Source: Kofleriaceae bacterium
Lineage (GTDB): Bacteria > Myxococcota_A > Polyangia > Haliangiales > Haliangiaceae
Direction of reading: 5' to 3'
Assembly (NCBI GenBank): GCA_024762925.1
Contig: JANTGM010000004.1
Location: 62,001 to 126,000, forward strand
Length of the DNA stretch: 64,000 nucleotides
Both the position numbers and the translations under genes were made by a program. This document shows, in pieces, positions 1-64,000 of the stretch (positions are counted from its first letter, which is position 1; the number at the start of each line of letters is the position of its first letter). The notes beneath the pieces are model-generated. The model made no database searches. It saw only the letters and a list, made by a program, of their open reading frames with translations, and had not been told where the DNA came from.

Positions 1-531
1 GGCATCACTCGGGCCCTCGCCGATCAGGCGCGAACCATTCGTGTTCCTGTGCACATGGTCGAGAACATCAACAAGTTGGCTCGTGTCACTCGAAGCCTCG
101 TTCAGGAACTCGGCCGACAGCCAACTCCTGAAGAGACCGCAGAACGCATGGAGCTTCCCGTTGAGAAAGTTCAGAAGTACCTCAAGATCGCAAAGCAGCC
201 AGTGTCACTTGAGAACCCTGTGGGCGATGATGGTGAGGCAACGCTGGGCGACTTCATTGAAGACAAATCCAGCCTCTCGCCAGCCGATACGCTCTTCGAG
301 AACGATCAGGCCTCGCAGACCCGCAAGGTGCTTCAGACGCTTACACCACGCGAAGAACAAATCATTCGCATGCGCTTTGGCATTGGTGACGAGTCCGAGC
401 ACACCTTGGAACAGGTAGGCAAGAGCTTCAACCTCACTCGCGAGAGGATTCGTCAGCTCGAGAGCAAGGCGCTCTTAAAGCTACGCCACTCATCTCGCTC
501 AAACCGGCTCAAGGCGTTTACCCAACGCTAA
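1..531 (+). CDS. rpoD: RNA polymerase primary sigma factor RpoD, C-terminal part
   Basis: The gene enters from the left edge in frame 1 and ends at TAA 529-531; about 176 residues are visible. The first codons read [19 protein letters not shown], the signature at the end of region 2.4 and start of region 3 in primary (group 1) sigma-70 factors. Region 3 ([12 protein letters not shown]), region 3.2 ([15 protein letters not shown]) and region 4 follow, with a helix-turn-helix [20 protein letters not shown] that would contact the -35 element. This is the housekeeping promoter-recognition subunit of RNA polymerase. Group 2 (RpoS-like) factors share much of region 4, but the region 3.0 string fits RpoD best. 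The core-binding region 2 and any N-terminal domain lie outside the window. A hairpin terminator follows directly. Confidence 0.93.
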
Positions 532-555
532 CCCGGTCTTTTGCAGACCAGCAAA

Positions 556-586
556 AAAGCCTGCTAGCAATTCGCTGGCAGGCTTT
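556..586 (+). terminator. Rho-independent terminator after rpoD
   Basis: A 9-bp perfect stem (556-564 with 578-586, AAAGCCTGC/GCAGGCTTT) is extended by partial inner pairing and followed by a T-rich stretch. It lies 25 bases after the rpoD stop. It can also act on the other strand, where the convergent lipoprotein gene ends at 632. Confidence 0.8.
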
Positions 587-631
587 CTGTCTTTCGGAAG
601 GCACGCCAGAACGTGGCGCAGGGTTTAGGAG

Positions 632-1432
632 TTATTCTGTGGTAACGACAGCATCCTCAACAATGACTCCGTACTTGTAGCCAGCACCAAAGTCCTTATC
701 GAGAGCAATCTTGCCCTTCACAAGAACCGTCGCACCAACGGCCGCAGTCGACATCGTGGTGATGGTTAGATCATTGGTGCCCTCGGCTCCACTGCCGTCT
801 CGCAAGTGAATCCAGTTGCGCCCCATGATGCCACCGTTGTACTTGACGACCTTGCCGCGCAGCGAAACCTCTTTGCCAGATAGCTCAGCCTTCTTTGCAA
901 AGACGTCCGCTACAGTGGACCCGCCCTCGGGCTTGGCGATGCCGGTGAAATCGACCGCTGCAGGGTTGGCTCCAGCCGCGGTCTTTGCGCCCGCCGCACT
1001 AGGCGCCTTGGGAAGAGCACCATTGATGGTGTACCCAGGAACGAAATACACCAACTCAAACGTGCGCTTGAGGGTATTGGAGGTGAAGTTCTGCATGGGC
1101 ATTCCGCCAGCGTACGAGATGGAGTCACCGACCTCTACTTCAGTTTCAGGTGCAGCGGCCCACACATCGCCAGTTGCGCCTTCGAGCTTCACGTATGTGT
1201 AGCCACCAGCGTTCATCGTCTCAGCGACCTTGCCCTCCCCTTTCGCAGCAGACTTGCCTTCGGTGGGCTTTGCTGCGGTGGTGGCGGGCGGATGACTACC
1301 GTGGCCAGAGGGTGCGTTGGCTGGCTGACTGATAGTCGCTGGCTGTAGACCGTCATCAGATTTTTTCTCGGCTTTCTTGCAGCCCACCAATGCCAGGCTT
1401 GCAACGGATACCAGGAGGAGTGTGCGATTCAT
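632..1432 (-). CDS. Lipoprotein with two OB-fold/NrfJ-like domains
   Basis: The product has 266 residues with a lipoprotein signal peptide (lipobox LVGC, Cys at about residue 18), so it is exported and lipid-anchored. A Ser/Pro/Ala-rich linker of about 50 residues follows. The first domain (about 68-135) has the pattern GKVAETMNAGGYTYVKLEG, seen in small NrfJ-like periplasmic proteins often found near cytochrome c machinery. A second Ala/Gly-rich linker leads to a second beta-rich domain (about 175-266, VSLRGKVVKYNGGIMGRNWIHLRDG) that looks like a nucleic-acid-type OB fold used in exported proteins. The duplication of such modules is visible; function is not known. Residue +2 after Cys is Lys, so outer-membrane sorting is plausible. 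It is a single gene, convergent with rpoD. Confidence 0.75.
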   Translation of the reverse strand: MNRTLLLVSVASLALVGCKKAEKKSDDGLQPATISQPANAPSGHGSHPPATTAAKPTEGKSAAKGEGKVAETMNAGGYTYVKLEGATGDVWAAAPETEVEVGDSISYAGGMPMQNFTSNTLKRTFELVYFVPGYTINGALPKAPSAAGAKTAAGANPAAVDFTGIAKPEGGSTVADVFAKKAELSGKEVSLRGKVVKYNGGIMGRNWIHLRDGSGAEGTNDLTITTMSTAAVGATVLVKGKIALDKDFGAGYKYGVIVEDAVVTTE

Positions 1433-1560
1433 ACAGATCGTGTAGCACGTGGAACCTTAGGGAGCTAGCCTGCTCGTATGGCGCAGCGCACTGATACGAA
1501 AGGTAAGACCTGCCCAGATCCAGGAGCACAGAGACCTCTCGCTCGCTTTCTTGCCCTCTG

Positions 1561-2106
1561 GACGAAGGCTCACTCACACAAGAAGGCTATGAGCTAGCAT
1601 TTGGAACCAATCACCTGGGGCGTTCTTGTTCACTCTCCTTCTCGAACCAACCCTCCCCAACGGAGCTCGCATCGTCATGGTTGCGAGTGATTCACATCGC
1701 ACAGCCAAACAGGGGATCGACTTTGATGCGGTCTGCCAACACCGAGACGTTCCCCGCCCCACACGAGTATGGAGTCTCAAAGCTCGCCAACATACTCTTT
1801 GCCACAGAACTGGCCCGACGGCTCGCAGATCGTGACATCACTACCTACTCGCTCAATCCAGGGCGTATCGCTTCAAATATTTGGAAGCGGGTGCCATGGC
1901 CGATTCAACCGCTTAATAACGCGCCAGAAGAAGTCCAACGATGAAGGCGCGATGACGAGCCTTATGTGTGCCTGCGCCCCTGAGTTGACGAAGCAGAGCG
2001 GTCTTTACTACAACGAATGCGTCGAAGAGCCCCAACAAAATGGGCCCTGGCCCCAAAGCTCGCAGCCGAACTCTGGGACCGCAGCATCGAAATGGTTGGG
2101 CTCTAG
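1561..2106 (+). pseudogene. Frameshifted short-chain dehydrogenase (SDR) remnant
   Basis: Consecutive SDR (retinol-dehydrogenase-like) motifs run down this stretch in changing frames. Frame 1 at 1582-1620 has EGYELAFGTNHLG. Frame 3 at about 1623-1760 has the FLFTLLLEP and ARIVMVASDSH region. Frame 1 at about 1759-1935 has the catalytic YGVSK followed by LANILFATELARRL and SLNPGRIAS. Frame 2 at about 1936-2030 has EGAMTSLMCACAPEL and SGLYYNECVEE. Frame 1 returns at 2044-2106 with LAPKLAAELWDRS and TAG. At least four indels therefore break one gene of roughly 300 codons. The N-terminal Rossmann (TGxxxGIG) part is missing, and 1433-1560 shows nothing recognisable. The catalytic Tyr and Lys codons survive. 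All other genes in the window read cleanly, so sequencing error is unlikely. Confidence 0.85.
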
Positions 2107-2182
2107 GGGCACATTCTCTCACTGAGAGAAACTCGCAGCTTCATCCTATTGCGAACAACTCGTAGAGTTTGGCTCGCACAGT

Positions 2183-2217
2183 AATAAGGCCGCCACGCAA
2201 TTGCGGGCGGCCTTATT
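2183..2217. terminator. Bidirectional hairpin terminator
   Basis: A 12-bp perfect inverted repeat (AATAAGGCCGCC at 2183-2194 with 2206-2217) surrounds an 11-base loop. It sits 9 bases beyond the stop of the giant TPR gene on the minus strand and downstream of the SDR remnant on the plus strand, so it can serve both. Confidence 0.8.
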
Positions 2218-2226
2218 GCGAGATGG

Positions 2227-5200
2227 CTAGCCGATCGTTGTCCCTAGGTGGGCACGAACCGCGAAGTAGTCCTCGGAAATCGAGTAGAGAACGAGCTCTT
2301 TGATTTTGTCCTTCACTTGCGGGCCACCGACAAGCACAGGCTCCATAGAAACCATCTTCGAAGCCACCTCAAGATCACCCGAGATAACAAAGCCTGTGCG
2401 ATGAGCAGTTGCTTCCACCGCATTGCCCCACTTGGCTAGGTTGATCTCAGGGGCATTCTGCATGAAGCGATTCACAACCATTCCGAGCTGCTCAAGCCAC
2501 TGCGGCTGAATGCGTTTCTGCATCTCGGGGAGATACTGCTGCACCACTGGCCGCATGTCGTTGGGGATTGGGAAATCCGCTTTGACCATGGCAATCGCCG
2601 ACAAGAATGCTGTCTTGAGCTCGGTGTTGGTAGGAAGTGCCAGTTTGAGGTAGTGACCACCGCGCATGAAGCTGAGCCAGCGGCCAGCGGCAAATGCGAT
2701 CTCTTTCTCAGGACGTCCCTGAAGAAGGTTGGCGTAAATCACGAAGGAAGGAATGAGTTGGCCCTTCTCGTGTGCATTGGCAACTGCCACCTCACCCTGC
2801 TTATCAGGCTGAAGATAGACATCTGGCATTGGCACTTGCAGGACTTGCCCGGTGTAGTGGAACACCTTCGAGAACTGCAATTGATCGGTCTCGATCACCC
2901 GGCGGTCCTTGCGACGAAGCCCAAATGCCTTGTGAGGCTGAGCGCGGATCATTGCAGCCCCCTGCCAGATAGCGTCAAAGATCGCGCCTACATAGGGGTT
3001 TTCATCTGGGTGGTAGACCTTGCGCCAAGTATCCTCCGTCATGCGCGACTTGGCCTTCACAAAGCCACGAGGCTTGTACTGCTCATAGAACTGCAGTTCG
3101 TCCTCATCGGCCTTCTTGAGAAAGGCCAACGTGTTGCAGATGCACCAGGTCTTATCGTACTGGTGCGTGTCCATATAGATACGGCGAAGCGCCTTATAGC
3201 TGTCGTACTTGAAGGGCTCGTCCTTGAGCATCAGCATGTGCTGCTCTACAGCCTTGTCCGCCTGGTCTGGCCCTGAGAGCACGTAGAGCTCGGCCAGAAT
3301 CTCGCGACGACCCGTGTTGGCCGGATCGAGCTGCTGTGCAACCTCGTAGGCCGCGATGGCGCTTGAGTAGGCCTTAAGGCGAGAGCGATAAATCTCACCG
3401 AGTGCACCCCATAGGTCGATCAGAATCTTGTCGCCATGTTTGAGGCGTTTGATCATCCTGCGGTATGCGCGCTCTTGGTTCTTCCAATCACGCTTCGTGG
3501 TGAGAATCTTATCGATATCGGCGAACGCCTTGAGCGCACGAGGTAAGAACTTTTCTGGAATGGAGTTCGAGCCATCTACAAAGAATGCATCGAGTGCAGC
3601 ATCGTAGAACTCGATTGCCTCATCCAGAGCCTTGAGCTTGTCGCGACAGATCGTACCCGCCGCTTGCAGGTACGAACCTTTGCGCAGACCTTCCTCTTGC
3701 TCAATGAAGCGTTGGATGGTTTCAACAGCGTTCTTCCACTGCTCAGTCTCGGTGTAAAGGTCAAGAAGGCGCTGTAGTAGCGTTCGGTCGTCGGGAATGA
3801 GATCGAGAGCTTCCAACACAGCAGAAATCGCTTTCTGCGGATTGCCTAGCTTGCCCGCATAGACCTCAGCGATATCCGAGAGAAGAGCGATTTGCTCTTC
3901 CTGGCTGGCACTGGCCAATAGACCGCGCTTGGCTTGAATGACCTCTTCATAGTCGCCCTGCGCCTCTTGGATGGCGATGACAGCCAGCAAGGTGTCGCGG
4001 TGGTTTGGATCGATCTCCAGAGCCTTCTCAAACATGTTGAGTGCCTTGCGGCGCTCACTGAGGTTCTGCCGAACCATGCCGAGTCGGAAATATGTCCGAA
4101 CAACCTGCGCCTCGTCCTGCGAGTCGCGATGCTGAACCAAGATAGTCTGGTAAATCTTGCCAGCGCCATCCCAATCTTGCATCGAGTAGAGCAAGTCGCC
4201 TCGCCCTTCAAGCACAGGAAGATAGGTCGAATCGAGGTCGTAGGCCGCCTTGTAAAACTCGAGGGCACGTTCGTTGTTTCCAAGTTCTCCCGAGCAGCGA
4301 GCCGTTCGATAGTAGAGCTGCATGAGCTGGTCGGAGTCGAGGTTGCGTTGTGGAGCCTTGCGAACCAGCATGTCGAGCACAGGAGCCAACGGCTGCCAAT
4401 CGCCCGCAGCAAAGTAGAGGTCGGCCAATGGATCGCCCGCTTCAACATGCTCGGGATCAAGTGCCAGCACGGCAGCAAAGTGTTCCTTTGCATTCTCAGG
4501 CTGCCCAAGTCTCGTGAGGTAGATGTTCGCTGCATCGTTGAGCAGGCGTACTTTCTCGAGCATGTTTTGGGTATGCCCCTCAGCACGTACCATCATCTGC
4601 GCAGCCTTGAGCCAATCCCCTCGATCGGCGTAGAGCTTGACCAGTTCCTCCATCGTAGGAACATGCGACTCGTCGATTGTGAGCGCGTATAGGAACTGCT
4701 GCTCCGCTTCCTCAGACTGTCCAAGTCGGGCGTAGGTGATACGGCCGATGCGGTAGTAGAGGTCGGTTTGCTGCTCGGGCACGTCGGTTGTGCGAACAAG
4801 CTGCGTCATTACATCGATTGCTCGATCCCACTCCTCGATACGTTCGTACAAACGCCCAAGGGCATCAAGCGCACGCGGCTCATCGGGGTCGAATGTGAGC
4901 ACATCGGTGTAGGCCTCGATCGAACGATCAAAGTCAGATAGTTGCGCCTCGTACACCTCACCCATGGCGCAGTAGAGCTGAATTCGCTCGTGCTGATCCT
5001 GACTCGCCATGATGTGATTGCGATAGGTGTCGACGAGAGAGTCCCAACGCTGCTCTTGGTAGTAGAGACGCGCGAGTTCTTGGTAGGCACCGAAGTTGCG
5101 TTCATCGAGAGCCACGATTCGCTCGTAGCACTCGGCTGCACGATCGAGCTTTCCAAAGCGTTCTTCCCAGGCCGACGACATTCGCTCATAGAGAGAGATT

Positions 5201-8200
5201 TGCTCGGCATCGCTTGGAGACACATCGCGCTGCGCTTCCAGGACATCAAGATAGGCCTCTGATTCGCCCGTCTTCTCGTACAACTGCTCAAGCGCACGCA
5301 ACGCCGGAAGGTTGGACGGATCGGTATCGAGTACTCCACGATACGCCGCAATGGACTGTGCCGAGTCGAGCAGGCGCTCATCCCACAGCTGGCCGATTTC
5401 GAGACGCAGCCGAATGGCCTCGCTCTCGTCGGTCTGCAGTGCAGACATACGTCCAAGCACCTCGATGAGTTGCTCCCACATTTCGTGGCGGCGATACAAG
5501 CGCTCAACGGAAGCGAGTGCAGCCATCGAGTCTGGGTCAGCCTCAAGCGCAGAACGGTAGGCAGAGATAGCCTGCATATCGTCTTGGAGTTGAGTCTCTA
5601 GAAGCTCGGCAAGAGATAGGTAAATTTCTACCTTCTTCTCAACATCGGTTTCGATGCTGCCGTGCTTGCCAAGGGTCTCGACAAGTTCGCCCCAAGAGCC
5701 GCGCTTGCGCTGGAAATCTGCAAGAGCGCCCAACGCGCCAAGGTGCTCAGGATTGATCTTGAGACACGATTGAACCGAGTGGATCGCCCAGTCGATGTTT
5801 GAAAGCTGCTCGCCATACCAACGACCGATCTTGACCCACAAGTTGCAGGCCTTGATCTTGTCCTCAACTTCCAGGACGGTGACGAACTCAGTGTAGTCTT
5901 GAAGAAGCTCTGCCCACTTGCCAGCGGCAGTGGCCAAGCGCTCCAACTCTTTCGCTGTACCCTCGTGAGCGTAGTCCTCACGGAACGCAGCTTGGAGAAC
6001 GAGGAAGGCACTGTCCTGCTCGGCCAGTTCCTCTTCGTAAATTTTCGCCACTTGACCAAAGAGCGCGATGCGCTCTGGCACGTCCGTTGTGTGCTCAACA
6101 CGCTCTAGCAGGATGCCATTGAGTTCGGCCCACTTGTATTGCTCTCGATAAATGTGCTCAAGGCGCTGACTGGCTCGTGCATTTGAGATATCGGCCTCTT
6201 GGACCCGTCGATACACCTGGGCGGCGCTTTCCAGATCGAGCACTTTCTCTTCCCAGATGGAAGCCGCCTGTAAGAGAGTGTCGATCCGCGTTTGAGCGTC
6301 CTCGACGACCAGGGCCCGCCGCTCCAGAACTTCGATACACTCTTCCCAGCGCGCCTCACGCGTAAAGAGTTGCTCGAGCGCCGTCATTGCGCGGAAGTTG
6401 CCCCCGTCGATAGCCATGACACGTCGCCATGCATCGACGGCCTCATTCACGCGACCGAGAAGCTCTCCTTCGAGCTGTCCCAGTTGTGAGTAAAGCTCGA
6501 TGAGCTCTTCCTCGGAGACATTGTCATCTTGCTGCGAGACTTCAATGATGCGTCGCAGGGTTTGGCTGAGGTCTTCCCAGCTTTGTGTGGCCCGGTAGAG
6601 TCCCGCCAAGGCGCGCAGCGTTTCAGGATCCGAAGGATCAAGATCGAATGCGAGAAGCCATGCATCAAGCGAGTTGCGCTCGCGGCCCAGTTTCTCGTTC
6701 CAGATCTTGCCGAGCTTCTTGTAGAGACCAACTTGGCCTTCAAGCTCATCGGTCACGCCCACTTGTCGCTCGACGACTTCGACGAGTTCCTCCCACATCT
6801 GGCGACGTGTGTAGAGGTCGCCAAGCGCAGCGAGTGACTGAGGCTCGTCTCCGCGAATGTCGAGCACACGGCCCCACAAATCGGTCGCCCCATCGTCGTC
6901 ACTAAGCGCATCCGATGAGATACGTGCCATGCGAGCGTACAGGCCGGCCATTTCCTCATCGCCCTCCGCGATGTCTACGAGTTTTTCGTAGACGTCGTAG
7001 AGGTTCTTCCACTCTTCACGGCGGAAGTAGATTTGCTCTTGTGCCTCTAGTGCGGGGCGATTGCGGCTCTCTTGCTCGAGAATCTGCTCATAGCAAGCAA
7101 GCGCGGCGTTAAGATCGGCAAGCGCCTCACCATAGATGTAACCACGACGCAGTTGCAGCTGAACGATTTCCTCACCATCAAGAGTCACATCGATTCGACG
7201 GCGAAGAATCTCCACCAACTCCTCGTACATGCCAGCAGCGGCATAGAGCCTGTCGAGGGCCTCAAGCGCATCGGCATCGCGCTCATCGATCTCGAGGACA
7301 CGAAGATACGTTTCCACCGCAGATGCAGCATTGCCGAGTTCTGCGTCATAAACCCGAGCCAAGCGCAGAAGAGCATTCTTGCGAGGCTCATCTTCCGTAT
7401 TGCGCTCGATGACTTGGACATACACGTTGACCATGTCGTTCCAAAGCGCAGTCGTGCTAGCAAGGCGCTCGGCTTCTTCGACCGCAAGTTCGGAGGTTGC
7501 ATCTTCAACCAGTGCGTTTCCCCACCAACCGAAGGCACGCGTCTGGTCCATGAGCTGATGCTCTGCCAACTCAGCAAGGCGCTGGTACATCGTCTGACGC
7601 TCGGTCGGGTCACTCAATTTGGTCAGCTGAACTTCATAGATACGATGCAGCTTCTCGTACTGTCCTGCTCCCTCATAAATTGGCTCGAGGATGTTGGCAA
7701 TCTCGGACTCATGCTGACCATTGGCCAGTAACATCTCCAGTGCGTTGAGTGTCGGCTCGTTGTCGGGGTCGGTCGCGAGGATCTCTCGGTATGCCTCAAT
7801 CGCCGCTGGCAAATCGCCGAGCGCTTGCTCTAGGACCTGTCCAAGTCGGAACTGTAGTGTGAGAATCTCTTCGTCGGATTCGACAAGTTGAATTTCCTTG
7901 CGGAGCACCTCGGTGAGCGGCTCCCAACGCTGGTGTGCGCTATACAGCCGATCAAGCGCGTAGACCGCCTCGCGGTTGTCAAACTCGGCATCGAGGATGC
8001 GCCCAAAGATCGCAATTGCCTCTTCCGGTTTGCCGAGTTCTTCCTCCTGGACCCGCGCCAGACGGCTGAGCAGATCAACCTGCCGTGGCACGTCTAGGGA
8101 TTTTTCTCCCTCTCGCGCGTAGAGTTCCGCCAGGTCCTCCCAAGCATTTACCGAAAGTGCTAGGCGCTCCAAGTTTCCAAGCGTGATTTCGTTGCCGCTG

Positions 8201-11200
8201 TCCTCAGCCAGTGCACGAACTTGCGCATCAAACGCAGCTCGTCCTTGGTCGAGGTTCACTTCGTAGAGTTCGGCAATTCGGTGAAGGAGCTCGACCCGAG
8301 AGATGGGGTCTTCTGCGTGCTTCACCATCACCTCGAGCACATCGATAAGTTTCTCGACTTGCGCACTCGCCATGTAGATAGGCTCGAGTACCTGAGCGGC
8401 GAGAACTGGTTCGCTGTCATCTCCATGCAGAAGGCCATCAAGAGCGGCGAGCGTTTCTTGGTGAGTCGGATCGATGTCCAGTGCTTCGCGATAGGTGTCA
8501 ATAGCTCTCGAAAGATCGCTGAGCTGTGTTTGCCAAAGCTGGCCAACTCGATACTTCAGCCCAACCGTTTCGGCAGGCACCTCGGAGAACTCCACTTGCC
8601 GCTCAAGAATTCCGAGAAGGTCGTACCAGCGCTCTGCTTGCCCGTAGAGCCTGTCTAGGGCCTGGATCGCGGGCACCTCCATGTCATCGATATCCAGAAT
8701 CGCCTGATACGTATCGATGGCCTTGGCTGTGTCGCCAAGCTCCCGATCATGCACCTGTCCCAAGACGTAGTACATGCGCTTCTTGTCTTCTGGGCTCTCC
8801 GCGTGATCGGCTCGCACCGTGTACACATCTTTGAGAGGTTCCCAGCGCTCAAGAGCAATGTAGAGACGCTCGAGTGATGACATCGCGGTTTCATCAATGT
8901 CATCAATTTCGAGCACCGACTGGTAGGTTGCGATTGCCGCATCGGAATCCTCGAGGATGTCCTCTTGGATTTGCGCCACGCGGAACAACAGCTGCTTGCG
9001 CTCTTCGATGTCATTGAGCAGTTCGCTCTTGCTGCGGAGCGCGCCAACCAAGGCCGGGTAGTCCGCGTTGCGCTCATGGATGCTGACAATGGACGAAGCT
9101 GAATCCACATGTCCCGGAGCGAGTTCCAAAATCCGTTTGTAGGTTTCAACCGCAGATTCGTCCGATGAGAGTTCCATCTCGTGAATTTGCGCAACCCGAG
9201 TTAGGAGCTGAATCTTCAGCTCTTCATCACTCGCATCTTCTACGATCTCGTTATACAGCGTGTTGACGTCGGGCCATCGCGTGAGCATCTGTGCCAAACG
9301 CTCAACTTGAGCGCGAGAAGACTCGTGACGGGGCTCTTCGCGCAGCGCACGCGCATAGGTGTCGAAAGCCGCATTGCCATCGTCCCCACCAAGCTCATGC
9401 AATTCGCCAATGCTGTGGAGCAACTCGATCTTGCGCTCCGGATCATAGGCGTGACTCGCCATGATCTCGTAGACGCCGATTTGCTTTTGCCAGTCGGCAC
9501 GCGCTTTGTAGATCGGCTCCAGAATCTGAGCGATGTTGAGCGCGTGATCCTCATGCGCGATCAGGCGCTCGAGCGCGACGAGTGCTGCCTCGTTGTTGGC
9601 GTCGATGTCGAGAACCTGGCGATAGGTCTCAATGGAAGCTGCCAATTCCTCCAGTTGCGTCTCCCGCAACGCCGCCAATCGGACCAAGAGTTCGACGCGT
9701 TCCCCATCGTCCTCGCAAAGCATGAGTTGACGCGTTAGAGCATCGCCAAGTTCATGCCACTGCTCTCCTGCGACGTACAGCCTGTCCAGCGCCCGAAGCG
9801 CCTGCATATTTTCACCGTCGTGGCTGAGAATCTCGTTGTACGTCGAGACAGCCTCCTCCGAATTCTTGAGCATCTCTTCGTGGATTGAAGCGATGCGTAG
9901 AAGAAGCTCAAGACGCTCGTCTGCATCTCCAGAGATCTCGACTTTCTTGCGGTAGACCTCAAGAAGATCGGGATACTTTTCATCTCGGGTGAAGATGCGC
10001 TCTAGTGCGTTGATCGCCGTCGCATCATCGGGCTCGACTTTGAGAGCGGAGCGATAGAAGTGCACAGCTTTGTCTGTATCGTCTAGTCTCTCGTCCCACG
10101 CGGTCGCGACTTTGATGCACAGCTCGTGAGCGAGCATGGGATCCAAATCGCCGCCATCAATGGCCTGCTCAAAGAGTGCAACAAGTTTGACGCTGCCATC
10201 GTCAATGAGTTGTGAGAGTTCTTCTAACTCGTTCTTTGCGCTCTCTGTGCCGGGATCCTCGCGGAATGCACGTGAGTAGGCATCAAAGGCACGTTCTGCA
10301 TCGCCAAGTTTCTTCGAGTAGAGTTCACCAATGCGCATCAGAAGCTCGACCCGACGCATCTGATCTTCAGATGCCTCAAGTTGAATCTCGTGCACACGAA
10401 TAAGGCTCTCCCAATCCTCGATTCCCTCGTAGATAGGCTCGAGAATGCCCGCTGCCTCAAGCTTCTGGTCCTCGGAATCGAGGTGTTCCTCAAGCCCCAT
10501 GCGAGCCTGCGCATGTTGCGGCTGTAGATCCAGGATTTCCTGGTACGCAGAAATGGCCCCACTTGGATCGTCTAGCTGGGACTCACGCGTTACGGCAAGT
10601 CGCAGCTTCAAGGCCGCAAACTGCTGGGCGTCGTCATCTGGGCTAACAATCAACAGCTGGCGACCAATCGTGTCAACCAGATCGGACCAGCGCTCATTGC
10701 GCGTGAAGATTCGATCGAGGGATTGGAGCGCGGTGAGGTCTTCACCATCGTTGTCCAAGATCGCCTGGAAGGTTTCAACAGCTTTGTCGTCGTCCTTAAC
10801 TTCGTCCTCGTAGAGCTGTCCAATCTTGTATTGGATCTCGGTTTGCTCATCTGGATCTGTCGTCAGATCGAGTTTGCGACGATAGATGTCGAGAAGCTCA
10901 TCATAACGCTCGCGCCCCAAGTAGAGCCGCTCAAGAGCAGAGATGGCTTGCTCGCTCGATGGTTCGAGTTCGAGGATTTTGCTGTTAATCGTGAGAGCCT
11001 TGTCGACGTCTCCGAGTTCTTCTTCGAGTACTCTAGCGATGACAAGCATCACAGGTAGAGCGTCTTGCGCATCAGAAAACTTCTCAACCGAAGCCTCGTA
11101 CGCATCAACGAGCTCCGTCCATGCACCGGTCTCTTGAGCGAGTCGTTCCACTTCAACCCGAATCCACTCGGCCTCGTGGTCTTCGCCATGAGCCTTTAGC

Positions 11201-13992
11201 CACCAGCCGAATGCTGCCCCCTTGTCGCGCAGTTTCTCCTCGGAGTACTCAGCGATGACCTTCATGCGCTCTTGCCGAGTCGTTGGATCCTCGGTCTGGC
11301 CGAGTTGAATTTCCAAAGCGTTGACCAGCTTGCGCGGATCTCTCCCTTGCTCATAGAGAGGAATCAGGGCTTCCGCCGCCTCCAAGTTGTCCTCTTCGAT
11401 CGTGAGAACTCGCTCAAAGGCGCGCATCGCGCGATCCGCTTTGCCAATCTCATCGCGATAGGTGATCGCGATCTTCATTGCCAGGGAGAGCTTCAGCTCG
11501 TCTTCTGAACTGTCGAGCTGACGCTCCAGAACTCGCACAAACTCGCCAAGCTTGTCGGCATCACGGTAGAAGGCTTCAAGGTCGTCCCAAGCACCTTCCG
11601 CGATATAGAGTTTCTTTAGGGAGTCTTGCGCTCGCCGATGGTTTCCATCAATTGCCAGCAAGCGCCGCCAAGCAGCAATTGCCTTCTCGGTATCAGGCAA
11701 TTTGTCAGTGTAAAGCAAGCCCAGTTTCTGCAGTGCATCTGTCTGTGACTTGGTATCGGTTGCAATGTCAGCTTTGACGGAACAGACCTTTGCCAGTCCT
11801 TCCCAGTTCTTCGCGCGCTCATAGAGCTTCTCGAGTTCGCCGATGGCTTCTTGATGCTCTGGCTGGCCATCGAGGACCTTCTGCCACCATCGCATGCAGA
11901 TGTCGGGCTTCTTGACTCGGGTCGCGGCGAGCTTTGCAACGTCGTAGATGCGCTGTGCCCTTTCAGACTCGTCCGCCTTCTCAATTTCACGCTCGCGAAG
12001 AGCAATGAGTTTCTCCCAGTCTCGGCGTTTTTCGTAGACCGCCAGCAAGTGCGTCGTCGCATCGGCATTGTCGGGATCGAGTGCAAGCACCTTCTCAAAT
12101 GCTTTGATTGCCTCGGCCTGATTTGAGAACCGCTCGATGTAGAGGTTGGCAATTCGCAGGTAGAGGGCGACCTTCTCGTCCTCCGACTCAAGCAGTGGCG
12201 CTTTCTTTTGCAGTGTTCCCACCAGGTCGGGCCAGCGCTTCATGCTCTCATACTGGGCAGCCAACTCGTCCAGCGTCGCTATGTCGTTCTCGTTGATCTT
12301 TAGGATCGCAGTAAGGGTGTTAACTGCCATGACCTCGTTGCGGACCTCTCGGTACACGCCGATCATCTCACGCAAAATCGCCACGCGTTCGCCATCGGTC
12401 TTAGCGGCCTTTTGCTCCTCTTCCTTTAGAGCTTCAACGAGCGCATTCCACTTTGCTGCTCCGCGGAGAACACGTGCGTACTCGCGACGTGGAGTCCGCA
12501 TCGAAGAATTGCTTTGCACAACCTTGCGCCAAGCATCGATAGCCTTGGTGGGGTTTGCCTCTTCTTCCGCACGAGCAGCGTCCATCGCCGCTGCGAGTTC
12601 TTCTGAGATCTCCTCATCGATCGGGGTCTCATCGAGAACGGTAGCTGTTGACGTCTCTTCTTCCGCAGGTTCGTCCGCAGCTACCGAAGCTTCTTCCGCG
12701 GCGGGCTCTGCGTCCGCGCCCGGCTCCGCTTCCGCGCCCGGCTCTGCGTCCGCGCCCGGCTCCGCTTCCGCGCCCGGCTCTGCGTCCGCGCCCGGCTCCG
12801 CGTCCGCGCCCGGCTCTGCGTCCGCGCCCGGCTCCGCTTCCGCGGATGCGGATGGCGAGGCATCGGACGCACCTAGGCCCGCTCCATTCTCTGCTTCAAA
12901 GTCAGCCAGGTCTGGTGAGGCTGGCTCTAGTTCGCGCACGATGGCAAAGTAGCTGCGAGCCTTGTCCAGGTCGGCTTGCTCTTTCCAGGCGATCAGCCCA
13001 GCTTGCCATGCAATGTAGAGTTTCTGGTCATCCTTGAGGCTTGGAAGTGATCGGTCGGCAAGGTCGAGCACATCGCCCCACTGCGACTTTTCAGCGTATA
13101 CCTCACGCACAAGCGAGAAGGCACCAATGAGCGAAGAGAGAGCGTCAGGCCCAGATTGCGACGCGAACTCGATCGCCTTCTTGAAGAACTTTGCAGCTCT
13201 ATCGCGATCGCGATGACGCTGAACCCACTCAAGACCAAACTGCTCCGCAAGGCCAAGTTGCTCATCTTCTTCGGCTGCCAAGAGGCGTCGATCGTGGTGT
13301 TTCTCAAGCTCATCCCAGCGCTCACTCGCGCTTAGGAGTTTTTCGTATAGGTAGTTTGCTGCCTTGCCTTCAGGATTTAGCTCGAGAGATTCGTTTAGAA
13401 GACTCTCATACATCTCATCGTCAGGAGTCTCGTGAAAAACGATTCGAGCAGCGCGCAATAGCATACGTGCTGCGGTATCGGGATCCGCGTCTGCTGCTTC
13501 GGCTTTCAAACGCTCGACATCGTCGATCCAACCGTTTGAATCATAGCTTGCAGCCGCAATGGCATCCTTGAGTTCCATGTTGTCTGGATTCTCTTGCAAC
13601 GCCATGTGAAGGAGCGGGATTGCTTTTTCCCGTTGTCCCGAGTCAAGGAACGCCATTCCAACAAGAGCAGCAAGGCCACCGTCGTTGTTTCGTAGTTTGA
13701 GTTCTAGCTCACCAACCTTGGCAACCATCTCAAGTCGACCAAGCTCGCCGTACACTTGTCGTGCTCGTGTGAGTGCCTTGATGTTCTCAGGGTGAAGCTT
13801 CCAAGCGCGTTGATAGATCGCCAGTGCTCTTTCACGCTCTGGGATTATTTCTTCTGTGATGTTCGCAATCTCGAACAACAGCTCGGATCGCTCTTCAACA
13901 TCTTGAACACCTTCGGCCTCTTCTTCGAGGGTGTTGATTTCCAGACTCCAGTCGCGAGCGCGACGAACACGCTCTCTAATCTCGGTGCGCAA
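2227..13992 (-). CDS. gltI: Giant TPR protein, GltI/AgmK-like (gliding machinery)
   Basis: The 3,921-residue product is almost entirely made of TPR-like helical repeats. A super-repeat of about 110 residues (motif like Y..L...YR......A...YE.IL..DP.N..AL.AL.RLY) recurs roughly 27 times. No signal peptide is visible, which suggests the cytoplasm. A hexapeptide GADAEP/GAEAEP linker occurs at about residues 383-430. The last roughly 330 residues are not TPR (for example around AHEKGQLIPSFVIYANL) and form an unassigned conserved-looking domain. M. xanthus AgmK/GltI is a TPR giant of nearly the same size (about 3,800 residues, from memory) encoded with gltG/E/D homologues, as here. The start is TTG at 13990-13992, preceded by a strong GGGAGG ribosome site 8 bases upstream. 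TPR giants can have other scaffold roles, so GltI rests on size plus neighbours. Confidence 0.7.
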   Translation of the reverse strand: MRTEIRERVRRARDWSLEINTLEEEAEGVQDVEERSELLFEIANITEEIIPERERALAIYQRAWKLHPENIKALTRARQVYGELGRLEMVAKVGELELKLRNNDGGLAALVGMAFLDSGQREKAIPLLHMALQENPDNMELKDAIAAASYDSNGWIDDVERLKAEAADADPDTAARMLLRAARIVFHETPDDEMYESLLNESLELNPEGKAANYLYEKLLSASERWDELEKHHDRRLLAAEEDEQLGLAEQFGLEWVQRHRDRDRAAKFFKKAIEFASQSGPDALSSLIGAFSLVREVYAEKSQWGDVLDLADRSLPSLKDDQKLYIAWQAGLIAWKEQADLDKARSYFAIVRELEPASPDLADFEAENGAGLGASDASPSASAEAEPGADAEPGADAEPGADAEPGAEAEPGADAEPGAEAEPGADAEPAAEEASVAADEPAEEETSTATVLDETPIDEEISEELAAAMDAARAEEEANPTKAIDAWRKVVQSNSSMRTPRREYARVLRGAAKWNALVEALKEEEQKAAKTDGERVAILREMIGVYREVRNEVMAVNTLTAILKINENDIATLDELAAQYESMKRWPDLVGTLQKKAPLLESEDEKVALYLRIANLYIERFSNQAEAIKAFEKVLALDPDNADATTHLLAVYEKRRDWEKLIALREREIEKADESERAQRIYDVAKLAATRVKKPDICMRWWQKVLDGQPEHQEAIGELEKLYERAKNWEGLAKVCSVKADIATDTKSQTDALQKLGLLYTDKLPDTEKAIAAWRRLLAIDGNHRRAQDSLKKLYIAEGAWDDLEAFYRDADKLGEFVRVLERQLDSSEDELKLSLAMKIAITYRDEIGKADRAMRAFERVLTIEEDNLEAAEALIPLYEQGRDPRKLVNALEIQLGQTEDPTTRQERMKVIAEYSEEKLRDKGAAFGWWLKAHGEDHEAEWIRVEVERLAQETGAWTELVDAYEASVEKFSDAQDALPVMLVIARVLEEELGDVDKALTINSKILELEPSSEQAISALERLYLGRERYDELLDIYRRKLDLTTDPDEQTEIQYKIGQLYEDEVKDDDKAVETFQAILDNDGEDLTALQSLDRIFTRNERWSDLVDTIGRQLLIVSPDDDAQQFAALKLRLAVTRESQLDDPSGAISAYQEILDLQPQHAQARMGLEEHLDSEDQKLEAAGILEPIYEGIEDWESLIRVHEIQLEASEDQMRRVELLMRIGELYSKKLGDAERAFDAYSRAFREDPGTESAKNELEELSQLIDDGSVKLVALFEQAIDGGDLDPMLAHELCIKVATAWDERLDDTDKAVHFYRSALKVEPDDATAINALERIFTRDEKYPDLLEVYRKKVEISGDADERLELLLRIASIHEEMLKNSEEAVSTYNEILSHDGENMQALRALDRLYVAGEQWHELGDALTRQLMLCEDDGERVELLVRLAALRETQLEELAASIETYRQVLDIDANNEAALVALERLIAHEDHALNIAQILEPIYKARADWQKQIGVYEIMASHAYDPERKIELLHSIGELHELGGDDGNAAFDTYARALREEPRHESSRAQVERLAQMLTRWPDVNTLYNEIVEDASDEELKIQLLTRVAQIHEMELSSDESAVETYKRILELAPGHVDSASSIVSIHERNADYPALVGALRSKSELLNDIEERKQLLFRVAQIQEDILEDSDAAIATYQSVLEIDDIDETAMSSLERLYIALERWEPLKDVYTVRADHAESPEDKKRMYYVLGQVHDRELGDTAKAIDTYQAILDIDDMEVPAIQALDRLYGQAERWYDLLGILERQVEFSEVPAETVGLKYRVGQLWQTQLSDLSRAIDTYREALDIDPTHQETLAALDGLLHGDDSEPVLAAQVLEPIYMASAQVEKLIDVLEVMVKHAEDPISRVELLHRIAELYEVNLDQGRAAFDAQVRALAEDSGNEITLGNLERLALSVNAWEDLAELYAREGEKSLDVPRQVDLLSRLARVQEEELGKPEEAIAIFGRILDAEFDNREAVYALDRLYSAHQRWEPLTEVLRKEIQLVESDEEILTLQFRLGQVLEQALGDLPAAIEAYREILATDPDNEPTLNALEMLLANGQHESEIANILEPIYEGAGQYEKLHRIYEVQLTKLSDPTERQTMYQRLAELAEHQLMDQTRAFGWWGNALVEDATSELAVEEAERLASTTALWNDMVNVYVQVIERNTEDEPRKNALLRLARVYDAELGNAASAVETYLRVLEIDERDADALEALDRLYAAAGMYEELVEILRRRIDVTLDGEEIVQLQLRRGYIYGEALADLNAALACYEQILEQESRNRPALEAQEQIYFRREEWKNLYDVYEKLVDIAEGDEEMAGLYARMARISSDALSDDDGATDLWGRVLDIRGDEPQSLAALGDLYTRRQMWEELVEVVERQVGVTDELEGQVGLYKKLGKIWNEKLGRERNSLDAWLLAFDLDPSDPETLRALAGLYRATQSWEDLSQTLRRIIEVSQQDDNVSEEELIELYSQLGQLEGELLGRVNEAVDAWRRVMAIDGGNFRAMTALEQLFTREARWEECIEVLERRALVVEDAQTRIDTLLQAASIWEEKVLDLESAAQVYRRVQEADISNARASQRLEHIYREQYKWAELNGILLERVEHTTDVPERIALFGQVAKIYEEELAEQDSAFLVLQAAFREDYAHEGTAKELERLATAAGKWAELLQDYTEFVTVLEVEDKIKACNLWVKIGRWYGEQLSNIDWAIHSVQSCLKINPEHLGALGALADFQRKRGSWGELVETLGKHGSIETDVEKKVEIYLSLAELLETQLQDDMQAISAYRSALEADPDSMAALASVERLYRRHEMWEQLIEVLGRMSALQTDESEAIRLRLEIGQLWDERLLDSAQSIAAYRGVLDTDPSNLPALRALEQLYEKTGESEAYLDVLEAQRDVSPSDAEQISLYERMSSAWEERFGKLDRAAECYERIVALDERNFGAYQELARLYYQEQRWDSLVDTYRNHIMASQDQHERIQLYCAMGEVYEAQLSDFDRSIEAYTDVLTFDPDEPRALDALGRLYERIEEWDRAIDVMTQLVRTTDVPEQQTDLYYRIGRITYARLGQSEEAEQQFLYALTIDESHVPTMEELVKLYADRGDWLKAAQMMVRAEGHTQNMLEKVRLLNDAANIYLTRLGQPENAKEHFAAVLALDPEHVEAGDPLADLYFAAGDWQPLAPVLDMLVRKAPQRNLDSDQLMQLYYRTARCSGELGNNERALEFYKAAYDLDSTYLPVLEGRGDLLYSMQDWDGAGKIYQTILVQHRDSQDEAQVVRTYFRLGMVRQNLSERRKALNMFEKALEIDPNHRDTLLAVIAIQEAQGDYEEVIQAKRGLLASASQEEQIALLSDIAEVYAGKLGNPQKAISAVLEALDLIPDDRTLLQRLLDLYTETEQWKNAVETIQRFIEQEEGLRKGSYLQAAGTICRDKLKALDEAIEFYDAALDAFFVDGSNSIPEKFLPRALKAFADIDKILTTKRDWKNQERAYRRMIKRLKHGDKILIDLWGALGEIYRSRLKAYSSAIAAYEVAQQLDPANTGRREILAELYVLSGPDQADKAVEQHMLMLKDEPFKYDSYKALRRIYMDTHQYDKTWCICNTLAFLKKADEDELQFYEQYKPRGFVKAKSRMTEDTWRKVYHPDENPYVGAIFDAIWQGAAMIRAQPHKAFGLRRKDRRVIETDQLQFSKVFHYTGQVLQVPMPDVYLQPDKQGEVAVANAHEKGQLIPSFVIYANLLQGRPEKEIAFAAGRWLSFMRGGHYLKLALPTNTELKTAFLSAIAMVKADFPIPNDMRPVVQQYLPEMQKRIQPQWLEQLGMVVNRFMQNAPEINLAKWGNAVEATAHRTGFVISGDLEVASKMVSMEPVLVGGPQVKDKIKELVLYSISEDYFAVRAHLGTTIG
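12704..12844. repeat. 18-bp tandem repeat inside gltI-like gene
   Basis: Nearly eight in-frame 18-bp units alternate between GGCTCTGCGTCCGCGCCC and GGCTCCGCTTCCGCGCCC, giving a 36-bp higher-order period. They encode GADAEP/GAEAEP hexapeptides, an acidic proline-rich linker between the N-terminal TPR segment and the main TPR array. High identity at synonymous sites points to recent expansion by slippage or unequal exchange. Confidence 0.95.
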
Positions 13993-14106
13993 TTTGCTAT
14001 CCTCCCGCTTTCAAAAGGAAAGTCGGTAATCCTGTCTGACAATAGACGTGTGAGAAAATACACGATTCTGGGCGCCTACGCTGCTTGAGCGGCCCCGAAA
14101 CAACAC

Positions 14107-14136
14107 GAAGCCCAGATCGTGGTCGATCTGGGCTTC
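14107..14136. terminator. Hairpin terminator between TPR lipoprotein gene and gltI-like gene
   Basis: A 13-bp perfect stem (GAAGCCCAGATCG, 14107-14119, with 14124-14136) encloses a TGGT tetraloop. It lies 35 bases after the stop of the minus-strand TPR lipoprotein gene and 114 bases before the gltI-like start, so the giant gene probably has its own promoter in 13993-14106. Confidence 0.8.
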
Positions 14137-14171
14137 GATAGATACAGAAGTTGGATGTGTGTGTGTGTGCC

Positions 14172-15053
14172 CTACTGGGCCGCGGTCAGCCGAAACAGTC
14201 GCTGATTTGCTGCCTGAATGTGGAACGCATCGCCGCCGCCTCCCTGATCGACGAAGGACTTCAAATCCTTCTTGGCGTTTTCGACGTCTTGCTTCTCCGC
14301 ATAGGCAAAGCCGCGTTGCCGCAGTGCATCGAGGTTGCTGCTGCGGGTCTGAATCGCGTTGCTGTAGGCCTCGATTGCCTTGTCCCAATTGCCTTGCTTG
14401 GTGTAGGCCATCCCCAACGAGTAGTAAATCTCCGTGAGGTCCTCACCATCGCGAACATTCAGTCGTCCCTGGTCAAGCACGCTCACTGCTGGGTCTAGCT
14501 TGTCCCACTTGATGTAGAGATTGCCAAGCTCGATGAACGGACGCCCAAACGTTGGGGCTAAAGTTGCTGATGCGCTCCAAGCAGTAGCAGCTTCCTTCGG
14601 CTTGCCCTGCTTCTCATAGACTTGGCCCAAGTGATATTGCGCTCCATACAATCGCGGATTCAGCTGCACCGCCCGCTCCAGGGCACTCTGTGCTTGGGAA
14701 ATGTTGTTGGAGTTCCAGTACGCTTTGCCAAGCTTGTAGTGATACATCGCATCACTATCTTTGACGCGAGCGGCTTCGCTATAGGCCTCTGCTGCACCTT
14801 CGTACTCTTTCATTTGCTCACGGACAAAGCCGAGGTTGTACCAAGCATTGTGGTTGTCTCGGTAGGTTGCCGTTGCCTTCTCCAGAAGCTCTTCAGCTTC
14901 CGTGAGTCGACCTTGGCCCGCGGCCGCGACCGCCTCGTTGGCGAGAGTCTTAGACTCTTTTTGATCGTCGTTGCCGCATGCAGCCAGAGAGCCTGTTCCC
15001 ATCGTGCCGAGAACGAGCGAAAGAGCGAGGAGTGAATGAGCAGGTGTAGCCAT
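14172..15053 (-). CDS. TPR lipoprotein within the Glt-like cluster
   Basis: The product has 293 residues. The signal peptide ends at a LAAC lipobox (Cys at about residue 26, followed by Gly), so it is exported and lipid-anchored, probably to the outer membrane. From about residue 35 to 285 there are six or seven TPR units (for example AWYNLGFVREQMKEYEGAAEAY and YGAQYHLGQVYEKQG). TPR proteins hold protein partners; no enzyme motif is visible. It lies between the gltG-like and gltI-like genes, with hairpin terminators on both sides, so it is a single-gene unit. The larger TPR lipoprotein at 17916 is the better GltE candidate, so this one is an unassigned extra component or a GltE/GltD paralogue. 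Confidence 0.75.
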   Translation of the reverse strand: MATPAHSLLALSLVLGTMGTGSLAACGNDDQKESKTLANEAVAAAGQGRLTEAEELLEKATATYRDNHNAWYNLGFVREQMKEYEGAAEAYSEAARVKDSDAMYHYKLGKAYWNSNNISQAQSALERAVQLNPRLYGAQYHLGQVYEKQGKPKEAATAWSASATLAPTFGRPFIELGNLYIKWDKLDPAVSVLDQGRLNVRDGEDLTEIYYSLGMAYTKQGNWDKAIEAYSNAIQTRSSNLDALRQRGFAYAEKQDVENAKKDLKSFVDQGGGGDAFHIQAANQRLFRLTAAQ

Positions 15054-15127
15054 TTCGTGCTCAGGATAGCCAATACGAGCATCTCGGGCAACTCACCACG
15101 TAGAGCAAGAATGCTGCACATAAGAAA

Positions 15128-15154
15128 AACGCTCCCTGAATCTCAGGGAGCGTT
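15128..15154. terminator. Hairpin terminator after gltG-like gene
   Basis: A 12-bp perfect stem (AACGCTCCCTGA, 15128-15139, with 15143-15154) has a 3-base loop and is followed on the minus strand by a TTTTTCTTA run. It lies 30 bases past the stop of the FHA/AgmX gene. Confidence 0.85.
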
Positions 15155-15184
15155 CTTTGATTCGTCTCGTGAAGGTGTTCGCTG

Positions 15185-17350
15185 TTAACCAGCAGGCTGG
15201 AACGTGAATGGGTAGCGAACGTTCACGTAGCCACCGCCATTGGGCTTTGGAAACTGAATCGACTTGATTGCACTAGCAACACACGACTCGACGTTCTTGT
15301 TCCCGATTCCCTTTGCGTTTGCGCCCTGGACGCTACCAGCAGGGGAAATTTGGAACTGTGTAACGACCGTACCAGAGAGACCAGGCTTAACGAGAAGCTC
15401 CTTCTCGTAGCAGTGTCTAATCCGAGGAAGCTTGCGGCGAATGTAGCGGCGAATGATGTTCTTATCGAGGTCACCGGTAGCAGAGACGTTGCCAATGCGA
15501 ACTTCAGGAGGCTTGGCTTTGCGGCCGCGCATACCACCCTTGCCGGAGCCTGAGCCATATCCCGATCCGGTTCCCGAGCCGTGACCAATGGTGCCATAGT
15601 TGCCAGTACCAATGGTTCCCCAACCGGTTCCGCCACCACCTGGGCCAACACCCGAGATGCCGTACCCCCAGCCACCAGCCATCTCACCGACTTCGTTGCC
15701 AAGGAGACCACCGTAAACGTCGCGGTCATCAAGCCCCGAGGAGAAGTCTGCAGAACCTGTGATGGAAGCGAATGCTCCACCTGGAGCTTGTGACATCAGT
15801 CCAAGAACACCAGCCTTGCGAGCCTGGTCCATAGCAGCTGCCTTGGCGAGTTGCGGAGGAGCATCGTTGTTCTTCATGGCGAACTGGCCAGTGGCACGAG
15901 TGGATTCTTTCTTACCCATCTTGCCTTCGGCTTCAGCCATCTTGGTACCCGTACCGCCCGAGTCCTCTTCCTCACCATCGTCGAGCTCTTCCTCTTCTTC
16001 CAGAGGATCCTCTTGCGGTTGGTTCTGGATGTGGCTCATGCGATCGCTGCTTGCGAATGCATCACCGTAGAGAGTGTTCTCATCTGGCTGGAGGCTACCG
16101 AGCATGGCAACGAAGCCAAGGATGATGATGCCGGTACCACCAATGTAGGCAAGAAGCACAGTATCGATGTTCGAGAAGAGTGGTGCTGCTTGGCGCCGAG
16201 GCTGAGGAACCGAGCTTACAAGGAAGCTCTGCTCACCAACTTTTACTCGAATACGAGCCTTCGTTGGAATCGGAACCTCAAGTGCACCTGGTGCGGTGGA
16301 ACTCTGGCGAGCTCGGTTTTGCGCAACCAACTCCGAGAGAGGCGTTGATTGCCCATCAATCGTCATCTCACCTTCCCAGCCCTGCGAGAAGTTCAGCACA
16401 AAGTCGTCACCTACCGGGGCGACCAAGTTGAAGTCCTCTTGGGGAGAATTCTGAGTTGGGAAGTCAACTCCAGAAGCGCGACCGATGCGAAAGCGAGGAT
16501 CAACACGCTCCTCACGAATTCGAATCGCTCCCATCGTCATGCAGAACATGCCGCCGATGAGCCCACCGACAGCCATCCAATCAAACGCCATGCTAAGGCG
16601 ACGTGGACGGAATTCGTGGGAAGGCTTCTTCTCTTCGATGTGCTTGTGGTAGCGAGCCTTGTTGTCGGATGCGGTTGAGACACCCGAGAAGAACGCAATG
16701 CTGCTAATGATGAGCAACAATGCACCAAAGCCAAAGAGTCCGTATGTAGTTGGAGTGACCTTGCCGCCACGTGGGTTCATGACGTGCTTGACGCCAACCA
16801 CCGAGTCACCAAGCATTGCTGCAACTTCGATAGCGCGAGCGCCACCCATGTCTTCCGCAGCATCAGAGCCGAAGGCCGGTGCTGCCATCGGAGCCATTGG
16901 CGCAGCAGCGATTGGCGCAGCAGCCATTGGCGCAGCAGCCATTGGCGCAGCAGCGACTGGTGCCATTGGTGCTGCCATCGGAGCAGACGCTGCCGGAGCA
17001 GGAGCAGGTGCCGGTGCTTCGACGGGTGGCGCTTCCGCAGCTACCGCAGCTCGCGACAGTTCAAGACGAATGTCACCAAGGACAATCGTGTCACCATCCT
17101 GAAGCTTGGCCTTGTTGATCTTCTGACCATTGACGACTGTGCCCGTTGTGGAGCCCAGGTCGATGATGCTGATGTCATCCCCAGACACCTCGATTACCGC
17201 GTGCATCCGGCTGACGGACTCGTCTTCGAGTCGGAGATGAGATGACGACAACTTGCCGACTTTGATGACAGCTTGCGAGAGAGTTTCCTCGCGCAGAAGC
17301 TCGTCGCCTTTGAAGATCTTAAAAGTGAGTGATGTGTTAGGTCCGGCCAT
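15185..17350 (-). CDS. gltG: FHA domain plus AgmX/PglI C-terminal (TonB-like) transenvelope protein, GltG-like
   Basis: The product has 721 residues. Residues 1-95 are an FHA domain (GKLSSSHL, SRMHA, DLGSTTGTVVNG), which binds phospho-threonine peptides in the cytoplasm. An Ala/Pro/Met-rich linker follows (about 105-165). Hydrophobic helices lie near 203-226, 258-275 and 398-420, then an acidic stretch (EEEEELDDGEEED) and a Gly-rich segment. The last roughly 95 residues match the AgmX/PglI C-terminal domain: IRRYIRRKLPRIRHCYEKEL, a GTVVTQFQISPAGSV core and a final VNVRYPFTFQPAG. That domain resembles TonB/TolA tails that cross the periplasm. In M. xanthus, GltG and GltJ share this tail, and GltG carries the FHA head. 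The start has a GGAGAG ribosome site. It lies 98 bases downstream of the small exported-protein gene. Confidence 0.8.
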   Translation of the reverse strand: MAGPNTSLTFKIFKGDELLREETLSQAVIKVGKLSSSHLRLEDESVSRMHAVIEVSGDDISIIDLGSTTGTVVNGQKINKAKLQDGDTIVLGDIRLELSRAAVAAEAPPVEAPAPAPAPAASAPMAAPMAPVAAAPMAAAPMAAAPIAAAPMAPMAAPAFGSDAAEDMGGARAIEVAAMLGDSVVGVKHVMNPRGGKVTPTTYGLFGFGALLLIISSIAFFSGVSTASDNKARYHKHIEEKKPSHEFRPRRLSMAFDWMAVGGLIGGMFCMTMGAIRIREERVDPRFRIGRASGVDFPTQNSPQEDFNLVAPVGDDFVLNFSQGWEGEMTIDGQSTPLSELVAQNRARQSSTAPGALEVPIPTKARIRVKVGEQSFLVSSVPQPRRQAAPLFSNIDTVLLAYIGGTGIIILGFVAMLGSLQPDENTLYGDAFASSDRMSHIQNQPQEDPLEEEEELDDGEEEDSGGTGTKMAEAEGKMGKKESTRATGQFAMKNNDAPPQLAKAAAMDQARKAGVLGLMSQAPGGAFASITGSADFSSGLDDRDVYGGLLGNEVGEMAGGWGYGISGVGPGGGGTGWGTIGTGNYGTIGHGSGTGSGYGSGSGKGGMRGRKAKPPEVRIGNVSATGDLDKNIIRRYIRRKLPRIRHCYEKELLVKPGLSGTVVTQFQISPAGSVQGANAKGIGNKNVESCVASAIKSIQFPKPNGGGYVNVRYPFTFQPAG
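16896..16955. repeat. 15-bp tandem repeat in gltG-like gene
   Basis: Four units of ATTGGCGCAGCAGC(C/G) encode the AAPMA/AAPIA pentapeptides of the linker between the FHA domain and the first membrane segment. Looser copies flank it on both sides, so the linker is probably length-variable among strains. Confidence 0.9.
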
Positions 17351-17448
17351 GTTTGGCTCTCCGGTATTTCTGGGACTATCCCTATATGTCTATCTAGTAA
17401 CTAGCAGCGGTGCTTTTTACGACCAGACCTTCACATCGGGCAAGTGAC

Positions 17449-17733
17449 CTAGAGGTCCTCTGCCGACTTTATGATTTCGTTGATGAAGTCCTTGCGGATT
17501 CGAATCAAGTTGGTGTGGCTCGCAAACTTGCGTGGATCGAGGAATTCTCCATCCGGTTTGACGAGTTCACCATCAATGTCGTCACCCGAGAAGTCGAAGG
17601 TCTTGACCTTTGGCTTGTCGGCCTTTTGCGCTTCCGAGACGCTTGGAGCCACAGCGGCCACAACGAAACAGGCAGCGAGAGACAGGATGGCAGTTGTGAA
17701 CAGGCTGGAAACAATAGATGGGTTGCGCTTCAT
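17449..17733 (-). CDS. Small exported protein upstream of gltG-like gene
   Basis: The product has 94 residues. The start chosen is ATG at 17731-17733, because AGGAGCC lies 5 bases upstream; an ATG 51 bases earlier would add a tail without signal-peptide character. Residues 1-36 form a signal peptide or anchor (KRNPSIVSSLFTTAILSL, cleavage near SEA-Q). The mature part is about 58 residues, polar and charged: KVKTFDFSGDDIDGELVKPD, then FLDPRKFASHTNLIRIRKDF. It is probably co-transcribed with the gltG-like gene. In M. xanthus a small gene (gltF) belongs to the same group, so this is a GltF candidate by position only. No domain is recognised. Confidence 0.7.
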   Translation of the reverse strand: MKRNPSIVSSLFTTAILSLAACFVVAAVAPSVSEAQKADKPKVKTFDFSGDDIDGELVKPDGEFLDPRKFASHTNLIRIRKDFINEIIKSAEDL

Positions 17734-17861
17734 ATCGAGGCTCCTATTTGCGACCAGTTGGTTCATCGTCAGGTGAGTTGACACCGCTGGTCTGGTTGAG
17801 TTCCCAGAAAATTGGGAAAAACGGAAAAAGAATCGAGATTGGGATCTAGGCTGAGGGTACG

Positions 17862-17891
17862 AAAGGAGCCCGACTCACGCCAGGCTCCTTT
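17862..17891. terminator. Hairpin terminator after gltE-like gene
   Basis: A 9-bp stem (AAAGGAGCC, 17862-17870, with GGCTCCTTT, 17883-17891) lies 24 bases beyond the minus-strand gltE-like stop. T-runs flank it on both strands. Confidence 0.7.
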
Positions 17892-17915
17892 TTACCTTAC
17901 AATATTAGCAGCTTA

Positions 17916-19211
17916 CTAAGGGCTTGCGGCGTTTTGCTTCTGGAACTGGATCGCCATATCCAGGTTCTTGACGTTTTTCTCGCAAGTCTTGATGTTGTCA
18001 GCGGCATCCTTCTTGAGCTTACTGCTCGCTCCTGGCTTTGACATCGCCAGCTTGAAGTACTTCGCAGCCTCTCGGAATGCGGTTTGAGCTTCCTTCAAGT
18101 CTTCCGTCGCCGAGGATCGGAAGTCCTGATAGAGAACACCAAGGTTGTAGTCCGCTTCCGGTCGCTGCTTGTCGATCTTCTTGGCTTCTTTGTACGAAGC
18201 CTCAGCTTGGTCATACTGCTTGAGCCCTCGGAGAGCGTACCCCAATCCGATTCGAGCATCATAGTCCTTGGGATCGAGCTTGAGCACGATGTCGAATTCG
18301 GCCTTCGCTTCATCGTACTTTCGGAAATCGAGCACGATGTTGCCGAGGTTTCGATGTGCTTCCAAGAAGTTGGGATTTAGCTGCACAGCCTTTCGGAAGC
18401 TAATTAGCGCCTTGGGAACATTGTCCTGCTGCAGAAGCAAGAGCCCTTTTGCATTGTGCAGCGGAGCGTACTTGGCGTTGATCTCCTCGCCCTTCTCAAG
18501 GAGAAGCTTGGCCAGAGTTAGACGACTCTTGTTTTTCTTGGCGCCCTGTATGTAGAGCAGACCATAGAGGGTGTAGGCCTCGACATTGTCGTTGTCCACA
18601 GCAAGAGCTGAAGAGAGGTGATCCTTGATGACCTTCTCAAGACTCTTGAGGCTTGCCTTGCCCTCGCGAATGTCGCGAATGCTGAGGTACGCCAGATTGT
18701 TTCGAGCAGCAACAATCTTGCCGTTCGCGGAAACCGCTTGTGTCCAATACTGCTTGGCACGATCTTCGTTTCCCCCTTTGAAGTAGATCTCACCAAGGTT
18801 GGATAGCGATGGCGCATGCCCCGGATTGATCTTTAGCGCCTTCTGATACTGCGTCTCTGCAGGCTTGTTCATGTCGCAGGACTGAAGAGCGAGACCGGCA
18901 TTGAAGCGAGCCTCAACCATTTTCTTGCTGCCCTCGGCGATTGCCACAAAGCGTTGAGACGCCTCGTTGCAGCTAGCTTCATTCCAGCCGGCTTTCTCTT
19001 GCTCTTGGAAGTACTTCACGGCGGAGGCAAAATCCTTCTCGGTTTCTCGAGAGACTTTGCGATCCAACTTCACGTTTCCGCCCTTAGGCGGAGCCTTTGC
19101 ATCAGCAGCCATGTCACTCATGGCGCCCTTTGATGTCTTGGAAGCGCCACCGCACGCTGGCACAAAAGCCACCGCGCAGAGGAGCGTTAGTAGTTTACTT
19201 GTCGTATTCAT
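17916..19211 (-). CDS. gltE: TPR lipoprotein, GltE/AglT-like
   Basis: The product has 431 residues. A signal peptide with lipobox VPAC (Cys about residue 20, then Gly) predicts a lipid-anchored periplasmic protein. After a Lys/Ala linker there are about seven to eight TPR units, for example VEARFNAGLALQSCDMNKPA and FLEAHRNLGNIVLDFRKYDEA. The last roughly 60 residues are charged helix. The size, the lipobox and the N-terminal pattern before the TPRs fit the GltE (AglT) TPR lipoprotein, a periplasmic part of the Glt machine that links inner-membrane GltG/J to outer-membrane parts. It starts only 20 bases after the gltD-like stop, so the two are co-transcribed. General TPR lipoproteins are an alternative; the operon partner supports GltE. 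Confidence 0.72.
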   Translation of the reverse strand: MNTTSKLLTLLCAVAFVPACGGASKTSKGAMSDMAADAKAPPKGGNVKLDRKVSRETEKDFASAVKYFQEQEKAGWNEASCNEASQRFVAIAEGSKKMVEARFNAGLALQSCDMNKPAETQYQKALKINPGHAPSLSNLGEIYFKGGNEDRAKQYWTQAVSANGKIVAARNNLAYLSIRDIREGKASLKSLEKVIKDHLSSALAVDNDNVEAYTLYGLLYIQGAKKNKSRLTLAKLLLEKGEEINAKYAPLHNAKGLLLLQQDNVPKALISFRKAVQLNPNFLEAHRNLGNIVLDFRKYDEAKAEFDIVLKLDPKDYDARIGLGYALRGLKQYDQAEASYKEAKKIDKQRPEADYNLGVLYQDFRSSATEDLKEAQTAFREAAKYFKLAMSKPGASSKLKKDAADNIKTCEKNVKNLDMAIQFQKQNAASP

Positions 19212-19231
19212 CGTTGTTTCCCTCCTGTGCC

Positions 19232-22200
19232 CTATTGAGCAATGGTGGTGATGAGGTTTTGCGTATCGGTGATGTCGGCAGCACCGTCAGGCACGCCGTG
19301 GAATTCGGTCGCCGTTGGGAAGTCCGCAGGGCGAATCTGTCCAAGTTCTTTCTCACACAGGCGCGACCAGTCGTTGAACCAGTTGAGCTTGGTGGAGAGG
19401 TTTAGGCAGAAACCGAAGGCACCAACCGAGAGGTCCTCAAGTGGAGCAGCTTTGGTGGTCAGCGCATCGCAGTACGCATCAACCGCATCTTCCGCGTACG
19501 GTCCAGTGCGGACGTCCTTGGGAATTTCAGCGGTGAAGAGGCCATCCGAGAAGTTCTGAGAGGTCTGTCCGACGCGGGCCGCGGCCGCAACAGCCCAGGC
19601 AGCACCGCCCCCCTTGATGTCACGAACTCCCTCGTACTCTTTCATGATTTCAGACGCGAGTTTCTCTTTGTCCGTGAACCACTTGAGGAAGCGCTTTTCC
19701 GAATCCTTCTTCTTCTTTGCATTTCGCTCAGAGAAGTCGAGCTTGGTTGGGAACTTCAGAGCGAGGAACTTCTCGTACTTCTGGCCTGTGAGGTAAAAGC
19801 GGCTGGCGGCCATCCAGTAGATGGCAACGGCCTTGCGACCTTCGTCTGGAGCCCCTTTGATTGCCTTGTCGGCTCCCTTAAGCGCAGCGCTGAAGTAGCG
19901 CTGTGCATCTTTCACCAAGCGCCGTTCACGATCGAGTACGGTCATCTTAATCTTCGATTCCGCACCGCACTGTGTCGGTAGGCTGACTCCACGGCGCTTT
20001 TTCTTGCCACGACGACGAGTTGCACGCTCACGCTTCATGCGCACACAAGCTCCGTCCTGACCGCCACCCTTGCAGCTCTGATTCCAGAGAATCTCGCCGA
20101 TCTTGGCATTGGCGATGAGGAGACGATCCGCGCCGCCCGACTTGCCAATCTCTTTGATGTAGCGCTTGTACGCTTTGACAACCATGTCATCGTTGCCTTG
20201 CTTCTCGTAGATGCCAGCAAGGCCAAACATCGCGGCAGCGGACTCGTTCTTTAGCTTCTTCTTGTAGTTGCGAACAAAGGCCTCGATGTCGGCAATTGCC
20301 TCTTTGTCTTGGCCGATACCCTTGCGGTAGGTAACCGCGTTCTGCAGGGCGTTCGGCGCGTCCTTCTCCCCACCATAGCGTTTTGCGTACTGCTCGTACT
20401 TCTCAGCAGCACGAGCGTAGTATGCAATCGAACCATACGCAGAACCCATTCGGACGAGTGCCTTTTGGTTGCGCTTGGAATTGGGGTGCTTCTTGTCGAG
20501 AATTCCGTACATCTTGATCGCAAGACCGATGGACTTGCCGTCTTCAAAACAAACGCCAGCGTTGTAGAGGACTTCGTCCATTCCCTCGCCATCGGGGTTC
20601 GCACGATAGATGTCGAGGTATGCCTGTCCACAAGCGATGTGCTTGCCTTCCTTCTCGAGCTGCTCAGCAGCCTTTCGCATCGCTACGCCCTTGATTCGAA
20701 GCAGGCGCTCTTTGAGCTCATCTTTGTCCTCGAGGAACTTCTCGTCTTTGAGCATCTTGAGAACAACCTTGTTCATCTCGTCGTACTTCTTTAGACGGAT
20801 GAGCGAGTCGAGCGCGATGTTCGCAGAGTAGAGAGCTGTTTCGTGTGTGCTGTGATCCTCAACGATGTCGAGGAAGAGCGGAAGTGAGTCTTCTAGGTGA
20901 TCGTGACGCCAGAAGATTCGAGCTTTGAGAAACTTCATCATGACGAGTTCGTCATCCGATGGATCTTTGATGTATTTGATGTAGATATCGAAAGCCGCAA
21001 TCATCTTCTTCTCACGCTCACCAATCGGTCGAGGCTTGGGAATCTTTGCGTTCTCTGAATCCTCATCCAGTTCAGTCGTTGGTGTCTTGGTGCGTGGGTC
21101 GACAGCAAGTGCGTTCTTCCAACCGAGCACAGCGGCATACGCAGACTCTTTGAGCAGCTTGCCCTTCACTTTCCCGCTCTGAACAACGTCCGTGAATGCG
21201 ATGGCTGCTCGCTCCCAGCGGTCGGTTGCCATGCGAGGGTTCTTCTCGTACTCGGCGCGCTGCCAGAGAAGTTCCGCGTAGTAGTACTGCATGTCACCGA
21301 TATCGGATGCTTCAGGGAAGCTCTGAACGTAGAGTTTGTAGAGTTTCTCAACGCTTCCAAGCGCCTCTGGGTTGAGAGTCTTAATGGCCTCGTTGTGCCA
21401 AGTCTTGGCCATCTCGCCCGTTGTGCCTTGCGCGTTGTCACGGCACTCTTCGAGCTTTCCGCCCTTGAGGATTCCCGCTTTCTTGTGAGCCAAGTAGATT
21501 TTCACAAGGTTTACAATTTCGTCGGACTTTTGCTTCTGGTTACCAGCCGAGAGCATCGCGTTGAGAACATTGCCTTGCCACTCGCATACATCGGGGTTCT
21601 TGCTCTTGAGCCCAATGAGCTCACGGTACGTAAAGATGGCTTTCTCGGCTGCACCTTGGTCGAGGTAGATGCCGCCAAGAATCTTGAGCATGTTGAACGC
21701 ATAGCCTTTGTCGACACGCTGGAATGCTTGGTAGGCCTTCTCGGCACGTCCTACTTCGGCGTAGGCGCGAACAAAGTCCTTCTTTGCTGCCTTGTTGATG
21801 GTCTTTGCCTTCTTCTTGCCTTCAGTGATTTGGGCAACTTTGAAGAAGGTCTCTAGTGCGTCTTGTGGACGCTCTTGGTTCAAATAGACCCAGCCCTTTT
21901 TGTAGAGACCATAGGGGTAGATCGAAGCCTTGGGGAACTTGAGAACCAAGTCGTAAAACTTCTCGGCGTTGTCGAGGTCGTTCTTCTGAAAGAAGTAATC
22001 GGCAAAACTCAAGTACGCCTGTGGAATGTACTTTGAGTCGGGATAGTTCTTAATAAGCTGGTGGAAGATGACTCGAGACTCTTTGATGCGCTTGGCACCG
22101 TCGAGCGTGTAGCCATAGTAAAAGAGCACCTCATCCATGCGAGGGTAGTTCTTGTACCGAGGCTCCGCTGCAAGCCTTGAGTAAACTTTCATCGACTGAA

Positions 22201-22687
22201 CGAGAGCCTTCTTCTCGGTGTCGAAGTAGGTCTTCTGCTTCTTCTCAAGCGCCTTCTTCGCGCCCTTCTTGGCCTTGTCGATCTTCGTGTACATCTCCAT
22301 CCCGCGGAAACGCCAGTAGCGCTGCTTCTGTGCGTAGGCTTCTGCGAGGCGGAACAGTAGATCCGGCATCTCGTTAGACTTGGGATCCGTGTCCTCGATG
22401 AGCTGCTTGTAGAGCTGAATCTGCGCGTTGCGGATGTTCTTTACTTCGCCCTGAATTTGGATGAAGTCATCAGCCGACAGCTCGGGCTTGGTCTCTTTGG
22501 GCGCATCTTTCTTGCGCTCCAGACCCCGCGTTCGATCTGTCTTTTTGACATCGATCTTCACCTTGGTGTTCTCGCGCTTGTATTTCGGAGCAGCGTTGCC
22601 GACTCCTCCGGATACTGCGGCGAGGGACACCGTCATAGATAAGGTGGCTGTTGCCACCAGGAGTACACTGGACAATCTACGTTTCAT
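19232..22687 (-). CDS. gltD: Large exported TPR protein, GltD/AgnA-like
   Basis: The product has 1,151 residues with a Sec signal peptide (residues 1-32, cleavage near GNA-AP) and no lipobox, so it is predicted to be soluble in the periplasm. A basic linker (residues 35-70) precedes many TPR and Sel1-like helical repeats along the whole chain (for example DEVLFYYGYTLDGAKRIKES and NALQNAVTYRKGIGQDKEA). A Lys/Arg-rich insert lies near residue 900 (RERATRRRGKKKRRG). Length and position next to the gltE-like gene match GltD/AgnA, the long periplasmic TPR protein of M. xanthus gliding. A 258-base gap separates it from the gltC-like gene upstream; no gene was seen there, so it may hold a promoter. 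TPR alone is not specific, so the assignment is contextual. Confidence 0.7.
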   Translation of the reverse strand: MKRRLSSVLLVATATLSMTVSLAAVSGGVGNAAPKYKRENTKVKIDVKKTDRTRGLERKKDAPKETKPELSADDFIQIQGEVKNIRNAQIQLYKQLIEDTDPKSNEMPDLLFRLAEAYAQKQRYWRFRGMEMYTKIDKAKKGAKKALEKKQKTYFDTEKKALVQSMKVYSRLAAEPRYKNYPRMDEVLFYYGYTLDGAKRIKESRVIFHQLIKNYPDSKYIPQAYLSFADYFFQKNDLDNAEKFYDLVLKFPKASIYPYGLYKKGWVYLNQERPQDALETFFKVAQITEGKKKAKTINKAAKKDFVRAYAEVGRAEKAYQAFQRVDKGYAFNMLKILGGIYLDQGAAEKAIFTYRELIGLKSKNPDVCEWQGNVLNAMLSAGNQKQKSDEIVNLVKIYLAHKKAGILKGGKLEECRDNAQGTTGEMAKTWHNEAIKTLNPEALGSVEKLYKLYVQSFPEASDIGDMQYYYAELLWQRAEYEKNPRMATDRWERAAIAFTDVVQSGKVKGKLLKESAYAAVLGWKNALAVDPRTKTPTTELDEDSENAKIPKPRPIGEREKKMIAAFDIYIKYIKDPSDDELVMMKFLKARIFWRHDHLEDSLPLFLDIVEDHSTHETALYSANIALDSLIRLKKYDEMNKVVLKMLKDEKFLEDKDELKERLLRIKGVAMRKAAEQLEKEGKHIACGQAYLDIYRANPDGEGMDEVLYNAGVCFEDGKSIGLAIKMYGILDKKHPNSKRNQKALVRMGSAYGSIAYYARAAEKYEQYAKRYGGEKDAPNALQNAVTYRKGIGQDKEAIADIEAFVRNYKKKLKNESAAAMFGLAGIYEKQGNDDMVVKAYKRYIKEIGKSGGADRLLIANAKIGEILWNQSCKGGGQDGACVRMKRERATRRRGKKKRRGVSLPTQCGAESKIKMTVLDRERRLVKDAQRYFSAALKGADKAIKGAPDEGRKAVAIYWMAASRFYLTGQKYEKFLALKFPTKLDFSERNAKKKKDSEKRFLKWFTDKEKLASEIMKEYEGVRDIKGGGAAWAVAAAARVGQTSQNFSDGLFTAEIPKDVRTGPYAEDAVDAYCDALTTKAAPLEDLSVGAFGFCLNLSTKLNWFNDWSRLCEKELGQIRPADFPTATEFHGVPDGAADITDTQNLITTIAQ

Positions 22688-22945
22688 CGTCTCTTAACCT
22701 TTCAAGGCGGGGCGATTTGGGCACGACAAAAGCCCGACTCAACACCAAAATGGCGCCGGTCGAGCTAGTTATCGATGAGGAAAATCCTCGGGCGAGGGTT
22801 GTTGCCAATAGAGCCTGCATTTCTGTCTTCACTTTCCTCGGGCCGATCAACGGAGTGAAAGGCTTTTGAAAGCGTGGGGCGAGACGAAGAAGCACCGGCT
22901 GATGATTAGCGAATACCTATAATTCCAGATCCTTGATGAGAGTAA

Positions 22946-24604
<1,659 letters not shown>

Positions 24605-24650
24605 GAACCTCTTCTTTCGTTTTGCACAAGCTGCTTAACGAGGGCGACGA

Positions 24651-24680
24651 ATATTCCCGGCGATCCACCATTGTTGTCAA
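24651..24680 (-). promoter_or_regulatory. Putative sigma-70 promoter of gltC-like gene
   Basis: Read on the minus strand, TTGACA (24675-24680) is followed after 18 bases by GAATAT (24651-24656). The -35 box is perfect and the -10 box is weak. It would start RNA about 40 bases before the gltC-like ATG. The rest of the 320-base divergent gap (24605-24924) holds only this site and the opposite promoter. Confidence 0.45.
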
Positions 24681-24858
24681 GCGGTTGACCGACCCTCACC
24701 GGAGTCATGGGAAAAATGCCCAAACTCGGATCTCGTTAATTGGATGCTTGCGAAGTGGTAATGGCCGCGAGATGCGATTTCCGTGACGGAATCTGAACTC
24801 TCGGCCACACCGCGTTGGAACGAATTGCACAACGCACCGAGTTGCCCAGGAGCCATCC

Positions 24859-24886
24859 TTGACTTCCAATAGGCGGCGACTATGAT
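24859..24886 (+). promoter_or_regulatory. Sigma-70 promoter of Cys-rich lipoprotein gene
   Basis: TTGACT (24859-24864), a 16-base spacer and TATGAT (24881-24886) are close to consensus. They lie about 39 bases before the ATG at 24925, which has AGGAG 8 bases upstream. Confidence 0.65.
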
Positions 24887-24924
24887 GCGTCGGCGTTAAC
24901 TCTGGGTAACCAGGAGTCCATGAA

Positions 24925-25395
24925 ATGAAACGAAGGCTGTCTTCCATCCTCCCGATCCTTATTCTCTGCCTGTCCACTGCGACACTGGCCCTCACTTCGG
25001 CATGCTCGGAGAATCCGGTCGGTCGCAAGTGCTTTGTGGGTACCGACGCTGGCAACAACAGCCAGTCGATTATTGCCTCTCCGGCGCTTGAGTGTCCCTC
25101 CCGACAGTGCCTCCACTTCCCTGCGGATACGGGCAAAGTGCCGCCCGAAGGCAGCGAATTTGCCGACCTTTGCACAGCCGAGTGTAGTGGTGACGACGAC
25201 TGCGACAAGGTTCCCGAATCGCCATGCGTAACGGGCTTCTCTTGTGCTGTAGCGGTGCAAACAGGGCCTTTCTGCTGCCGCAAGATGTGTATCTGTAAGG
25301 ACTACATGCTCATTCCGGATGGTGGCCCAGTGGTCCCGGCAGCTTGCGATCCGAACAACCCTGAAAACACCTGCATCAACCTTCCTGGTCGATAA
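24925..25395 (+). CDS. Cys-rich lipoprotein, possible CglC-type gliding lipoprotein
   Basis: The product has 156 residues with a signal peptide and LTSAC lipobox (Cys about residue 27, then Ser). The mature part contains 13-14 further cysteines in a regular pattern (C..C, DDDC, FCCRKMCICKD), so disulfide cross-links are likely. No catalytic motif is seen. The ATG was chosen because of AGGAG at 8-base spacing; an earlier ATG at 24919 is closed after two codons. It is divergent from the Glt-like cluster. M. xanthus gliding uses small Cys-rich lipoproteins such as CglC, and the C...C..D.DC pattern is reminiscent, but this link is memory-based and weak. It has its own promoter and terminator. Confidence 0.8.
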   Translation: MKRRLSSILPILILCLSTATLALTSACSENPVGRKCFVGTDAGNNSQSIIASPALECPSRQCLHFPADTGKVPPEGSEFADLCTAECSGDDDCDKVPESPCVTGFSCAVAVQTGPFCCRKMCICKDYMLIPDGGPVVPAACDPNNPENTCINLPGR

Positions 25396-25433
25396 GCAAA
25401 TCACCGAGAGCATTCGTGCTCGTCTCACGTGTG

Positions 25434-25458
25434 AAGCCGCTCCTTACAAGGGCGGCTT
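25434..25458 (+). terminator. Rho-independent terminator
   Basis: A 7-bp GC-rich stem (AAGCCGC 25434-25440 with GCGGCTT 25452-25458) is followed by TTCTTGTTTT. It lies 38 bases after the Cys-rich lipoprotein stop. Confidence 0.75.
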
Positions 25459-25499
25459 TTCTTGTTTTGCGGCTTTGCCACTCCACGTTGGTCTCGAGA

Positions 25500-25811
25500 C
25501 TAAGGGCCGCCGACCCGAAACGCGTCAACGATGTGCTCTAGCGTGTTGCCCGTCTGTGCAACCACGTCAAAGCGGCTCGTCTCAAACTGCGGCTGCTCAA
25601 TGCATATATAGGCCTGTGCAACTCTAGCGACCTGTCGTTGCTTCCGAGGCCCAATCGCGTCCAAGGCATCGCCATGCTCGTCATCGGCCCGGCTTCGAAC
25701 TTCCACGAAGACAAGTTCATCCCCATCGCGTGCAACGATGTCCAACTCGCCCTGCTGACATGAATAGTTCGTGCAGACAATCGTGTAGTTCTTTGAACGC
25801 AACAAGGCCAC
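25500..25811 (-). CDS. yraN: YraN/UPF0102 nuclease-fold protein, start uncertain
   Basis: The 103-residue reading frame from GTG (25809-25811) shows the UPF0102 core GELDIVARDGDELVFVEVRSR, a PD-(D/E)XK-type nuclease fold found beside rplS/rnhB in many bacteria; its cellular role is not settled. Codons upstream of the GTG still encode family sequence (DRKARGHAAEQAAVALLRS, from about 25850). The true protein should therefore begin 13-16 codons earlier. No ATG, GTG or TTG exists in that frame upstream. An ATC at 25857-25859, only 5 bases after the rplS stop, would give MPADRKARG if used. Translational coupling to rplS, a rare start codon or a lost start are all possible. It is the last gene of the rpsP operon. 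Confidence 0.75.
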   Translation of the reverse strand: MALLRSKNYTIVCTNYSCQQGELDIVARDGDELVFVEVRSRADDEHGDALDAIGPRKQRQVARVAQAYICIEQPQFETSRFDVVAQTGNTLEHIVDAFRVGGP

Positions 25812-25864
25812 AGCTGCTTGTTCTGCAGCGTGGCCTCGTGCTTTGCGATCCGCTGGGATCGGTT

Positions 25865-26410
25865 TTACTCTTCGGTCTTGGCGGGTGCTGCGGCAGCAGG
25901 CGCAGCAGCCTTCTTGGCCTTTTTCTTGGCCTTTTTTCGGGCTTTGCCTTTGAGCTCTGGCTTGGCAGCCTTCGCTTCGGGGGCAGCTGCCGCTTTGCGG
26001 TGAGCGCCGCGCTTCTTGTTGCGGCCCTTCTTTTCGTCACCCGTAGACTTATCGTATGCGCGCTCTTTAATGCGAGCAGCTTTACCGGAAAGCTCTCGTA
26101 GGTAATAAAGACGCGCTTGGCGAACTTTGCCTCGAGCCAGTACCTCGATCGAGTCGATGTTTGGCGAGTTATCAGCAAAGACACGCTCGACGCCGACTGT
26201 GTAGGAAATCTTGCGGACCGTGAAGGTCGAGCGATTTCCAGAGGCGCTACGTGCGATGCAAACTCCCTCGAACGCCTGGAGGCGGTGCTTGTCTCCCTCG
26301 CGGATTTTCACCTGCACGCGAATGGTGTCGCCAGCGCGAAAATCGGGGAGCGGCTCTGACCGCGTGAACTGGGTTTCGATGGATTGGATTAGTGGTACCG
26401 AGTTGGACAT
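25865..26410 (-). CDS. rplS: 50S ribosomal protein L19 with long basic tail
   Basis: The product has 181 residues, starting at ATG 26408-26410 ([15 protein letters not shown]), which fits the family; the 71 codons open upstream show no homology. Residues 1-118 are a full L19 ([60 protein letters not shown]), located at the 30S-50S interface. Usual length is about 115-120 residues. Here 60 more residues rich in Lys, Ala and Pro follow ([13 protein letters not shown] and runs of KKAKKKAKK), a disordered extension seen in some Myxococcota-like ribosomal proteins. It lies 80 bases downstream of trmD in the rpsP operon. Confidence 0.95.
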
Positions 26411-26490
26411 CGTCTTGCCTTTGGAGAGAAGAAGCGATTTCTGCCAGAAAGCGTTGTGGTCGTCAAGGCTTAGCGTGCAGTCGCGTGGGA

Positions 26491-27750
26491 TCACTGGCCG
26501 AATAGTCGGTCCAGCATGGCTGCAAGCGCTGAGCGAACGCTTAAGTGATTGAAATCGCCCACTCCTGAGAGTGGGGCCAATTGTTGGTCCGCGACGTCGA
26601 GAACACTCTGGTGAAGGCCCCAACCAGTTCCAAGCACCAAAACTAGTGGCCGATCATTGGCAACACGTTGGGCGACAAGGTCTGCGTATGTGACTTTCTT
26701 ATGGGCCGCACTTTGCTGCGCAGACGTGGCCACCACCCAAGGTTGGGACGTTTCACGTCTCGCGATTTCGTCCACCGCCGAGGCAATCGAGTCTTGAACC
26801 GCAATGGTGCCAAGAGCCTGCCCTCGATCGGCGGCGCCCGCTTGATGAATCTCCTTGCGCCAAATCTCGATGATCCGAGAAATCTTCTCACGCTGTAGCC
26901 GTATCGGTGAGACGGGATAGTAGCCCGCCACCCCATAGGTCGCGCAGCTTCTCGCAATATCGTGGATGTCGTAATTCGTCACTGACGTTGTAACAATTTC
27001 CCCATTCCGATCCAGCACCGGATGGTGGGCAAGAATCACATAGGTGCGCCTGGCTAACTCAGCGACCTTGGTCGCGCTTTGATGAAGCAATTCTGGCCGG
27101 TGCAGCGCGGTTCGTTCGAGCGATTTTTCGCGGCGCCATTCGTCGATCTTTGCGTGATTTCCGGACAGCAAGACGTCTGGAACGGCCACCCCCGCATACT
27201 CCACAGGTCGGGTGTATTGCGGGTATTCGAGCAGACCATCAGAAAAACTCTCATCGACGGCAGAGTCAGCGTGACCAAGAACTTCCGGTACAAAGCGCGA
27301 AACGGCATCGATGATCACCATAGCTCCGAGCTCACCGCCAGTAAGCACGTAGTCACCAATGCTAAGGCTCTCATCGATGCCCAGCTCGACCACTCGTTCA
27401 TCAACGCCTTCGTAGCGACCGCAAACCATCACGATGTGCTCGAGTTTTGCGAGGTCAACGGCCCGCGCGTGGTTCAGAGTTTGTCCTACTGGCGAGAGCA
27501 GGATCCTGTGTGGGTTGGATCCTTTCCCCGCTTCTTCGATTGCCGCCAACAAACAGTCACACTTCATGACCATTCCGGGGCCACCACCGTAGGGCGTGTC
27601 ATCGACACTTCGGTGTTTATCGGTCGCGAAGTCCCGGGGATTCACAAAGTCGACCTGCACGTGCCCCGCCTCAATCGCCTTGCCAAGCACCGATGTTGAG
27701 AGCACTGACTCGAACATCTCAGCAAAGAGCGTGACTACCGTAAATCGCAT
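26491..27750 (-). CDS. trmD: TrmD fused to a second SPOUT-like RNA methyltransferase domain
   Basis: The product has 419 residues, starting at ATG 27748-27750 ([15 protein letters not shown]), the standard TrmD start. Residues 1-230 are tRNA (guanine37-N1)-methyltransferase with its SAM knot ([41 protein letters not shown]), which methylates G37 and prevents frameshifting. Residues from about 232 ([20 protein letters not shown]) to the end ([13 protein letters not shown]..., [18 protein letters not shown]) match the family named SAM-dependent RNA methyltransferase (PF09936, from memory), which is usually a separate gene beside trmD. Both are knot-forming enzymes. No stop or frameshift separates them. 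It lies 16 bases after rimM. Confidence 0.92.
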
Positions 27751-27766
27751 CGGATCACTTGGAAGG

Positions 27767-28288
27767 CTACTCGCGTTCCCACTCGGGCAAATCCTCTGGC
27801 GGATCGACAACGATCCGCTTCGCGTTCAGATCGACGTTCTTTAGAAAGACATCGTGAATCGGCAGGTAGCGCTCCACATCGCCGTCGTGAATCACCATGC
27901 GGTCCTGGGTACCAGCAACGATTTCGACAACCCTGCCCCATGAGCTTCCATCGGGCAACGTGAGCTCACATCCAAGAAAATCACTGATCAAAAGATCGTC
28001 ATCGTCTAGCTCCAGTTGATCGCGCAAGACAGCAACAGTCTTGCCGACCAAGAGCTCGGCAGCATTGCGATCGTTGACGTCGCTAAGACGCACCAGGGAA
28101 CCGCCCTTGACTGTGCGAGCCGAGGCAATCTCATAACTACGATCACCGATCAGAAGCTCCATCACGACATCAAGTGCCGTGGACTCAGGATTGTACAAGT
28201 GCACGCGAAGCTCACCGCGCACCCCATGAGGGCGCGCGATCACTCCGATTTCGACCTGAGAATTGTCGACCTGGCCGCCGTTGGCCAT
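27767..28288 (-). CDS. rimM: 16S rRNA processing protein RimM
   Basis: The product has 173 residues, the usual length. The N-terminal domain has IGVIARPHGVRGELRVHLYN, the RimM signature; the C-terminal PRC-barrel part contains LLISDFLGCELTLPDGSSWG and ends with YLPIHDVFLKNVDLNAKRIV. RimM binds ribosomal protein S19 and helps mature the 30S head. It lies between khpA (9 bases) and trmD (16 bases) in the conserved ribosomal operon. Confidence 0.95.
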   Translation of the reverse strand: MANGGQVDNSQVEIGVIARPHGVRGELRVHLYNPESTALDVVMELLIGDRSYEIASARTVKGGSLVRLSDVNDRNAAELLVGKTVAVLRDQLELDDDDLLISDFLGCELTLPDGSSWGRVVEIVAGTQDRMVIHDGDVERYLPIHDVFLKNVDLNAKRIVVDPPEDLPEWERE

Positions 28289-28297
28289 GTGTGGGTC

Positions 28298-28552
28298 CTA
28301 CTCGAGAATTTCGACCAGGGTTCGCTTGCCTGGTCTTGGTGCGACAACATTCACAAGGCTGCGAATTGCGCGAGCTGTTTTGCCGCCGCGCCCAATGATC
28401 TTTCCTAGATCATCGTCGCCAACTTCGATCTCGTAGACGTTTGCATCACGCTCTTCAACAAGCGTGACCTCGACAACGTCTTGATCGGAAACAATGTTGG
28501 TGGTGACGAAGCGCAAGAGCCCTTCGATGTCCGCCTTACCTTGGCTAGCCAT
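28298..28552 (-). CDS. khpA: KH-domain RNA-binding protein KhpA
   Basis: The product has 84 residues, a single type II KH domain with the GxxG loop in DLGKIIGRGGKTARAIRSLV. It is the short KhpA family (formerly YlqC) located between rpsP and rimM, as here. KhpA binds RNA with its partner KhpB/Jag in other bacteria. The ATG lies 8 bases after the rpsP stop. Confidence 0.93.
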   Translation of the reverse strand: MASQGKADIEGLLRFVTTNIVSDQDVVEVTLVEERDANVYEIEVGDDDLGKIIGRGGKTARAIRSLVNVVAPRPGKRTLVEILE

Positions 28553-28560
28553 GGGAGAAC

Positions 28561-28815
28561 CTAGGCCGCAGGGGTGGGAGCGTTCTTCTTGGCGCTCTTT
28601 GCCAGGCGGTGCATGGTTGCCGAAGGCTGCGCACCAACGCTGGTCCAGTAGTCGTAACGCTCAAGGTTGAGTTCAAGAGCCTTGCTGGCTGGATTGTAGT
28701 GTCCGAGCTGCTCAATGAAACGACCATCGCGGGGATCGCGAGAGTTGGTTGCAACAATGCGGTAGAAAGGACGCTTTTTTGACCCGCCACGGGCCATTCG
28801 GATAGCAACTGCCAT
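28561..28815 (-). CDS. rpsP: 30S ribosomal protein S16
   Basis: The product has 84 residues, the family's usual size. The start [20 protein letters not shown] and the motif [16 protein letters not shown] are diagnostic. It is the first gene of the rpsP-khpA-rimM-trmD-rplS-yraN operon, with a leader of about 75-80 bases from the promoter described at 28901-28929. Confidence 0.96.
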
Positions 28816-28900
28816 GTGTTTGTTCTCTTTGTTGTCGGTGTGTCGAGTCGCGACCTACGCAAACATGCGAAATCGCGGGGTTGATCGGTTAGGACGCGGC

Positions 28901-28929
28901 AATCTACTCGGGGGTGCAGAAGGTGTCAA
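28901..28929 (-). promoter_or_regulatory. Near-consensus sigma-70 promoter of the rpsP operon
   Basis: On the minus strand, TTGACA (28924-28929) is followed by a 17-base spacer and TAGATT (28901-28906), close to ideal for the housekeeping sigma factor. It lies about 85 bases before rpsP. Nothing else was recognised in the 294-base gap 28816-29109. Confidence 0.75.
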
Positions 28930-29109
28930 GCCTCGTATAACGAAGAGAAACTGTGCTTCCTGGTGCCCTTCAATTTTGGGGGATTGTCTCGTCGCTACTG
29001 TGGAGCGGAGACTTCCCAGATTCTCGCATTCCCATGAACAAAGATGCCTCTCGATAGCCCGCGCCCAGCGCCCCCAGCACTCCTCTGATGGGCTCGCTAG
29101 CCGTGCTAT

Positions 29110-30822
29110 ATGACTCGCATGCGTCACGTGGCTGTGTCGGCGATTGCCGCCCTCTTCTTCTTGAGCTTGCTCGGAGCTTGCTCATCAAACTCATCGAATG
29201 GCCCTTCGCCCAAACCAACCCCAGTCGAGCCAGTGGCCAAGCCCAAGCCCGACCTCACGATCTTTCTGACCGCAGAAATGAAGGGCAGCACTGAGCCCTG
29301 TGGGTGCACCTCGGATCCACTTGGTGATTTGGCCCGTACAACACAGCTCGTAGCCGATGCACGTGCCGCAGGCCCGGTTCTCGTATTCGATGGGGGTTCA
29401 ACGCTTTATTCCGAGGTCAAGCTCTCCGAAAGCGCCAGGGCCCAAGAACTCTTGAAGTCGAAGCTCATCGCAACGGCTCTCTCAAACGACTTGAAAACTG
29501 ACGCTGTTGGTCTTGGCCCATACGATTTTGGTGGAGGTGCTGCGGCTGTCACTCCACCGAGGCACGCAATCAACATCGCATCCGACTCTGGAGTGCCAAC
29601 CAAGGCGCCCGAAGTCATCGACGCTGGCGGCATCAAGGTTGGCGTCTTTGGAGTTGTCTCGCAAGACGCTCTTTCTGGCGTTGGTGTGACGGTCTCGGAG
29701 CCAGGTCCAGCCACGACCAAGGCCATCGCGGATCTCAAAGCCAAGGGCGCTCAAGTGATTGTTGCACTTGCCCAGATGACCAAGGACGAAGCGCGAGAGC
29801 TGGCGAAGACGGTGCCAGGAATGGACTTTGTATTGGTGTCTCAGAATCTTCCTGAGCCCGACGAAGTGCGTGCAGAGCCGATGCAGGTTGGGGAGTCATG
29901 GCTCTTTATGCCTGCCAATCGCGGCCAGGTTGTAAGCCGTTTGCGGCTAAATCGCCGCGGAGATGGCAGGTTTGCCGATGCACTTGGTGTTGTGCGTGCC
30001 GAAGGGGAGATTGAGCGAATGGCTGAACAGCTTACCAACCTGCAAGCTGATCTTGAGAAGTGGGCAAATGATCCCACAGCAGACAAGGCGTTTGTTGCGT
30101 CGAAGAAGGCCGAGGTTGAGGCACTGGCAGCTCGCCAAGCCAAACTTCGCGCAGAACCGTTACAGATTCCCGAGACCGGGAACTACTTCACACTGGCACA
30201 GCTGAAGATTCACAAGGGCCTGGCCTGCGATCCCAAACTGGTTGAGGCAAAGCGCGCCTATGACAAGGAGTCCGGGCTCGCCAACGTACGGGCGGCGGCA
30301 GGCAAGAAATCTGAGCCTGCGGCCAAGGGCGAAGCCTCTTACGTGGGCTCGGAGATTTGTGAGAACTGCCACGACCAAGCGCAGGAGTTTTGGCAGGGAA
30401 CACTGCACGCAAAAGCCTGGAAAACCCTGGAGGACCTTGGCAAGGAGTTCAACTTCGATTGCATTGGCTGCCATGTCACGGGCTTCGAAAAGCCTGGCGG
30501 CTCAAACATTTTCTACAACGAGCCCCTGCGCGATGTTCAATGCGAGCAATGCCACGGCCCTGGTAGTCTCCACATCGATGCCAAGGGCGAGGCAAAGAGA
30601 AGTACTATCGTGCTCAGCCCTGAAGAGTCCGTCTGCGGTCAATGCCATACCAAAGAGCACAGCGACACCTTCGAATTTCAGGCGTATCTGCGCGATGTGA
30701 CCGGCCCCGGCCACGGGGCGAACTTCAGAAAAACTCTGGGAGAAGGCGACACAGGTGCGAGCCTGCGCGCGGCCGCCCTCAAGAAAGCGGGAGTCGACAT
30801 TGGCCAAAACTGCCCAAAGTAG
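29110..30822 (+). CDS. Tetraheme cytochrome lipoprotein with eroded 5'-nucleotidase-like domain
   Basis: The product has 570 residues with lipobox LLGAC (Cys about 24, then Ser). Residues 45-300 resemble the metallophosphatase half of UshA-type 5'-nucleotidases (TAEMKGSTEPCGCTSDPLGD, PVLVFDGGSTLY, GLGPYDFGGG). The usual metal ligands are changed: DGGS replaces D[AG]GD, and GPYD replaces GNHE/D. A coiled-coil segment lies around 300-350. Residues 410-540 are a cytochrome c554-like module with four CXXCH heme sites at Cys417, 451, 478 and 509 (CENCH, CIGCH, CEQCH, CGQCH) and the phrase CIGCHVTGF. It is an envelope electron-transfer protein, partner unknown. First gene of an apparent operon reaching to 35328. 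Confidence 0.85.
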   Translation: MTRMRHVAVSAIAALFFLSLLGACSSNSSNGPSPKPTPVEPVAKPKPDLTIFLTAEMKGSTEPCGCTSDPLGDLARTTQLVADARAAGPVLVFDGGSTLYSEVKLSESARAQELLKSKLIATALSNDLKTDAVGLGPYDFGGGAAAVTPPRHAINIASDSGVPTKAPEVIDAGGIKVGVFGVVSQDALSGVGVTVSEPGPATTKAIADLKAKGAQVIVALAQMTKDEARELAKTVPGMDFVLVSQNLPEPDEVRAEPMQVGESWLFMPANRGQVVSRLRLNRRGDGRFADALGVVRAEGEIERMAEQLTNLQADLEKWANDPTADKAFVASKKAEVEALAARQAKLRAEPLQIPETGNYFTLAQLKIHKGLACDPKLVEAKRAYDKESGLANVRAAAGKKSEPAAKGEASYVGSEICENCHDQAQEFWQGTLHAKAWKTLEDLGKEFNFDCIGCHVTGFEKPGGSNIFYNEPLRDVQCEQCHGPGSLHIDAKGEAKRSTIVLSPEESVCGQCHTKEHSDTFEFQAYLRDVTGPGHGANFRKTLGEGDTGASLRAAALKKAGVDIGQNCPK

Positions 30823-31219
30823 TCGCGTGCGACGCACTGGCTTGGCCTTTGGTGTTTCTCTGAGCCTAGTCCTGGCCTGTGGAGGCCCAACCGCAATCGG
30901 CAAGTCGCCTGGCAGCTCGGTAACGGGAAAGGCCTCTTGGTATGGCGGCAAGTTTCACGGCAGAAAAACTGCCTCGGGAGCGCGATTTGACAAAAATGCG
31001 CTAACGGCTGCTCATCGCACCCTGCCCTTTGGCACTCGAGTGCGCGTAACCAACTTGCGCAACAAGAAATCTGTGGTGGTGCGTATCAATGATCGCGGTC
31101 CCTTTGGCAGACGTGAGCGAATCATCGATGTTTCCGAAGCTGCTGCGAATGCGCTCGGCATGAAGAAGGCTGGGGTGATCCGCATACGGCTTCAGGTCTT
31201 GAGCAGGCCCTCCTCCTAA
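30800..31219 (+). CDS. rlpA: RlpA-like lipoprotein (DPBB domain)
   Basis: I chose TTG at 30800-30802, with GGGAG 6 bases upstream; this gives 139 residues and overlaps the end of the cytochrome gene by 23 bases. An alternative is GTG at 30827. The signal peptide ends in lipobox LVLAC (then Gly). The rest is a double-psi beta barrel typical of RlpA: GKASWYGGKFHGRKTASG, THRTLPFGT-like AHRTLPFGTRVRVTNL, and INDRGPFG. RlpA family members cleave or bind glycan strands lacking peptides in septal peptidoglycan. The SPOR domain of longer homologues is absent. Confidence 0.88.
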   Translation: MAKTAQSSRVRRTGLAFGVSLSLVLACGGPTAIGKSPGSSVTGKASWYGGKFHGRKTASGARFDKNALTAAHRTLPFGTRVRVTNLRNKKSVVVRINDRGPFGRRERIIDVSEAAANALGMKKAGVIRIRLQVLSRPSS

Positions 31220-31234
31220 CGTAGGGTCCGGGAT

Positions 31235-31780
31235 ATGCGAAGTCGTCGTACAGCCCTGTGGTTCCTCTTGTTCTTGCTCTGTGGTTGCAAGTTCGAAGCG
31301 TCCTGCGGCTCCAATGACAATCGGCTCAACACAAAGAAGGGTGAGACCGTTCTTGGCCAGTGGCTGGAGAAGCAATCCATTCCCGCCGAGAGCATCGACT
31401 GTCCAGACGACATTGAAATGCGAGAGGGCACAAGTTTCATTTGCAAGGCACTCATTGCCAACGCAGATGGAACCAGCATCGATATTCGCGTGCACCAAAC
31501 CTCAAGCACCGGCGACATTCGCCTAGAGCACGCAAGCGACATTCAGACCGCTGAACGCGTGGAGCGGGGCTTGGCAGGTCAGATCTTGGATCAGACTGGA
31601 AAGACCGTTGTGGTGGATTGCGGTGCACGCGTTCGCTTGGCAGTGCCAGGAACCAAGTTCCGCTGCAAGGTCGTTGAGCAAAACGCAGGTGCCAACCGAG
31701 CGACAGCGACGGCAGAGACGTTCGAGGTTGAGATAACGATTAAAGACACCAGCGGCGACTGGCAAGCACAACGCCTTTAA
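31235..31780 (+). CDS. Lipoprotein with tandem DUF4333-like domains
   Basis: The product has 181 residues with lipobox LLCGC (second Cys lipidated, then Lys). Two copies of a module of about 70 residues are seen: SIDCPDDIEMREGTSFICKA near 50-70 and VVDCGARVRLAVPGTKFRCK near 128-148. The pattern with paired Cys (DC...G..F.C) is that of DUF4333, common in actinobacterial lipoproteins. The paired cysteines would form one disulfide per module. Function is unknown. It lies 15 bases after the rlpA-like gene and 20 before the ABC ATPase. Confidence 0.72.
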   Translation: MRSRRTALWFLLFLLCGCKFEASCGSNDNRLNTKKGETVLGQWLEKQSIPAESIDCPDDIEMREGTSFICKALIANADGTSIDIRVHQTSSTGDIRLEHASDIQTAERVERGLAGQILDQTGKTVVVDCGARVRLAVPGTKFRCKVVEQNAGANRATATAETFEVEITIKDTSGDWQAQRL

Positions 31781-31800
31781 GCTACTACCGCTTCTCCCTC

Positions 31801-32772
31801 ATGAGCACCATCATTCAACTCCAGAACCTCAGCAAGAGCTATGGTTCTGTCAAGGCGCTCAAGGGGCTCACTGCGGAGATAAGCGGCAACGTCATCGGGC
31901 TGCTTGGCCCCAATGGTGCTGGCAAGTCGACCATGCTCAAGTGCCTTCTGGGCCTCACACCACACGACGGCGCAGCAAAGGTCCTGGGGCTTAGCACCAC
32001 CGAAGAGTCGTTTCGCATTCGCGATCGTGTTGGCTACATGCCCGAAATGGATTCATACCTCTCTGGGCTTAGCGCAGTCGAGTTGTGTTGCTTTGCGGCC
32101 GAGCTAAGTGGTTTACCTAAGAACGAAGCGATGCAACGCGCTCATGCCGCTCTCTACTACGCGGGGCTCGAAGACAAGCGCTACTTGAAGGTAGAAGGCT
32201 ACTCCACTGGGCTTAAGCAGCGCGTAAAGCTCGCCCAAGCGCTGGTGCACGATCCGGAGCTTCTCTTCCTTGACGAGCCGACCAACGGCCTTGACCCCCG
32301 AGCCCGCGACGAGATGCTGGAACTCATCATGGATCTGCCAAAAAAGCGCGGCTGCTCCATCGTGATTTCCACCCATCTTTTGCCTGATGTCGACCGCATT
32401 TGCGACCAAGTCATCATCATGCAGCAGGGCGAGCTCAAGTTCACTGGCACCATTGAATCGCTTCGAAACAGCGGTACTGGTGTCAATGAGCAAACCTTCG
32501 AATTGGAGATGCGCGATCCAACTGACGAGTTCGCGGAGCATTTGCGGGGCGCTGGCTGTGAGGTTGAGGATCGTCCTGGCTTGCGCATGGTTGTCACCGT
32601 GCCCGATGGCGATGACAGCAGTTTCTTGATGCGAGAAGCCATGGCATCTGGAGCCCAGTTGCGACACCTCGAAGTTCGATTGGAAACACTGGAAGAGGCA
32701 TTTCTTCGAGTTGTTGGCGAAGAGCTCGTGCAAGAGGCGCCGGCAGCCAAGGGCGAGGAAGGCCTGGCATGA
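31801..32772 (+). CDS. ABC transporter ATPase
   Basis: The product has 323 residues. Walker A is GPNGAGKST (36-44), the signature loop is YSTGLKQRVKLAQAL (deviating from LSGGQ), and Walker B is LLFLDEPTNGLDP with the H-loop in STHLLPDVDR. The C-terminal 90 residues form the extra domain of the CcmA/drug-export-type subfamily (EMRDPTDEFAEHLRGAGCEV). It energises the permease encoded next, with which it overlaps by 4 bases (ATGA). The substrate is not predictable. Confidence 0.92.
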   Translation: MSTIIQLQNLSKSYGSVKALKGLTAEISGNVIGLLGPNGAGKSTMLKCLLGLTPHDGAAKVLGLSTTEESFRIRDRVGYMPEMDSYLSGLSAVELCCFAAELSGLPKNEAMQRAHAALYYAGLEDKRYLKVEGYSTGLKQRVKLAQALVHDPELLFLDEPTNGLDPRARDEMLELIMDLPKKRGCSIVISTHLLPDVDRICDQVIIMQQGELKFTGTIESLRNSGTGVNEQTFELEMRDPTDEFAEHLRGAGCEVEDRPGLRMVVTVPDGDDSSFLMREAMASGAQLRHLEVRLETLEEAFLRVVGEELVQEAPAAKGEEGLA

Positions 32773-33668
32773 GCGAACGCAAGGCTGCGATTCACGATCT
32801 TGGCTACCAACGGTATGCTGGTGGCCGTCGCCCTCAAAGCACACGTTGGCAAGTCATCGTTCGCAACATGATGTCAATGTCGTGGAAGGGCTGGTGGCGC
32901 TACAAGATGCCCCTTGGCGCTGCGGTCGCAACCATGATCGGCATCGCTGTTGGCATCTACTTCTCGCGAAACGAAATCTTCGAAGCAGCCCCTGGAATGG
33001 GCGAACAGATTCGAACCATTGCCGATAGCCTAATCCCTCGCAGCTACACCTGGTTTGGCTACTCCTCACTGATCATTTGCCTCACGATCTTGGCTGGTAC
33101 CATTTCGCGAGACCTCCAGGCGGGCGCCTTTGAGTTCTACTTCTCGCGGCCAGTGCGCCCTTTAGACTACGTCATCGGCAAGTTGGTCGGCGCCTCGATG
33201 CTTTTGGCTCCCATTCTCTTGCTTGGGCCGCTCTTGCTCACGGTCTATCGCATGGGTCTCACCGGTAGTGTCGATAAAGCGCTCGATACCATCTCATGGA
33301 TTCCCCGAGCACTCATTGTTGGAATTGTCGCAACGTTGGTGCAAGCGAGCGTTGCTCTCGCGTTCGGTGCTCTCACCAACAGGCCACGTTATGCCGTCGT
33401 CGCCTATGCGGCATTCATCTTTCTCTTTGGCCCGATCATGTCTGGCATTGCGTTCGCTACGAAAATTCCTGAGATTGCCGCAATCTCCCCGAACTCCGCC
33501 ATTCTCGGGCTTTCAAGCGGAGTCTTCGAAGTGGACTTTCTCTTTGGTGCCCCTGCCCCATCGCTCGGAGTTTCCATCGCAGCACTTCTGGGCTACATCG
33601 CTGCCTCCTTTCTACTCATCCTCTGGCGTGTTCGCCAAGCGCAACGCGCGGGCATGGGAGGTGGCTAG
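32769..33668 (+). CDS. ABC-2 type permease
   Basis: The product has 299 residues with about six membrane helices; the cytoplasmic N-terminus (residues 1-50) is basic, then helices near 55-72, 100-118, 140-158, 180-205, 215-235 and 270-290. The motif ISRDLQAGAFEFYFSRPVRP, just after the second helix, is the typical coupling region of ABC-2 permeases. The start overlaps the preceding ATPase stop and its own stop shares one base with the next GTG. It pairs with the first ATPase. Confidence 0.88.
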   Translation: MSERKAAIHDLGYQRYAGGRRPQSTRWQVIVRNMMSMSWKGWWRYKMPLGAAVATMIGIAVGIYFSRNEIFEAAPGMGEQIRTIADSLIPRSYTWFGYSSLIICLTILAGTISRDLQAGAFEFYFSRPVRPLDYVIGKLVGASMLLAPILLLGPLLLTVYRMGLTGSVDKALDTISWIPRALIVGIVATLVQASVALAFGALTNRPRYAVVAYAAFIFLFGPIMSGIAFATKIPEIAAISPNSAILGLSSGVFEVDFLFGAPAPSLGVSIAALLGYIAASFLLILWRVRQAQRAGMGGG

Positions 33669-34591
33669 TGTCCAAACTCGCAATCGAGGCAGATGGCCTC
33701 AGCAAGTGGTACGGGCCAGTTCTCGGTGTTTCCGAAATCAGCTGGAGTGTAGGTGGCGGTGTTGTGGGGCTGCTGGGTCCCAATGGCGCTGGCAAGTCCA
33801 CCTTCATGAAGATGGTCGTTGGCCTCATGCGTCCCTCGCGTGGCTCGATCAGGATTTTCGGAGATGACCCATTCACAACGACCCGCGCTCGAAGTCGCAT
33901 TGCCTATGCTCCGGAGCACGAGACGGTATATGGCGAGCTCCTCGCAATCGAATTCGTGACATCAATGGCTAGGCTCTCCGGCGTCCCAAAGCCAAGACAA
34001 GCGGCCGAGAAAGCCCTCGTTGAGATGGGACTTGAGAAATCGATGGGCCGTATGCTGAAGGGCTTCTCGAAGGGCATGCGCCAGCGCGCAAAGCTCGCGA
34101 CGTGCATCGTCCACGATCCGGATCTTGTCGTCTTGGACGAACCTCTAACAGGAATCGATCCTCTTGAGCGTCGGCGCATTGTGGACCGCGTTCGGCAAAT
34201 GGCCAAGGATGGCAAAACTGTCCTCATCTCCAGCCACGTGCTTCACGAGGTCGAGGCAATCACCGAGGAAATCATGGTGATTTACCGTGGCCAAGTACTC
34301 GCAGAAGGCAACCTAAGAAAAATTCGCACTCTTGTCGACAAGCACCCTCACCGAATTAGGGTCGAATGCGGCGAGCCACGCAACTTGGCAAAGGCCATGG
34401 CAATGGCCGAGCACATCGTCAATCTCGAGTTTGGCCGTGATCATCTCATCGTCGAGACAGAGTCGCCCAACCTGTGCTACGACCTCATCACAGCCACCTG
34501 TCTAGAACAGAAAATTTCTCTGCGTTCACTAAGCAGTCCCGACAACAACTTGAGCGCCCTCTTTGACACACTTACCGGAGACCGTGCATGA
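33668..34591 (+). CDS. ABC transporter ATPase (second module)
   Basis: The product has 307 residues with a GTG start that overlaps the permease stop (TAGTG). Walker A is GPNGAGKST (37-45), the signature loop FSKGMRQRAKLATCI, Walker B DLVVLDEPLTGIDP, and H-loop SSHVLHEVE. About 33% of positions look shared with the first ATPase by eye, so it is probably an old paralogue. It should work with the permease encoded at 34588. Confidence 0.92.
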   Translation: MSKLAIEADGLSKWYGPVLGVSEISWSVGGGVVGLLGPNGAGKSTFMKMVVGLMRPSRGSIRIFGDDPFTTTRARSRIAYAPEHETVYGELLAIEFVTSMARLSGVPKPRQAAEKALVEMGLEKSMGRMLKGFSKGMRQRAKLATCIVHDPDLVVLDEPLTGIDPLERRRIVDRVRQMAKDGKTVLISSHVLHEVEAITEEIMVIYRGQVLAEGNLRKIRTLVDKHPHRIRVECGEPRNLAKAMAMAEHIVNLEFGRDHLIVETESPNLCYDLITATCLEQKISLRSLSSPDNNLSALFDTLTGDRA

Positions 34592-35328
34592 GCGACGGCA
34601 AGGGCACGGCATATGCACCGAGCGGTGCGGGCGCGGTTGCAGCAATCGCGCAGCTCACGCTTACGCGCTTTCTCCGCTCGAAAATCATCTTTGTCGCTGG
34701 CGTTATTGCACTGCTCCCAATGATTCCACTGATTGTTACAAGCAGCCAGCACGATAATGCAGGGCGGCATTGGAAGGAATTCATCGAACTCACAGCCTTT
34801 GTGCAGTTGCTTGTCGCGTCATTGCTGACTGCACCAGTCATCGCTGAAGAAATCGATGACAAGACCTACGCCTATCTGTGGTCGCGCCCAATCCCACGCT
34901 GGGCAATTCTCGCAGGCAAACTGCTCGTTGGCTGCCTCATCAGCATCGCGATGATGTCAATCTGCTTAGTGCTCGGAAGCCGAGTCGCAAAGGTCGGCGA
35001 CCCAGCAGCAATCGTGAGCGCCCTAGTTGGCATGGCTCTTGGGGTCGTGACAACGGGCTGCATGGCGTCGGCCTTTGGCACGCTTCTGCCCAAACATCCA
35101 CTCGCAGCCTCCATTGGCTACTTTCTGGTGCTCGATCTTGGCATTGGTGCCATGCCGTTTGCCATTGCGCGATTCTCGGTCATGCACAATGTCGTTGCGC
35201 TCTCTGGGTATGGCCCCGATGCAAATACTGTCGTGGCGAGTGTGTTTTGGTTGCTGGGATTAGCGGCACTAAGCACGGCAAGCACCCTGCGCCGTCTTGC
35301 TCGCAAAGAACTCTCGACAGGGTCCTAG
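34588..35328 (+). CDS. ABC-2 type permease (second module)
   Basis: The product has 246 residues, about six helices (near 28-45, 65-85, 105-125, 135-155, 165-185, 215-235), with the coupling motif APVIAEEIDDKTYAYLWSRP. It overlaps the preceding ATPase by 4 bases. Together the four genes (ATPase, permease, ATPase, permease) form two export-type modules, or one heteromeric transporter. The gene ends 18 bases before the convergent methyltransferase gene; no clear hairpin was seen between them. Confidence 0.87.
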   Translation: MSDGKGTAYAPSGAGAVAAIAQLTLTRFLRSKIIFVAGVIALLPMIPLIVTSSQHDNAGRHWKEFIELTAFVQLLVASLLTAPVIAEEIDDKTYAYLWSRPIPRWAILAGKLLVGCLISIAMMSICLVLGSRVAKVGDPAAIVSALVGMALGVVTTGCMASAFGTLLPKHPLAASIGYFLVLDLGIGAMPFAIARFSVMHNVVALSGYGPDANTVVASVFWLLGLAALSTASTLRRLARKELSTGS

Positions 35329-35346
35329 AACAACTCTTAGAACACG

Positions 35347-37056
35347 CTAGAGAAGTCCGGCCTTCGCCCTGGCTTGCCTCGCCCCACAAGCGACCACAAG
35401 CGCATCGGCTATGGACTCGAGCATGGCCACAAGCCTAGGCCACGGCCCAAGAATCGCCGCATCCAGTGCCCGACGATCGAGCATTCCAGCCTCCGCGGCG
35501 ACATTGCGGACAGGTCGTCTTGCCAAGGGTTCGAATGCCGCGACAATGGCTTCGTGCTCTGGGTGCTTTCGAATGTCAATGACGGGAAGCTTGGCCACAT
35601 CAGCTACGGTCCACTCCAACGCTCCCTGGCCCATGGACGCGCGCCCAAGCGACTCCAGCGCCAAAGACGTGCATGTCGCGTTGAGCAAGGCGGCGAGAAG
35701 TTGAGGCGTCACCATGTTCGGACCGTCGTGTGGACTCAGACTGTACATACGCTGATCGGCAACCATCGGAAAAGCGCTGTAAGGTTGTACGAAGCGCTCT
35801 GCATAGGCTTTGCAGAGAAAAACGTGGCCTGGGTGCGCACGCAAGGACCACCACGGCTTGCGATTGCGCAACGTGCCCCGCGATGCCGCACCAGAAAACC
35901 TCTCAAAATACCCCGCCAGCGCGGGGTGTTCAGCAAGATTGCAGGTTCGAGGAATCACCAGGGCAAACTGCTCCAGGTCATCGGCACCCACCGCAATGGT
36001 GCCCTGCCCCGAACGACCGCGCGCGGTCAGAAGAGGCTGCAAGAACTGGGAGTCCAATTTCCACTCAGTTGCCTGGGCCCGGCTGACGTAGAAAATCTCG
36101 TTGGCCCCCGACGTTATGCCTCGACGAACTTCGGCCAGTTCTCCAAGCGGAACCAGAGCATCGCCAGCCTCCGCTGCAAAGGAGAGCCACGCATCGGGTG
36201 CCCGAAGCGCGGCGGCCCAAGTATGCGGAAGGTTCCTTTCCGCCTCGCGCAGGGTGGCGATGTCTGCCAGCGAAGCGCCTTTGGCAAGTCGCGCTGCCGC
36301 TTGTCTCGTGCCACACGAAAGCCGTGCCAAGCGCACAGGCTTCGAGCTTGGCTTTGCATCAAATACTGCGATCACCGCGTGTATCGCGGCCTCAGCAAAC
36401 CAGCGTTCCTTCGGCGCATCCACGACAAGACGAAGCGACGAAACGGTTTCGGCCAACGCCCAAAACTCCGCGCCATATCCCGCATCAAAGAACGCCGAAG
36501 ACAAGACAAGTGCTGCAACCCCAGTCTCGCGCAGCTGTCCCAACAGACGCAGCACAAAGGGCGCTGCCAGGTCGCTCCTGCCGACCAAGGCCCGCACTGC
36601 TAGCTTGCCAAGCTGCGGCTGAGCGCGCAGTACACTTGCAACAATTGCCTCCTTGGCATCCGCCCCAACGCGCTCTTGGCGCACATAGGGAGGATTGCCA
36701 ACAATCAGGTCGGCGCGCGGTAGGTTGAGAGCTTCAGCATCGAAGAAGTCTCCGTTGATAAGCGTTGCCCTCGGCACATGCGAGCGCGCCTCGGCAATCG
36801 CTAGCTCGTCAATATCGACGCCGTAGAGGTGATTCGCAGCGACTCCACGTCGTTCTGCGCCCCTAAGAAAAACTCCATCACCACAACTTGGATCCATCAA
36901 CACATGGGGCGATGCCGTACCTTCAAGTGCGAGCGAAAGCGCTAGGTCGGCAACCGGCTCGGGGGTAAACCACTGCCCAAGTTGCTGCCGAGTTGGTCTA
37001 CGAGAAGTCACCTTCGGCCAAGAGCGTATCAAGAGCGGCTTCGTCAATGTTGCCAC
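35347..37056 (-). CDS. Orphan N6-adenine DNA methyltransferase (TaqI-like)
   Basis: The product has 569 residues from 37056; a GTG at 37009-37011 (554 residues) is a more conservative start because the longer form overlaps the dehydratase gene by 59 bases. SAM motif I is DPSCGDGVFL (55-64) preceded by GQWFTPEPVADLAL, and the catalytic motif is VGNPPYVRQE (NPPY 121-124), which marks amino-methylation of adenine. The C-terminal half has a target-recognition-type region (EVRRGITSGANEIFYVSR, and NRKPWWSLRAHPG). Length leaves no room for a nuclease domain, and no restriction enzyme gene lies nearby. It is therefore an orphan methyltransferase for epigenetic marking or a remnant of an R-M system. 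It ends the coaX operon. Confidence 0.88.
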   Translation of the reverse strand: MATLTKPLLIRSWPKVTSRRPTRQQLGQWFTPEPVADLALSLALEGTASPHVLMDPSCGDGVFLRGAERRGVAANHLYGVDIDELAIAEARSHVPRATLINGDFFDAEALNLPRADLIVGNPPYVRQERVGADAKEAIVASVLRAQPQLGKLAVRALVGRSDLAAPFVLRLLGQLRETGVAALVLSSAFFDAGYGAEFWALAETVSSLRLVVDAPKERWFAEAAIHAVIAVFDAKPSSKPVRLARLSCGTRQAAARLAKGASLADIATLREAERNLPHTWAAALRAPDAWLSFAAEAGDALVPLGELAEVRRGITSGANEIFYVSRAQATEWKLDSQFLQPLLTARGRSGQGTIAVGADDLEQFALVIPRTCNLAEHPALAGYFERFSGAASRGTLRNRKPWWSLRAHPGHVFLCKAYAERFVQPYSAFPMVADQRMYSLSPHDGPNMVTPQLLAALLNATCTSLALESLGRASMGQGALEWTVADVAKLPVIDIRKHPEHEAIVAAFEPLARRPVRNVAAEAGMLDRRALDAAILGPWPRLVAMLESIADALVVACGARQARAKAGLL

Positions 37057-37930
37057 CAGAGATCACAACAACAGTGGCTGTTGCGCCGTGCCAGTTTGCA
37101 GCCCCTGTTTGCAGTGCAGCGACAGGCACAGCTGCTGACGTTTCTGCAACCACGCCGCACTCGCGGAATAGGAATCGAACAGCACTCTCGATGCTCTCCT
37201 CACTAACGGTCACGATGCCCAGGCCGTGCTTTGCGACAATGGCATAGGTACGCTCACATACGGCGCCTTCACAACCCTCCGCGATGGTGTGCAATTTCTC
37301 ATACTCACAGAGCGCGTGCCCAAGAGCAACGGAATCGTGCATTGCGCAGTTGTTGATTGGCTGGCACCCTACAACAGAAACGCCCATTGGCGACAACTCG
37401 TTCGCCAAGCCAGCGATGAGACCTCCGCCTCCCACCGGCACCAGAACTCTTCCGAGCGTCTCTCCGAGCGATTGCATCTGCTCGCGAATCTCGGCGCCGA
37501 GGCTGCCACCGTTTCCCCGAATCACGGCATCGTCATCGAAAGCCGAGACGAAGGTCGCGCCACGCTCCGCAGCAAGCTTACGGGCCAACGCTTCGGAAGT
37601 ATCGTAATCCTTGCCTTGCACCAAGAGCTCCGCACCCAAGGCGAGCATCCGCTGTTGCTTGTTTTGTGGAGTGCGCTCGGGCACTACCACGGTGACGAAA
37701 ACACCGGCCTCTCCACCCGCAAGCGCCAGTCCAGCGCCGTGATTGCCAGCAGAAGCGGTAACAACGCCAGCGTTGCGGGCCTCTGTGCCAAGTGCTGCGA
37801 TGGCTTCGGTAGCACCGCGCAATTTGAAACTCCCGGTTCGCTGTAACGACTCGAGCTTGAGGAAGACGGTGGCACCAGGTGCTTCAAGCGCAGGGCAGCG
37901 CACCAGGGGCGTCTTACGGACGCTGCTCAC
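36998..37930 (-). CDS. PLP-dependent threonine/serine dehydratase-like protein
   Basis: The product has 310 residues, a fold-type II PLP enzyme: the PLP lysine lies in SFKLRGA (K36), and the phosphate loop is VPVGGGGLIAGL. This fits catabolic threonine ammonia-lyase or serine racemase/dehydratase without the regulatory ACT domains of biosynthetic IlvA. The likely reaction is threonine to 2-oxobutanoate plus ammonia, cytoplasmic. The start overlaps the rimO stop by 4 bases. The substrate cannot be fixed from sequence. Confidence 0.88.
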   Translation of the reverse strand: MSSVRKTPLVRCPALEAPGATVFLKLESLQRTGSFKLRGATEAIAALGTEARNAGVVTASAGNHGAGLALAGGEAGVFVTVVVPERTPQNKQQRMLALGAELLVQGKDYDTSEALARKLAAERGATFVSAFDDDAVIRGNGGSLGAEIREQMQSLGETLGRVLVPVGGGGLIAGLANELSPMGVSVVGCQPINNCAMHDSVALGHALCEYEKLHTIAEGCEGAVCERTYAIVAKHGLGIVTVSEESIESAVRFLFRECGVVAETSAAVPVAALQTGAANWHGATATVVVISGGNIDEAALDTLLAEGDFS

Positions 37931-39282
37931 TGCGCCGGGCCTGCGACAACTTCAGCGGCCAAGTCGTAGTCAGAACCATCGGTGACCGTTGCCTGAACCA
38001 GGTCGCCGATCTGCGCCTCGCAGTTTGAGAGATAGACGCTGCCGTCAATTTCTGGAGCCTGCCCATACCAGCGTCCTTGCATCAGATACTCACTCTCATC
38101 TGAAATGCCCTCGACAAGTACTTCAAGCGAATGGCCGACGCGAGCCTCGTTCTTAGCGCGCGAGACCTGGCGCTGCAGTTCCATGAGCTCGGCTTGGCGC
38201 TCAAGCTTGACCTCGTCGGGTACCCGGTGAGGCAACATTGCTGCCGTTGTGCCCTCCTCCGTCGAAAACGGAAAAGCGCCGACGTGATCGAGCTTGGCTT
38301 CCGTGATGAACTCGCAGAGCTTGGCAAAACTCTCATCGTCTTCGCCGGGGTGGCCAACGATGAACGTAGAGCGCAGCACAACGTCGTCGATTCGCGAACG
38401 CAGCCGTTCCAGCAGCTCGTAGGTAATCCGCGCGCTGTGACCGCGTCGCATCTTCTTGAGCATCTTCTCGTCAATATGCTGCAGCGGCACGTCAATGTAC
38501 TTTGCCACAACACTTGAGTTAGCGATCACGTCGATGAGCTCGTCGGTGAACGCGCTCGGGTAGGTGTAGTGGAGCCGCACCCAGTGCAAGCCATCGATGC
38601 CCTCCAGAGCTGCAAGCAATTGGGCAAGGGTTGGCTTGTCGGAAAGGTCGACGCCATACCGGGTGAGGTCCTGCGCGATGAGATTGATTTCACGTGTGCC
38701 GGCCGCGCACAGGTCCTGTACTTCTTTGACCACCGAAGCAATGGTGCGTGAGCGCTGGGGCCCTCGCAGCTTCGGGATGATGCAAAACGCACAAGGACGG
38801 TCGCAGCCCTCCGCGATCTTGACATAGGCGGTGTGGCGGTAGCCCGTTATCACGCGCGGCGTATTGTGATCGTAGATGTATGCGGGAGTTTCCGAGACGC
38901 CAAGGATGGGCAGCTCTTTACGAGCACCCTTGTGATTAAGAACTTTTATGACCTCTCGAAAGTCACCCGAGCCGAACATGTGATCGATCTCGGGAATCTC
39001 TTTTGCGAGCTCTTCCGGGTAGCGCTGGCTCAGGCACCCTGTGACGACAAGCTCCTCGCAGCGACCCTCGCCTTTGTGGCCTGCCATCTCCAAAATGGTC
39101 TCGATGCTCTCTTCCTTGGCCGATTCGATGAAGCCGCAAGTGTTTACGACGATGACATCCGCCTCACCGGGCTCGGACACAATGCGGTGCCCTGCCGCGC
39201 CGGCGTCACCGAGCATGACCTCGCTGTCGACCCGGTTCTTGGGACAACCGAGGGACACGACATAGACCGACTTGCTACTCAT
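37927..39282 (-). CDS. rimO: Ribosomal protein S12 methylthiotransferase RimO
   Basis: The product has 451 residues, starting at ATG 39280-39282 (MSSKSVYVVSLGCPKNRVDS); a start 9 codons earlier is open but unlike the family. Cys13, Cys49 and Cys83 hold the auxiliary iron-sulfur cluster. The radical SAM motif is CDRPCAFC (Cys160, 164, 167). A TRAM domain closes the protein. The pattern PRVITGYRHTAYVKIAEGC marks RimO rather than MiaB. It adds methylthio to Asp in S12. It sits between the MFS gene and the dehydratase gene. Confidence 0.95.
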   Translation of the reverse strand: MSSKSVYVVSLGCPKNRVDSEVMLGDAGAAGHRIVSEPGEADVIVVNTCGFIESAKEESIETILEMAGHKGEGRCEELVVTGCLSQRYPEELAKEIPEIDHMFGSGDFREVIKVLNHKGARKELPILGVSETPAYIYDHNTPRVITGYRHTAYVKIAEGCDRPCAFCIIPKLRGPQRSRTIASVVKEVQDLCAAGTREINLIAQDLTRYGVDLSDKPTLAQLLAALEGIDGLHWVRLHYTYPSAFTDELIDVIANSSVVAKYIDVPLQHIDEKMLKKMRRGHSARITYELLERLRSRIDDVVLRSTFIVGHPGEDDESFAKLCEFITEAKLDHVGAFPFSTEEGTTAAMLPHRVPDEVKLERQAELMELQRQVSRAKNEARVGHSLEVLVEGISDESEYLMQGRWYGQAPEIDGSVYLSNCEAQIGDLVQATVTDGSDYDLAAEVVAGPAQ

Positions 39283-39315
39283 CGGCGCGCAGTCTGCCCC
39301 TCGTGCCAAAGGCTG

Positions 39316-40569
39316 TCAATCGCTCTCTCGAGCCATGCGAACGCAGATGGGCTGCGGACAACCTCTCCCTTCGCGGCCATGCAGGTGAGCGTGTCTGGCA
39401 GTCAGAGCAAGAAGCACAATGCCAACAAAGCCAATACCGCCACATAGATACATGGCAGAAGAGGCTCCATAATAGCCCGCTATGGGTGAGAAGACGCCCA
39501 TGGCAATACGACGGGCGATGCTCTCCATCGATAGCATCGTCGCGCGTCTTGCGGAATCGGTAATCTCCCGATTGAGGAGGGGCTTAACGAGCGGTGAGTA
39601 GAGACCATTGGCCACGGCCTGCACAGCCAACAGCCCCAGCGCCCACTGGCCCGAAATCTTATTGAGCAAGACGAAGCTAAGAGCGAGCGTCCCAAGCAGG
39701 CCCCACACCAGTGTTCTCTCACCGAAGCGCCGCCGCAAGATGTGCCCTTTGTGAGCAACAAACGTCGCGACCAGGTAGACCCCCGCGAAGACAAACCCTG
39801 TCTCAGCGATCCCAAATCCTCGGGCATCGAGGTATGGCTGGTAGAGGTAGATGGTTGCGCGCAGCAGCACAAAAACGACGGCAGAAAACGCGATAGCCCA
39901 CAGAAGACGTTTGCTTCGCACAAGCTCGCGAGTCGCTTCGCCCATGTGTTGAAAGTACGAGCGCATTTCGACAGAGACCGAGGTTTCTTTGGCAACCGCT
40001 TGCACGCGTCCACAGCTCGCGGCAGATTCGTCGCGCATCGATAACGCGATAAGAAATGCACCAAGCCCAACGATGGCTGTGGCGACATAGGGAAGCGCGA
40101 GATCAATTTCGCCAAGCAAACCACCTGCGGCAAATGCGCCGGCGCTACCAGCCTGGTGCCAGGCGGAGGCCGTGCCCTCTCGCCGCGCATACTCATGGCT
40201 TCGGCCGTTGGCGGCAAGCATATCGTAGAGGTACGCGGAGTCAGCCCCAGAACAGAGCGACATCGAAACGGCCGCGAGAGTCTCGGCGATGGCAAAGACC
40301 AAGAGGTTGTGCGCAAAGTACGCGACGATGCCGGAGGCAACGAGCGCCAGTGAGCCAGCCATCATGCTCTGGCGGCGGCCAATCCGGTCGGCAAGCGCAC
40401 CGGTGGGGATTTCCACCACAATGACGATCACGCTGTAAAGCGCGCTCAGCAGCATGATTTCGTCAAAACCAAGGCCACGCTCGGTCATGAAACGCCAGAA
40501 GATTGGCATCCACAAGTAGGAGGTTGCCAACAGGCGAAAGTAGTAGAAGAGCCGTAAATCGCGTGCCAC
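39316..40569 (-). CDS. MFS transporter
   Basis: The product has 417 residues starting at GTG 40567-40569, with about 12 membrane helices. The loop 2-3 motif EIPTGALADRIGRRQSMM is the major-facilitator signature, and SGADSAYLYDMLAA follows in helix 4, as in a subgroup of uncharacterised exporters. The substrate is unknown. It starts 5 bases after the HEAT gene, so the two are surely co-transcribed, and it ends 33 bases before rimO. Confidence 0.9.
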   Translation of the reverse strand: MARDLRLFYYFRLLATSYLWMPIFWRFMTERGLGFDEIMLLSALYSVIVIVVEIPTGALADRIGRRQSMMAGSLALVASGIVAYFAHNLLVFAIAETLAAVSMSLCSGADSAYLYDMLAANGRSHEYARREGTASAWHQAGSAGAFAAGGLLGEIDLALPYVATAIVGLGAFLIALSMRDESAASCGRVQAVAKETSVSVEMRSYFQHMGEATRELVRSKRLLWAIAFSAVVFVLLRATIYLYQPYLDARGFGIAETGFVFAGVYLVATFVAHKGHILRRRFGERTLVWGLLGTLALSFVLLNKISGQWALGLLAVQAVANGLYSPLVKPLLNREITDSARRATMLSMESIARRIAMGVFSPIAGYYGASSAMYLCGGIGFVGIVLLALTARHAHLHGREGRGCPQPICVRMARESD

Positions 40570-40574
40570 GTGTA

Positions 40575-41840
40575 CTACTGATCCAATACTAAGATGGCTT
40601 CCGCTGCGGCGATGCGGCCTTCAGCGTTTCCTTTTAGCAACGCAGAAGCCAGGGGAGTGACATCGACGTCCTCCTTCATGGACAGGAGGCTCTCTGCAGC
40701 GCCAACGCGAAGTGCTGTTAGCATAAGTTGTCGTTTGAGCGCAGGTATCGCGGCTCGATCCCCGAGCTTCGCGAGAGCGCCAGCTGCATCCACCACGTAT
40801 TTGCCCTCTCCGAGTATTTCTAAGAGATACTCGCGGGCGAGAGCATCCCCGGCAAACCCCAGCCCCACCGCCGAGCGCATCCGATTCTCATCAGAAGATT
40901 TCGGACTCTCAAATGTGTCGCGCAAGACCTGAAGGCCTTTTTCATCGCCGAGGAGGGCTAGTACAGAGGCCGCACCCAAGCGGTGGGTTCGCACACCGAG
41001 CATTTGATGCAGTGCTTTGCGCCCCGAATCGTCACCAAGCTGAACAAGCCGTCGAGACGCATCGATCCGCACATCCCGTCGTCGACTCTCCAGCTCGCGC
41101 ACCAAGTATTCGCGACCAGAAGTATCTCCAGCGAGTGCGAGTCCATACGCAATATCGATTCGGCTGAGATCACTTGTCTCGGTCTTGAGCAGCTCGGAGA
41201 GGGTGGCAACAGCCCCTTGGTGTTTGATGCGAGCCAGCGCCATGCCAGCAAGTCTCTTGAACCGCGGTGAGCCATCATTGAGTTGACCTTCGAGTTCTGC
41301 TATCGAGAGGGCGCGCAATTCCTCGGCACTTGGTGGTTTTTCCTGCTCCACATCCACAGCCTGGGCATCAGAGGACAATTCGGGAACAACCACGCTTGGC
41401 ACCGAGTCCTGCCCAGCACTCACGCTGCTTGGCGACGAGGGCGACACCGACTGAACAACCGCGATGGCCATGCCGCCAACCATGATTGCGCCGGAAGCGA
41501 GCAGGACCCGCGTTCGCAGACTCGAGGAGATGCCGCGGGATGCCTCAGCGCGAAGAAGAGTGGGACTTTGAGGATCGGGTGGGAGTGGCGTTGGTACGGG
41601 GCCTGCGTCTGCAGCTTTGCTGGGCTTTGGGCTTTCGTCCTCGGCAGCCTCGGCCTTTGCCTCGATGGCCTTGCCCCTAGCTGGCGTTGGCTCTGGTGGC
41701 GTTGGCTCTGGTGGTTTGGCCGTTGGTGCGTCCGCGCAAGCCGCAGAGCAATAGGTCACAACCTTTGCGCCACGAATGCGGGCAACGGGCGCATGCGTCG
41801 GATCGAGAGCAGTATGACAACTTGGGCAGACGGGTGGCAC
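40575..41840 (-). CDS. Zinc-ribbon, membrane-anchored HEAT-repeat protein
   Basis: The product has 421 residues with a GTG start. Cys5, Cys8, Cys31 and Cys35 (CPSC, YCSAAC) form a short zinc-ribbon or TRASH-like finger. A Pro/Glu-rich linker is followed by one membrane helix (about 109-131, LLASGAIMVGGMAIAVVQSV), so the N-terminus is cytoplasmic and the rest periplasmic. From about 185 to 421, six to seven HEAT-like repeats (for example KRLAGMALARIKHQGAVATL) form an alpha-solenoid for protein contacts. Finger plus linker plus HEAT is a familiar myxobacterial arrangement, function unknown. It lies 21 bases from the FAM20-like gene. Confidence 0.78.
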   Translation of the reverse strand: MPPVCPSCHTALDPTHAPVARIRGAKVVTYCSAACADAPTAKPPEPTPPEPTPARGKAIEAKAEAAEDESPKPSKAADAGPVPTPLPPDPQSPTLLRAEASRGISSSLRTRVLLASGAIMVGGMAIAVVQSVSPSSPSSVSAGQDSVPSVVVPELSSDAQAVDVEQEKPPSAEELRALSIAELEGQLNDGSPRFKRLAGMALARIKHQGAVATLSELLKTETSDLSRIDIAYGLALAGDTSGREYLVRELESRRRDVRIDASRRLVQLGDDSGRKALHQMLGVRTHRLGAASVLALLGDEKGLQVLRDTFESPKSSDENRMRSAVGLGFAGDALAREYLLEILGEGKYVVDAAGALAKLGDRAAIPALKRQLMLTALRVGAAESLLSMKEDVDVTPLASALLKGNAEGRIAAAEAILVLDQ

Positions 41841-41861
41841 GGGAATCCAGTGGGTAGGAAC

Positions 41862-42953
41862 TTAGGGAAAGGCGAGAACAGCGTCTTCGCCATGCTGGCG
41901 AATCAAGGAGTCAATGTATGCAAGAGCCCGATCGCGACGCGACAGCAGGGCTTTGATTTCGGGGTCGCGCAGAAAAAAGTCGAACGGTTCAACATCGCGC
42001 TCAAGAGCTTGGCGAACTTCACTCTCTTCCAAGGTGCGCAGCCGTGCCACCAGAGAACGCGAAAAGGTCTGACAACGCTCAAAGTAGGTGCGGGCCTTTG
42101 GATGTCCATCAGGCCGGTCGCCAAACGAGAGCGTGTTGTCCATGAAGTAGAGCACCCGCTGATCCTCGCTCACTCGAGCATTGCCCCCTGACCATCGGTC
42201 GGGATTGCTGATAATGAAGTCAAAGAGCACCATGTTGCTGATTTGCTGAATGAGTGCCAAGTCTCGGTCGGGAATCTTTGCACCAACGGCGAGATAACGC
42301 TTCCACGAGACGATTCCTTCCATGGAATCGATTTCGAAACCATCGACTCTTCCGCGCTGGATTACCGGGATCCACCAGGACAACTCTCCAGTTACCCAGC
42401 CGTCTTTCTGAATCATCTCGGCCTTGAGGCGAGGGCGAAAGAAACGACTGTCGGGATGTAGAGCACCGAGAATTTCTGAGAGCTGAAACCGACGGCCAAT
42501 TGCGGGCGGAACCGAGCTAAGTCCGAGTAGCCGGTTGATTCGAAACGCAACAACCTCCCGCCTAGGCACTGACTGCCAGTTGGTCTGCCTCGGCTTGAAC
42601 GCTGCACGAGCACCGTTCTCAAAATCGATTCGCAGCGAGATTGAGGAGCCGCCTTTGTTGAACTTGACCTCAGTGATTGGCGAATCGCGCAGTGGCGCCA
42701 GCAGGACATCATCGGCCACCCCCAAGAACATGGTTGGCGTTTCAACCGGAACCTCAAGCTCGGTGTGCTTCGTGATTGGCGTCGCTGGACGAACACGCAC
42801 AGGTGCCGGCGAGGGCAACTCGGTCGCTGCTTGGGCTTCTTGTGCAAGGCCCTCTCGCACCACTTCGCTCGCCCACAATCCCCCCACGACGAGACCGGAG
42901 GCCACGGTTCCCCCCATCACGAGTTCGAGAGCAATGCAGGTACGAAGTCGCAC
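41862..42953 (-). CDS. Exported FAM20/HipA-superfamily kinase-like protein
   Basis: The product has 363 residues. Residues 8-30 are a hydrophobic signal or anchor (LELVMGGTVASGLVVGGLWA), so the rest is periplasmic. Kinase-like motifs appear in order: AAFKP (Lys120, ATP-binding), REVVAFRINRLLGL (Glu133 candidate), LFDFIISNPDRW (Asp252, catalytic), Asn258, and YFMDNTLSFG (Asp272, metal-binding, the DFG equivalent). This order fits the FAM20C-type atypical secretory kinases, related to PI3K/HipA folds. The usual Cys pairs of eukaryotic FAM20 are not evident. If active it would phosphorylate envelope proteins or glycans. It lies 72 bases downstream of the TlpA-like gene. Confidence 0.7.
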   Translation of the reverse strand: MRLRTCIALELVMGGTVASGLVVGGLWASEVVREGLAQEAQAATELPSPAPVRVRPATPITKHTELEVPVETPTMFLGVADDVLLAPLRDSPITEVKFNKGGSSISLRIDFENGARAAFKPRQTNWQSVPRREVVAFRINRLLGLSSVPPAIGRRFQLSEILGALHPDSRFFRPRLKAEMIQKDGWVTGELSWWIPVIQRGRVDGFEIDSMEGIVSWKRYLAVGAKIPDRDLALIQQISNMVLFDFIISNPDRWSGGNARVSEDQRVLYFMDNTLSFGDRPDGHPKARTYFERCQTFSRSLVARLRTLEESEVRQALERDVEPFDFFLRDPEIKALLSRRDRALAYIDSLIRQHGEDAVLAFP

Positions 42954-43025
42954 TACTGCAAGGTATCACGCGGCTTTCCGCGGTTTCAAAAAACTGGTTC
43001 GCACACAAGGCCTCTACATGAGGGG

Positions 43026-43586
43026 TCATAGAAGCGCTTCAATGGCTTTCTCCAGGTCACGCTTCAGCTGTGCGGTGGTTCCCATGCCGCGATGCACCCA
43101 ACGCACGGTTCCCTCTCGACCAATGATCAACATGTGGGGAATGGTGTTGACTTTGTAGAGCGATGAGGCCACGCCTGTATCGCTCACAAGTTCGACCGAT
43201 GGTGCCAGCCGATTCGCCATGTTCCGGGCCTTCTGCGCAGCTCGCGTGCCCTCGGTGTTTATCGAAATGACACGAATGCCCTGGTCTGCGTAGGTTTGTG
43301 CGATTCCATTGAGTACGGGCATCGAAGCCTTGCAGGGGCCGCACCAGGTCGCCCAAAAGTCGAGCACCAGAATGTCACCCTGGTGTTCTGAAAGCGTGAA
43401 ATCGGGCCCTAGCTCGCCGCTTGCCGCAACCGTGGGAATCGAAAAATCCGGCGCAGGCTCGCCCTCATGAACAGGGCGAAGGCTCTGGCAATCGCGCACG
43501 GCAGCACCACCATTGAGTAGCAGCAGGGCTCCAAGAATCCCAGCAACTGCCCAGCCTGCGCGAATCGAGCGTTTCACTTCAGTCAT
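43026..43586 (-). CDS. TlpA/ResA-like thioredoxin-fold protein
   Basis: The product has 186 residues, starting at ATG 43584-43586 (MTEVKRSIRAGWAVAGIL); the ORF extends 70 codons upstream without any family likeness. Residues 11-31 are a signal or membrane anchor. The thioredoxin fold carries DFWATWCGPCK (Cys82, Cys85) and cis-Pro in NTIPHMLIIG. It is expected to reduce or oxidise disulfides in the periplasm, as in cytochrome c assembly or redox control. It overlaps the preceding membrane-protein gene by 8 bases. Confidence 0.92.
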   Translation of the reverse strand: MTEVKRSIRAGWAVAGILGALLLLNGGAAVRDCQSLRPVHEGEPAPDFSIPTVAASGELGPDFTLSEHQGDILVLDFWATWCGPCKASMPVLNGIAQTYADQGIRVISINTEGTRAAQKARNMANRLAPSVELVSDTGVASSLYKVNTIPHMLIIGREGTVRWVHRGMGTTAQLKRDLEKAIEALL

Positions 43587-44133
43587 TTGTGGTGTCTTTC
43601 GTGTCCAAAGCCCGACTGCGAGTTTGCATGAAGGCGAGCACCATGACCCCAGCCGACCAAGAGTAGCCCACAACCACACTCGCGGTGTGCAGGTCGAAAC
43701 CCGTGTAGGGCAGCACAGCGTGCGCCAAAGCATGCACCAACTCGATGACAACCAGAGGCGTGAGTGCCACACACACGAGATCAAAGTCGCTGGCAATCCT
43801 GCGGCGCCGGCCTGCGAGAACTGTCAAGACAACACTGCTCACCAAGAGCAAGATGATCGGCATGATGAGGTGTTCCCGAGCCCCAACCATCAGCACGGTA
43901 AGAGCTCCCCGAAAGTCGCCATCGCCCACCATCCAGCCCGCCATCGCAAAGAGCTCAGTCTTGAGGACGACCACTGCCAAGAGCAGAAGTACCGTGATGT
44001 CGCTCGAAGAGCGCCCCTGCCCTTCTGGACTGTCGGAGGCTGCAAGTGCCAAGCGAGGCGCGGCCAATGCAGCGCCAATTCGCACGAGCCAGCGACCTAG
44101 CGCTTTTTCACTTTCTACCGCCACGACGCACAT
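43579..44133 (-). CDS. Small integral membrane protein, unknown
   Basis: The product has 184 residues with about four hydrophobic helices (near 50-70, 88-108, 122-145, 148-168), for example VLLLLAVVVLKTELFAMAGW and REHLIMPIILLLVSSVVLTV. A polar C-terminus (LDTKDTTND) follows. No family was recognised, although the layout resembles Yip1-type proteins. It overlaps the gene on each side (26 bases with 44108-45184 and 8 with the TlpA-like gene), so translational coupling is likely. The first ATG is used; a GTG three codons downstream is an alternative. Confidence 0.65.
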   Translation of the reverse strand: MCVVAVESEKALGRWLVRIGAALAAPRLALAASDSPEGQGRSSSDITVLLLLAVVVLKTELFAMAGWMVGDGDFRGALTVLMVGAREHLIMPIILLLVSSVVLTVLAGRRRRIASDFDLVCVALTPLVVIELVHALAHAVLPYTGFDLHTASVVVGYSWSAGVMVLAFMQTRSRALDTKDTTND

Positions 44134-45184
44134 TCGCTAACTTGCGAGCCTGCGCAGAGAGGGCGCTGGGGATGCTTCGCGATCGAGCCATGGCGTTGAG
44201 GTCTTTGGCCCGCAGATGGGGAAGGAGTCGCATGGCGGCTGGTAGGGGGCATTTCGGGTTGTTCACCAGGGCAAGTTTGATGTGGTAGAGCTTCGTCCAC
44301 TCTTTTCGGCTAGCGATATACGCTATTACGTCCTCCGACAGCGCAGTGTTACTGGCATATCCCGCTGCTTCGTTTTCTTTTACCGAAGGCGACTTAATCA
44401 CCGCCAATGCGATCATTTTCTTAGGATCTTTAATGAGTTGCGCGCGTTCAAACTTGTTGCCGATGGTCGCTATCCGGATCTTTTCCGAGATGCTCTTGTC
44501 CCGCAACAGCACCTCTGCCTCCTCCTCGCTCTCGGGCTCCTTCTCAGTTTCCGTCTGGAGCGTGAGAAATTCCTCATCCGCTGTCCGCTCTTCCGCCGGG
44601 GCCTCCGCTGGGCGCTCCTTCTCGGTTTGCAGAACACCACGCGCCACTTCATCCCAGGCGGCAATGCCCGGAACCTTGAGCTTGTGGCGAACCGCAAGCT
44701 CTACGACTCGATCCACTGTCGACATCCGCGCGTGCGCATTGGTGTAGATCGCCGCGATAATTTCTGTGCAGCGGAGAATGCGCTGTTGGTTTTCGGCGAT
44801 TAGGTCAACCTGCTTCTCAGTGGCGGTGCCTGCAAGCTTGGCAATCGTTGTGTCATCACTGCTCTGGTTGAGGATGACTGTGTCAACGAGCTCAGCGCGA
44901 CACTCAGCCTTTGTCACAAAGTAGTCAATCACTCGCGCATCGAGGCGGGCATCGGAAAGCGCCCCAACCAAGATGTTCTGGGGCAGAGACTTGGCAGAGT
45001 TCTGAGCGGACGCCTGAATCTTGGCATCGGGCACTACACTCAGTTGGTAGAGCACCGAGACAAGATCCACAGGGTTGGCAAGCGGTGCCATGCCGCGTGC
45101 CGCCATCATCTTACTGGGACCGGAGGATAGTGCACGTTGGGCGTCTGAACTCAAAGTCGCCTCATCGAGTGGGCTGTGCTGCAT
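44108..45184 (-). CDS. Conserved-type helical protein, unknown
   Basis: The product has 358 residues, with no signal peptide or membrane helix, so probably cytoplasmic. It is alpha-helical, with a strongly acidic centre (about 200-230, PAEERTADEEFLTLQTETEK) between two helical-repeat-like parts. ERAQLIKDPKKMIALAVIKS followed by an ALVNNPKCPLPAAMRLLPHL segment looks like leucine-rich variant or HEAT-like repeats. No catalytic motif is seen. It follows coaX by 11 bases. I do not recognise its function. Confidence 0.75.
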   Translation of the reverse strand: MQHSPLDEATLSSDAQRALSSGPSKMMAARGMAPLANPVDLVSVLYQLSVVPDAKIQASAQNSAKSLPQNILVGALSDARLDARVIDYFVTKAECRAELVDTVILNQSSDDTTIAKLAGTATEKQVDLIAENQQRILRCTEIIAAIYTNAHARMSTVDRVVELAVRHKLKVPGIAAWDEVARGVLQTEKERPAEAPAEERTADEEFLTLQTETEKEPESEEEAEVLLRDKSISEKIRIATIGNKFERAQLIKDPKKMIALAVIKSPSVKENEAAGYASNTALSEDVIAYIASRKEWTKLYHIKLALVNNPKCPLPAAMRLLPHLRAKDLNAMARSRSIPSALSAQARKLANVRRGGRK

Positions 45185-45195
45185 GGTGCCTCTAC

Positions 45196-45996
45196 CTACC
45201 TATTGTCCATCTTGGTGTTTCGCTCAAAAAGAAGTTTCAGTCCCCGCAACGTTAGCATCCGGTCGTAGGAATCGATGCAATTGCTTTGCTTCGTGATTAG
45301 CCCAGCCAGACCACCGGTGGCAATGCATGCGCAAGGAAAGCCTACCTCCTCGCGGATTTGTGTGACCATCGAGTCAACCATGCCGCAGTAGCCGTAGAAC
45401 AGGCCACTCTGCATGCTCGCTTCTGTGTTGCGCCCAACAACGCTCTTGGGTCGCGCAATTTGCACTTTGGGCAGTTTCGATGCGCGCTCGTATAGTGCCT
45501 GCGAACTCACTTCGACCCCTGGAGCGATGGCTCCGCCCAAGTACTCACCTTTGGGCGTGACAACATCCCACGTTGTGGCTGTGCCAAAGTCCACGACGAC
45601 GCATCCAGAACCGACTGTCTCGTATGCCGCAACAGCATTCACAATTCGATCCGCGCCGACTTCTCGGGGATTCTCGTAGAGAATTGGCATTCCGGTTTTG
45701 AGTCCAGGACCGACAACCAGCAGCTCAAGGCTAAGGTGGCGCTGGCAAAACTTGCGAAGGCCAAAGAGTGTTGGCGGCACCACCGATGAAGCAATGGCGG
45801 ATGCAATCTCCGACATTTCAAGGCCCTCGAGCTCCATCAGCTGCCGCAAGACGATGGCGTACTCATCTGCGGTGCGATTTCCATTGGTCTCAACCCGCCA
45901 TTGCGCTCGCAGGGCGTCTTCGCTGGCGTTGCCGATTTCGTACAGGCCGAGCACGGTGTTGGTGTTGCCAACGTCAATGACAAGGAGCAATTTCAT
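45196..45996 (-). CDS. coaX: Type III pantothenate kinase CoaX
   Basis: The product has 266 residues, starting at ATG 45994-45996 (MKLLLVIDVGNTNTVLGLY), the family start; the ORF's 51 additional upstream codons are not homologous. The phosphate-binding motif DVGNTNT, the GADRIVNAVAAYE and VVDFGTATTWDVV motifs, and GAIAPGV identify the ASKHA-fold CoaX. It phosphorylates pantothenate as the first step to coenzyme A. It is the first gene of the ten-gene minus-strand run ending at 35347. Confidence 0.95.
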   Translation of the reverse strand: MKLLLVIDVGNTNTVLGLYEIGNASEDALRAQWRVETNGNRTADEYAIVLRQLMELEGLEMSEIASAIASSVVPPTLFGLRKFCQRHLSLELLVVGPGLKTGMPILYENPREVGADRIVNAVAAYETVGSGCVVVDFGTATTWDVVTPKGEYLGGAIAPGVEVSSQALYERASKLPKVQIARPKSVVGRNTEASMQSGLFYGYCGMVDSMVTQIREEVGFPCACIATGGLAGLITKQSNCIDSYDRMLTLRGLKLLFERNTKMDNR

Positions 45997-46121
45997 AGGT
46001 GCAGGCCATGGTAACGCACTTCCTGGGCCTCTCTGCCAGAAGAAGCCAGCATCTCGATTGGGAAAAAGCGTTGACCATCGCATGTCACGCGCACGGCAAC
46101 ACATAGTAACGTTGTGCACCC

Positions 46122-47732
46122 GTGGCGAAGCTATCGATTCAAACCGCATGGGTTACACCTATGCTGCTTCTCGGCAGCGTGGCAGTCGCACTAACCGGCG
46201 GGGTCTACACACTCGATCACTTTGTCACGAGCGGAGACGGCAGCCCGGTTTCGCACTACTTGAACTTTAGCCCGGAGGCTGTGTCCAACTCCATTGGTGT
46301 TCTCTCGAGCATCATCGCTGCAGTGCTCGGCATCATCCTGACGGTCGTTTCCATTGTTGTCCAACTCTCGGCAACTCGATACACCCCCGCCGTCACCGAG
46401 ATGTTCTTTCGAGACCGCACAAACATGCTGGTCATGGGCCTCTATGTTGTCGGTTGTGTCATGGGCTTTTGGATCGCCTTTGGAGTCAACGATGACTGGG
46501 TCCCCAGGATTTCTCTCATTGCGATGCTCAGCGTGGCAACTCTGGGCTTCCTACTCATGGCGCCCTACTTTGCCTACGTCTTTCGGCTGCTCTCGCCCCA
46601 CTCGATCGTCTCGCGCATTGAAGCAACGGCGCGACGAGCTGCCATTGGCGATGGTGGTGAGTTGCCGTCGGGAAACACCGAAGAGCGTCAACAGCTGGTA
46701 TTGGCGATGAGCGAACAACTCTCAGACATCGCAATCAACTCAATTTCCCAGAAGGACAAGATCATCGCGATCGCCTGCGTCGATGCGCTCAGGGACATGA
46801 GCACTACCTATTTGGCGGAGAAGAAAAACCTCGATGACGATTGGTTCAAGCTGAGCCGCAGTGTTCGCCACAACCCCGACTTTGGCTCGATGGACAAAGA
46901 TGCGGTGATTGACCTTGAGTCTCATCGAACCTGGGTGGAGTTCAAGGTGCTTCGCCAATACCAGAGCATCTACACCGAAGCCCTTGGTTCGATGCGACAC
47001 CTAAACTATGTGGTGGCAATCAACACCAGGCTCATCGCTGAAAAGGCGCTGCACACAGGCAACACCGAGGCGCTCGCACTCACAATCAAGTTCTTCAACA
47101 CCTACCTGCGAGCCACGCTCAATAACAACGATGTTCGAACGGCCTACACAATTCTCAACCAGTATCGATTGGTCGCCGAGTCGACCCTGCGCGCGGGTGA
47201 AGGGGCAACGGCCCTCGCAATTGTCGAGCACCTCAAGTACTACGCGCATCTGAGCTACAACAAGAAGCTTGGCTTTGTGACAGAAACCGTCGCATACGAT
47301 GTGGGCATGATTTGCGAAGTCGCTCACGAGATTGGCAGCGACTCCGAATCCGACATTCTCAAGATTCTTCTCGAAGTCGATCCCACCACCTCTGAGGGCG
47401 ATGTCCAAGAGGCAAGCCTTCGCGGTGTGCGCAAAGCACAACTCAAGCTCGCAACCTACTACCTAGAATCCGACTCAGAAGCCCTTGCCAAGCTCGTATG
47501 GGAAGACATGCGCAACGAAAACGTCGATCGCATGCGCTCAATTCGCGACGAACTGCTCTCGATTGAGTCCAAAGAATTCTGGGAAGTATCCGATCGTGGA
47601 GGCAATTTCGACTATCTGGAGCCGGGACGGAAAGAGATGCTCAAGGTCTTTTTTAGCTGGTTCCGGCAGGTATCTGGCGCCATGAAGACGGTAAGCTTGG
47701 ATGCCCCGGCTGAGGGCGGCGGAACGTCCTAA
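46122..47732 (+). CDS. DUF2254 family membrane protein
   Basis: The product has 536 residues from a GTG start. Four membrane helices (about 12-30, 58-82, 104-122, 130-152) precede a long cytoplasmic helical part. The segment SIIAAVLGIILTVVSIVVQL followed by SATRYTPAVTEMFFRDR is the DUF2254 hallmark. Function is unknown. It is divergent from coaX; the 125-base gap probably carries both promoters, but no clean pair of boxes was found. The downstream lipoprotein gene starts 32 bases after its stop. Confidence 0.82.
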   Translation: MAKLSIQTAWVTPMLLLGSVAVALTGGVYTLDHFVTSGDGSPVSHYLNFSPEAVSNSIGVLSSIIAAVLGIILTVVSIVVQLSATRYTPAVTEMFFRDRTNMLVMGLYVVGCVMGFWIAFGVNDDWVPRISLIAMLSVATLGFLLMAPYFAYVFRLLSPHSIVSRIEATARRAAIGDGGELPSGNTEERQQLVLAMSEQLSDIAINSISQKDKIIAIACVDALRDMSTTYLAEKKNLDDDWFKLSRSVRHNPDFGSMDKDAVIDLESHRTWVEFKVLRQYQSIYTEALGSMRHLNYVVAINTRLIAEKALHTGNTEALALTIKFFNTYLRATLNNNDVRTAYTILNQYRLVAESTLRAGEGATALAIVEHLKYYAHLSYNKKLGFVTETVAYDVGMICEVAHEIGSDSESDILKILLEVDPTTSEGDVQEASLRGVRKAQLKLATYYLESDSEALAKLVWEDMRNENVDRMRSIRDELLSIESKEFWEVSDRGGNFDYLEPGRKEMLKVFFSWFRQVSGAMKTVSLDAPAEGGGTS

Positions 47733-47764
47733 GACTCGCCACAAAGCAAAGGCAAACAAAGACC

Positions 47765-48520
47765 ATGATTCGATCTGTATCTCACCTTTTTTCGGTCTCA
47801 CTTCTACTCTCGGTCTCACTTCTATCCGGAACCCTGCTTCTCGCCTGTGGTGGTGGTGGAGCGACTGGACCTACCAGCCTGCGGTATCACTTCGACGAAG
47901 TGCACATTGCGCAGTTCTCGTTGGAAGAGAAATCCACTGTTCTGAGCGCGCAAAACGACTACCAACGAGCGCGCGCAGAACAAATGAAGGCAGAGTCAGA
48001 ACTCAAGGAGAGCAAGACACAACTTCAGGTCGCCAAGAACGAGCGAAAACAGGCGATGCTTGCCGAAAAGAGCGCTGCGCAAGAGAAGAAGGCTGCCAAT
48101 GACAGCGGTGACATGAACCGCACAAACCGCGCAACGAAGGACCAGCGAGTTGCGGAACTTGAGCGGCGGGCAGCCGACGATAAGGTCACCTACATTGGGC
48201 GTCACAGAAAATATCTTAAGAAGCTGGTCCGCTACCGCCAGGAAGAGACCTATCACCGGGAAGCGCGCTACGAGTACGAGAAAGCGAAGCTCGGCCAGGC
48301 AAAGAACATCGCTCCCAAGGGCATCAACTACGATAACTACAAAGGCCAAGCCGACAAACGCAGCCGCCGGGCGCAGGAGGCGAAGCTCGCAAGTGAGCAG
48401 GCCAAGCAAAAGTCGCTCGCATCCGAGAAGGTTTGGAAAGGTCGCCTTCAGGAAGTGCAACAAGCCAAAGGCGGCCCATCTAACACCCCAGAGACAACCG
48501 ACGAACGTTCAGAGAATTAG
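47765..48520 (+). CDS. Coiled-coil lipoprotein
   Basis: The product has 251 residues. The signal peptide ends at LLLAC (Cys about 28), followed by a run of glycines. The mature protein is nearly all charged helix with alternating Ala/Lys/Glu (ARAEQMKAESELKESKTQLQ and later RRAQEAKLASEQAKQKSLAS), so a long coiled coil is likely. A short central tyrosine-rich segment (YRQEETYHREARYEYEKAK) separates the two halves. No domain was recognised. Its 5' end contains a direct repeat of CTCGGTCTCACTTCTA-like sequence at about 47793-47825 that duplicates part of the signal peptide (SVSLLLSVSLL). It lies 16 bases before the regulator gene. Confidence 0.8.
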   Translation: MIRSVSHLFSVSLLLSVSLLSGTLLLACGGGGATGPTSLRYHFDEVHIAQFSLEEKSTVLSAQNDYQRARAEQMKAESELKESKTQLQVAKNERKQAMLAEKSAAQEKKAANDSGDMNRTNRATKDQRVAELERRAADDKVTYIGRHRKYLKKLVRYRQEETYHREARYEYEKAKLGQAKNIAPKGINYDNYKGQADKRSRRAQEAKLASEQAKQKSLASEKVWKGRLQEVQQAKGGPSNTPETTDERSEN

Positions 48521-48536
48521 CCGCTAGCACCTCTCG

Positions 48537-50111
48537 ATGTCCACACTGGAACCAGAAGTTGAGGCCTCGCCGGCTGCCCCCAAGCCCCGCATCCTCGTCG
48601 TTGACGATGAGCAGGTGATTCGTGACATCCTATGTGAGTTTCTTGCCTTGGAAGGCTACGACGTAGCCAACGTTGGAGATGGTGACGAGGCGATCGCCGA
48701 GCTGCGCATCCGCCAATACGACATCGTCATCACCGACCTCAAAATGCCTCGAGTGAGTGGCATCCAGCTCCTCGAGAAAATCAGCGCCGAAAACATCGAT
48801 GTCATAACCGTGATCATGACCGGCTTCGGCACAGTCGAAACTGCGATCGAAGCGATGAAGAAGGGCGCGTATGACTACGTACTCAAGCCGTTCAAAGTCG
48901 AGGAGGTGGTTCGTATCATCAAGCGCGGGCTTGAGCGGCAACGTCTAAAGGCAGAGAACTTCCGACTGCGCGAGGCGCTCACGCTCTATCGAGTCTCAGA
49001 GGCAATGGCGACCAGCCTCGAGATCGACCAGGTACTCGACGTAATCCTGCGCGCGACTCTCGATGAGAGTGGTGGCGAAGTGGCTACGTTACACCTGCAG
49101 GATCCAGCGACCGGCAGCTACGTCGAGCGGATTAAGCGCACCCAGGACGACATCGAGCCTGTCATCGACAGCCACATGCCAAACCTCGAGCTGACCATTT
49201 TGCAGAGCCACCTTGAGCTCGGAAAACCGATCTTGGCTCAGGGCGATTCGGCTTTGCGCTTCTTCACCTCAACTTCGAGTGAGCGACCGTTGCACTCCTT
49301 TGTTGCTGTGCCGTTGCAAGTCGCTGGTCGCCTGATTGGAATGCTAAACGTCTTCTCCTTCTCGGTGGCTAAGAGTTTTGATGAGGGCGCCCGAAAAATG
49401 CTTTCGGTGCTAGCTTCACGAGCCGCCTCTGCCATTGACAATGCACGACTCTATGACGACTTGCTCGAGCGCAACGACGAGCTTCGAAAAGCGAATCACA
49501 ACCTCGAGAACAACTACCAGCACACGGTCATGGGGTTCGCACAAGCCCTCGAAGAAAGCGACCGCTATACACGTGGACACTCGGAGCGAGTTTCTGGGTA
49601 TGCGGGACTCTTGGCTGAGAAGCTCGGCATGGGCCCCACCGAGGTTCGCACGATTGTGCAAGCCGGCCTCATGCATGACATCGGCAAGATTGGCATTCGC
49701 TATGACATGCTCAACAAGCCAGGTCGCCTGACCAAAGACGAAATCACCATCTTTCGCGAACACCCCAACAAGGGTCGGCGCATCATGGCTCCCATTCCTT
49801 GCATGCAGAACCTTATTGATGCAGCTTGGTGCCACCACGAGTGGTTCGATGGCGCAGGCTATCCGCGAAATCTCAGTGGTCAAGACATCCCAATTCAAGG
49901 GCGAATTGTGTCCATCGCCGATGCATACGATGCAATGACTAGCGACCGTGCTTACCGTAAGGCCCTGCCCCATGCAGTAGCAATCAAGGAGCTGCTGCGC
50001 TGCTCAGGTACGCAGTTCGATCCAGAGCTCGCCAAGACCTTCATCGCGGTGATGGAGGAGTATCGCAAGACGGCCCGCGAGGCAGGACACTTCGATCTGG
50101 TCCCTGCGTAG
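48537..50111 (+). CDS. Response regulator with GAF and HD-GYP (c-di-GMP phosphodiesterase) domains
   Basis: The product has 524 residues. Receiver domain at about 18-135: acidic pair VVDDEQ, phospho-acceptor Asp67 in IVITDLKMP, and the Lys in VLKPF. A GAF-type domain lies at about 150-310 (ALTLYRVSEAMATSLEIDQV). A short coiled coil (about 312-340) leads to the HD-GYP domain (about 345-515): His380/Asp381 in LMHDIGKIGI, HHEWFDGAGYPRN with GYP at 441-443, and SIADAYDAMTSDRAY. All catalytic residues are present, so it should hydrolyse cyclic di-GMP when phosphorylated. No partner kinase is adjacent. Confidence 0.93.
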   Translation: MSTLEPEVEASPAAPKPRILVVDDEQVIRDILCEFLALEGYDVANVGDGDEAIAELRIRQYDIVITDLKMPRVSGIQLLEKISAENIDVITVIMTGFGTVETAIEAMKKGAYDYVLKPFKVEEVVRIIKRGLERQRLKAENFRLREALTLYRVSEAMATSLEIDQVLDVILRATLDESGGEVATLHLQDPATGSYVERIKRTQDDIEPVIDSHMPNLELTILQSHLELGKPILAQGDSALRFFTSTSSERPLHSFVAVPLQVAGRLIGMLNVFSFSVAKSFDEGARKMLSVLASRAASAIDNARLYDDLLERNDELRKANHNLENNYQHTVMGFAQALEESDRYTRGHSERVSGYAGLLAEKLGMGPTEVRTIVQAGLMHDIGKIGIRYDMLNKPGRLTKDEITIFREHPNKGRRIMAPIPCMQNLIDAAWCHHEWFDGAGYPRNLSGQDIPIQGRIVSIADAYDAMTSDRAYRKALPHAVAIKELLRCSGTQFDPELAKTFIAVMEEYRKTAREAGHFDLVPA

Positions 50112-50212
50112 TCCAACCAACGGCCTAGTGCGTGACTCCCTTCGCGCGCCCTGCCAGCGAACAAGCTTGCCAGCAAACGAACTCTCTTCGCGATCCCATC
50201 GCAGTCTCTCTG

Positions 50213-50235
50213 GATCATGCTCTAGAGACATGATC
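50213..50235. promoter_or_regulatory. Palindrome in convergent gap
   Basis: GATCATG and CATGATC flank CTCTAGAGA, itself nearly palindromic. A second perfect short palindrome (ACTGGCTGAGCCAGT) lies at 50333-50347. They sit in the 288-base gap (50112-50399) between the HD-GYP gene and the convergent hydrolase gene and may be transcription ends or a protein-binding site; neither has a clear T-run. Confidence 0.35.
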
Positions 50236-50399
50236 AGGAATGTAGAGTTTGGGATCGACGTGGCGGCTCGTTTTCTGGCGAGGTGGGAAGAGGGAGTTTG
50301 CTGGGGCAAGCGACCGAGGAACAACGAAGAAGACTGGCTGAGCCAGTGTCCTGCGGGCGAGAAGACGAGTGAGCGCGTTCTATATTCATGAATCGCGCA

Positions 50400-51155
50400 C
50401 TAGAGGGCTCGCAGAACTTCGGCAAATTGCCGGTGGCCATCGACGTGCATCATGTGCCCTGCTCCTCGCAAGATGCGAAGTTCAGAGCCTGGAATGGCGG
50501 CGTGAAGCGATTCGAGTGTTGCACGATAGAAGCTAGAAGACCGCTCCCCACCCAAGAGTCGCACCTTCTTGCCGCGAAGCTGCCCTGAGAGTTCTTCGTA
50601 TCGTGGGCGATAGCGAGAGAGAGCGCCCATATCGGCACGTATTTGCGCATGCGCCGCCATCGAGCGTTGACGATAGACCTTTGGCATTCGGTCAAATGCG
50701 ACATTCCCCAAGACGGATCGCAAGAAAAACTCTGAGGCTGCAGGACCGCCGCTTTCTTGGGCGATAGCGTCAAAGCGGCAAGCGAATCCATCGGGAACAG
50801 GAGCCAGATAGTCGCTCTCTGCAAGTGGTGGCTCGCACAAGACCAAACCTTCCACCAAGTCAGGATAGCGCCGAGCCAAATCCAGAGCCACAACGGCTCC
50901 AAAGCTCGAGCCCACGACCGCGCTTGGCCCCATGACCTCAGCACGAAGAATCTCCGCAGCGTCATCCGCATGCCTCTCGACCGTATACCCTGCGGTGGCA
51001 CACCGATCATAGGCGAGCATGCAGAAGTCCTTGGCAAGGCCAGCGAACTGCACTGTCCACGTCGTGTAATCGGTGGCGCTACCGTGAATCATCAAGAGCG
51101 TGCGCCGAGGGCCTCTCTCCGGGCCCGAGCCTCTGTGATGCACTTCAATCGTCAC
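50400..51155 (-). CDS. Alpha/beta hydrolase
   Basis: The product has 251 residues from a GTG start. The oxyanion region is LMIHGSATDYTTW, the nucleophile elbow VVGSSFGAVVAL (Ser84), and the catalytic His probably His234 in RGAGHMMH. The acid is not pinned down. It is a serine hydrolase of unknown substrate; esterases, lactonases and haloperoxidase-like enzymes share this pattern. No signal peptide is seen. It is divergent from the UMF1-type transporter gene, with 74 bases between them. Confidence 0.85.
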   Translation of the reverse strand: MTIEVHHRGSGPERGPRRTLLMIHGSATDYTTWTVQFAGLAKDFCMLAYDRCATAGYTVERHADDAAEILRAEVMGPSAVVGSSFGAVVALDLARRYPDLVEGLVLCEPPLAESDYLAPVPDGFACRFDAIAQESGGPAASEFFLRSVLGNVAFDRMPKVYRQRSMAAHAQIRADMGALSRYRPRYEELSGQLRGKKVRLLGGERSSSFYRATLESLHAAIPGSELRILRGAGHMMHVDGHRQFAEVLRAL

Positions 51156-51229
51156 GGGTGCATCCTAGGGCTCTGGTGGCCCGTATTCAAACCAGCCGGT
51201 CCGGCCCTGGTCGGTGGTAGCCTGGCGCC

Positions 51230-52540
51230 GTGGCACTAAGCGAAAAAATCGGCCTAGGTCGCCCAGAGCTTCGGGCATGGGCGCTCTATGACTGGGCAAA
51301 TTCGGCATTTGTAACGGTCATCGTCACTGCGATCTTTCCCGGCTATTACGCCAAAGTTGCCAATGCGAGCGATGTCGCGCTCAACCCATCCATTGCAACC
51401 GAGCGATTGGCGATTACCACCACGATTGCGCTCGCCATCATTGCCGTTCTGGCGCCGATTCTTGGCGCAGTTGCCGACACCGCCCCCGTCAAGAAGAAGT
51501 TCCTCGCCTTCTTCATGGCGCTCGGCGTGGGCGCGACACTGGGCATGGTGACACTTGGCCCTGACCGTTGGATCTTGGCCAGTGTGCTCTTCGGCCTCGG
51601 CAACATTGGCGCCATGGGTAGCTTTGTCTTTTACGACTCGCTCCTACCGCACATCGCTGACCACGATGAAGTCGATACGGTTTCGACAGCGGGCTATGCG
51701 CTTGGCTACATCTCTGGCGGCATTGTGCTTCTCTTGTGCATTCAGCTCATCAAGCATCCAGACACTGTCGGACTTGCGGATGCAGAAGTTGCAAGTCGCG
51801 TGAGCTTCGTCCTCGTAGCGCTTTGGTGGGTTGCCTTTGCGATTCCCCTATTCCAAAGAGTTCCCGAACCCAAGATTTCCCGTCCAGCCTCACAAACCAC
51901 GACCGCCGTTATTCGCAACAGTCTCGCTGGCCTCAAAGAGACGTTTGCAGAGCTTCGCAAGTACAAACAGGCCAGTATCTTCTTGCTCGCATTCCTAATC
52001 TACAACGACGGTGTCGGCACAATCATTCGATTTGCGGTTATGTATGGCGAAGAGATCAAGCTCGATACTGCAGCCATGATCACTGCCATCGTGTTGGTAC
52101 AATTCGTAGGTATTCCCGCGACCTTTGCCTTTGGGCAGGTGGCATCGAAGTTCAGCGCCAAGACATCCATCTACATCTGTCTAGTCGTTTATTCGGGCGT
52201 AAGCGTACTCGGCTATTTCATGACTACAACCGCGCACTTCTTTATGCTTGCCGGACTCGTAGGACTTGTGCAAGGAGGCGTGCAAGCACTTAGCCGATCA
52301 CTTTTCTCCACCTTGATACCACCGAGCAAGTCATCAGAGTTTTTCGGACTCTTCGCCGTCTTTGAGAAATTCGCAGGAATTCTGGGTCCGGCGATCTTCG
52401 CCACCATGATTTCCGTGGCCGGCTCATCGCGCCCTGCCATCCTTGCGATCATCCTCTTCTTTGCAGTCGGCGCCCTGATCCTGAGCCGAGTCAACGTCGC
52501 CCAAGGGCAGCGTCAAGCGCGTGAAAGCGTTGCTGAATAA
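51230..52540 (+). CDS. Atg22/UMF1-type MFS transporter
   Basis: The product has 436 residues from a GTG start with about 12 membrane helices. The N-terminal signature RAWALYDWANSAFVTVI followed by a loop APILGAVADTAPVKKKFL and TAGYALGYISGGIVLLL in helix 4-5 marks the Atg22-like UMF1 family. In yeast Atg22 exports amino acids from the vacuole; bacterial members have no settled substrate. It is the plus-strand neighbour of gyrA. Confidence 0.88.
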   Translation: MALSEKIGLGRPELRAWALYDWANSAFVTVIVTAIFPGYYAKVANASDVALNPSIATERLAITTTIALAIIAVLAPILGAVADTAPVKKKFLAFFMALGVGATLGMVTLGPDRWILASVLFGLGNIGAMGSFVFYDSLLPHIADHDEVDTVSTAGYALGYISGGIVLLLCIQLIKHPDTVGLADAEVASRVSFVLVALWWVAFAIPLFQRVPEPKISRPASQTTTAVIRNSLAGLKETFAELRKYKQASIFLLAFLIYNDGVGTIIRFAVMYGEEIKLDTAAMITAIVLVQFVGIPATFAFGQVASKFSAKTSIYICLVVYSGVSVLGYFMTTTAHFFMLAGLVGLVQGGVQALSRSLFSTLIPPSKSSEFFGLFAVFEKFAGILGPAIFATMISVAGSSRPAILAIILFFAVGALILSRVNVAQGQRQARESVAE

Positions 52541-52622
52541 CAGTCACGCAGCAGTCCTTGAATCGGCGCCGATCTCGCCAGTAAGCCACTGATATCAAAG
52601 ACTTCTTAGTGGGATCCACGCA

Positions 52623-52652
52623 TTGTGGAATGGGCCTCGGGTGGGCTATAGA
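52623..52652 (+). promoter_or_regulatory. Putative gyrA promoter
   Basis: TTGTGG (52623-52628), an 18-base spacer and TATAGA (52647-52652) precede gyrA by 94 bases within the 205-base gap 52541-52745. The -10 box is good and the -35 box is partial. Confidence 0.4.
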
Positions 52653-52745
52653 AGCCGCCTCTAAGCGACTGCAATCAAAGCAGAAGCCAGAGTGACGGAG
52701 CCGCCAAGCAGGCTTCAGAGTCCAGTCAGTACCAGGCAAGATTTT

Positions 52746-55475
52746 ATGACCGATATTCTCGATAAGAACGTCCACCCCATCGCCATCGAGCAAGAGATGC
52801 GCCACTCGTTTTTGGCGTACGCCATGAGCGTGATTGTATCGCGCGCTCTGCCCGACGCACGCGATGGTCTCAAGCCCGTGCACCGTCGCATTCTCTTTGC
52901 GCAGAAAGGCCTTTCCAACCTGTGGAATCGCCCCTACCTAAAGTGTGCGCGCATCGTCGGTGACGTTATCGGTAAGTACCACCCACACGGGGACTCTGCG
53001 GTCTACGACGCAATGGTGCGCATGGCACAGGACTTTTCGATGCGCTACATGCTCGTCGACGGACAGGGAAACTTCGGCTCAATCGACGGCGACCCACCGG
53101 CCGCTATGCGTTACACAGAGTGCCGCATGAATCGCATCGCCTCGGAGATGCTCGCCGACCTCGAAAAAGAGACTGTCGATCATCAACCGAACTACGATGA
53201 TAAGGAAATGGAACCCACGGTGTTGCCCACCAAGGTTCCCAACCTCCTCATCAACGGCTCGTCCGGTATTGCGGTTGGTATGGCGACGAACATTCCGCCA
53301 CACAATCTTGGCGAAGTCATCGATGCCACCCTGGCCATTATTGAAGACCCCAGCCTCACCCTCGACGATTTGAACAAGATTGTTCTGGGACCAGATTTCC
53401 CAACGGGCGGTTTCATTCAAGGTCGCAACGGAATTCGTCTTGCCCAGCAGACAGGCCGCGGCACGGTCACCATGCGTGGCAAGGTGCACCTCGAGGAATT
53501 CAAGAAGGACCGCACGGCGATTATCGTCACCGAGGTCCCGTACATGGTCAACAAGGCCAACTGGATTGAAAAGACCGCGCATATGGTGCGGGACAAGAAG
53601 CTCACCGGCATCTCCGACATTCGCGACGAAAGTGATCGCAATGGCATTCGAGTTGTCTTCGAGCTCAAGCGCGACGCCAATGATCAGGTCGTCCTCAACA
53701 GCCTCTACAAGTCGACGCAGTTGCAAACCAACTTCAGCATCAACACCCTGGCTATTGTGCATGGCCGGCCAAAACGCCTCGACCTGCGCGAGTGCCTCGA
53801 CGTCTTTGTTGAGCATCGCCGTGAAGTCGTCACACGGCGCAGCCTTTTCGACCTGCGCAAGGCTCGCGAGCGACGTGAAATCGTCGAGGGCTTGGGCTTG
53901 GCGACGATGCAGATTGACCGAGTGATTGCCATCATTCGATCGTCCAAAGACACTGATGAAGCAAAGGCTCGACTCATTCTTGAGAAAATGTCTGGTCTCG
54001 ATGGATTCTTGGAAAGAGCTGGTCGCCCCGAAGAGGAAGTGACAGTTGCCCGCGAAGCAGGCTTCGTCTTCTTGAGCGAGCGGCAAGCACAGGCCATCCT
54101 CGATATGCGCCTTGGCCGTCTCACCGGTCTTGAGCGAGAGAAGCTCGAGGCTGAGTACAAGGAACTCTGGGCAACCACCGACTACCTTGAGGGCCTCTTA
54201 GCCGACGAAGCCAAGCTCATGGCGTGCATTGTCGAAGAGCTTCGCGACATTCGCGAGAACTACGCTGACGAGCGCCGCACCCAGATTGTGGATGCGGAGG
54301 GCGAAATCCTTCATGAAGAACTCATCGATGTAGAAGAGATGGTCGTCACGCGCACACACCTTGGCTACGTCAAGCGTACGCCTCTGAGCGAGTATCAAGC
54401 ACAGAGCCGCGGTGGCCGCGGAATAAAAGGAGCGAGTAGTGGCGGTGACGATGACTTCGTTGTCGACCTCTTTGCGGCGAATACGCACGACTACATCTTG
54501 CTCTTCACAAGCTATGGTCGCGCCTATCTCAAGAAGGTGTACGAGCTGCCTGCCGGTTCACGCACCGCCAAGGGCAAGCCGTTCGTAAACGTCATCGACC
54601 TCCAAGACGGTGAGCGTGTCGTAGGCATGCAAACCATTCGCGGCAACGAATTCGCGGGCAAGTTTGTCTTCATGGCAACTCGCAACGGAACCGTGAAGAA
54701 AACCGATGCGACGGCCTTTGACAGCATTCGCTCCTCGGGCATTCGGGCCATTGGCATCGCTGATGGCGATAGGCTTGTCGACGTTCGCCTCACCGACGGT
54801 AATATGGACATGCTCATCAGCACCAAGAACGGCTTGGCCGCGCGTTTCCAAGAGGAACAAGTCCGCGTCATGGGTCGCGACGCTCGAGGTGTTCGCGGTA
54901 TCCGACTCCGCGAAGGGGATGAGGTCGTTGGCATGGTCGCAATAACACCGGAGTCGGGAGAGAGCCTGGTTACGGTGTGCGAACGAGGCTATGGCAAGCG
55001 AACTCTCGTCTCCGAGTTCTCTGCGAAAGGACGTGGCGGCAAAGGAATGATCGCCATTAAGACCTCAAGCAGAAATGGCTCAGTAACGGGCATTCGTCTC
55101 GCCGGCGAGGAGGACCACCTCATCCTGATTTCGAACAAGGGCAAGCTCATCCGCATGCGTGCCTCTGAGCTCTCCATGCAAGGACGCAACACCCAAGGAG
55201 TTCGTGTGATGCGTCTCGATGAGGATGAGATTGTTGCGTCCATTGAACGACTCGCTGAGCCCGACGAGGATGAGACTGAGACAAGTTCTGAGTTGGCCGC
55301 TCCAGACGCTGCTCCAGACGCTGCTCCAGACGCTGCTCCAGACGCTGTGCCAGCGGATGCCCCTGAGGCAATGGGTGACGAAACCGTCCCTGTCGACATG
55401 AACGAGGTCGTCGCATCGATGAACGAAGCTGGCGATGAAGAAGACAAATCCGAGAGCGAAGAGGAAGAGGAATAA
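52746..55475 (+). CDS. gyrA: DNA gyrase subunit A
   Basis: The product has 909 residues, starting at ATG 52746-52748 ([20 protein letters not shown]); an earlier in-frame ATG 18 codons upstream is unlike the family. The catalytic tyrosine is Tyr123 in AAMRYTE. The quinolone region is [17 protein letters not shown] with Ser84 and Asp88 in wild-type state. The C-terminal DNA-wrapping pinwheel holds the GyrA box [10 protein letters not shown], so this is gyrase rather than ParC. After the last blade there is a disordered tail of about 85 residues with four APDA repeats, many acids and a final run of Glu. It introduces negative supercoils together with GyrB, which is not in the window. hemL follows after 2 bases. 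Confidence 0.97.
55299..55346. repeat. 12-bp tandem repeat in gyrA tail
   Basis: Four identical 12-bp units GCTCCAGACGCT encode APDA repeats within the acidic C-terminal tail of GyrA. Perfect identity means recent slippage. Confidence 0.95.
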
Positions 55476-55477
55476 CG

Positions 55478-56761
55478 ATGAACACCAAAACCTCAGAAGC
55501 GCTCTTTGCTCGCGCCAATGCTGTCATTCCCGGAGGAGTCAATTCTCCCGTGCGTGCCTGTAGCTCTGTAGGCGCCCCACCCGTCTTCATCACCCATGGA
55601 GATGGCTGCAACATCTATAGTGCTGACGGTGATCGCTACATCGATCTCATTGGTTCATGGGGCCCACTGGTGCTGGGGCATGCTCACAAAGATGTTCTCG
55701 ATGCGATCAAAGAAACGCTCAACCAGGGAACCTCCTTCGGCGCCCCAACCAGCGTTGAAGTGGAGTTTGCTGAGGTACTCTGCGAAGCACTTCCATCCGT
55801 CGAGAAGGTCCGCGCGGTAAACTCTGGCACCGAAGCGACCATGACTGCGGTTCGTCTCGCTCGTGGATTCACCGGGCGAAACAAACTCATCAAGATCGAC
55901 GGCGGCTACCACGGTCATGCAGACTTTCTCTTAGTTGCCGCAGGGTCCGGAGCAGCCACGCTCGGCATTCCCGGTTCAGCTGGAGTTAGTGAAGGCGCGG
56001 CCCAGGACACGGTATTGGTTCCCTACAACGACCTTCCGGCCCTCGAGAGAGTCTTCGAGGAAATCGGTGACCAAGTAGCCGCGATCATCATCGAGCCGGT
56101 TGCTGGCAATATGGGCGTGGTGCCTCCACAAGATGGCTACCTGCAAGGTATTCGCGAGCTCACGACAAAACACGGCGCCCTCTTCATCATGGACGAGGTC
56201 ATGACGAGCTTTCGCGTCGCATATGGCTGCGCCCAAGGACTCTACGATGTGAAACCCGACCTCACCTGCCTAGGCAAGATCGTCGGTGGAGGGTTGCCGC
56301 TCGCAGCATTTGGCGGACGCGCCGACATCATGGACACACTGGCTCCTGTTGGGCCGGTCTACCAAGCTGGCACGCTCAGCGGAAATCCGCTTGCTGTGAC
56401 GGCGGGACTCAAGACCCTCGACCTACTGAGGCGCCCTCAGACGTATGAGCGTCTGGAGGAGTTGGGTGCGCGTCTGGAAGCTGGCTTACTCGCAGCCGCT
56501 GCCTCTGCGGGCATTCCTGCGTGCATCAATCGAGTGGGTTCGATGCAGACGCTCTTCTTCCAAGATGGCCCCGTTCGCAACTACGACGACGCGAAGAAAT
56601 CCGATACCGAGCGCTTCGCCAAGTACTTCCGGGCCATGCGGGAGCGCGGGATCTTCCTGCCCCCATCCCAGTTCGAAGCCATGTTTTTATCTCTGGCCCA
56701 CGGCGATGAGGAGGTTGATGAGATCATCGCTGCAGCCCAAGAATCTATGGCCTCTTTGTGA
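55478..56761 (+). CDS. hemL: Glutamate-1-semialdehyde 2,1-aminomutase
   Basis: The product has 427 residues, the normal family length. It has the start FARANAVIPGGVNSPVRAC, NSGTEATMTAVRLARG, DGGYHGHAD, and the PLP lysine Lys267 in CLGKIVGGGLPLAAFGG. It converts glutamate-1-semialdehyde to 5-aminolevulinate, the C5 route to heme. The gene begins 2 bases after gyrA, so it is co-transcribed with it, an unusual pairing. Confidence 0.96.
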   Translation: MNTKTSEALFARANAVIPGGVNSPVRACSSVGAPPVFITHGDGCNIYSADGDRYIDLIGSWGPLVLGHAHKDVLDAIKETLNQGTSFGAPTSVEVEFAEVLCEALPSVEKVRAVNSGTEATMTAVRLARGFTGRNKLIKIDGGYHGHADFLLVAAGSGAATLGIPGSAGVSEGAAQDTVLVPYNDLPALERVFEEIGDQVAAIIIEPVAGNMGVVPPQDGYLQGIRELTTKHGALFIMDEVMTSFRVAYGCAQGLYDVKPDLTCLGKIVGGGLPLAAFGGRADIMDTLAPVGPVYQAGTLSGNPLAVTAGLKTLDLLRRPQTYERLEELGARLEAGLLAAAASAGIPACINRVGSMQTLFFQDGPVRNYDDAKKSDTERFAKYFRAMRERGIFLPPSQFEAMFLSLAHGDEEVDEIIAAAQESMASL

Positions 56762-56847
56762 TTGACGGTGCCTGTTGACGGCAAAGTCTGAGCGTGTTAC
56801 CAGGACCCCGCTCTAAGGCACTTTGCGAATAGATACCGAGCAGTTCC

Positions 56848-57162
56848 GTGACTTCCACGTCCACATCAGCGACCCACGCACCGGCCAAAATCGCGGCTGG
56901 TGGGGCAACGCGTTCCAAGGACCGACCAAGCCCCTTCTTTGAGGCGGCGAAAGTGTCCTCAGTTGGGCTTGAGATGGGCGTCGCAACAGGCATCGGTTGG
57001 GGCTTTGGGTACTGGCTCGATGGGAAGTACGACACAGGCCCATGGCTCATGCTTGTCGGTCTGCTGTTTGGAATTGCTGCGGGCTTCAATGGCCTGATTC
57101 GAACGACCCGCCAAGTGAATGCCAACGCAGCGCGAGACGCAGCCAACGTGGAGGCAAAGTAA
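56848..57162 (+). CDS. AtpZ/AtpI-type small membrane protein
   Basis: The product has 104 residues from a GTG start. After a disordered Ser/Ala/Thr N-terminus of 35 residues come two membrane helices (about 43-60 and 66-84): VSSVGLEMGVATGIGWGFGYW, then LDGKYDTGPWLMLVGLLFGI. This is the AtpZ-like (PF09527) family that precedes the F0 genes and may help assemble the ATP synthase or carry Mg2+. Its stop TAA overlaps the next ATG by one base (TAATG). Confidence 0.85.
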   Translation: MTSTSTSATHAPAKIAAGGATRSKDRPSPFFEAAKVSSVGLEMGVATGIGWGFGYWLDGKYDTGPWLMLVGLLFGIAAGFNGLIRTTRQVNANAARDAANVEAK

Positions 57163-57533
57163 TGGATCCCTCCGCACTCTCCCGCATCGAGAAGCTCAAC
57201 TACGCATTGGGCTTGGCACTGGTGCTCATCTGCGCGGGTCTCGCGACAACACACTTCACCCTCGGTGTTCTCACCGGTGTGGTTCTCACATGCATCAACT
57301 TCAGCTTGGTCCGCATGCTCGTAGAAAAGCTTCTTGCTGGTGGGCCTGACAAACAGGGGCGCACAGCAATCCTCTTTGTCCCGAAGATGTCGGGGCTCAT
57401 TCTCGCCGCCGCACTGGCGGTATTTCTCTTGCCGATTTCCCCCATTGGATTGGGGATCGGTTTTTCGGTTTTCCTAGTGTCGATCATGGTCGAGAGCATT
57501 CGCTTCATGACCGGCGCTGCGCTATTGGGCTAG
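57162..57533 (+). CDS. atpI: ATP synthase subunit I
   Basis: The product has 123 residues with four hydrophobic helices. ATG 57162-57164 was chosen because it overlaps the preceding stop by one base; the ORF opening further upstream is in the previous gene. The sequence (KLNYALGLALVLICAGLATT, TGVVLTCINFSLVRMLVEKL) fits the ATP synthase I family, which helps assemble the c-ring. It lies 7 bases before atpB. Confidence 0.85.
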   Translation: MDPSALSRIEKLNYALGLALVLICAGLATTHFTLGVLTGVVLTCINFSLVRMLVEKLLAGGPDKQGRTAILFVPKMSGLILAAALAVFLLPISPIGLGIGFSVFLVSIMVESIRFMTGAALLG

Positions 57534-57540
57534 AAGAAGC

Positions 57541-58311
57541 ATGGGCGAACACGGTTCCTGGACAGATTTCCTCTTAGAGCTACCCGCATTTCGCGAAATC
57601 TGGGGCAACGCTGACAATGCTCTGAGTCGTAAGTGGGAAGGCCTCATGTTTGGCAGCACCCACTTCACGCTGACTCACGTTCTGTGGGCCATCATTGTGG
57701 TTGCCATCGTTATCTTTGGCGCGCTCAAGTTCAACGCCAGCGTGAAGAAGAAGGACGGCATGATTCCTCCCAAGGGATTTGGCTTCCGCACCTTCTTCGA
57801 AATGATTGTCGACGGAACGTACGGAATGATGGTTCAGGTCATGGGCGAAAAGGGTGCAAAGCAGCACCTTCCTCTCATTGGCTCTCTCGCCTTCTTTATT
57901 TTCTTTTCCAACATCATGGCGCTCATCCCAGGCTTTGGTGTTCCAACAACCACGCTCAAGACCAATATTGGCATTGCCCTCTTGGTGTTCCTCGCAACTC
58001 ACTACTATGGCGTGAAAGAGCACGGCATCGCGTACTTCAAGCACTTCGCTGGCCCACTCCCCTTGCTCGCCCCGCTGATGATTCCCATCGAGCTCATCAG
58101 CCACATTGCGCGACCAGCCTCGCTGGCTCTTCGCCTCATGGGTAACATGGCTGCCGACCACAAAGTGGTCTTCACGTTCTTCGCCTTGGTTCCAATTCTG
58201 GTACCAGTGCCTTTCCTCATTCTCGGACTCTTGGTTTGTGTCGTTCAAACCTTAGTCTTCTGCCTGCTCTCCATGGTCTACATCTCCATGGCTACCGCTC
58301 ACGATCACTAG
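57541..58311 (+). CDS. atpB: F0F1 ATP synthase subunit a
   Basis: The product has 256 residues with about six membrane helices. The essential arginine lies in ARPASLALRLMGNM, and the final helices include VCVVQTLVFCLLSMVYISMA. It forms the ion half-channels beside the c-ring. The order atpZ-atpI-atpB-atpE is the separate F0 operon typical of former Deltaproteobacteria; b, delta and F1 genes are not in the window. Confidence 0.95.
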   Translation: MGEHGSWTDFLLELPAFREIWGNADNALSRKWEGLMFGSTHFTLTHVLWAIIVVAIVIFGALKFNASVKKKDGMIPPKGFGFRTFFEMIVDGTYGMMVQVMGEKGAKQHLPLIGSLAFFIFFSNIMALIPGFGVPTTTLKTNIGIALLVFLATHYYGVKEHGIAYFKHFAGPLPLLAPLMIPIELISHIARPASLALRLMGNMAADHKVVFTFFALVPILVPVPFLILGLLVCVVQTLVFCLLSMVYISMATAHDH

Positions 58312-58387
58312 CGCATCGCTAGCCCAAACAGACAACTTTCGATATAGAGCCTCGGCTCGCCAGCAACGAACGCAAAAGGAAAAAACT

Positions 58388-58735
58388 ATGATCACCCGCA
58401 AAGCAAAATTTCTTCTCATGATGACCGCCGGTCTTGTCGTTATGAGCTTCTCTTCTGTCGCCTTCGCGCAAGACGCAGAAACCATGCTCAAAGCCGCTAG
58501 CATCAGCAACGGCGGATGGATCGCACTCAGCTGCGGTCTCGCCATCGGCCTCGCCGCTCTTGGTGGAGCTCTCGGTCAAGGCAAGACAGCCGCTGCTGCT
58601 CTTGAGGGCATCGCTCGCAACCCAGCTTCTGCTGACCGCATCTTCACGCCGATGATTCTTGGTCTCGCTCTTATCGAGTCCCTTGTCATCTACGCGCTGA
58701 TCATCGCCTTCCTTCTTCAGGGAAAAATCGGTTAA
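58388..58735 (+). CDS. atpE: F0F1 ATP synthase subunit c with signal-peptide-like extension
   Basis: The product has 115 residues, longer than the usual 75-85 because residues 1-27 form a cleavable-looking leader (VVMSFSSVAFA-QD). The hairpin helices are GWIALSCGLAIGLAALGGAL and MILGLALIESLVIYALIIAF. The ion-binding Glu97 is followed by Ser98; Gln64 stands in the first helix (GALGQGK). The polar loop is ALEGIARNPASADRI. It forms the c-ring of the synthase. It lies 76 bases after atpB and is followed by a strong terminator. Confidence 0.95.
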   Translation: MITRKAKFLLMMTAGLVVMSFSSVAFAQDAETMLKAASISNGGWIALSCGLAIGLAALGGALGQGKTAAAALEGIARNPASADRIFTPMILGLALIESLVIYALIIAFLLQGKIG

Positions 58736-58808
58736 CACACTTTCTAGCAATCGACGCTGGCGTCTTGGTGTGTCGCCTCGGTGACTCATCAAACCGGCGC
58801 TCGCAACC

Positions 58809-58838
58809 ACAGCCTCGCATCTTCGGATGCGGGGCTGT
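58809..58838 (+). terminator. Rho-independent terminator of the F0 operon
   Basis: A 13-bp stem (58809-58821 with 58826-58838, one G-T pair) closed by a stable TTCG tetraloop is followed by a T-rich tract. It lies 73 bases after atpE. Confidence 0.85.
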
Positions 58839-58870
58839 TTCGTTTCGGTTCGTTCCAGAAGCCGAGGTAG

Positions 58871-59446
58871 CTAGAGCCCAGCCGTCATTCCAAAGACGAG
58901 ATTGAGATTCACAAGTCCATGGCTAAGGCGCGAGTATCGAGCCTCAACGCTAAAGGTCCACTCACTCACGACGTTTCGCTTGTAGCCAACGCCTGCATAC
59001 CAGCCTAGGTAGCGACGCTCATTGGCGGGTGGAATCGGCAGATTGCTAAGAAGAAGCACCGCGCCCCCGGTACCAAAGGCGCGCTGTCCTCGGCGAAATA
59101 CAGTGTGGCTCGCTCGAACGCCCAAATCAACTTCGGTGAGATGGATAGTGCTCTCCACCTGGCTGCTGTCTGAGGAAAAGTAGTAGCCCCGAACCAAGGT
59201 ACTCCAGGCCACTCCAACATGCCAATCCGAGTCCCCTACGGGTTTGTCGAGCCCTGCGTGAAAGCCCCATAGAAACCCCAGATTGTACAGTTCACCCAAG
59301 TCACCGAGGTTGTCGCGAAACGCGAGTACGAGTCCAAACCGCCCTGAGGCGGCAGATGGATCTTCATCTTCGGCCAAGGCTGGACGATTGCCTGAAATGA
59401 AGCTGCAAAGGCACAATGCCGCAATGAGATTGCCGCGCCCCCTCAT
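58871..59446 (-). CDS. Outer-membrane beta-barrel-like protein
   Basis: The product has 191 residues with a signal peptide (cleavage about ALA-ED, residue 25). The mature part alternates hydrophobic and polar residues in strand-like segments ending in aromatic residues (HVGVAWSTLVRGYYFSSDSS, YLGWYAGVGYKRNVVSEWTF) and finishes with a strand (LNLVFGMTAGL), as in small 8-stranded barrels. No specific family was recognised. It ends the minus-strand block that starts at 63420, 3 bases after the cNMP-binding gene. Confidence 0.72.
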   Translation of the reverse strand: MRGRGNLIAALCLCSFISGNRPALAEDEDPSAASGRFGLVLAFRDNLGDLGELYNLGFLWGFHAGLDKPVGDSDWHVGVAWSTLVRGYYFSSDSSQVESTIHLTEVDLGVRASHTVFRRGQRAFGTGGAVLLLSNLPIPPANERRYLGWYAGVGYKRNVVSEWTFSVEARYSRLSHGLVNLNLVFGMTAGL

Positions 59447-59449
59447 TCG

Positions 59450-59962
59450 CTAGAACTTGTTGGACGTCGCCAAGAACGTCATCTTGTCATTTGTAGCTCG
59501 AAGGCGGCTACTCAGAGTTCTTACGAAGTTCCAGAGAAGTTCGTAGGCGAGATCGCGATCTACGAAGAGCAGGTCTTCCAAGTCGCGCCGATTGATAGAG
59601 AATGTCTCAAGACTCTCGTGTGCAATGGCGGTTGCCGAGCGCGGCGATGAGTCGATAAGGGACATCTCGCCAAAGTACGCCCCAGGCCGAAGCACCGCGA
59701 GGGCTTCTTCTCCCATGCCGGGAACAATTCGGCTAATGCGTACAGCTCCCTCGAGCACCACGTAGAACTTGTCGCCAGGAGCACCTTCATCAAAGACTTT
59801 CTGGCCGGACTTGGTGTGCTCTTCCTGCCCAATCTCTGCGACGCGGGCGAGGTGCTCGCGACCAAGGCCGGCAAAGAGATCAATCTGCTCAAGAATCTCT
59901 ACGCGAGTCTTGCCCTTCACTTCGACCTCTGCAGGTCCTACGTTTTTCTCGTCACTCGACAT
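59450..59962 (-). CDS. Cyclic nucleotide-binding domain protein
   Basis: The product has 170 residues, one CNB/Crp-like sensor domain. The phosphate-binding cassette is YFGEMSLIDSSPRSATAIA with Glu99 and Arg108 in the cAMP-binding positions. An Asp/Glu-rich region KVFDEGAPGDKFYVVLEG precedes it. There is no HTH domain, so it is not a Crp transcription factor by itself; it may act as a regulatory partner. No transmembrane helix is seen. Confidence 0.88.
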   Translation of the reverse strand: MSSDEKNVGPAEVEVKGKTRVEILEQIDLFAGLGREHLARVAEIGQEEHTKSGQKVFDEGAPGDKFYVVLEGAVRISRIVPGMGEEALAVLRPGAYFGEMSLIDSSPRSATAIAHESLETFSINRRDLEDLLFVDRDLAYELLWNFVRTLSSRLRATNDKMTFLATSNKF

Positions 59963-60022
59963 AGGTGCTCCCGAGCGACAAGCCTACCGCTGGTCCACCC
60001 CCATGGCCATTTTCCTAAGACC

Positions 60023-60048
60023 TTCTGGCTACCGCTTCTGGCTACCGC
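60023..60048. repeat. 13-bp tandem duplication across the moaC stop
   Basis: Two exact copies of TTCTGGCTACCGC are head to tail, with a partial third (TTCC). On the minus strand they duplicate GCGGTAGCCAGAA, so the moaC stop codon TAG (60042-60044) is present twice. Confidence 0.9.
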
Positions 60049-60551
60049 TTCCAGTGCCCAGACTTGCCACCTAGCTTCTCTTCAAGCTGCACAGCCTCGA
60101 TCCGCATGCCTCGGTCCACAGCTTTGCACATGTCGTAGATCGTGAGTGCAGCCACGGAAACCGCTGTGAGTGCCTCCATCTCTACGCCCGTGCGATCGAT
60201 GGCTTGCACCTCAGCCCGAATGAAGATGCCAGCTGGGTCGCTGGTCTTGACCTTCATCGCAACGTCCACGCCCGAGATGCGGAGGGGATGGCAGAGCGGA
60301 ATCAAGTCTGAGGTGCGCTTGATGCCCTGAATTGCGGCCACACGTGCGATGCCAAGGACATCCCCCTTGCTCATCTCACCCTTGGCAATCCGCGTGGCCG
60401 TTGACGGTTCCATCAGCACCTGCCCGCTCGCCACCGCCACCCGATGGGTCTCGGGCTTCGGGCTCACATCGACCATGCGCGCGTTTCCCTCTGCATCGAA
60501 GTGCGTAAGGGTCTTGCCAGGGGCGCTCTTGGTCCCAGCCTTACTCCCCAA
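60042..60551 (-). CDS. moaC: Cyclic pyranopterin monophosphate synthase MoaC
   Basis: About 169 residues if the TTG at 60549-60551 is the start. The family begins with [16 protein letters not shown] and the frame has no ATG close to it; the longer ORF start runs inside the upstream gene. Catalytic motifs are [13 protein letters not shown] and [10 protein letters not shown]. MoaC converts the 8-oxopurine intermediate to cyclic pyranopterin phosphate, in molybdenum cofactor synthesis. It overlaps the lipoprotein gene by 11 bases. No moaA is nearby. Confidence 0.9.
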
Positions 60552-61254
60552 AGTCGAGCTCAACCACAACCGGTTCCGTGGTGGGAAGAGTGAGCGATGC
60601 TTCCACGCATTGGTACTTCGAGCGTGTCTTCGCGGACTGGGTCTTTCGGAGGCCACAGGCTCGAATGGTGTAGTTCTCTGGCGCTGGCTCCAGGGTCTCA
60701 TAGCAATTGCAGCCACCCTTGCGCTTTCCTTTGGTGCGCCGATCCTTGAACGCAATCCCATCCCAGGGCACCTCGTACGTGGCACCCGGTTCGACTGGCT
60801 GGTGGTTCTCGGCAGCTTTGATGTCTTTCACGCGCTGTGGCTCTTCACAGGTTGGACAAATCTCCTCTGGAGGAGAGTCACAAGACGCTGTGCAATGCGT
60901 TGGAAAGAGCAATAGCTGTTTCGCGTTTGGCACCTTGCCAGAGTAGCCACTGATTACAGCTTGGAGGCCCTTATCCATGTTGAGGAAGAGCGTATCGGAA
61001 CCGCTGTTCTTGAGAACAAACGTGACCAACGCGTCTGACGCGGGCGCGGTAGCTCCAGCATCGGCTGCATCACTTGGCGTTTGAAGCGGTGAGTCAATGT
61101 CGTCATCGTCACCAGCAACATGGTCGCCATTGCCGCTAGGCGTTGTGTGTGTTTGCCCCGGAGTTTCTCCTCCGTCGGCAGCTTGAGTTCCACCACAGGC
61201 GGTGGCGAAGAGCAGTCCGGCTGCCAGTACCTTGGCGAGAGCTTGCGTTTTCAT
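60541..61254 (-). CDS. Lipoprotein with Cys-rich beta domain, unknown
   Basis: The product has 237 residues with lipobox ATAC (Cys about 20, then Gly) and an Asp/Gly/Pro-rich linker of about 50 residues. The conserved-looking domain begins [20 protein letters not shown] and includes several Cys pairs ([29 protein letters not shown]...QCVEASL). The immunoglobulin-like beta pattern ends [17 protein letters not shown]. Function is unknown. Between glmS (9 bases upstream) and moaC, so it is co-transcribed with them. Confidence 0.75.
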
Positions 61255-61263
61255 ACCTTATTC

Positions 61264-63084
61264 CTATTCGACAGTGACGCTCTTGGCAAGATTGCGAGGC
61301 TGATCGATATCTGTGCCTTTGTGATCCGCGACATAATATGAGAGCTGTTGCAGCGGAACGACTGAGAGAATTGGCTGCAATTCGGGCAACGTATTGGGAA
61401 TCATCACCACTTCGTCGGCGAGCGCACCAATCTCTTGGTCGCCGCTAGAGGCGATTGCAATGATCTTTCCTTCACGTGCTCGCACCTCGGTGAGGTTCGA
61501 AACGGTCTTCTCGTAGAGCGGCCCTTGGGGAACCAAGACCACAACGGGCAGGTTCTCATCAATCAAAGCAATGGGCCCGTGCTTCATCTCACCGGCTGAA
61601 TACCCCTCTGCATGGATATACGAGATTTCCTTGAGTTTGAGAGCCCCTTCTAGAGCGATGGGGTATTGATTGCCGCGCCCCATAAACAAGAACCCCTGGC
61701 TGTTGCCATAGCGACGAGCGATCACTTGAAGCTGTGCGCCATGTTCGATGAGGTCTGCCATCTTGTTTGGCAATGTGACCATCTCGGCAAGTAGCTCACG
61801 CGCTCTTTCCGGGGCGAGTTTTCCCGTTTGCCGACCGAGGTGAATCGCAATGAGAGTGAGTGAAACGAGCTGCGTTGTGAATGCCTTGGTGGAGGCCACG
61901 CCGATTTCCGGCCCGGCATGCGTGTAAAACGCATAGTCCGCCAATCGGGGGATCGACGACTCCAAGACATTGCTTATCGCAAGCACCTTGGCGCCCCGCT
62001 CCTTGGCAAGCTGCACCGCACCCATCGTGTCAGCCGTCTCTCCCGACTGGCTGATCGCAATCACCAAGTCTGTGTCGTTCACGACCGGGTCTCGATACCG
62101 ATACTCAGATGCCATGTCGACTTCGACCGGAATGCGGGACATCTGCTCAATCAGAAATTTACCTACAAGCGAGGAGTGATACGACGTACCGCATGCGACC
62201 ATGACAATCCGCTTGATATTGGAGACATCAATATCGTTGCCATCGAGAGCAACCGTATCGTGCTCTAGATCGACGCGACCTGCGAGCGTGTCTGCTACCG
62301 CCCGCGGCTGCTCGTGAATCTCCTTGGCCATGTAGTGGCGATAGCCGTCTTTCTCAGCCTGAGCCGCTGTCCAGCGAATGGTCTTTGCCTCGCGTGTGAC
62401 AGGGTTGCCCTCGAGATCGGTAATCACCACAGCGTCGCGTGTGATCGTTACGATCTCGCCCTCCTCAATGAAGACCATTTCCTTGGTTTCGTCGAGAATC
62501 GCGGTGACATCCGAGGCAACAAAGTTCTCACCTTCGCCAAGCCCAATGACGAGTGGCGAAGCATTCTTTGCCGCAACCAGGACGTCAGGGTTTTTCTCAT
62601 CCATCACAACGATCGCGAATGCTCCAATGACTTTTCCCAAGGCCTTTTGCACGGCCGCAGTTAGGTCTTTGGCATCCTCAATCTCGGCGGAGACAAGATG
62701 GGCGACAATCTCGGTATCGGTCTCTGAGGAGAACTTCGAGCCCGATGCTTCAAGCTCATGCCGCAGAGCCAAGTGGTTCTCAATGATGCCATTGTGTACG
62801 ACGCTAATGCGCCCAACCTTGTGTGGGTGTGCATTGACGTCCGAAGGCCTCCCATGCGTGGCCCAACGAGTGTGGCCAATTCCAACCTTGCCAGGAGCTG
62901 GCTCCACTTCGAGCTTCTCAATAAGGCCACGCAACTTGCCTTGGCAGCGAACAACTCGGGCGCTTCCGCCCTCCCAAACCGCGACTCCAGCTGAGTCGTA
63001 GCCGCGATACTCGAGACGACGCAATCCATTCACGAGGATCGGGGTCGCCTGCCGCGGGCCAATGTAGCCAACGATTCCGCACAT
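61264..63084 (-). CDS. glmS: Glucosamine-6-phosphate synthase (isomerizing)
   Basis: The product has 606 residues, the normal family length. The N-terminal glutaminase begins MCGIVGYIG with catalytic Cys2, HTRWATHGRPSDVNAHPH; two SIS sugar-isomerase domains follow (ISQSGETADTM, TKAFTTQ), with the end NLAKSVTVE. It makes glucosamine-6-phosphate from fructose-6-phosphate and glutamine, the first step to cell-wall amino sugars. No glmS ribozyme was recognised upstream. It is followed by the lipoprotein and moaC. Confidence 0.97.
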   Translation of the reverse strand: MCGIVGYIGPRQATPILVNGLRRLEYRGYDSAGVAVWEGGSARVVRCQGKLRGLIEKLEVEPAPGKVGIGHTRWATHGRPSDVNAHPHKVGRISVVHNGIIENHLALRHELEASGSKFSSETDTEIVAHLVSAEIEDAKDLTAAVQKALGKVIGAFAIVVMDEKNPDVLVAAKNASPLVIGLGEGENFVASDVTAILDETKEMVFIEEGEIVTITRDAVVITDLEGNPVTREAKTIRWTAAQAEKDGYRHYMAKEIHEQPRAVADTLAGRVDLEHDTVALDGNDIDVSNIKRIVMVACGTSYHSSLVGKFLIEQMSRIPVEVDMASEYRYRDPVVNDTDLVIAISQSGETADTMGAVQLAKERGAKVLAISNVLESSIPRLADYAFYTHAGPEIGVASTKAFTTQLVSLTLIAIHLGRQTGKLAPERARELLAEMVTLPNKMADLIEHGAQLQVIARRYGNSQGFLFMGRGNQYPIALEGALKLKEISYIHAEGYSAGEMKHGPIALIDENLPVVVLVPQGPLYEKTVSNLTEVRAREGKIIAIASSGDQEIGALADEVVMIPNTLPELQPILSVVPLQQLSYYVADHKGTDIDQPRNLAKSVTVE

Positions 63085-63162
63085 AAGACGTTCTCCTAAC
63101 GCGCTCCTATCGCCGCACTATTCCCACTCCTTGCGAGCGGAAATCGCGGCATGGGCGCTCAA

Positions 63163-63420
63163 TTACTTGGCCGTAGATGCCGGCGTTGGGGCTTCCGTGG
63201 GAGCTGGCTCATCGCCACCTTCCTCGTCCTCATAGTCCTCATAGTCCTCGTCATCTCCCGCTTCTGCCGTGTCGTTGGACACAAGCTCATCTGCTTCGGG
63301 TGCGACAAACGGATTGAGTTCCGACTCGACCGGAATAATAAATCCTGAGTACCCACCACCACAGGCAGTGAGCCCAGCAGCTAGGCAAAGGGCGACAAAA
63401 ATATTCGCAAGTCGGTTCAT
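63163..63420 (-). CDS. Small acidic lipoprotein
   Basis: The product has 85 residues with lipobox LTAC (Cys about 20, then Gly). The mature part is short, ending in an acidic DEDYEDYEDEEGGDE stretch and a Pro/Thr/Ala-rich tail. The acid run comes from repeated GTCCTCATA-type units on the plus strand. No homologue is recognised. It lies 78 bases upstream of glmS. Confidence 0.7.
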   Translation of the reverse strand: MNRLANIFVALCLAAGLTACGGGYSGFIIPVESELNPFVAPEADELVSNDTAEAGDDEDYEDYEDEEGGDEPAPTEAPTPASTAK

Positions 63421-63696
63421 TTGGGGTCCTTATAAGAAGGTTGCAAGCCCTTTGAGGCTACACAACAATCACCGAAAACTAGCAGCACTCGTTGCCGCTG
63501 CGCCAGGTGTGCTCGGGGCCAAGTGCGGGCTATTTGGGGGGCCCACTTCCTGGTAGGTGGGGGTAGGTGCCAGCCATTGGGGGGCGCCACTCCCAATCAT
63601 TCCCCCAGGCTCAGGCGACTGGGATCGGCACTCGTCAATTATTTCGAGAGATTGCAGCCCTAAGGCAATGGATCGCAGTTTGCTAGGCTTAGGGGC

Positions 63697-64000
63697 ATGA
63701 TTAGAAACTGGCTGCTCGCTGTCATGACAATCTCCACCGCTGCCTGCGTTGGTGATGGAGGGTTCTCGGTCCCAGACACAAACAACCCAGATATCCCTGA
63801 TACGGAAAACTGTCGTCCAAGTGACATCGAGACGATCTACGCGGACACCGATGGCGATGGCTATGGAGACCCAAACTCTTCCGCTGAGGACTGTGAGCTT
63901 CCCCCGGGGTTTGTCACAAATGCAGCAGACTGTGACGATACCGAGCCACTGGCGTACGAGGGAGCTACCGACTTCTGCGGAGACAAGATCGACAACGATT
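63697..64000 (+). CDS. MopE-like metal-binding lipoprotein, N-terminal part
   Basis: The gene begins at ATG 63697-63699 and runs off the right edge after 101 codons. A signal peptide with lipobox STAAC (then Val) is followed by a short linker and a MopE-type repeat: DTDGDGYGDP, C.LP.GFV and DCDDTEP....GA..FCGDKIDND. Such Asp-rich repeats occur in many copies in Myxococcota surface proteins and bind calcium or other metals. GGGG lies just upstream of the ATG. The 276 bases before it (63421-63696) are G-rich in places and show no other gene. Confidence 0.82.
   Translation, partial: MIRNWLLAVMTISTAACVGDGGFSVPDTNNPDIPDTENCRPSDIETIYADTDGDGYGDPNSSAEDCELPPGFVTNAADCDDTEPLAYEGATDFCGDKIDND

Follow-up and report, generated by a model that had tools for sequence, protein, structure and literature searches.

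The window, a stretch of 64,000 nucleotides from a Kofleriaceae bacterium, carries a run of genes on one strand with short gaps or overlaps between them: a coaX-like gene, orf358, a small membrane protein gene, a TlpA/ResA-like thioredoxin gene, a FAM20-related kinase gene (KIN), a HEAT gene, an MFS transporter gene, and a rimO-like gene (Table 1). The names coaX and rimO are our assumption. The reading frame given for KIN in the preliminary description was exact, with only the strand missing from it, and its placement between a TlpA-like gene and an anchored HEAT gene is right, the former lying upstream and the latter downstream in equal orientation.

Table 1. Genes and features of the KIN locus in window coordinates. 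Close relatives are those with a profile score of 385 or more; their synteny counts take loci with enough flank and are uncorrected for relatedness. In the residue counts, proteins sharing identical C-terminal 200 residues were entered once.
Feature	Position	Strand	Basis or remark
rimO-like gene	37927..39309	minus	22/43 close relatives
MFS transporter	39316..40569	minus	downstream, 26/49 close relatives
HEAT neighbour: zinc-ribbon-like CxxC..CxxxC N-terminus, TM, HEAT repeats	40575..41840	minus	downstream of KIN in 25/50 close relatives
KIN, FAM20-related kinase gene	41862..42953	minus	363 aa, GTG start
Kinase domain, residues 75-363	41865..42731	minus	high-confidence part of AF2 model; VIA-align range 74-363 on FAM20
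Asp272 codon, MDN, metal-binding Asp	42138..42140	minus	profile alignment to FAM20C; 108/110 relatives
Asn258 codon, putative metal-binding Asn	42180..42182	minus	96/110 relatives
Asp252 codon, NxDR catalytic Asp	42198..42200	minus	profile alignment to FAM20C; 109/110 relatives
Glu133 codon, helix-C Glu, aligned to NAE Glu of FAM20C	42555..42557	minus	104/110 relatives
Lys120 codon, FKP motif, ATP-binding Lys	42594..42596	minus	profile alignment to FAM20C; 105/110 relatives
Hydrophobic anchor, ~residues 11-29	42867..42923	minus	Kyte-Doolittle scan; AF2 helix 2-42
TlpA/ResA-like thioredoxin (WCGPC)	43026..43586	minus	likely start 43586, overlaps stop of gene upstream; upstream of KIN in 42/53
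Small hydrophobic membrane protein (TM184)	43579..44133	minus	upstream, 39/52 close relatives
orf358	44108..45184	minus	no Pfam match; conserved beside coaX and TlpA, 35/48 close relatives
coaX-like gene	45196..46149	minus	upstream, 36/46 close relatives

KIN occurs as a single copy in its own genome, and its GTG start and MRL-start are conserved in nearly all close relatives. The signal anchor claimed earlier was recovered as an N-terminal hydrophobic segment in the Kyte-Doolittle scan. The N-terminus MRLxxCIxxE (42924-42953) is strongly conserved, with a near-invariant Glu10 where the anchor helix begins. A search of 56 related genomes recovered the gene in 46, its own genome counted, and it is present in 52 of the 188 genomes sampled across the phylum; the Pfam model PF06702 matched none of 14 control genomes. 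The nearest named relatives of the window are Kofleriaceae MAGs, at 66 and 59% identity. A scan of contigs for exact conserved peptides returned 71 loci, each in a MAG whose title gives Myxococcota or one of its subgroups, "Deltaproteobacteria", or "Proteobacteria". Some genomes carry multiple paralogues of KIN, with matches on six contigs in one (G118) and on five in another (G187).

The preliminary observation on KIN is confirmed and lies far beyond chance. In a phmmer search of the PDB with KIN alone, FAM20C was matched at E=2.5e-8, FAM20A at 1.9e-5, and the glycosaminoglycan xylosylkinase chain 5xom at 0.0025. The Pfam Fam20C model matched KIN at E=5.5e-6 with 26.6 bits, against a gathering score of 26.8; in the multi-genome search KIN scored 27.7 bits and the gathering score was reached in 7 of 19 genomes. 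A profile of 50 relatives (alignment A1, 50 of 56 proteins, leaving out L077, L080, L081, L083, L084, and L085) matched FAM20C at 1.2e-30, FAM20A at 1.9e-23, C. elegans Fam20 at 6e-20, and hydra Fam20 at 4.6e-17, with PI4K2 as the first match outside FAM20 (E 0.063). The match to FAM20C spans both lobes, with i-E values of 5.3e-12 for the N-lobe and 6.3e-15 for the C-lobe. Among the 50 members, 42 were matched by Pfam Fam20C and 45 by the NCBIfam model SCO1664.

The AlphaFold2 model of KIN was built from alignment A3, which holds 68 sequences (the window KIN and 67 proteins, leaving out L134 and the fragment L155), and reached a mean pLDDT of 91.7 and a pTM of 0.79. It contains the FAM20-type two-lobe kinase fold. 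Foldseek placed FAM20 entries at ranks 1-28 (E 7.9e-15 to 1.6e-10) and PI4KII at rank 29 (3.2e-6). VIA-align gave hydra Fam20 as the top match with Z 24.3, an rmsd of 3.4, and 276 aligned residues, followed by further FAM20 structures (FAM20C at Z ~23-24, FAM20A at 22.8), and matches outside FAM20 included PI4K2 at Z ~17, H. pylori CtkA at 15.3, and HipA at ~10-11. The label "FAM20/HipA-like" in the preliminary description stands on its FAM20 side (Z 23-24), while HipA is clearly more distant (Z 10-11) and several features that define FAM20 are absent.

The residue numbers proposed earlier are correct in KIN. In the profile alignment, Lys120, Glu133, Asp252, and Asp272 fall on the kinase residues of FAM20C, and from the whole-domain superposition taken together with this alignment the catalytic residues are predicted to be co-located. 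A lack of a kinase core, or key residues lying apart, would have spoken against the kinase reading; the structure comparison instead gave a FAM20-type kinase. All five residues, including Asn258, are invariant in the 68-sequence alignment. The ATP-site Lys, the catalytic Asp, and the metal Asp of FAM20 are all kept in the KIN family, and the complete K-E-D-N-D set is carried by 93 of 110 profile-matched relatives. As judged from this conservation, KIN is therefore probably an active kinase.

Seven of the relatives (L161-L165, L170, and L171), from genomes that we take to be Bradymonad-type, are 700-1270 aa long with a C-terminal kinase domain, and several have a zinc-ribbon-like N-terminus. 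Some losses of N258 in these long proteins may be alignment effects of a local insertion. Clearly degenerate catalytic sets were found in L164 (E-A-D-G-A) and L171 (K-E-E-S-H), whose genomes also encode the largely intact relatives L163 and L170 (K-E-D-E-D in the mapping), respectively. This combination of a degenerate with an intact protein recalls FAM20A and FAM20C.

For synteny, genes were called by codon scoring, which retained the kinase at 97 of 105 loci, and then assigned by profile. The search for partner genes suggested in the preliminary description gave, among close relatives, TlpA in 42/53 and HEAT in 25/50, counted as in Table 1. In the profile-score band of 300-385, HEAT was found at 6 of 14 loci and TlpA at 1 of 16, and among distant relatives with scores <300 both were at 0 of 26. 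Since partner linkage falls with profile score, KIN is the common element and the TlpA and HEAT partners vary by clade. Homologues of the HEAT protein showed the CxxC...CxxxC motif in 17 of 30 cases as called, some gene starts being truncated; most have a TM segment, and Cys after this segment is mostly absent. The combination of zinc motif, TM segment, and Cys-poor remainder fits a cytoplasmic zinc ribbon with periplasmic HEAT repeats, and the protein is a possible link between cytoplasm and periplasm. Scans for promoters and terminators were uninformative, with 4 promoter-like sequences against 2.2 expected and 8 terminator-like sequences against 8.6 expected.

With the kinase fold in place, the substrate class is one point on which readings diverge. 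Instead of proteins, KIN could phosphorylate glycans or lipids, as FAM20B or PI4K2 does. This reading concerns the substrate and lies within our preferred explanation; we hold it to be possible, though short of even odds. The top VIA-align match, hydra Fam20, is a sugar kinase tied within 1 Z unit with FAM20C; of the animal forms, FAM20B is said to be the older (PMC5865150, PMC7948968), and the dimer loop of FAM20C is missing in KIN. Against this, 106 of 110 relatives have Trp, Phe, or Tyr in place of the xylose-contacting His of the FAM20B DRH motif, and none of the genes that recur beside KIN was recognised as one for glycan synthesis.

A kinase fold may also be kept for another reaction, such as AMPylation, polyglutamylation, or transfer from another donor such as polyphosphate. 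AMPylation or polyglutamylation is described for further kinase-fold proteins (work cited in PMC7948968), and the special acidic residue and the substrate loop of FAM20 are missing in KIN. The supply of ATP in the periplasm is disputed as well. The earlier statement that the periplasm lacks ATP agrees with a description of ATP as naturally absent there (PMC5038940), but another source cites ATP measured in the periplasm of E. coli after uptake, with an export route given as unknown (PMC7432876). KIN nevertheless keeps the canonical K-E pair, the catalytic Asp, the Asn, and the metal Asp, as ordinary phosphotransfer expects, and we regard a different chemistry as improbable.

A strict signal rule fitted 61 of 90 KIN proteins and 34 of 41 TlpA proteins, which served as the positive case, compared to 3/29 for coaX, 1/30 for rimO, 0/11 for thrDH, and 0/37 for orf358. 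Some of the 29 of 90 KIN proteins that failed it did so because charged residues such as Glu10 lie in the window of the rule or because the gene start is missing. The Cys content of the kinase domain is 0.28%, while coaX, rimO, thrDH, and orf358 have 0.90, 1.78, 1.13, and 0.87%, respectively (N-termini and Cys were counted with the same removal of identical C-termini as the residues). In distant relatives, the N-terminus is lipobox-like or resembles a signal peptide. In long relatives, a zinc-ribbon-like motif, a hydrophobic segment, and the kinase follow each other in one chain; all four zinc-ribbon Pfam matches in them are below cut-off, and weak TPR matches lie ahead of the kinase in 2 of 6 scanned long proteins. 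These single chains look like a fused version of the HEAT-KIN pair.

Signal-like N-termini, low Cys, and the lipobox-like and zinc-ribbon-TM relatives support export, and with good support from these sequence features we infer that the kinase domain of KIN faces the periplasm. The export claimed in the preliminary description is thereby supported, and conserved synteny together with the export signs backs its envelope operon. An inverted anchor, with the kinase domain in the cytoplasm using ordinary ATP, would draw on three points. The charge bias at the anchor (positive-inside) of the MRL-anchored clade favours N-in in 26 of 55 alone and is non-discriminating; Glu10 is nearly invariant (alignment A2), which is odd in a plain export signal; and SCO1664-type genes are linked to mycothiol biosynthesis genes in actinobacteria (PMC4255298), which suggests a cytoplasmic role of that family. 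Low Cys and signal-like N-termini relative to the comparison genes, relatives with lipobox-like or signal-peptide-like N-termini, and fusions that put the kinase opposite the zinc ribbon all argue the other way, and the inverted arrangement appears improbable.

That KIN is a HipA-like toxin kinase, as a weak match of the HipA_2 Pfam model in 7 of 50 members might suggest, was rejected as highly improbable by fold ranking (Z 10-11 vs 23-24 for FAM20) and gene context, given the export signals of the family and its conserved housekeeping-like operon. A defence system was likewise rejected, as PADLOC gave only weak matches for KIN (E 0.029 and 0.049) and a generic HEAT match for its neighbour. 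So was a plasmid-borne gene, since tblastn against 72,556 plasmid records found nothing.

The explanation that we prefer, and hold to be moderately probable as a whole, is that KIN is a competent FAM20-related kinase of the periplasm that phosphorylates envelope hydroxyls. The FAM20-type fold, the conserved catalytic residues, and the conserved operon are computed observations. A single N-terminal helix would anchor KIN in the inner membrane on its outer side, and the periplasmic kinase domain would phosphorylate a hydroxyl on an envelope protein or glycan. The donor would most likely be ATP, used with a divalent metal, since the conserved site suggests ATP as the simplest choice. The HEAT neighbour, which presumably has its zinc ribbon in the cytoplasm and, across a single TM helix, its HEAT repeats in the periplasm, would most likely act as scaffold, regulator, or substrate, and TlpA may keep thiols in order within the compartment of KIN. 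Against this explanation stand the non-discriminating charge bias, the KIN proteins that fail the signal rule, the clade-limited linkage of TlpA and HEAT, and the scarce or disputed ATP of the periplasm. In addition, the NCBIfam model SCO1664 and Pfam Fam20C match with similar strength, although SCO1664 does not reach its cut-off and covers just the C-lobe of the window protein.

More speculatively, the Myxococcota may possess a Gram-negative system of extracytoplasmic phosphorylation, in which an exported FAM20-related kinase and a transmembrane zinc-ribbon/HEAT partner, or a zinc ribbon/TPR fusion, relay a cytoplasmic signal to periplasmic substrates; animal secretory kinases may then share an exported bacterial ancestor with the KIN branch. 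If topology and activity are as proposed, a conserved kinase would sit at the ATP-poor side of the Gram-negative inner membrane, making both regulated phosphorylation from periplasmic ATP and the origin of animal FAM20 secretory kinases testable questions. One survey treats FAM20, where it discusses it, as a eukaryote- or Metazoa-specific cluster (PMC9758233). FAM20-like bacterial kinases are already known (CotH, PMC7821199, PMC12189002), and in full-text searches of open-access papers none was recognised as describing the KIN branch.

Among known systems, HipA and HipT have the atypical bacterial kinase fold in common with KIN at Z ~10-11. Type II PI4-kinases form the second-best fold group (Z ~17), with a sequence E of 0.063. 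The SCO1664 family (NCBIfam TIGR03843) resembles KIN in the C-lobe, while the N-lobe of the window protein is unmatched; its score for KIN is 26 bits (20.4 in the genome search), far below the cut-off of 172.4. The CotH spore-coat kinase, likewise bacterial, is described as a distant relative of Fam20C that acts in the spore coat, with its ATP source called an unanswered question (PMC7821199), and reportedly lacks a putative DFG motif (PMC12189002), whereas KIN keeps the metal Asp. The CotH Pfam model was not among the 12 families matching the 50 KIN members at E<=0.1, and no CotH structure was among the VIA-align matches listed for the KIN model.

With animal FAM20 (FAM20A/B/C; PDB 5yh3, 5xoo, and 4kqb), a family that phosphorylates S-x-E or Gal-Xyl, KIN shares the fold (Z 23-24), the Lys of the N-lobe FKP motif, the helix-C Glu, the NxDR Asp, and the metal Asp, and probably also a location on the secretory side. 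FAM20 has four conserved disulfides, an extra acidic residue that is Glu213 in C. elegans and Asp152 in hydra, and, in FAM20C, a dimer/substrate loop with the motif D/N-F/H-F-Y-F-S/T-D (PMC5865150). The disulfides are absent from the KIN family and cannot form there because the kinase domain carries 0-3 Cys, with zero in 41 of 90 proteins. The Kb3-Ka3 loop of FAM20C, with its FYF motif and extra acidic residue, corresponds to a 12-residue gap in the KIN profile alignment, and Glu133 aligns with the other, canonical Glu of FAM20 and not with the equivalent of Glu213/Asp152. The DRH motif of FAM20 is DR(W/F/Y) in the KIN family, and unlike animal FAM20, KIN belongs to a bacterial operon that also includes genes for TlpA and a HEAT protein. 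Without the four disulfides, the extra acidic residue, and the dimer loop, KIN is therefore no member of FAM20 but a separate branch that is FAM20-like by fold and likely chemistry.
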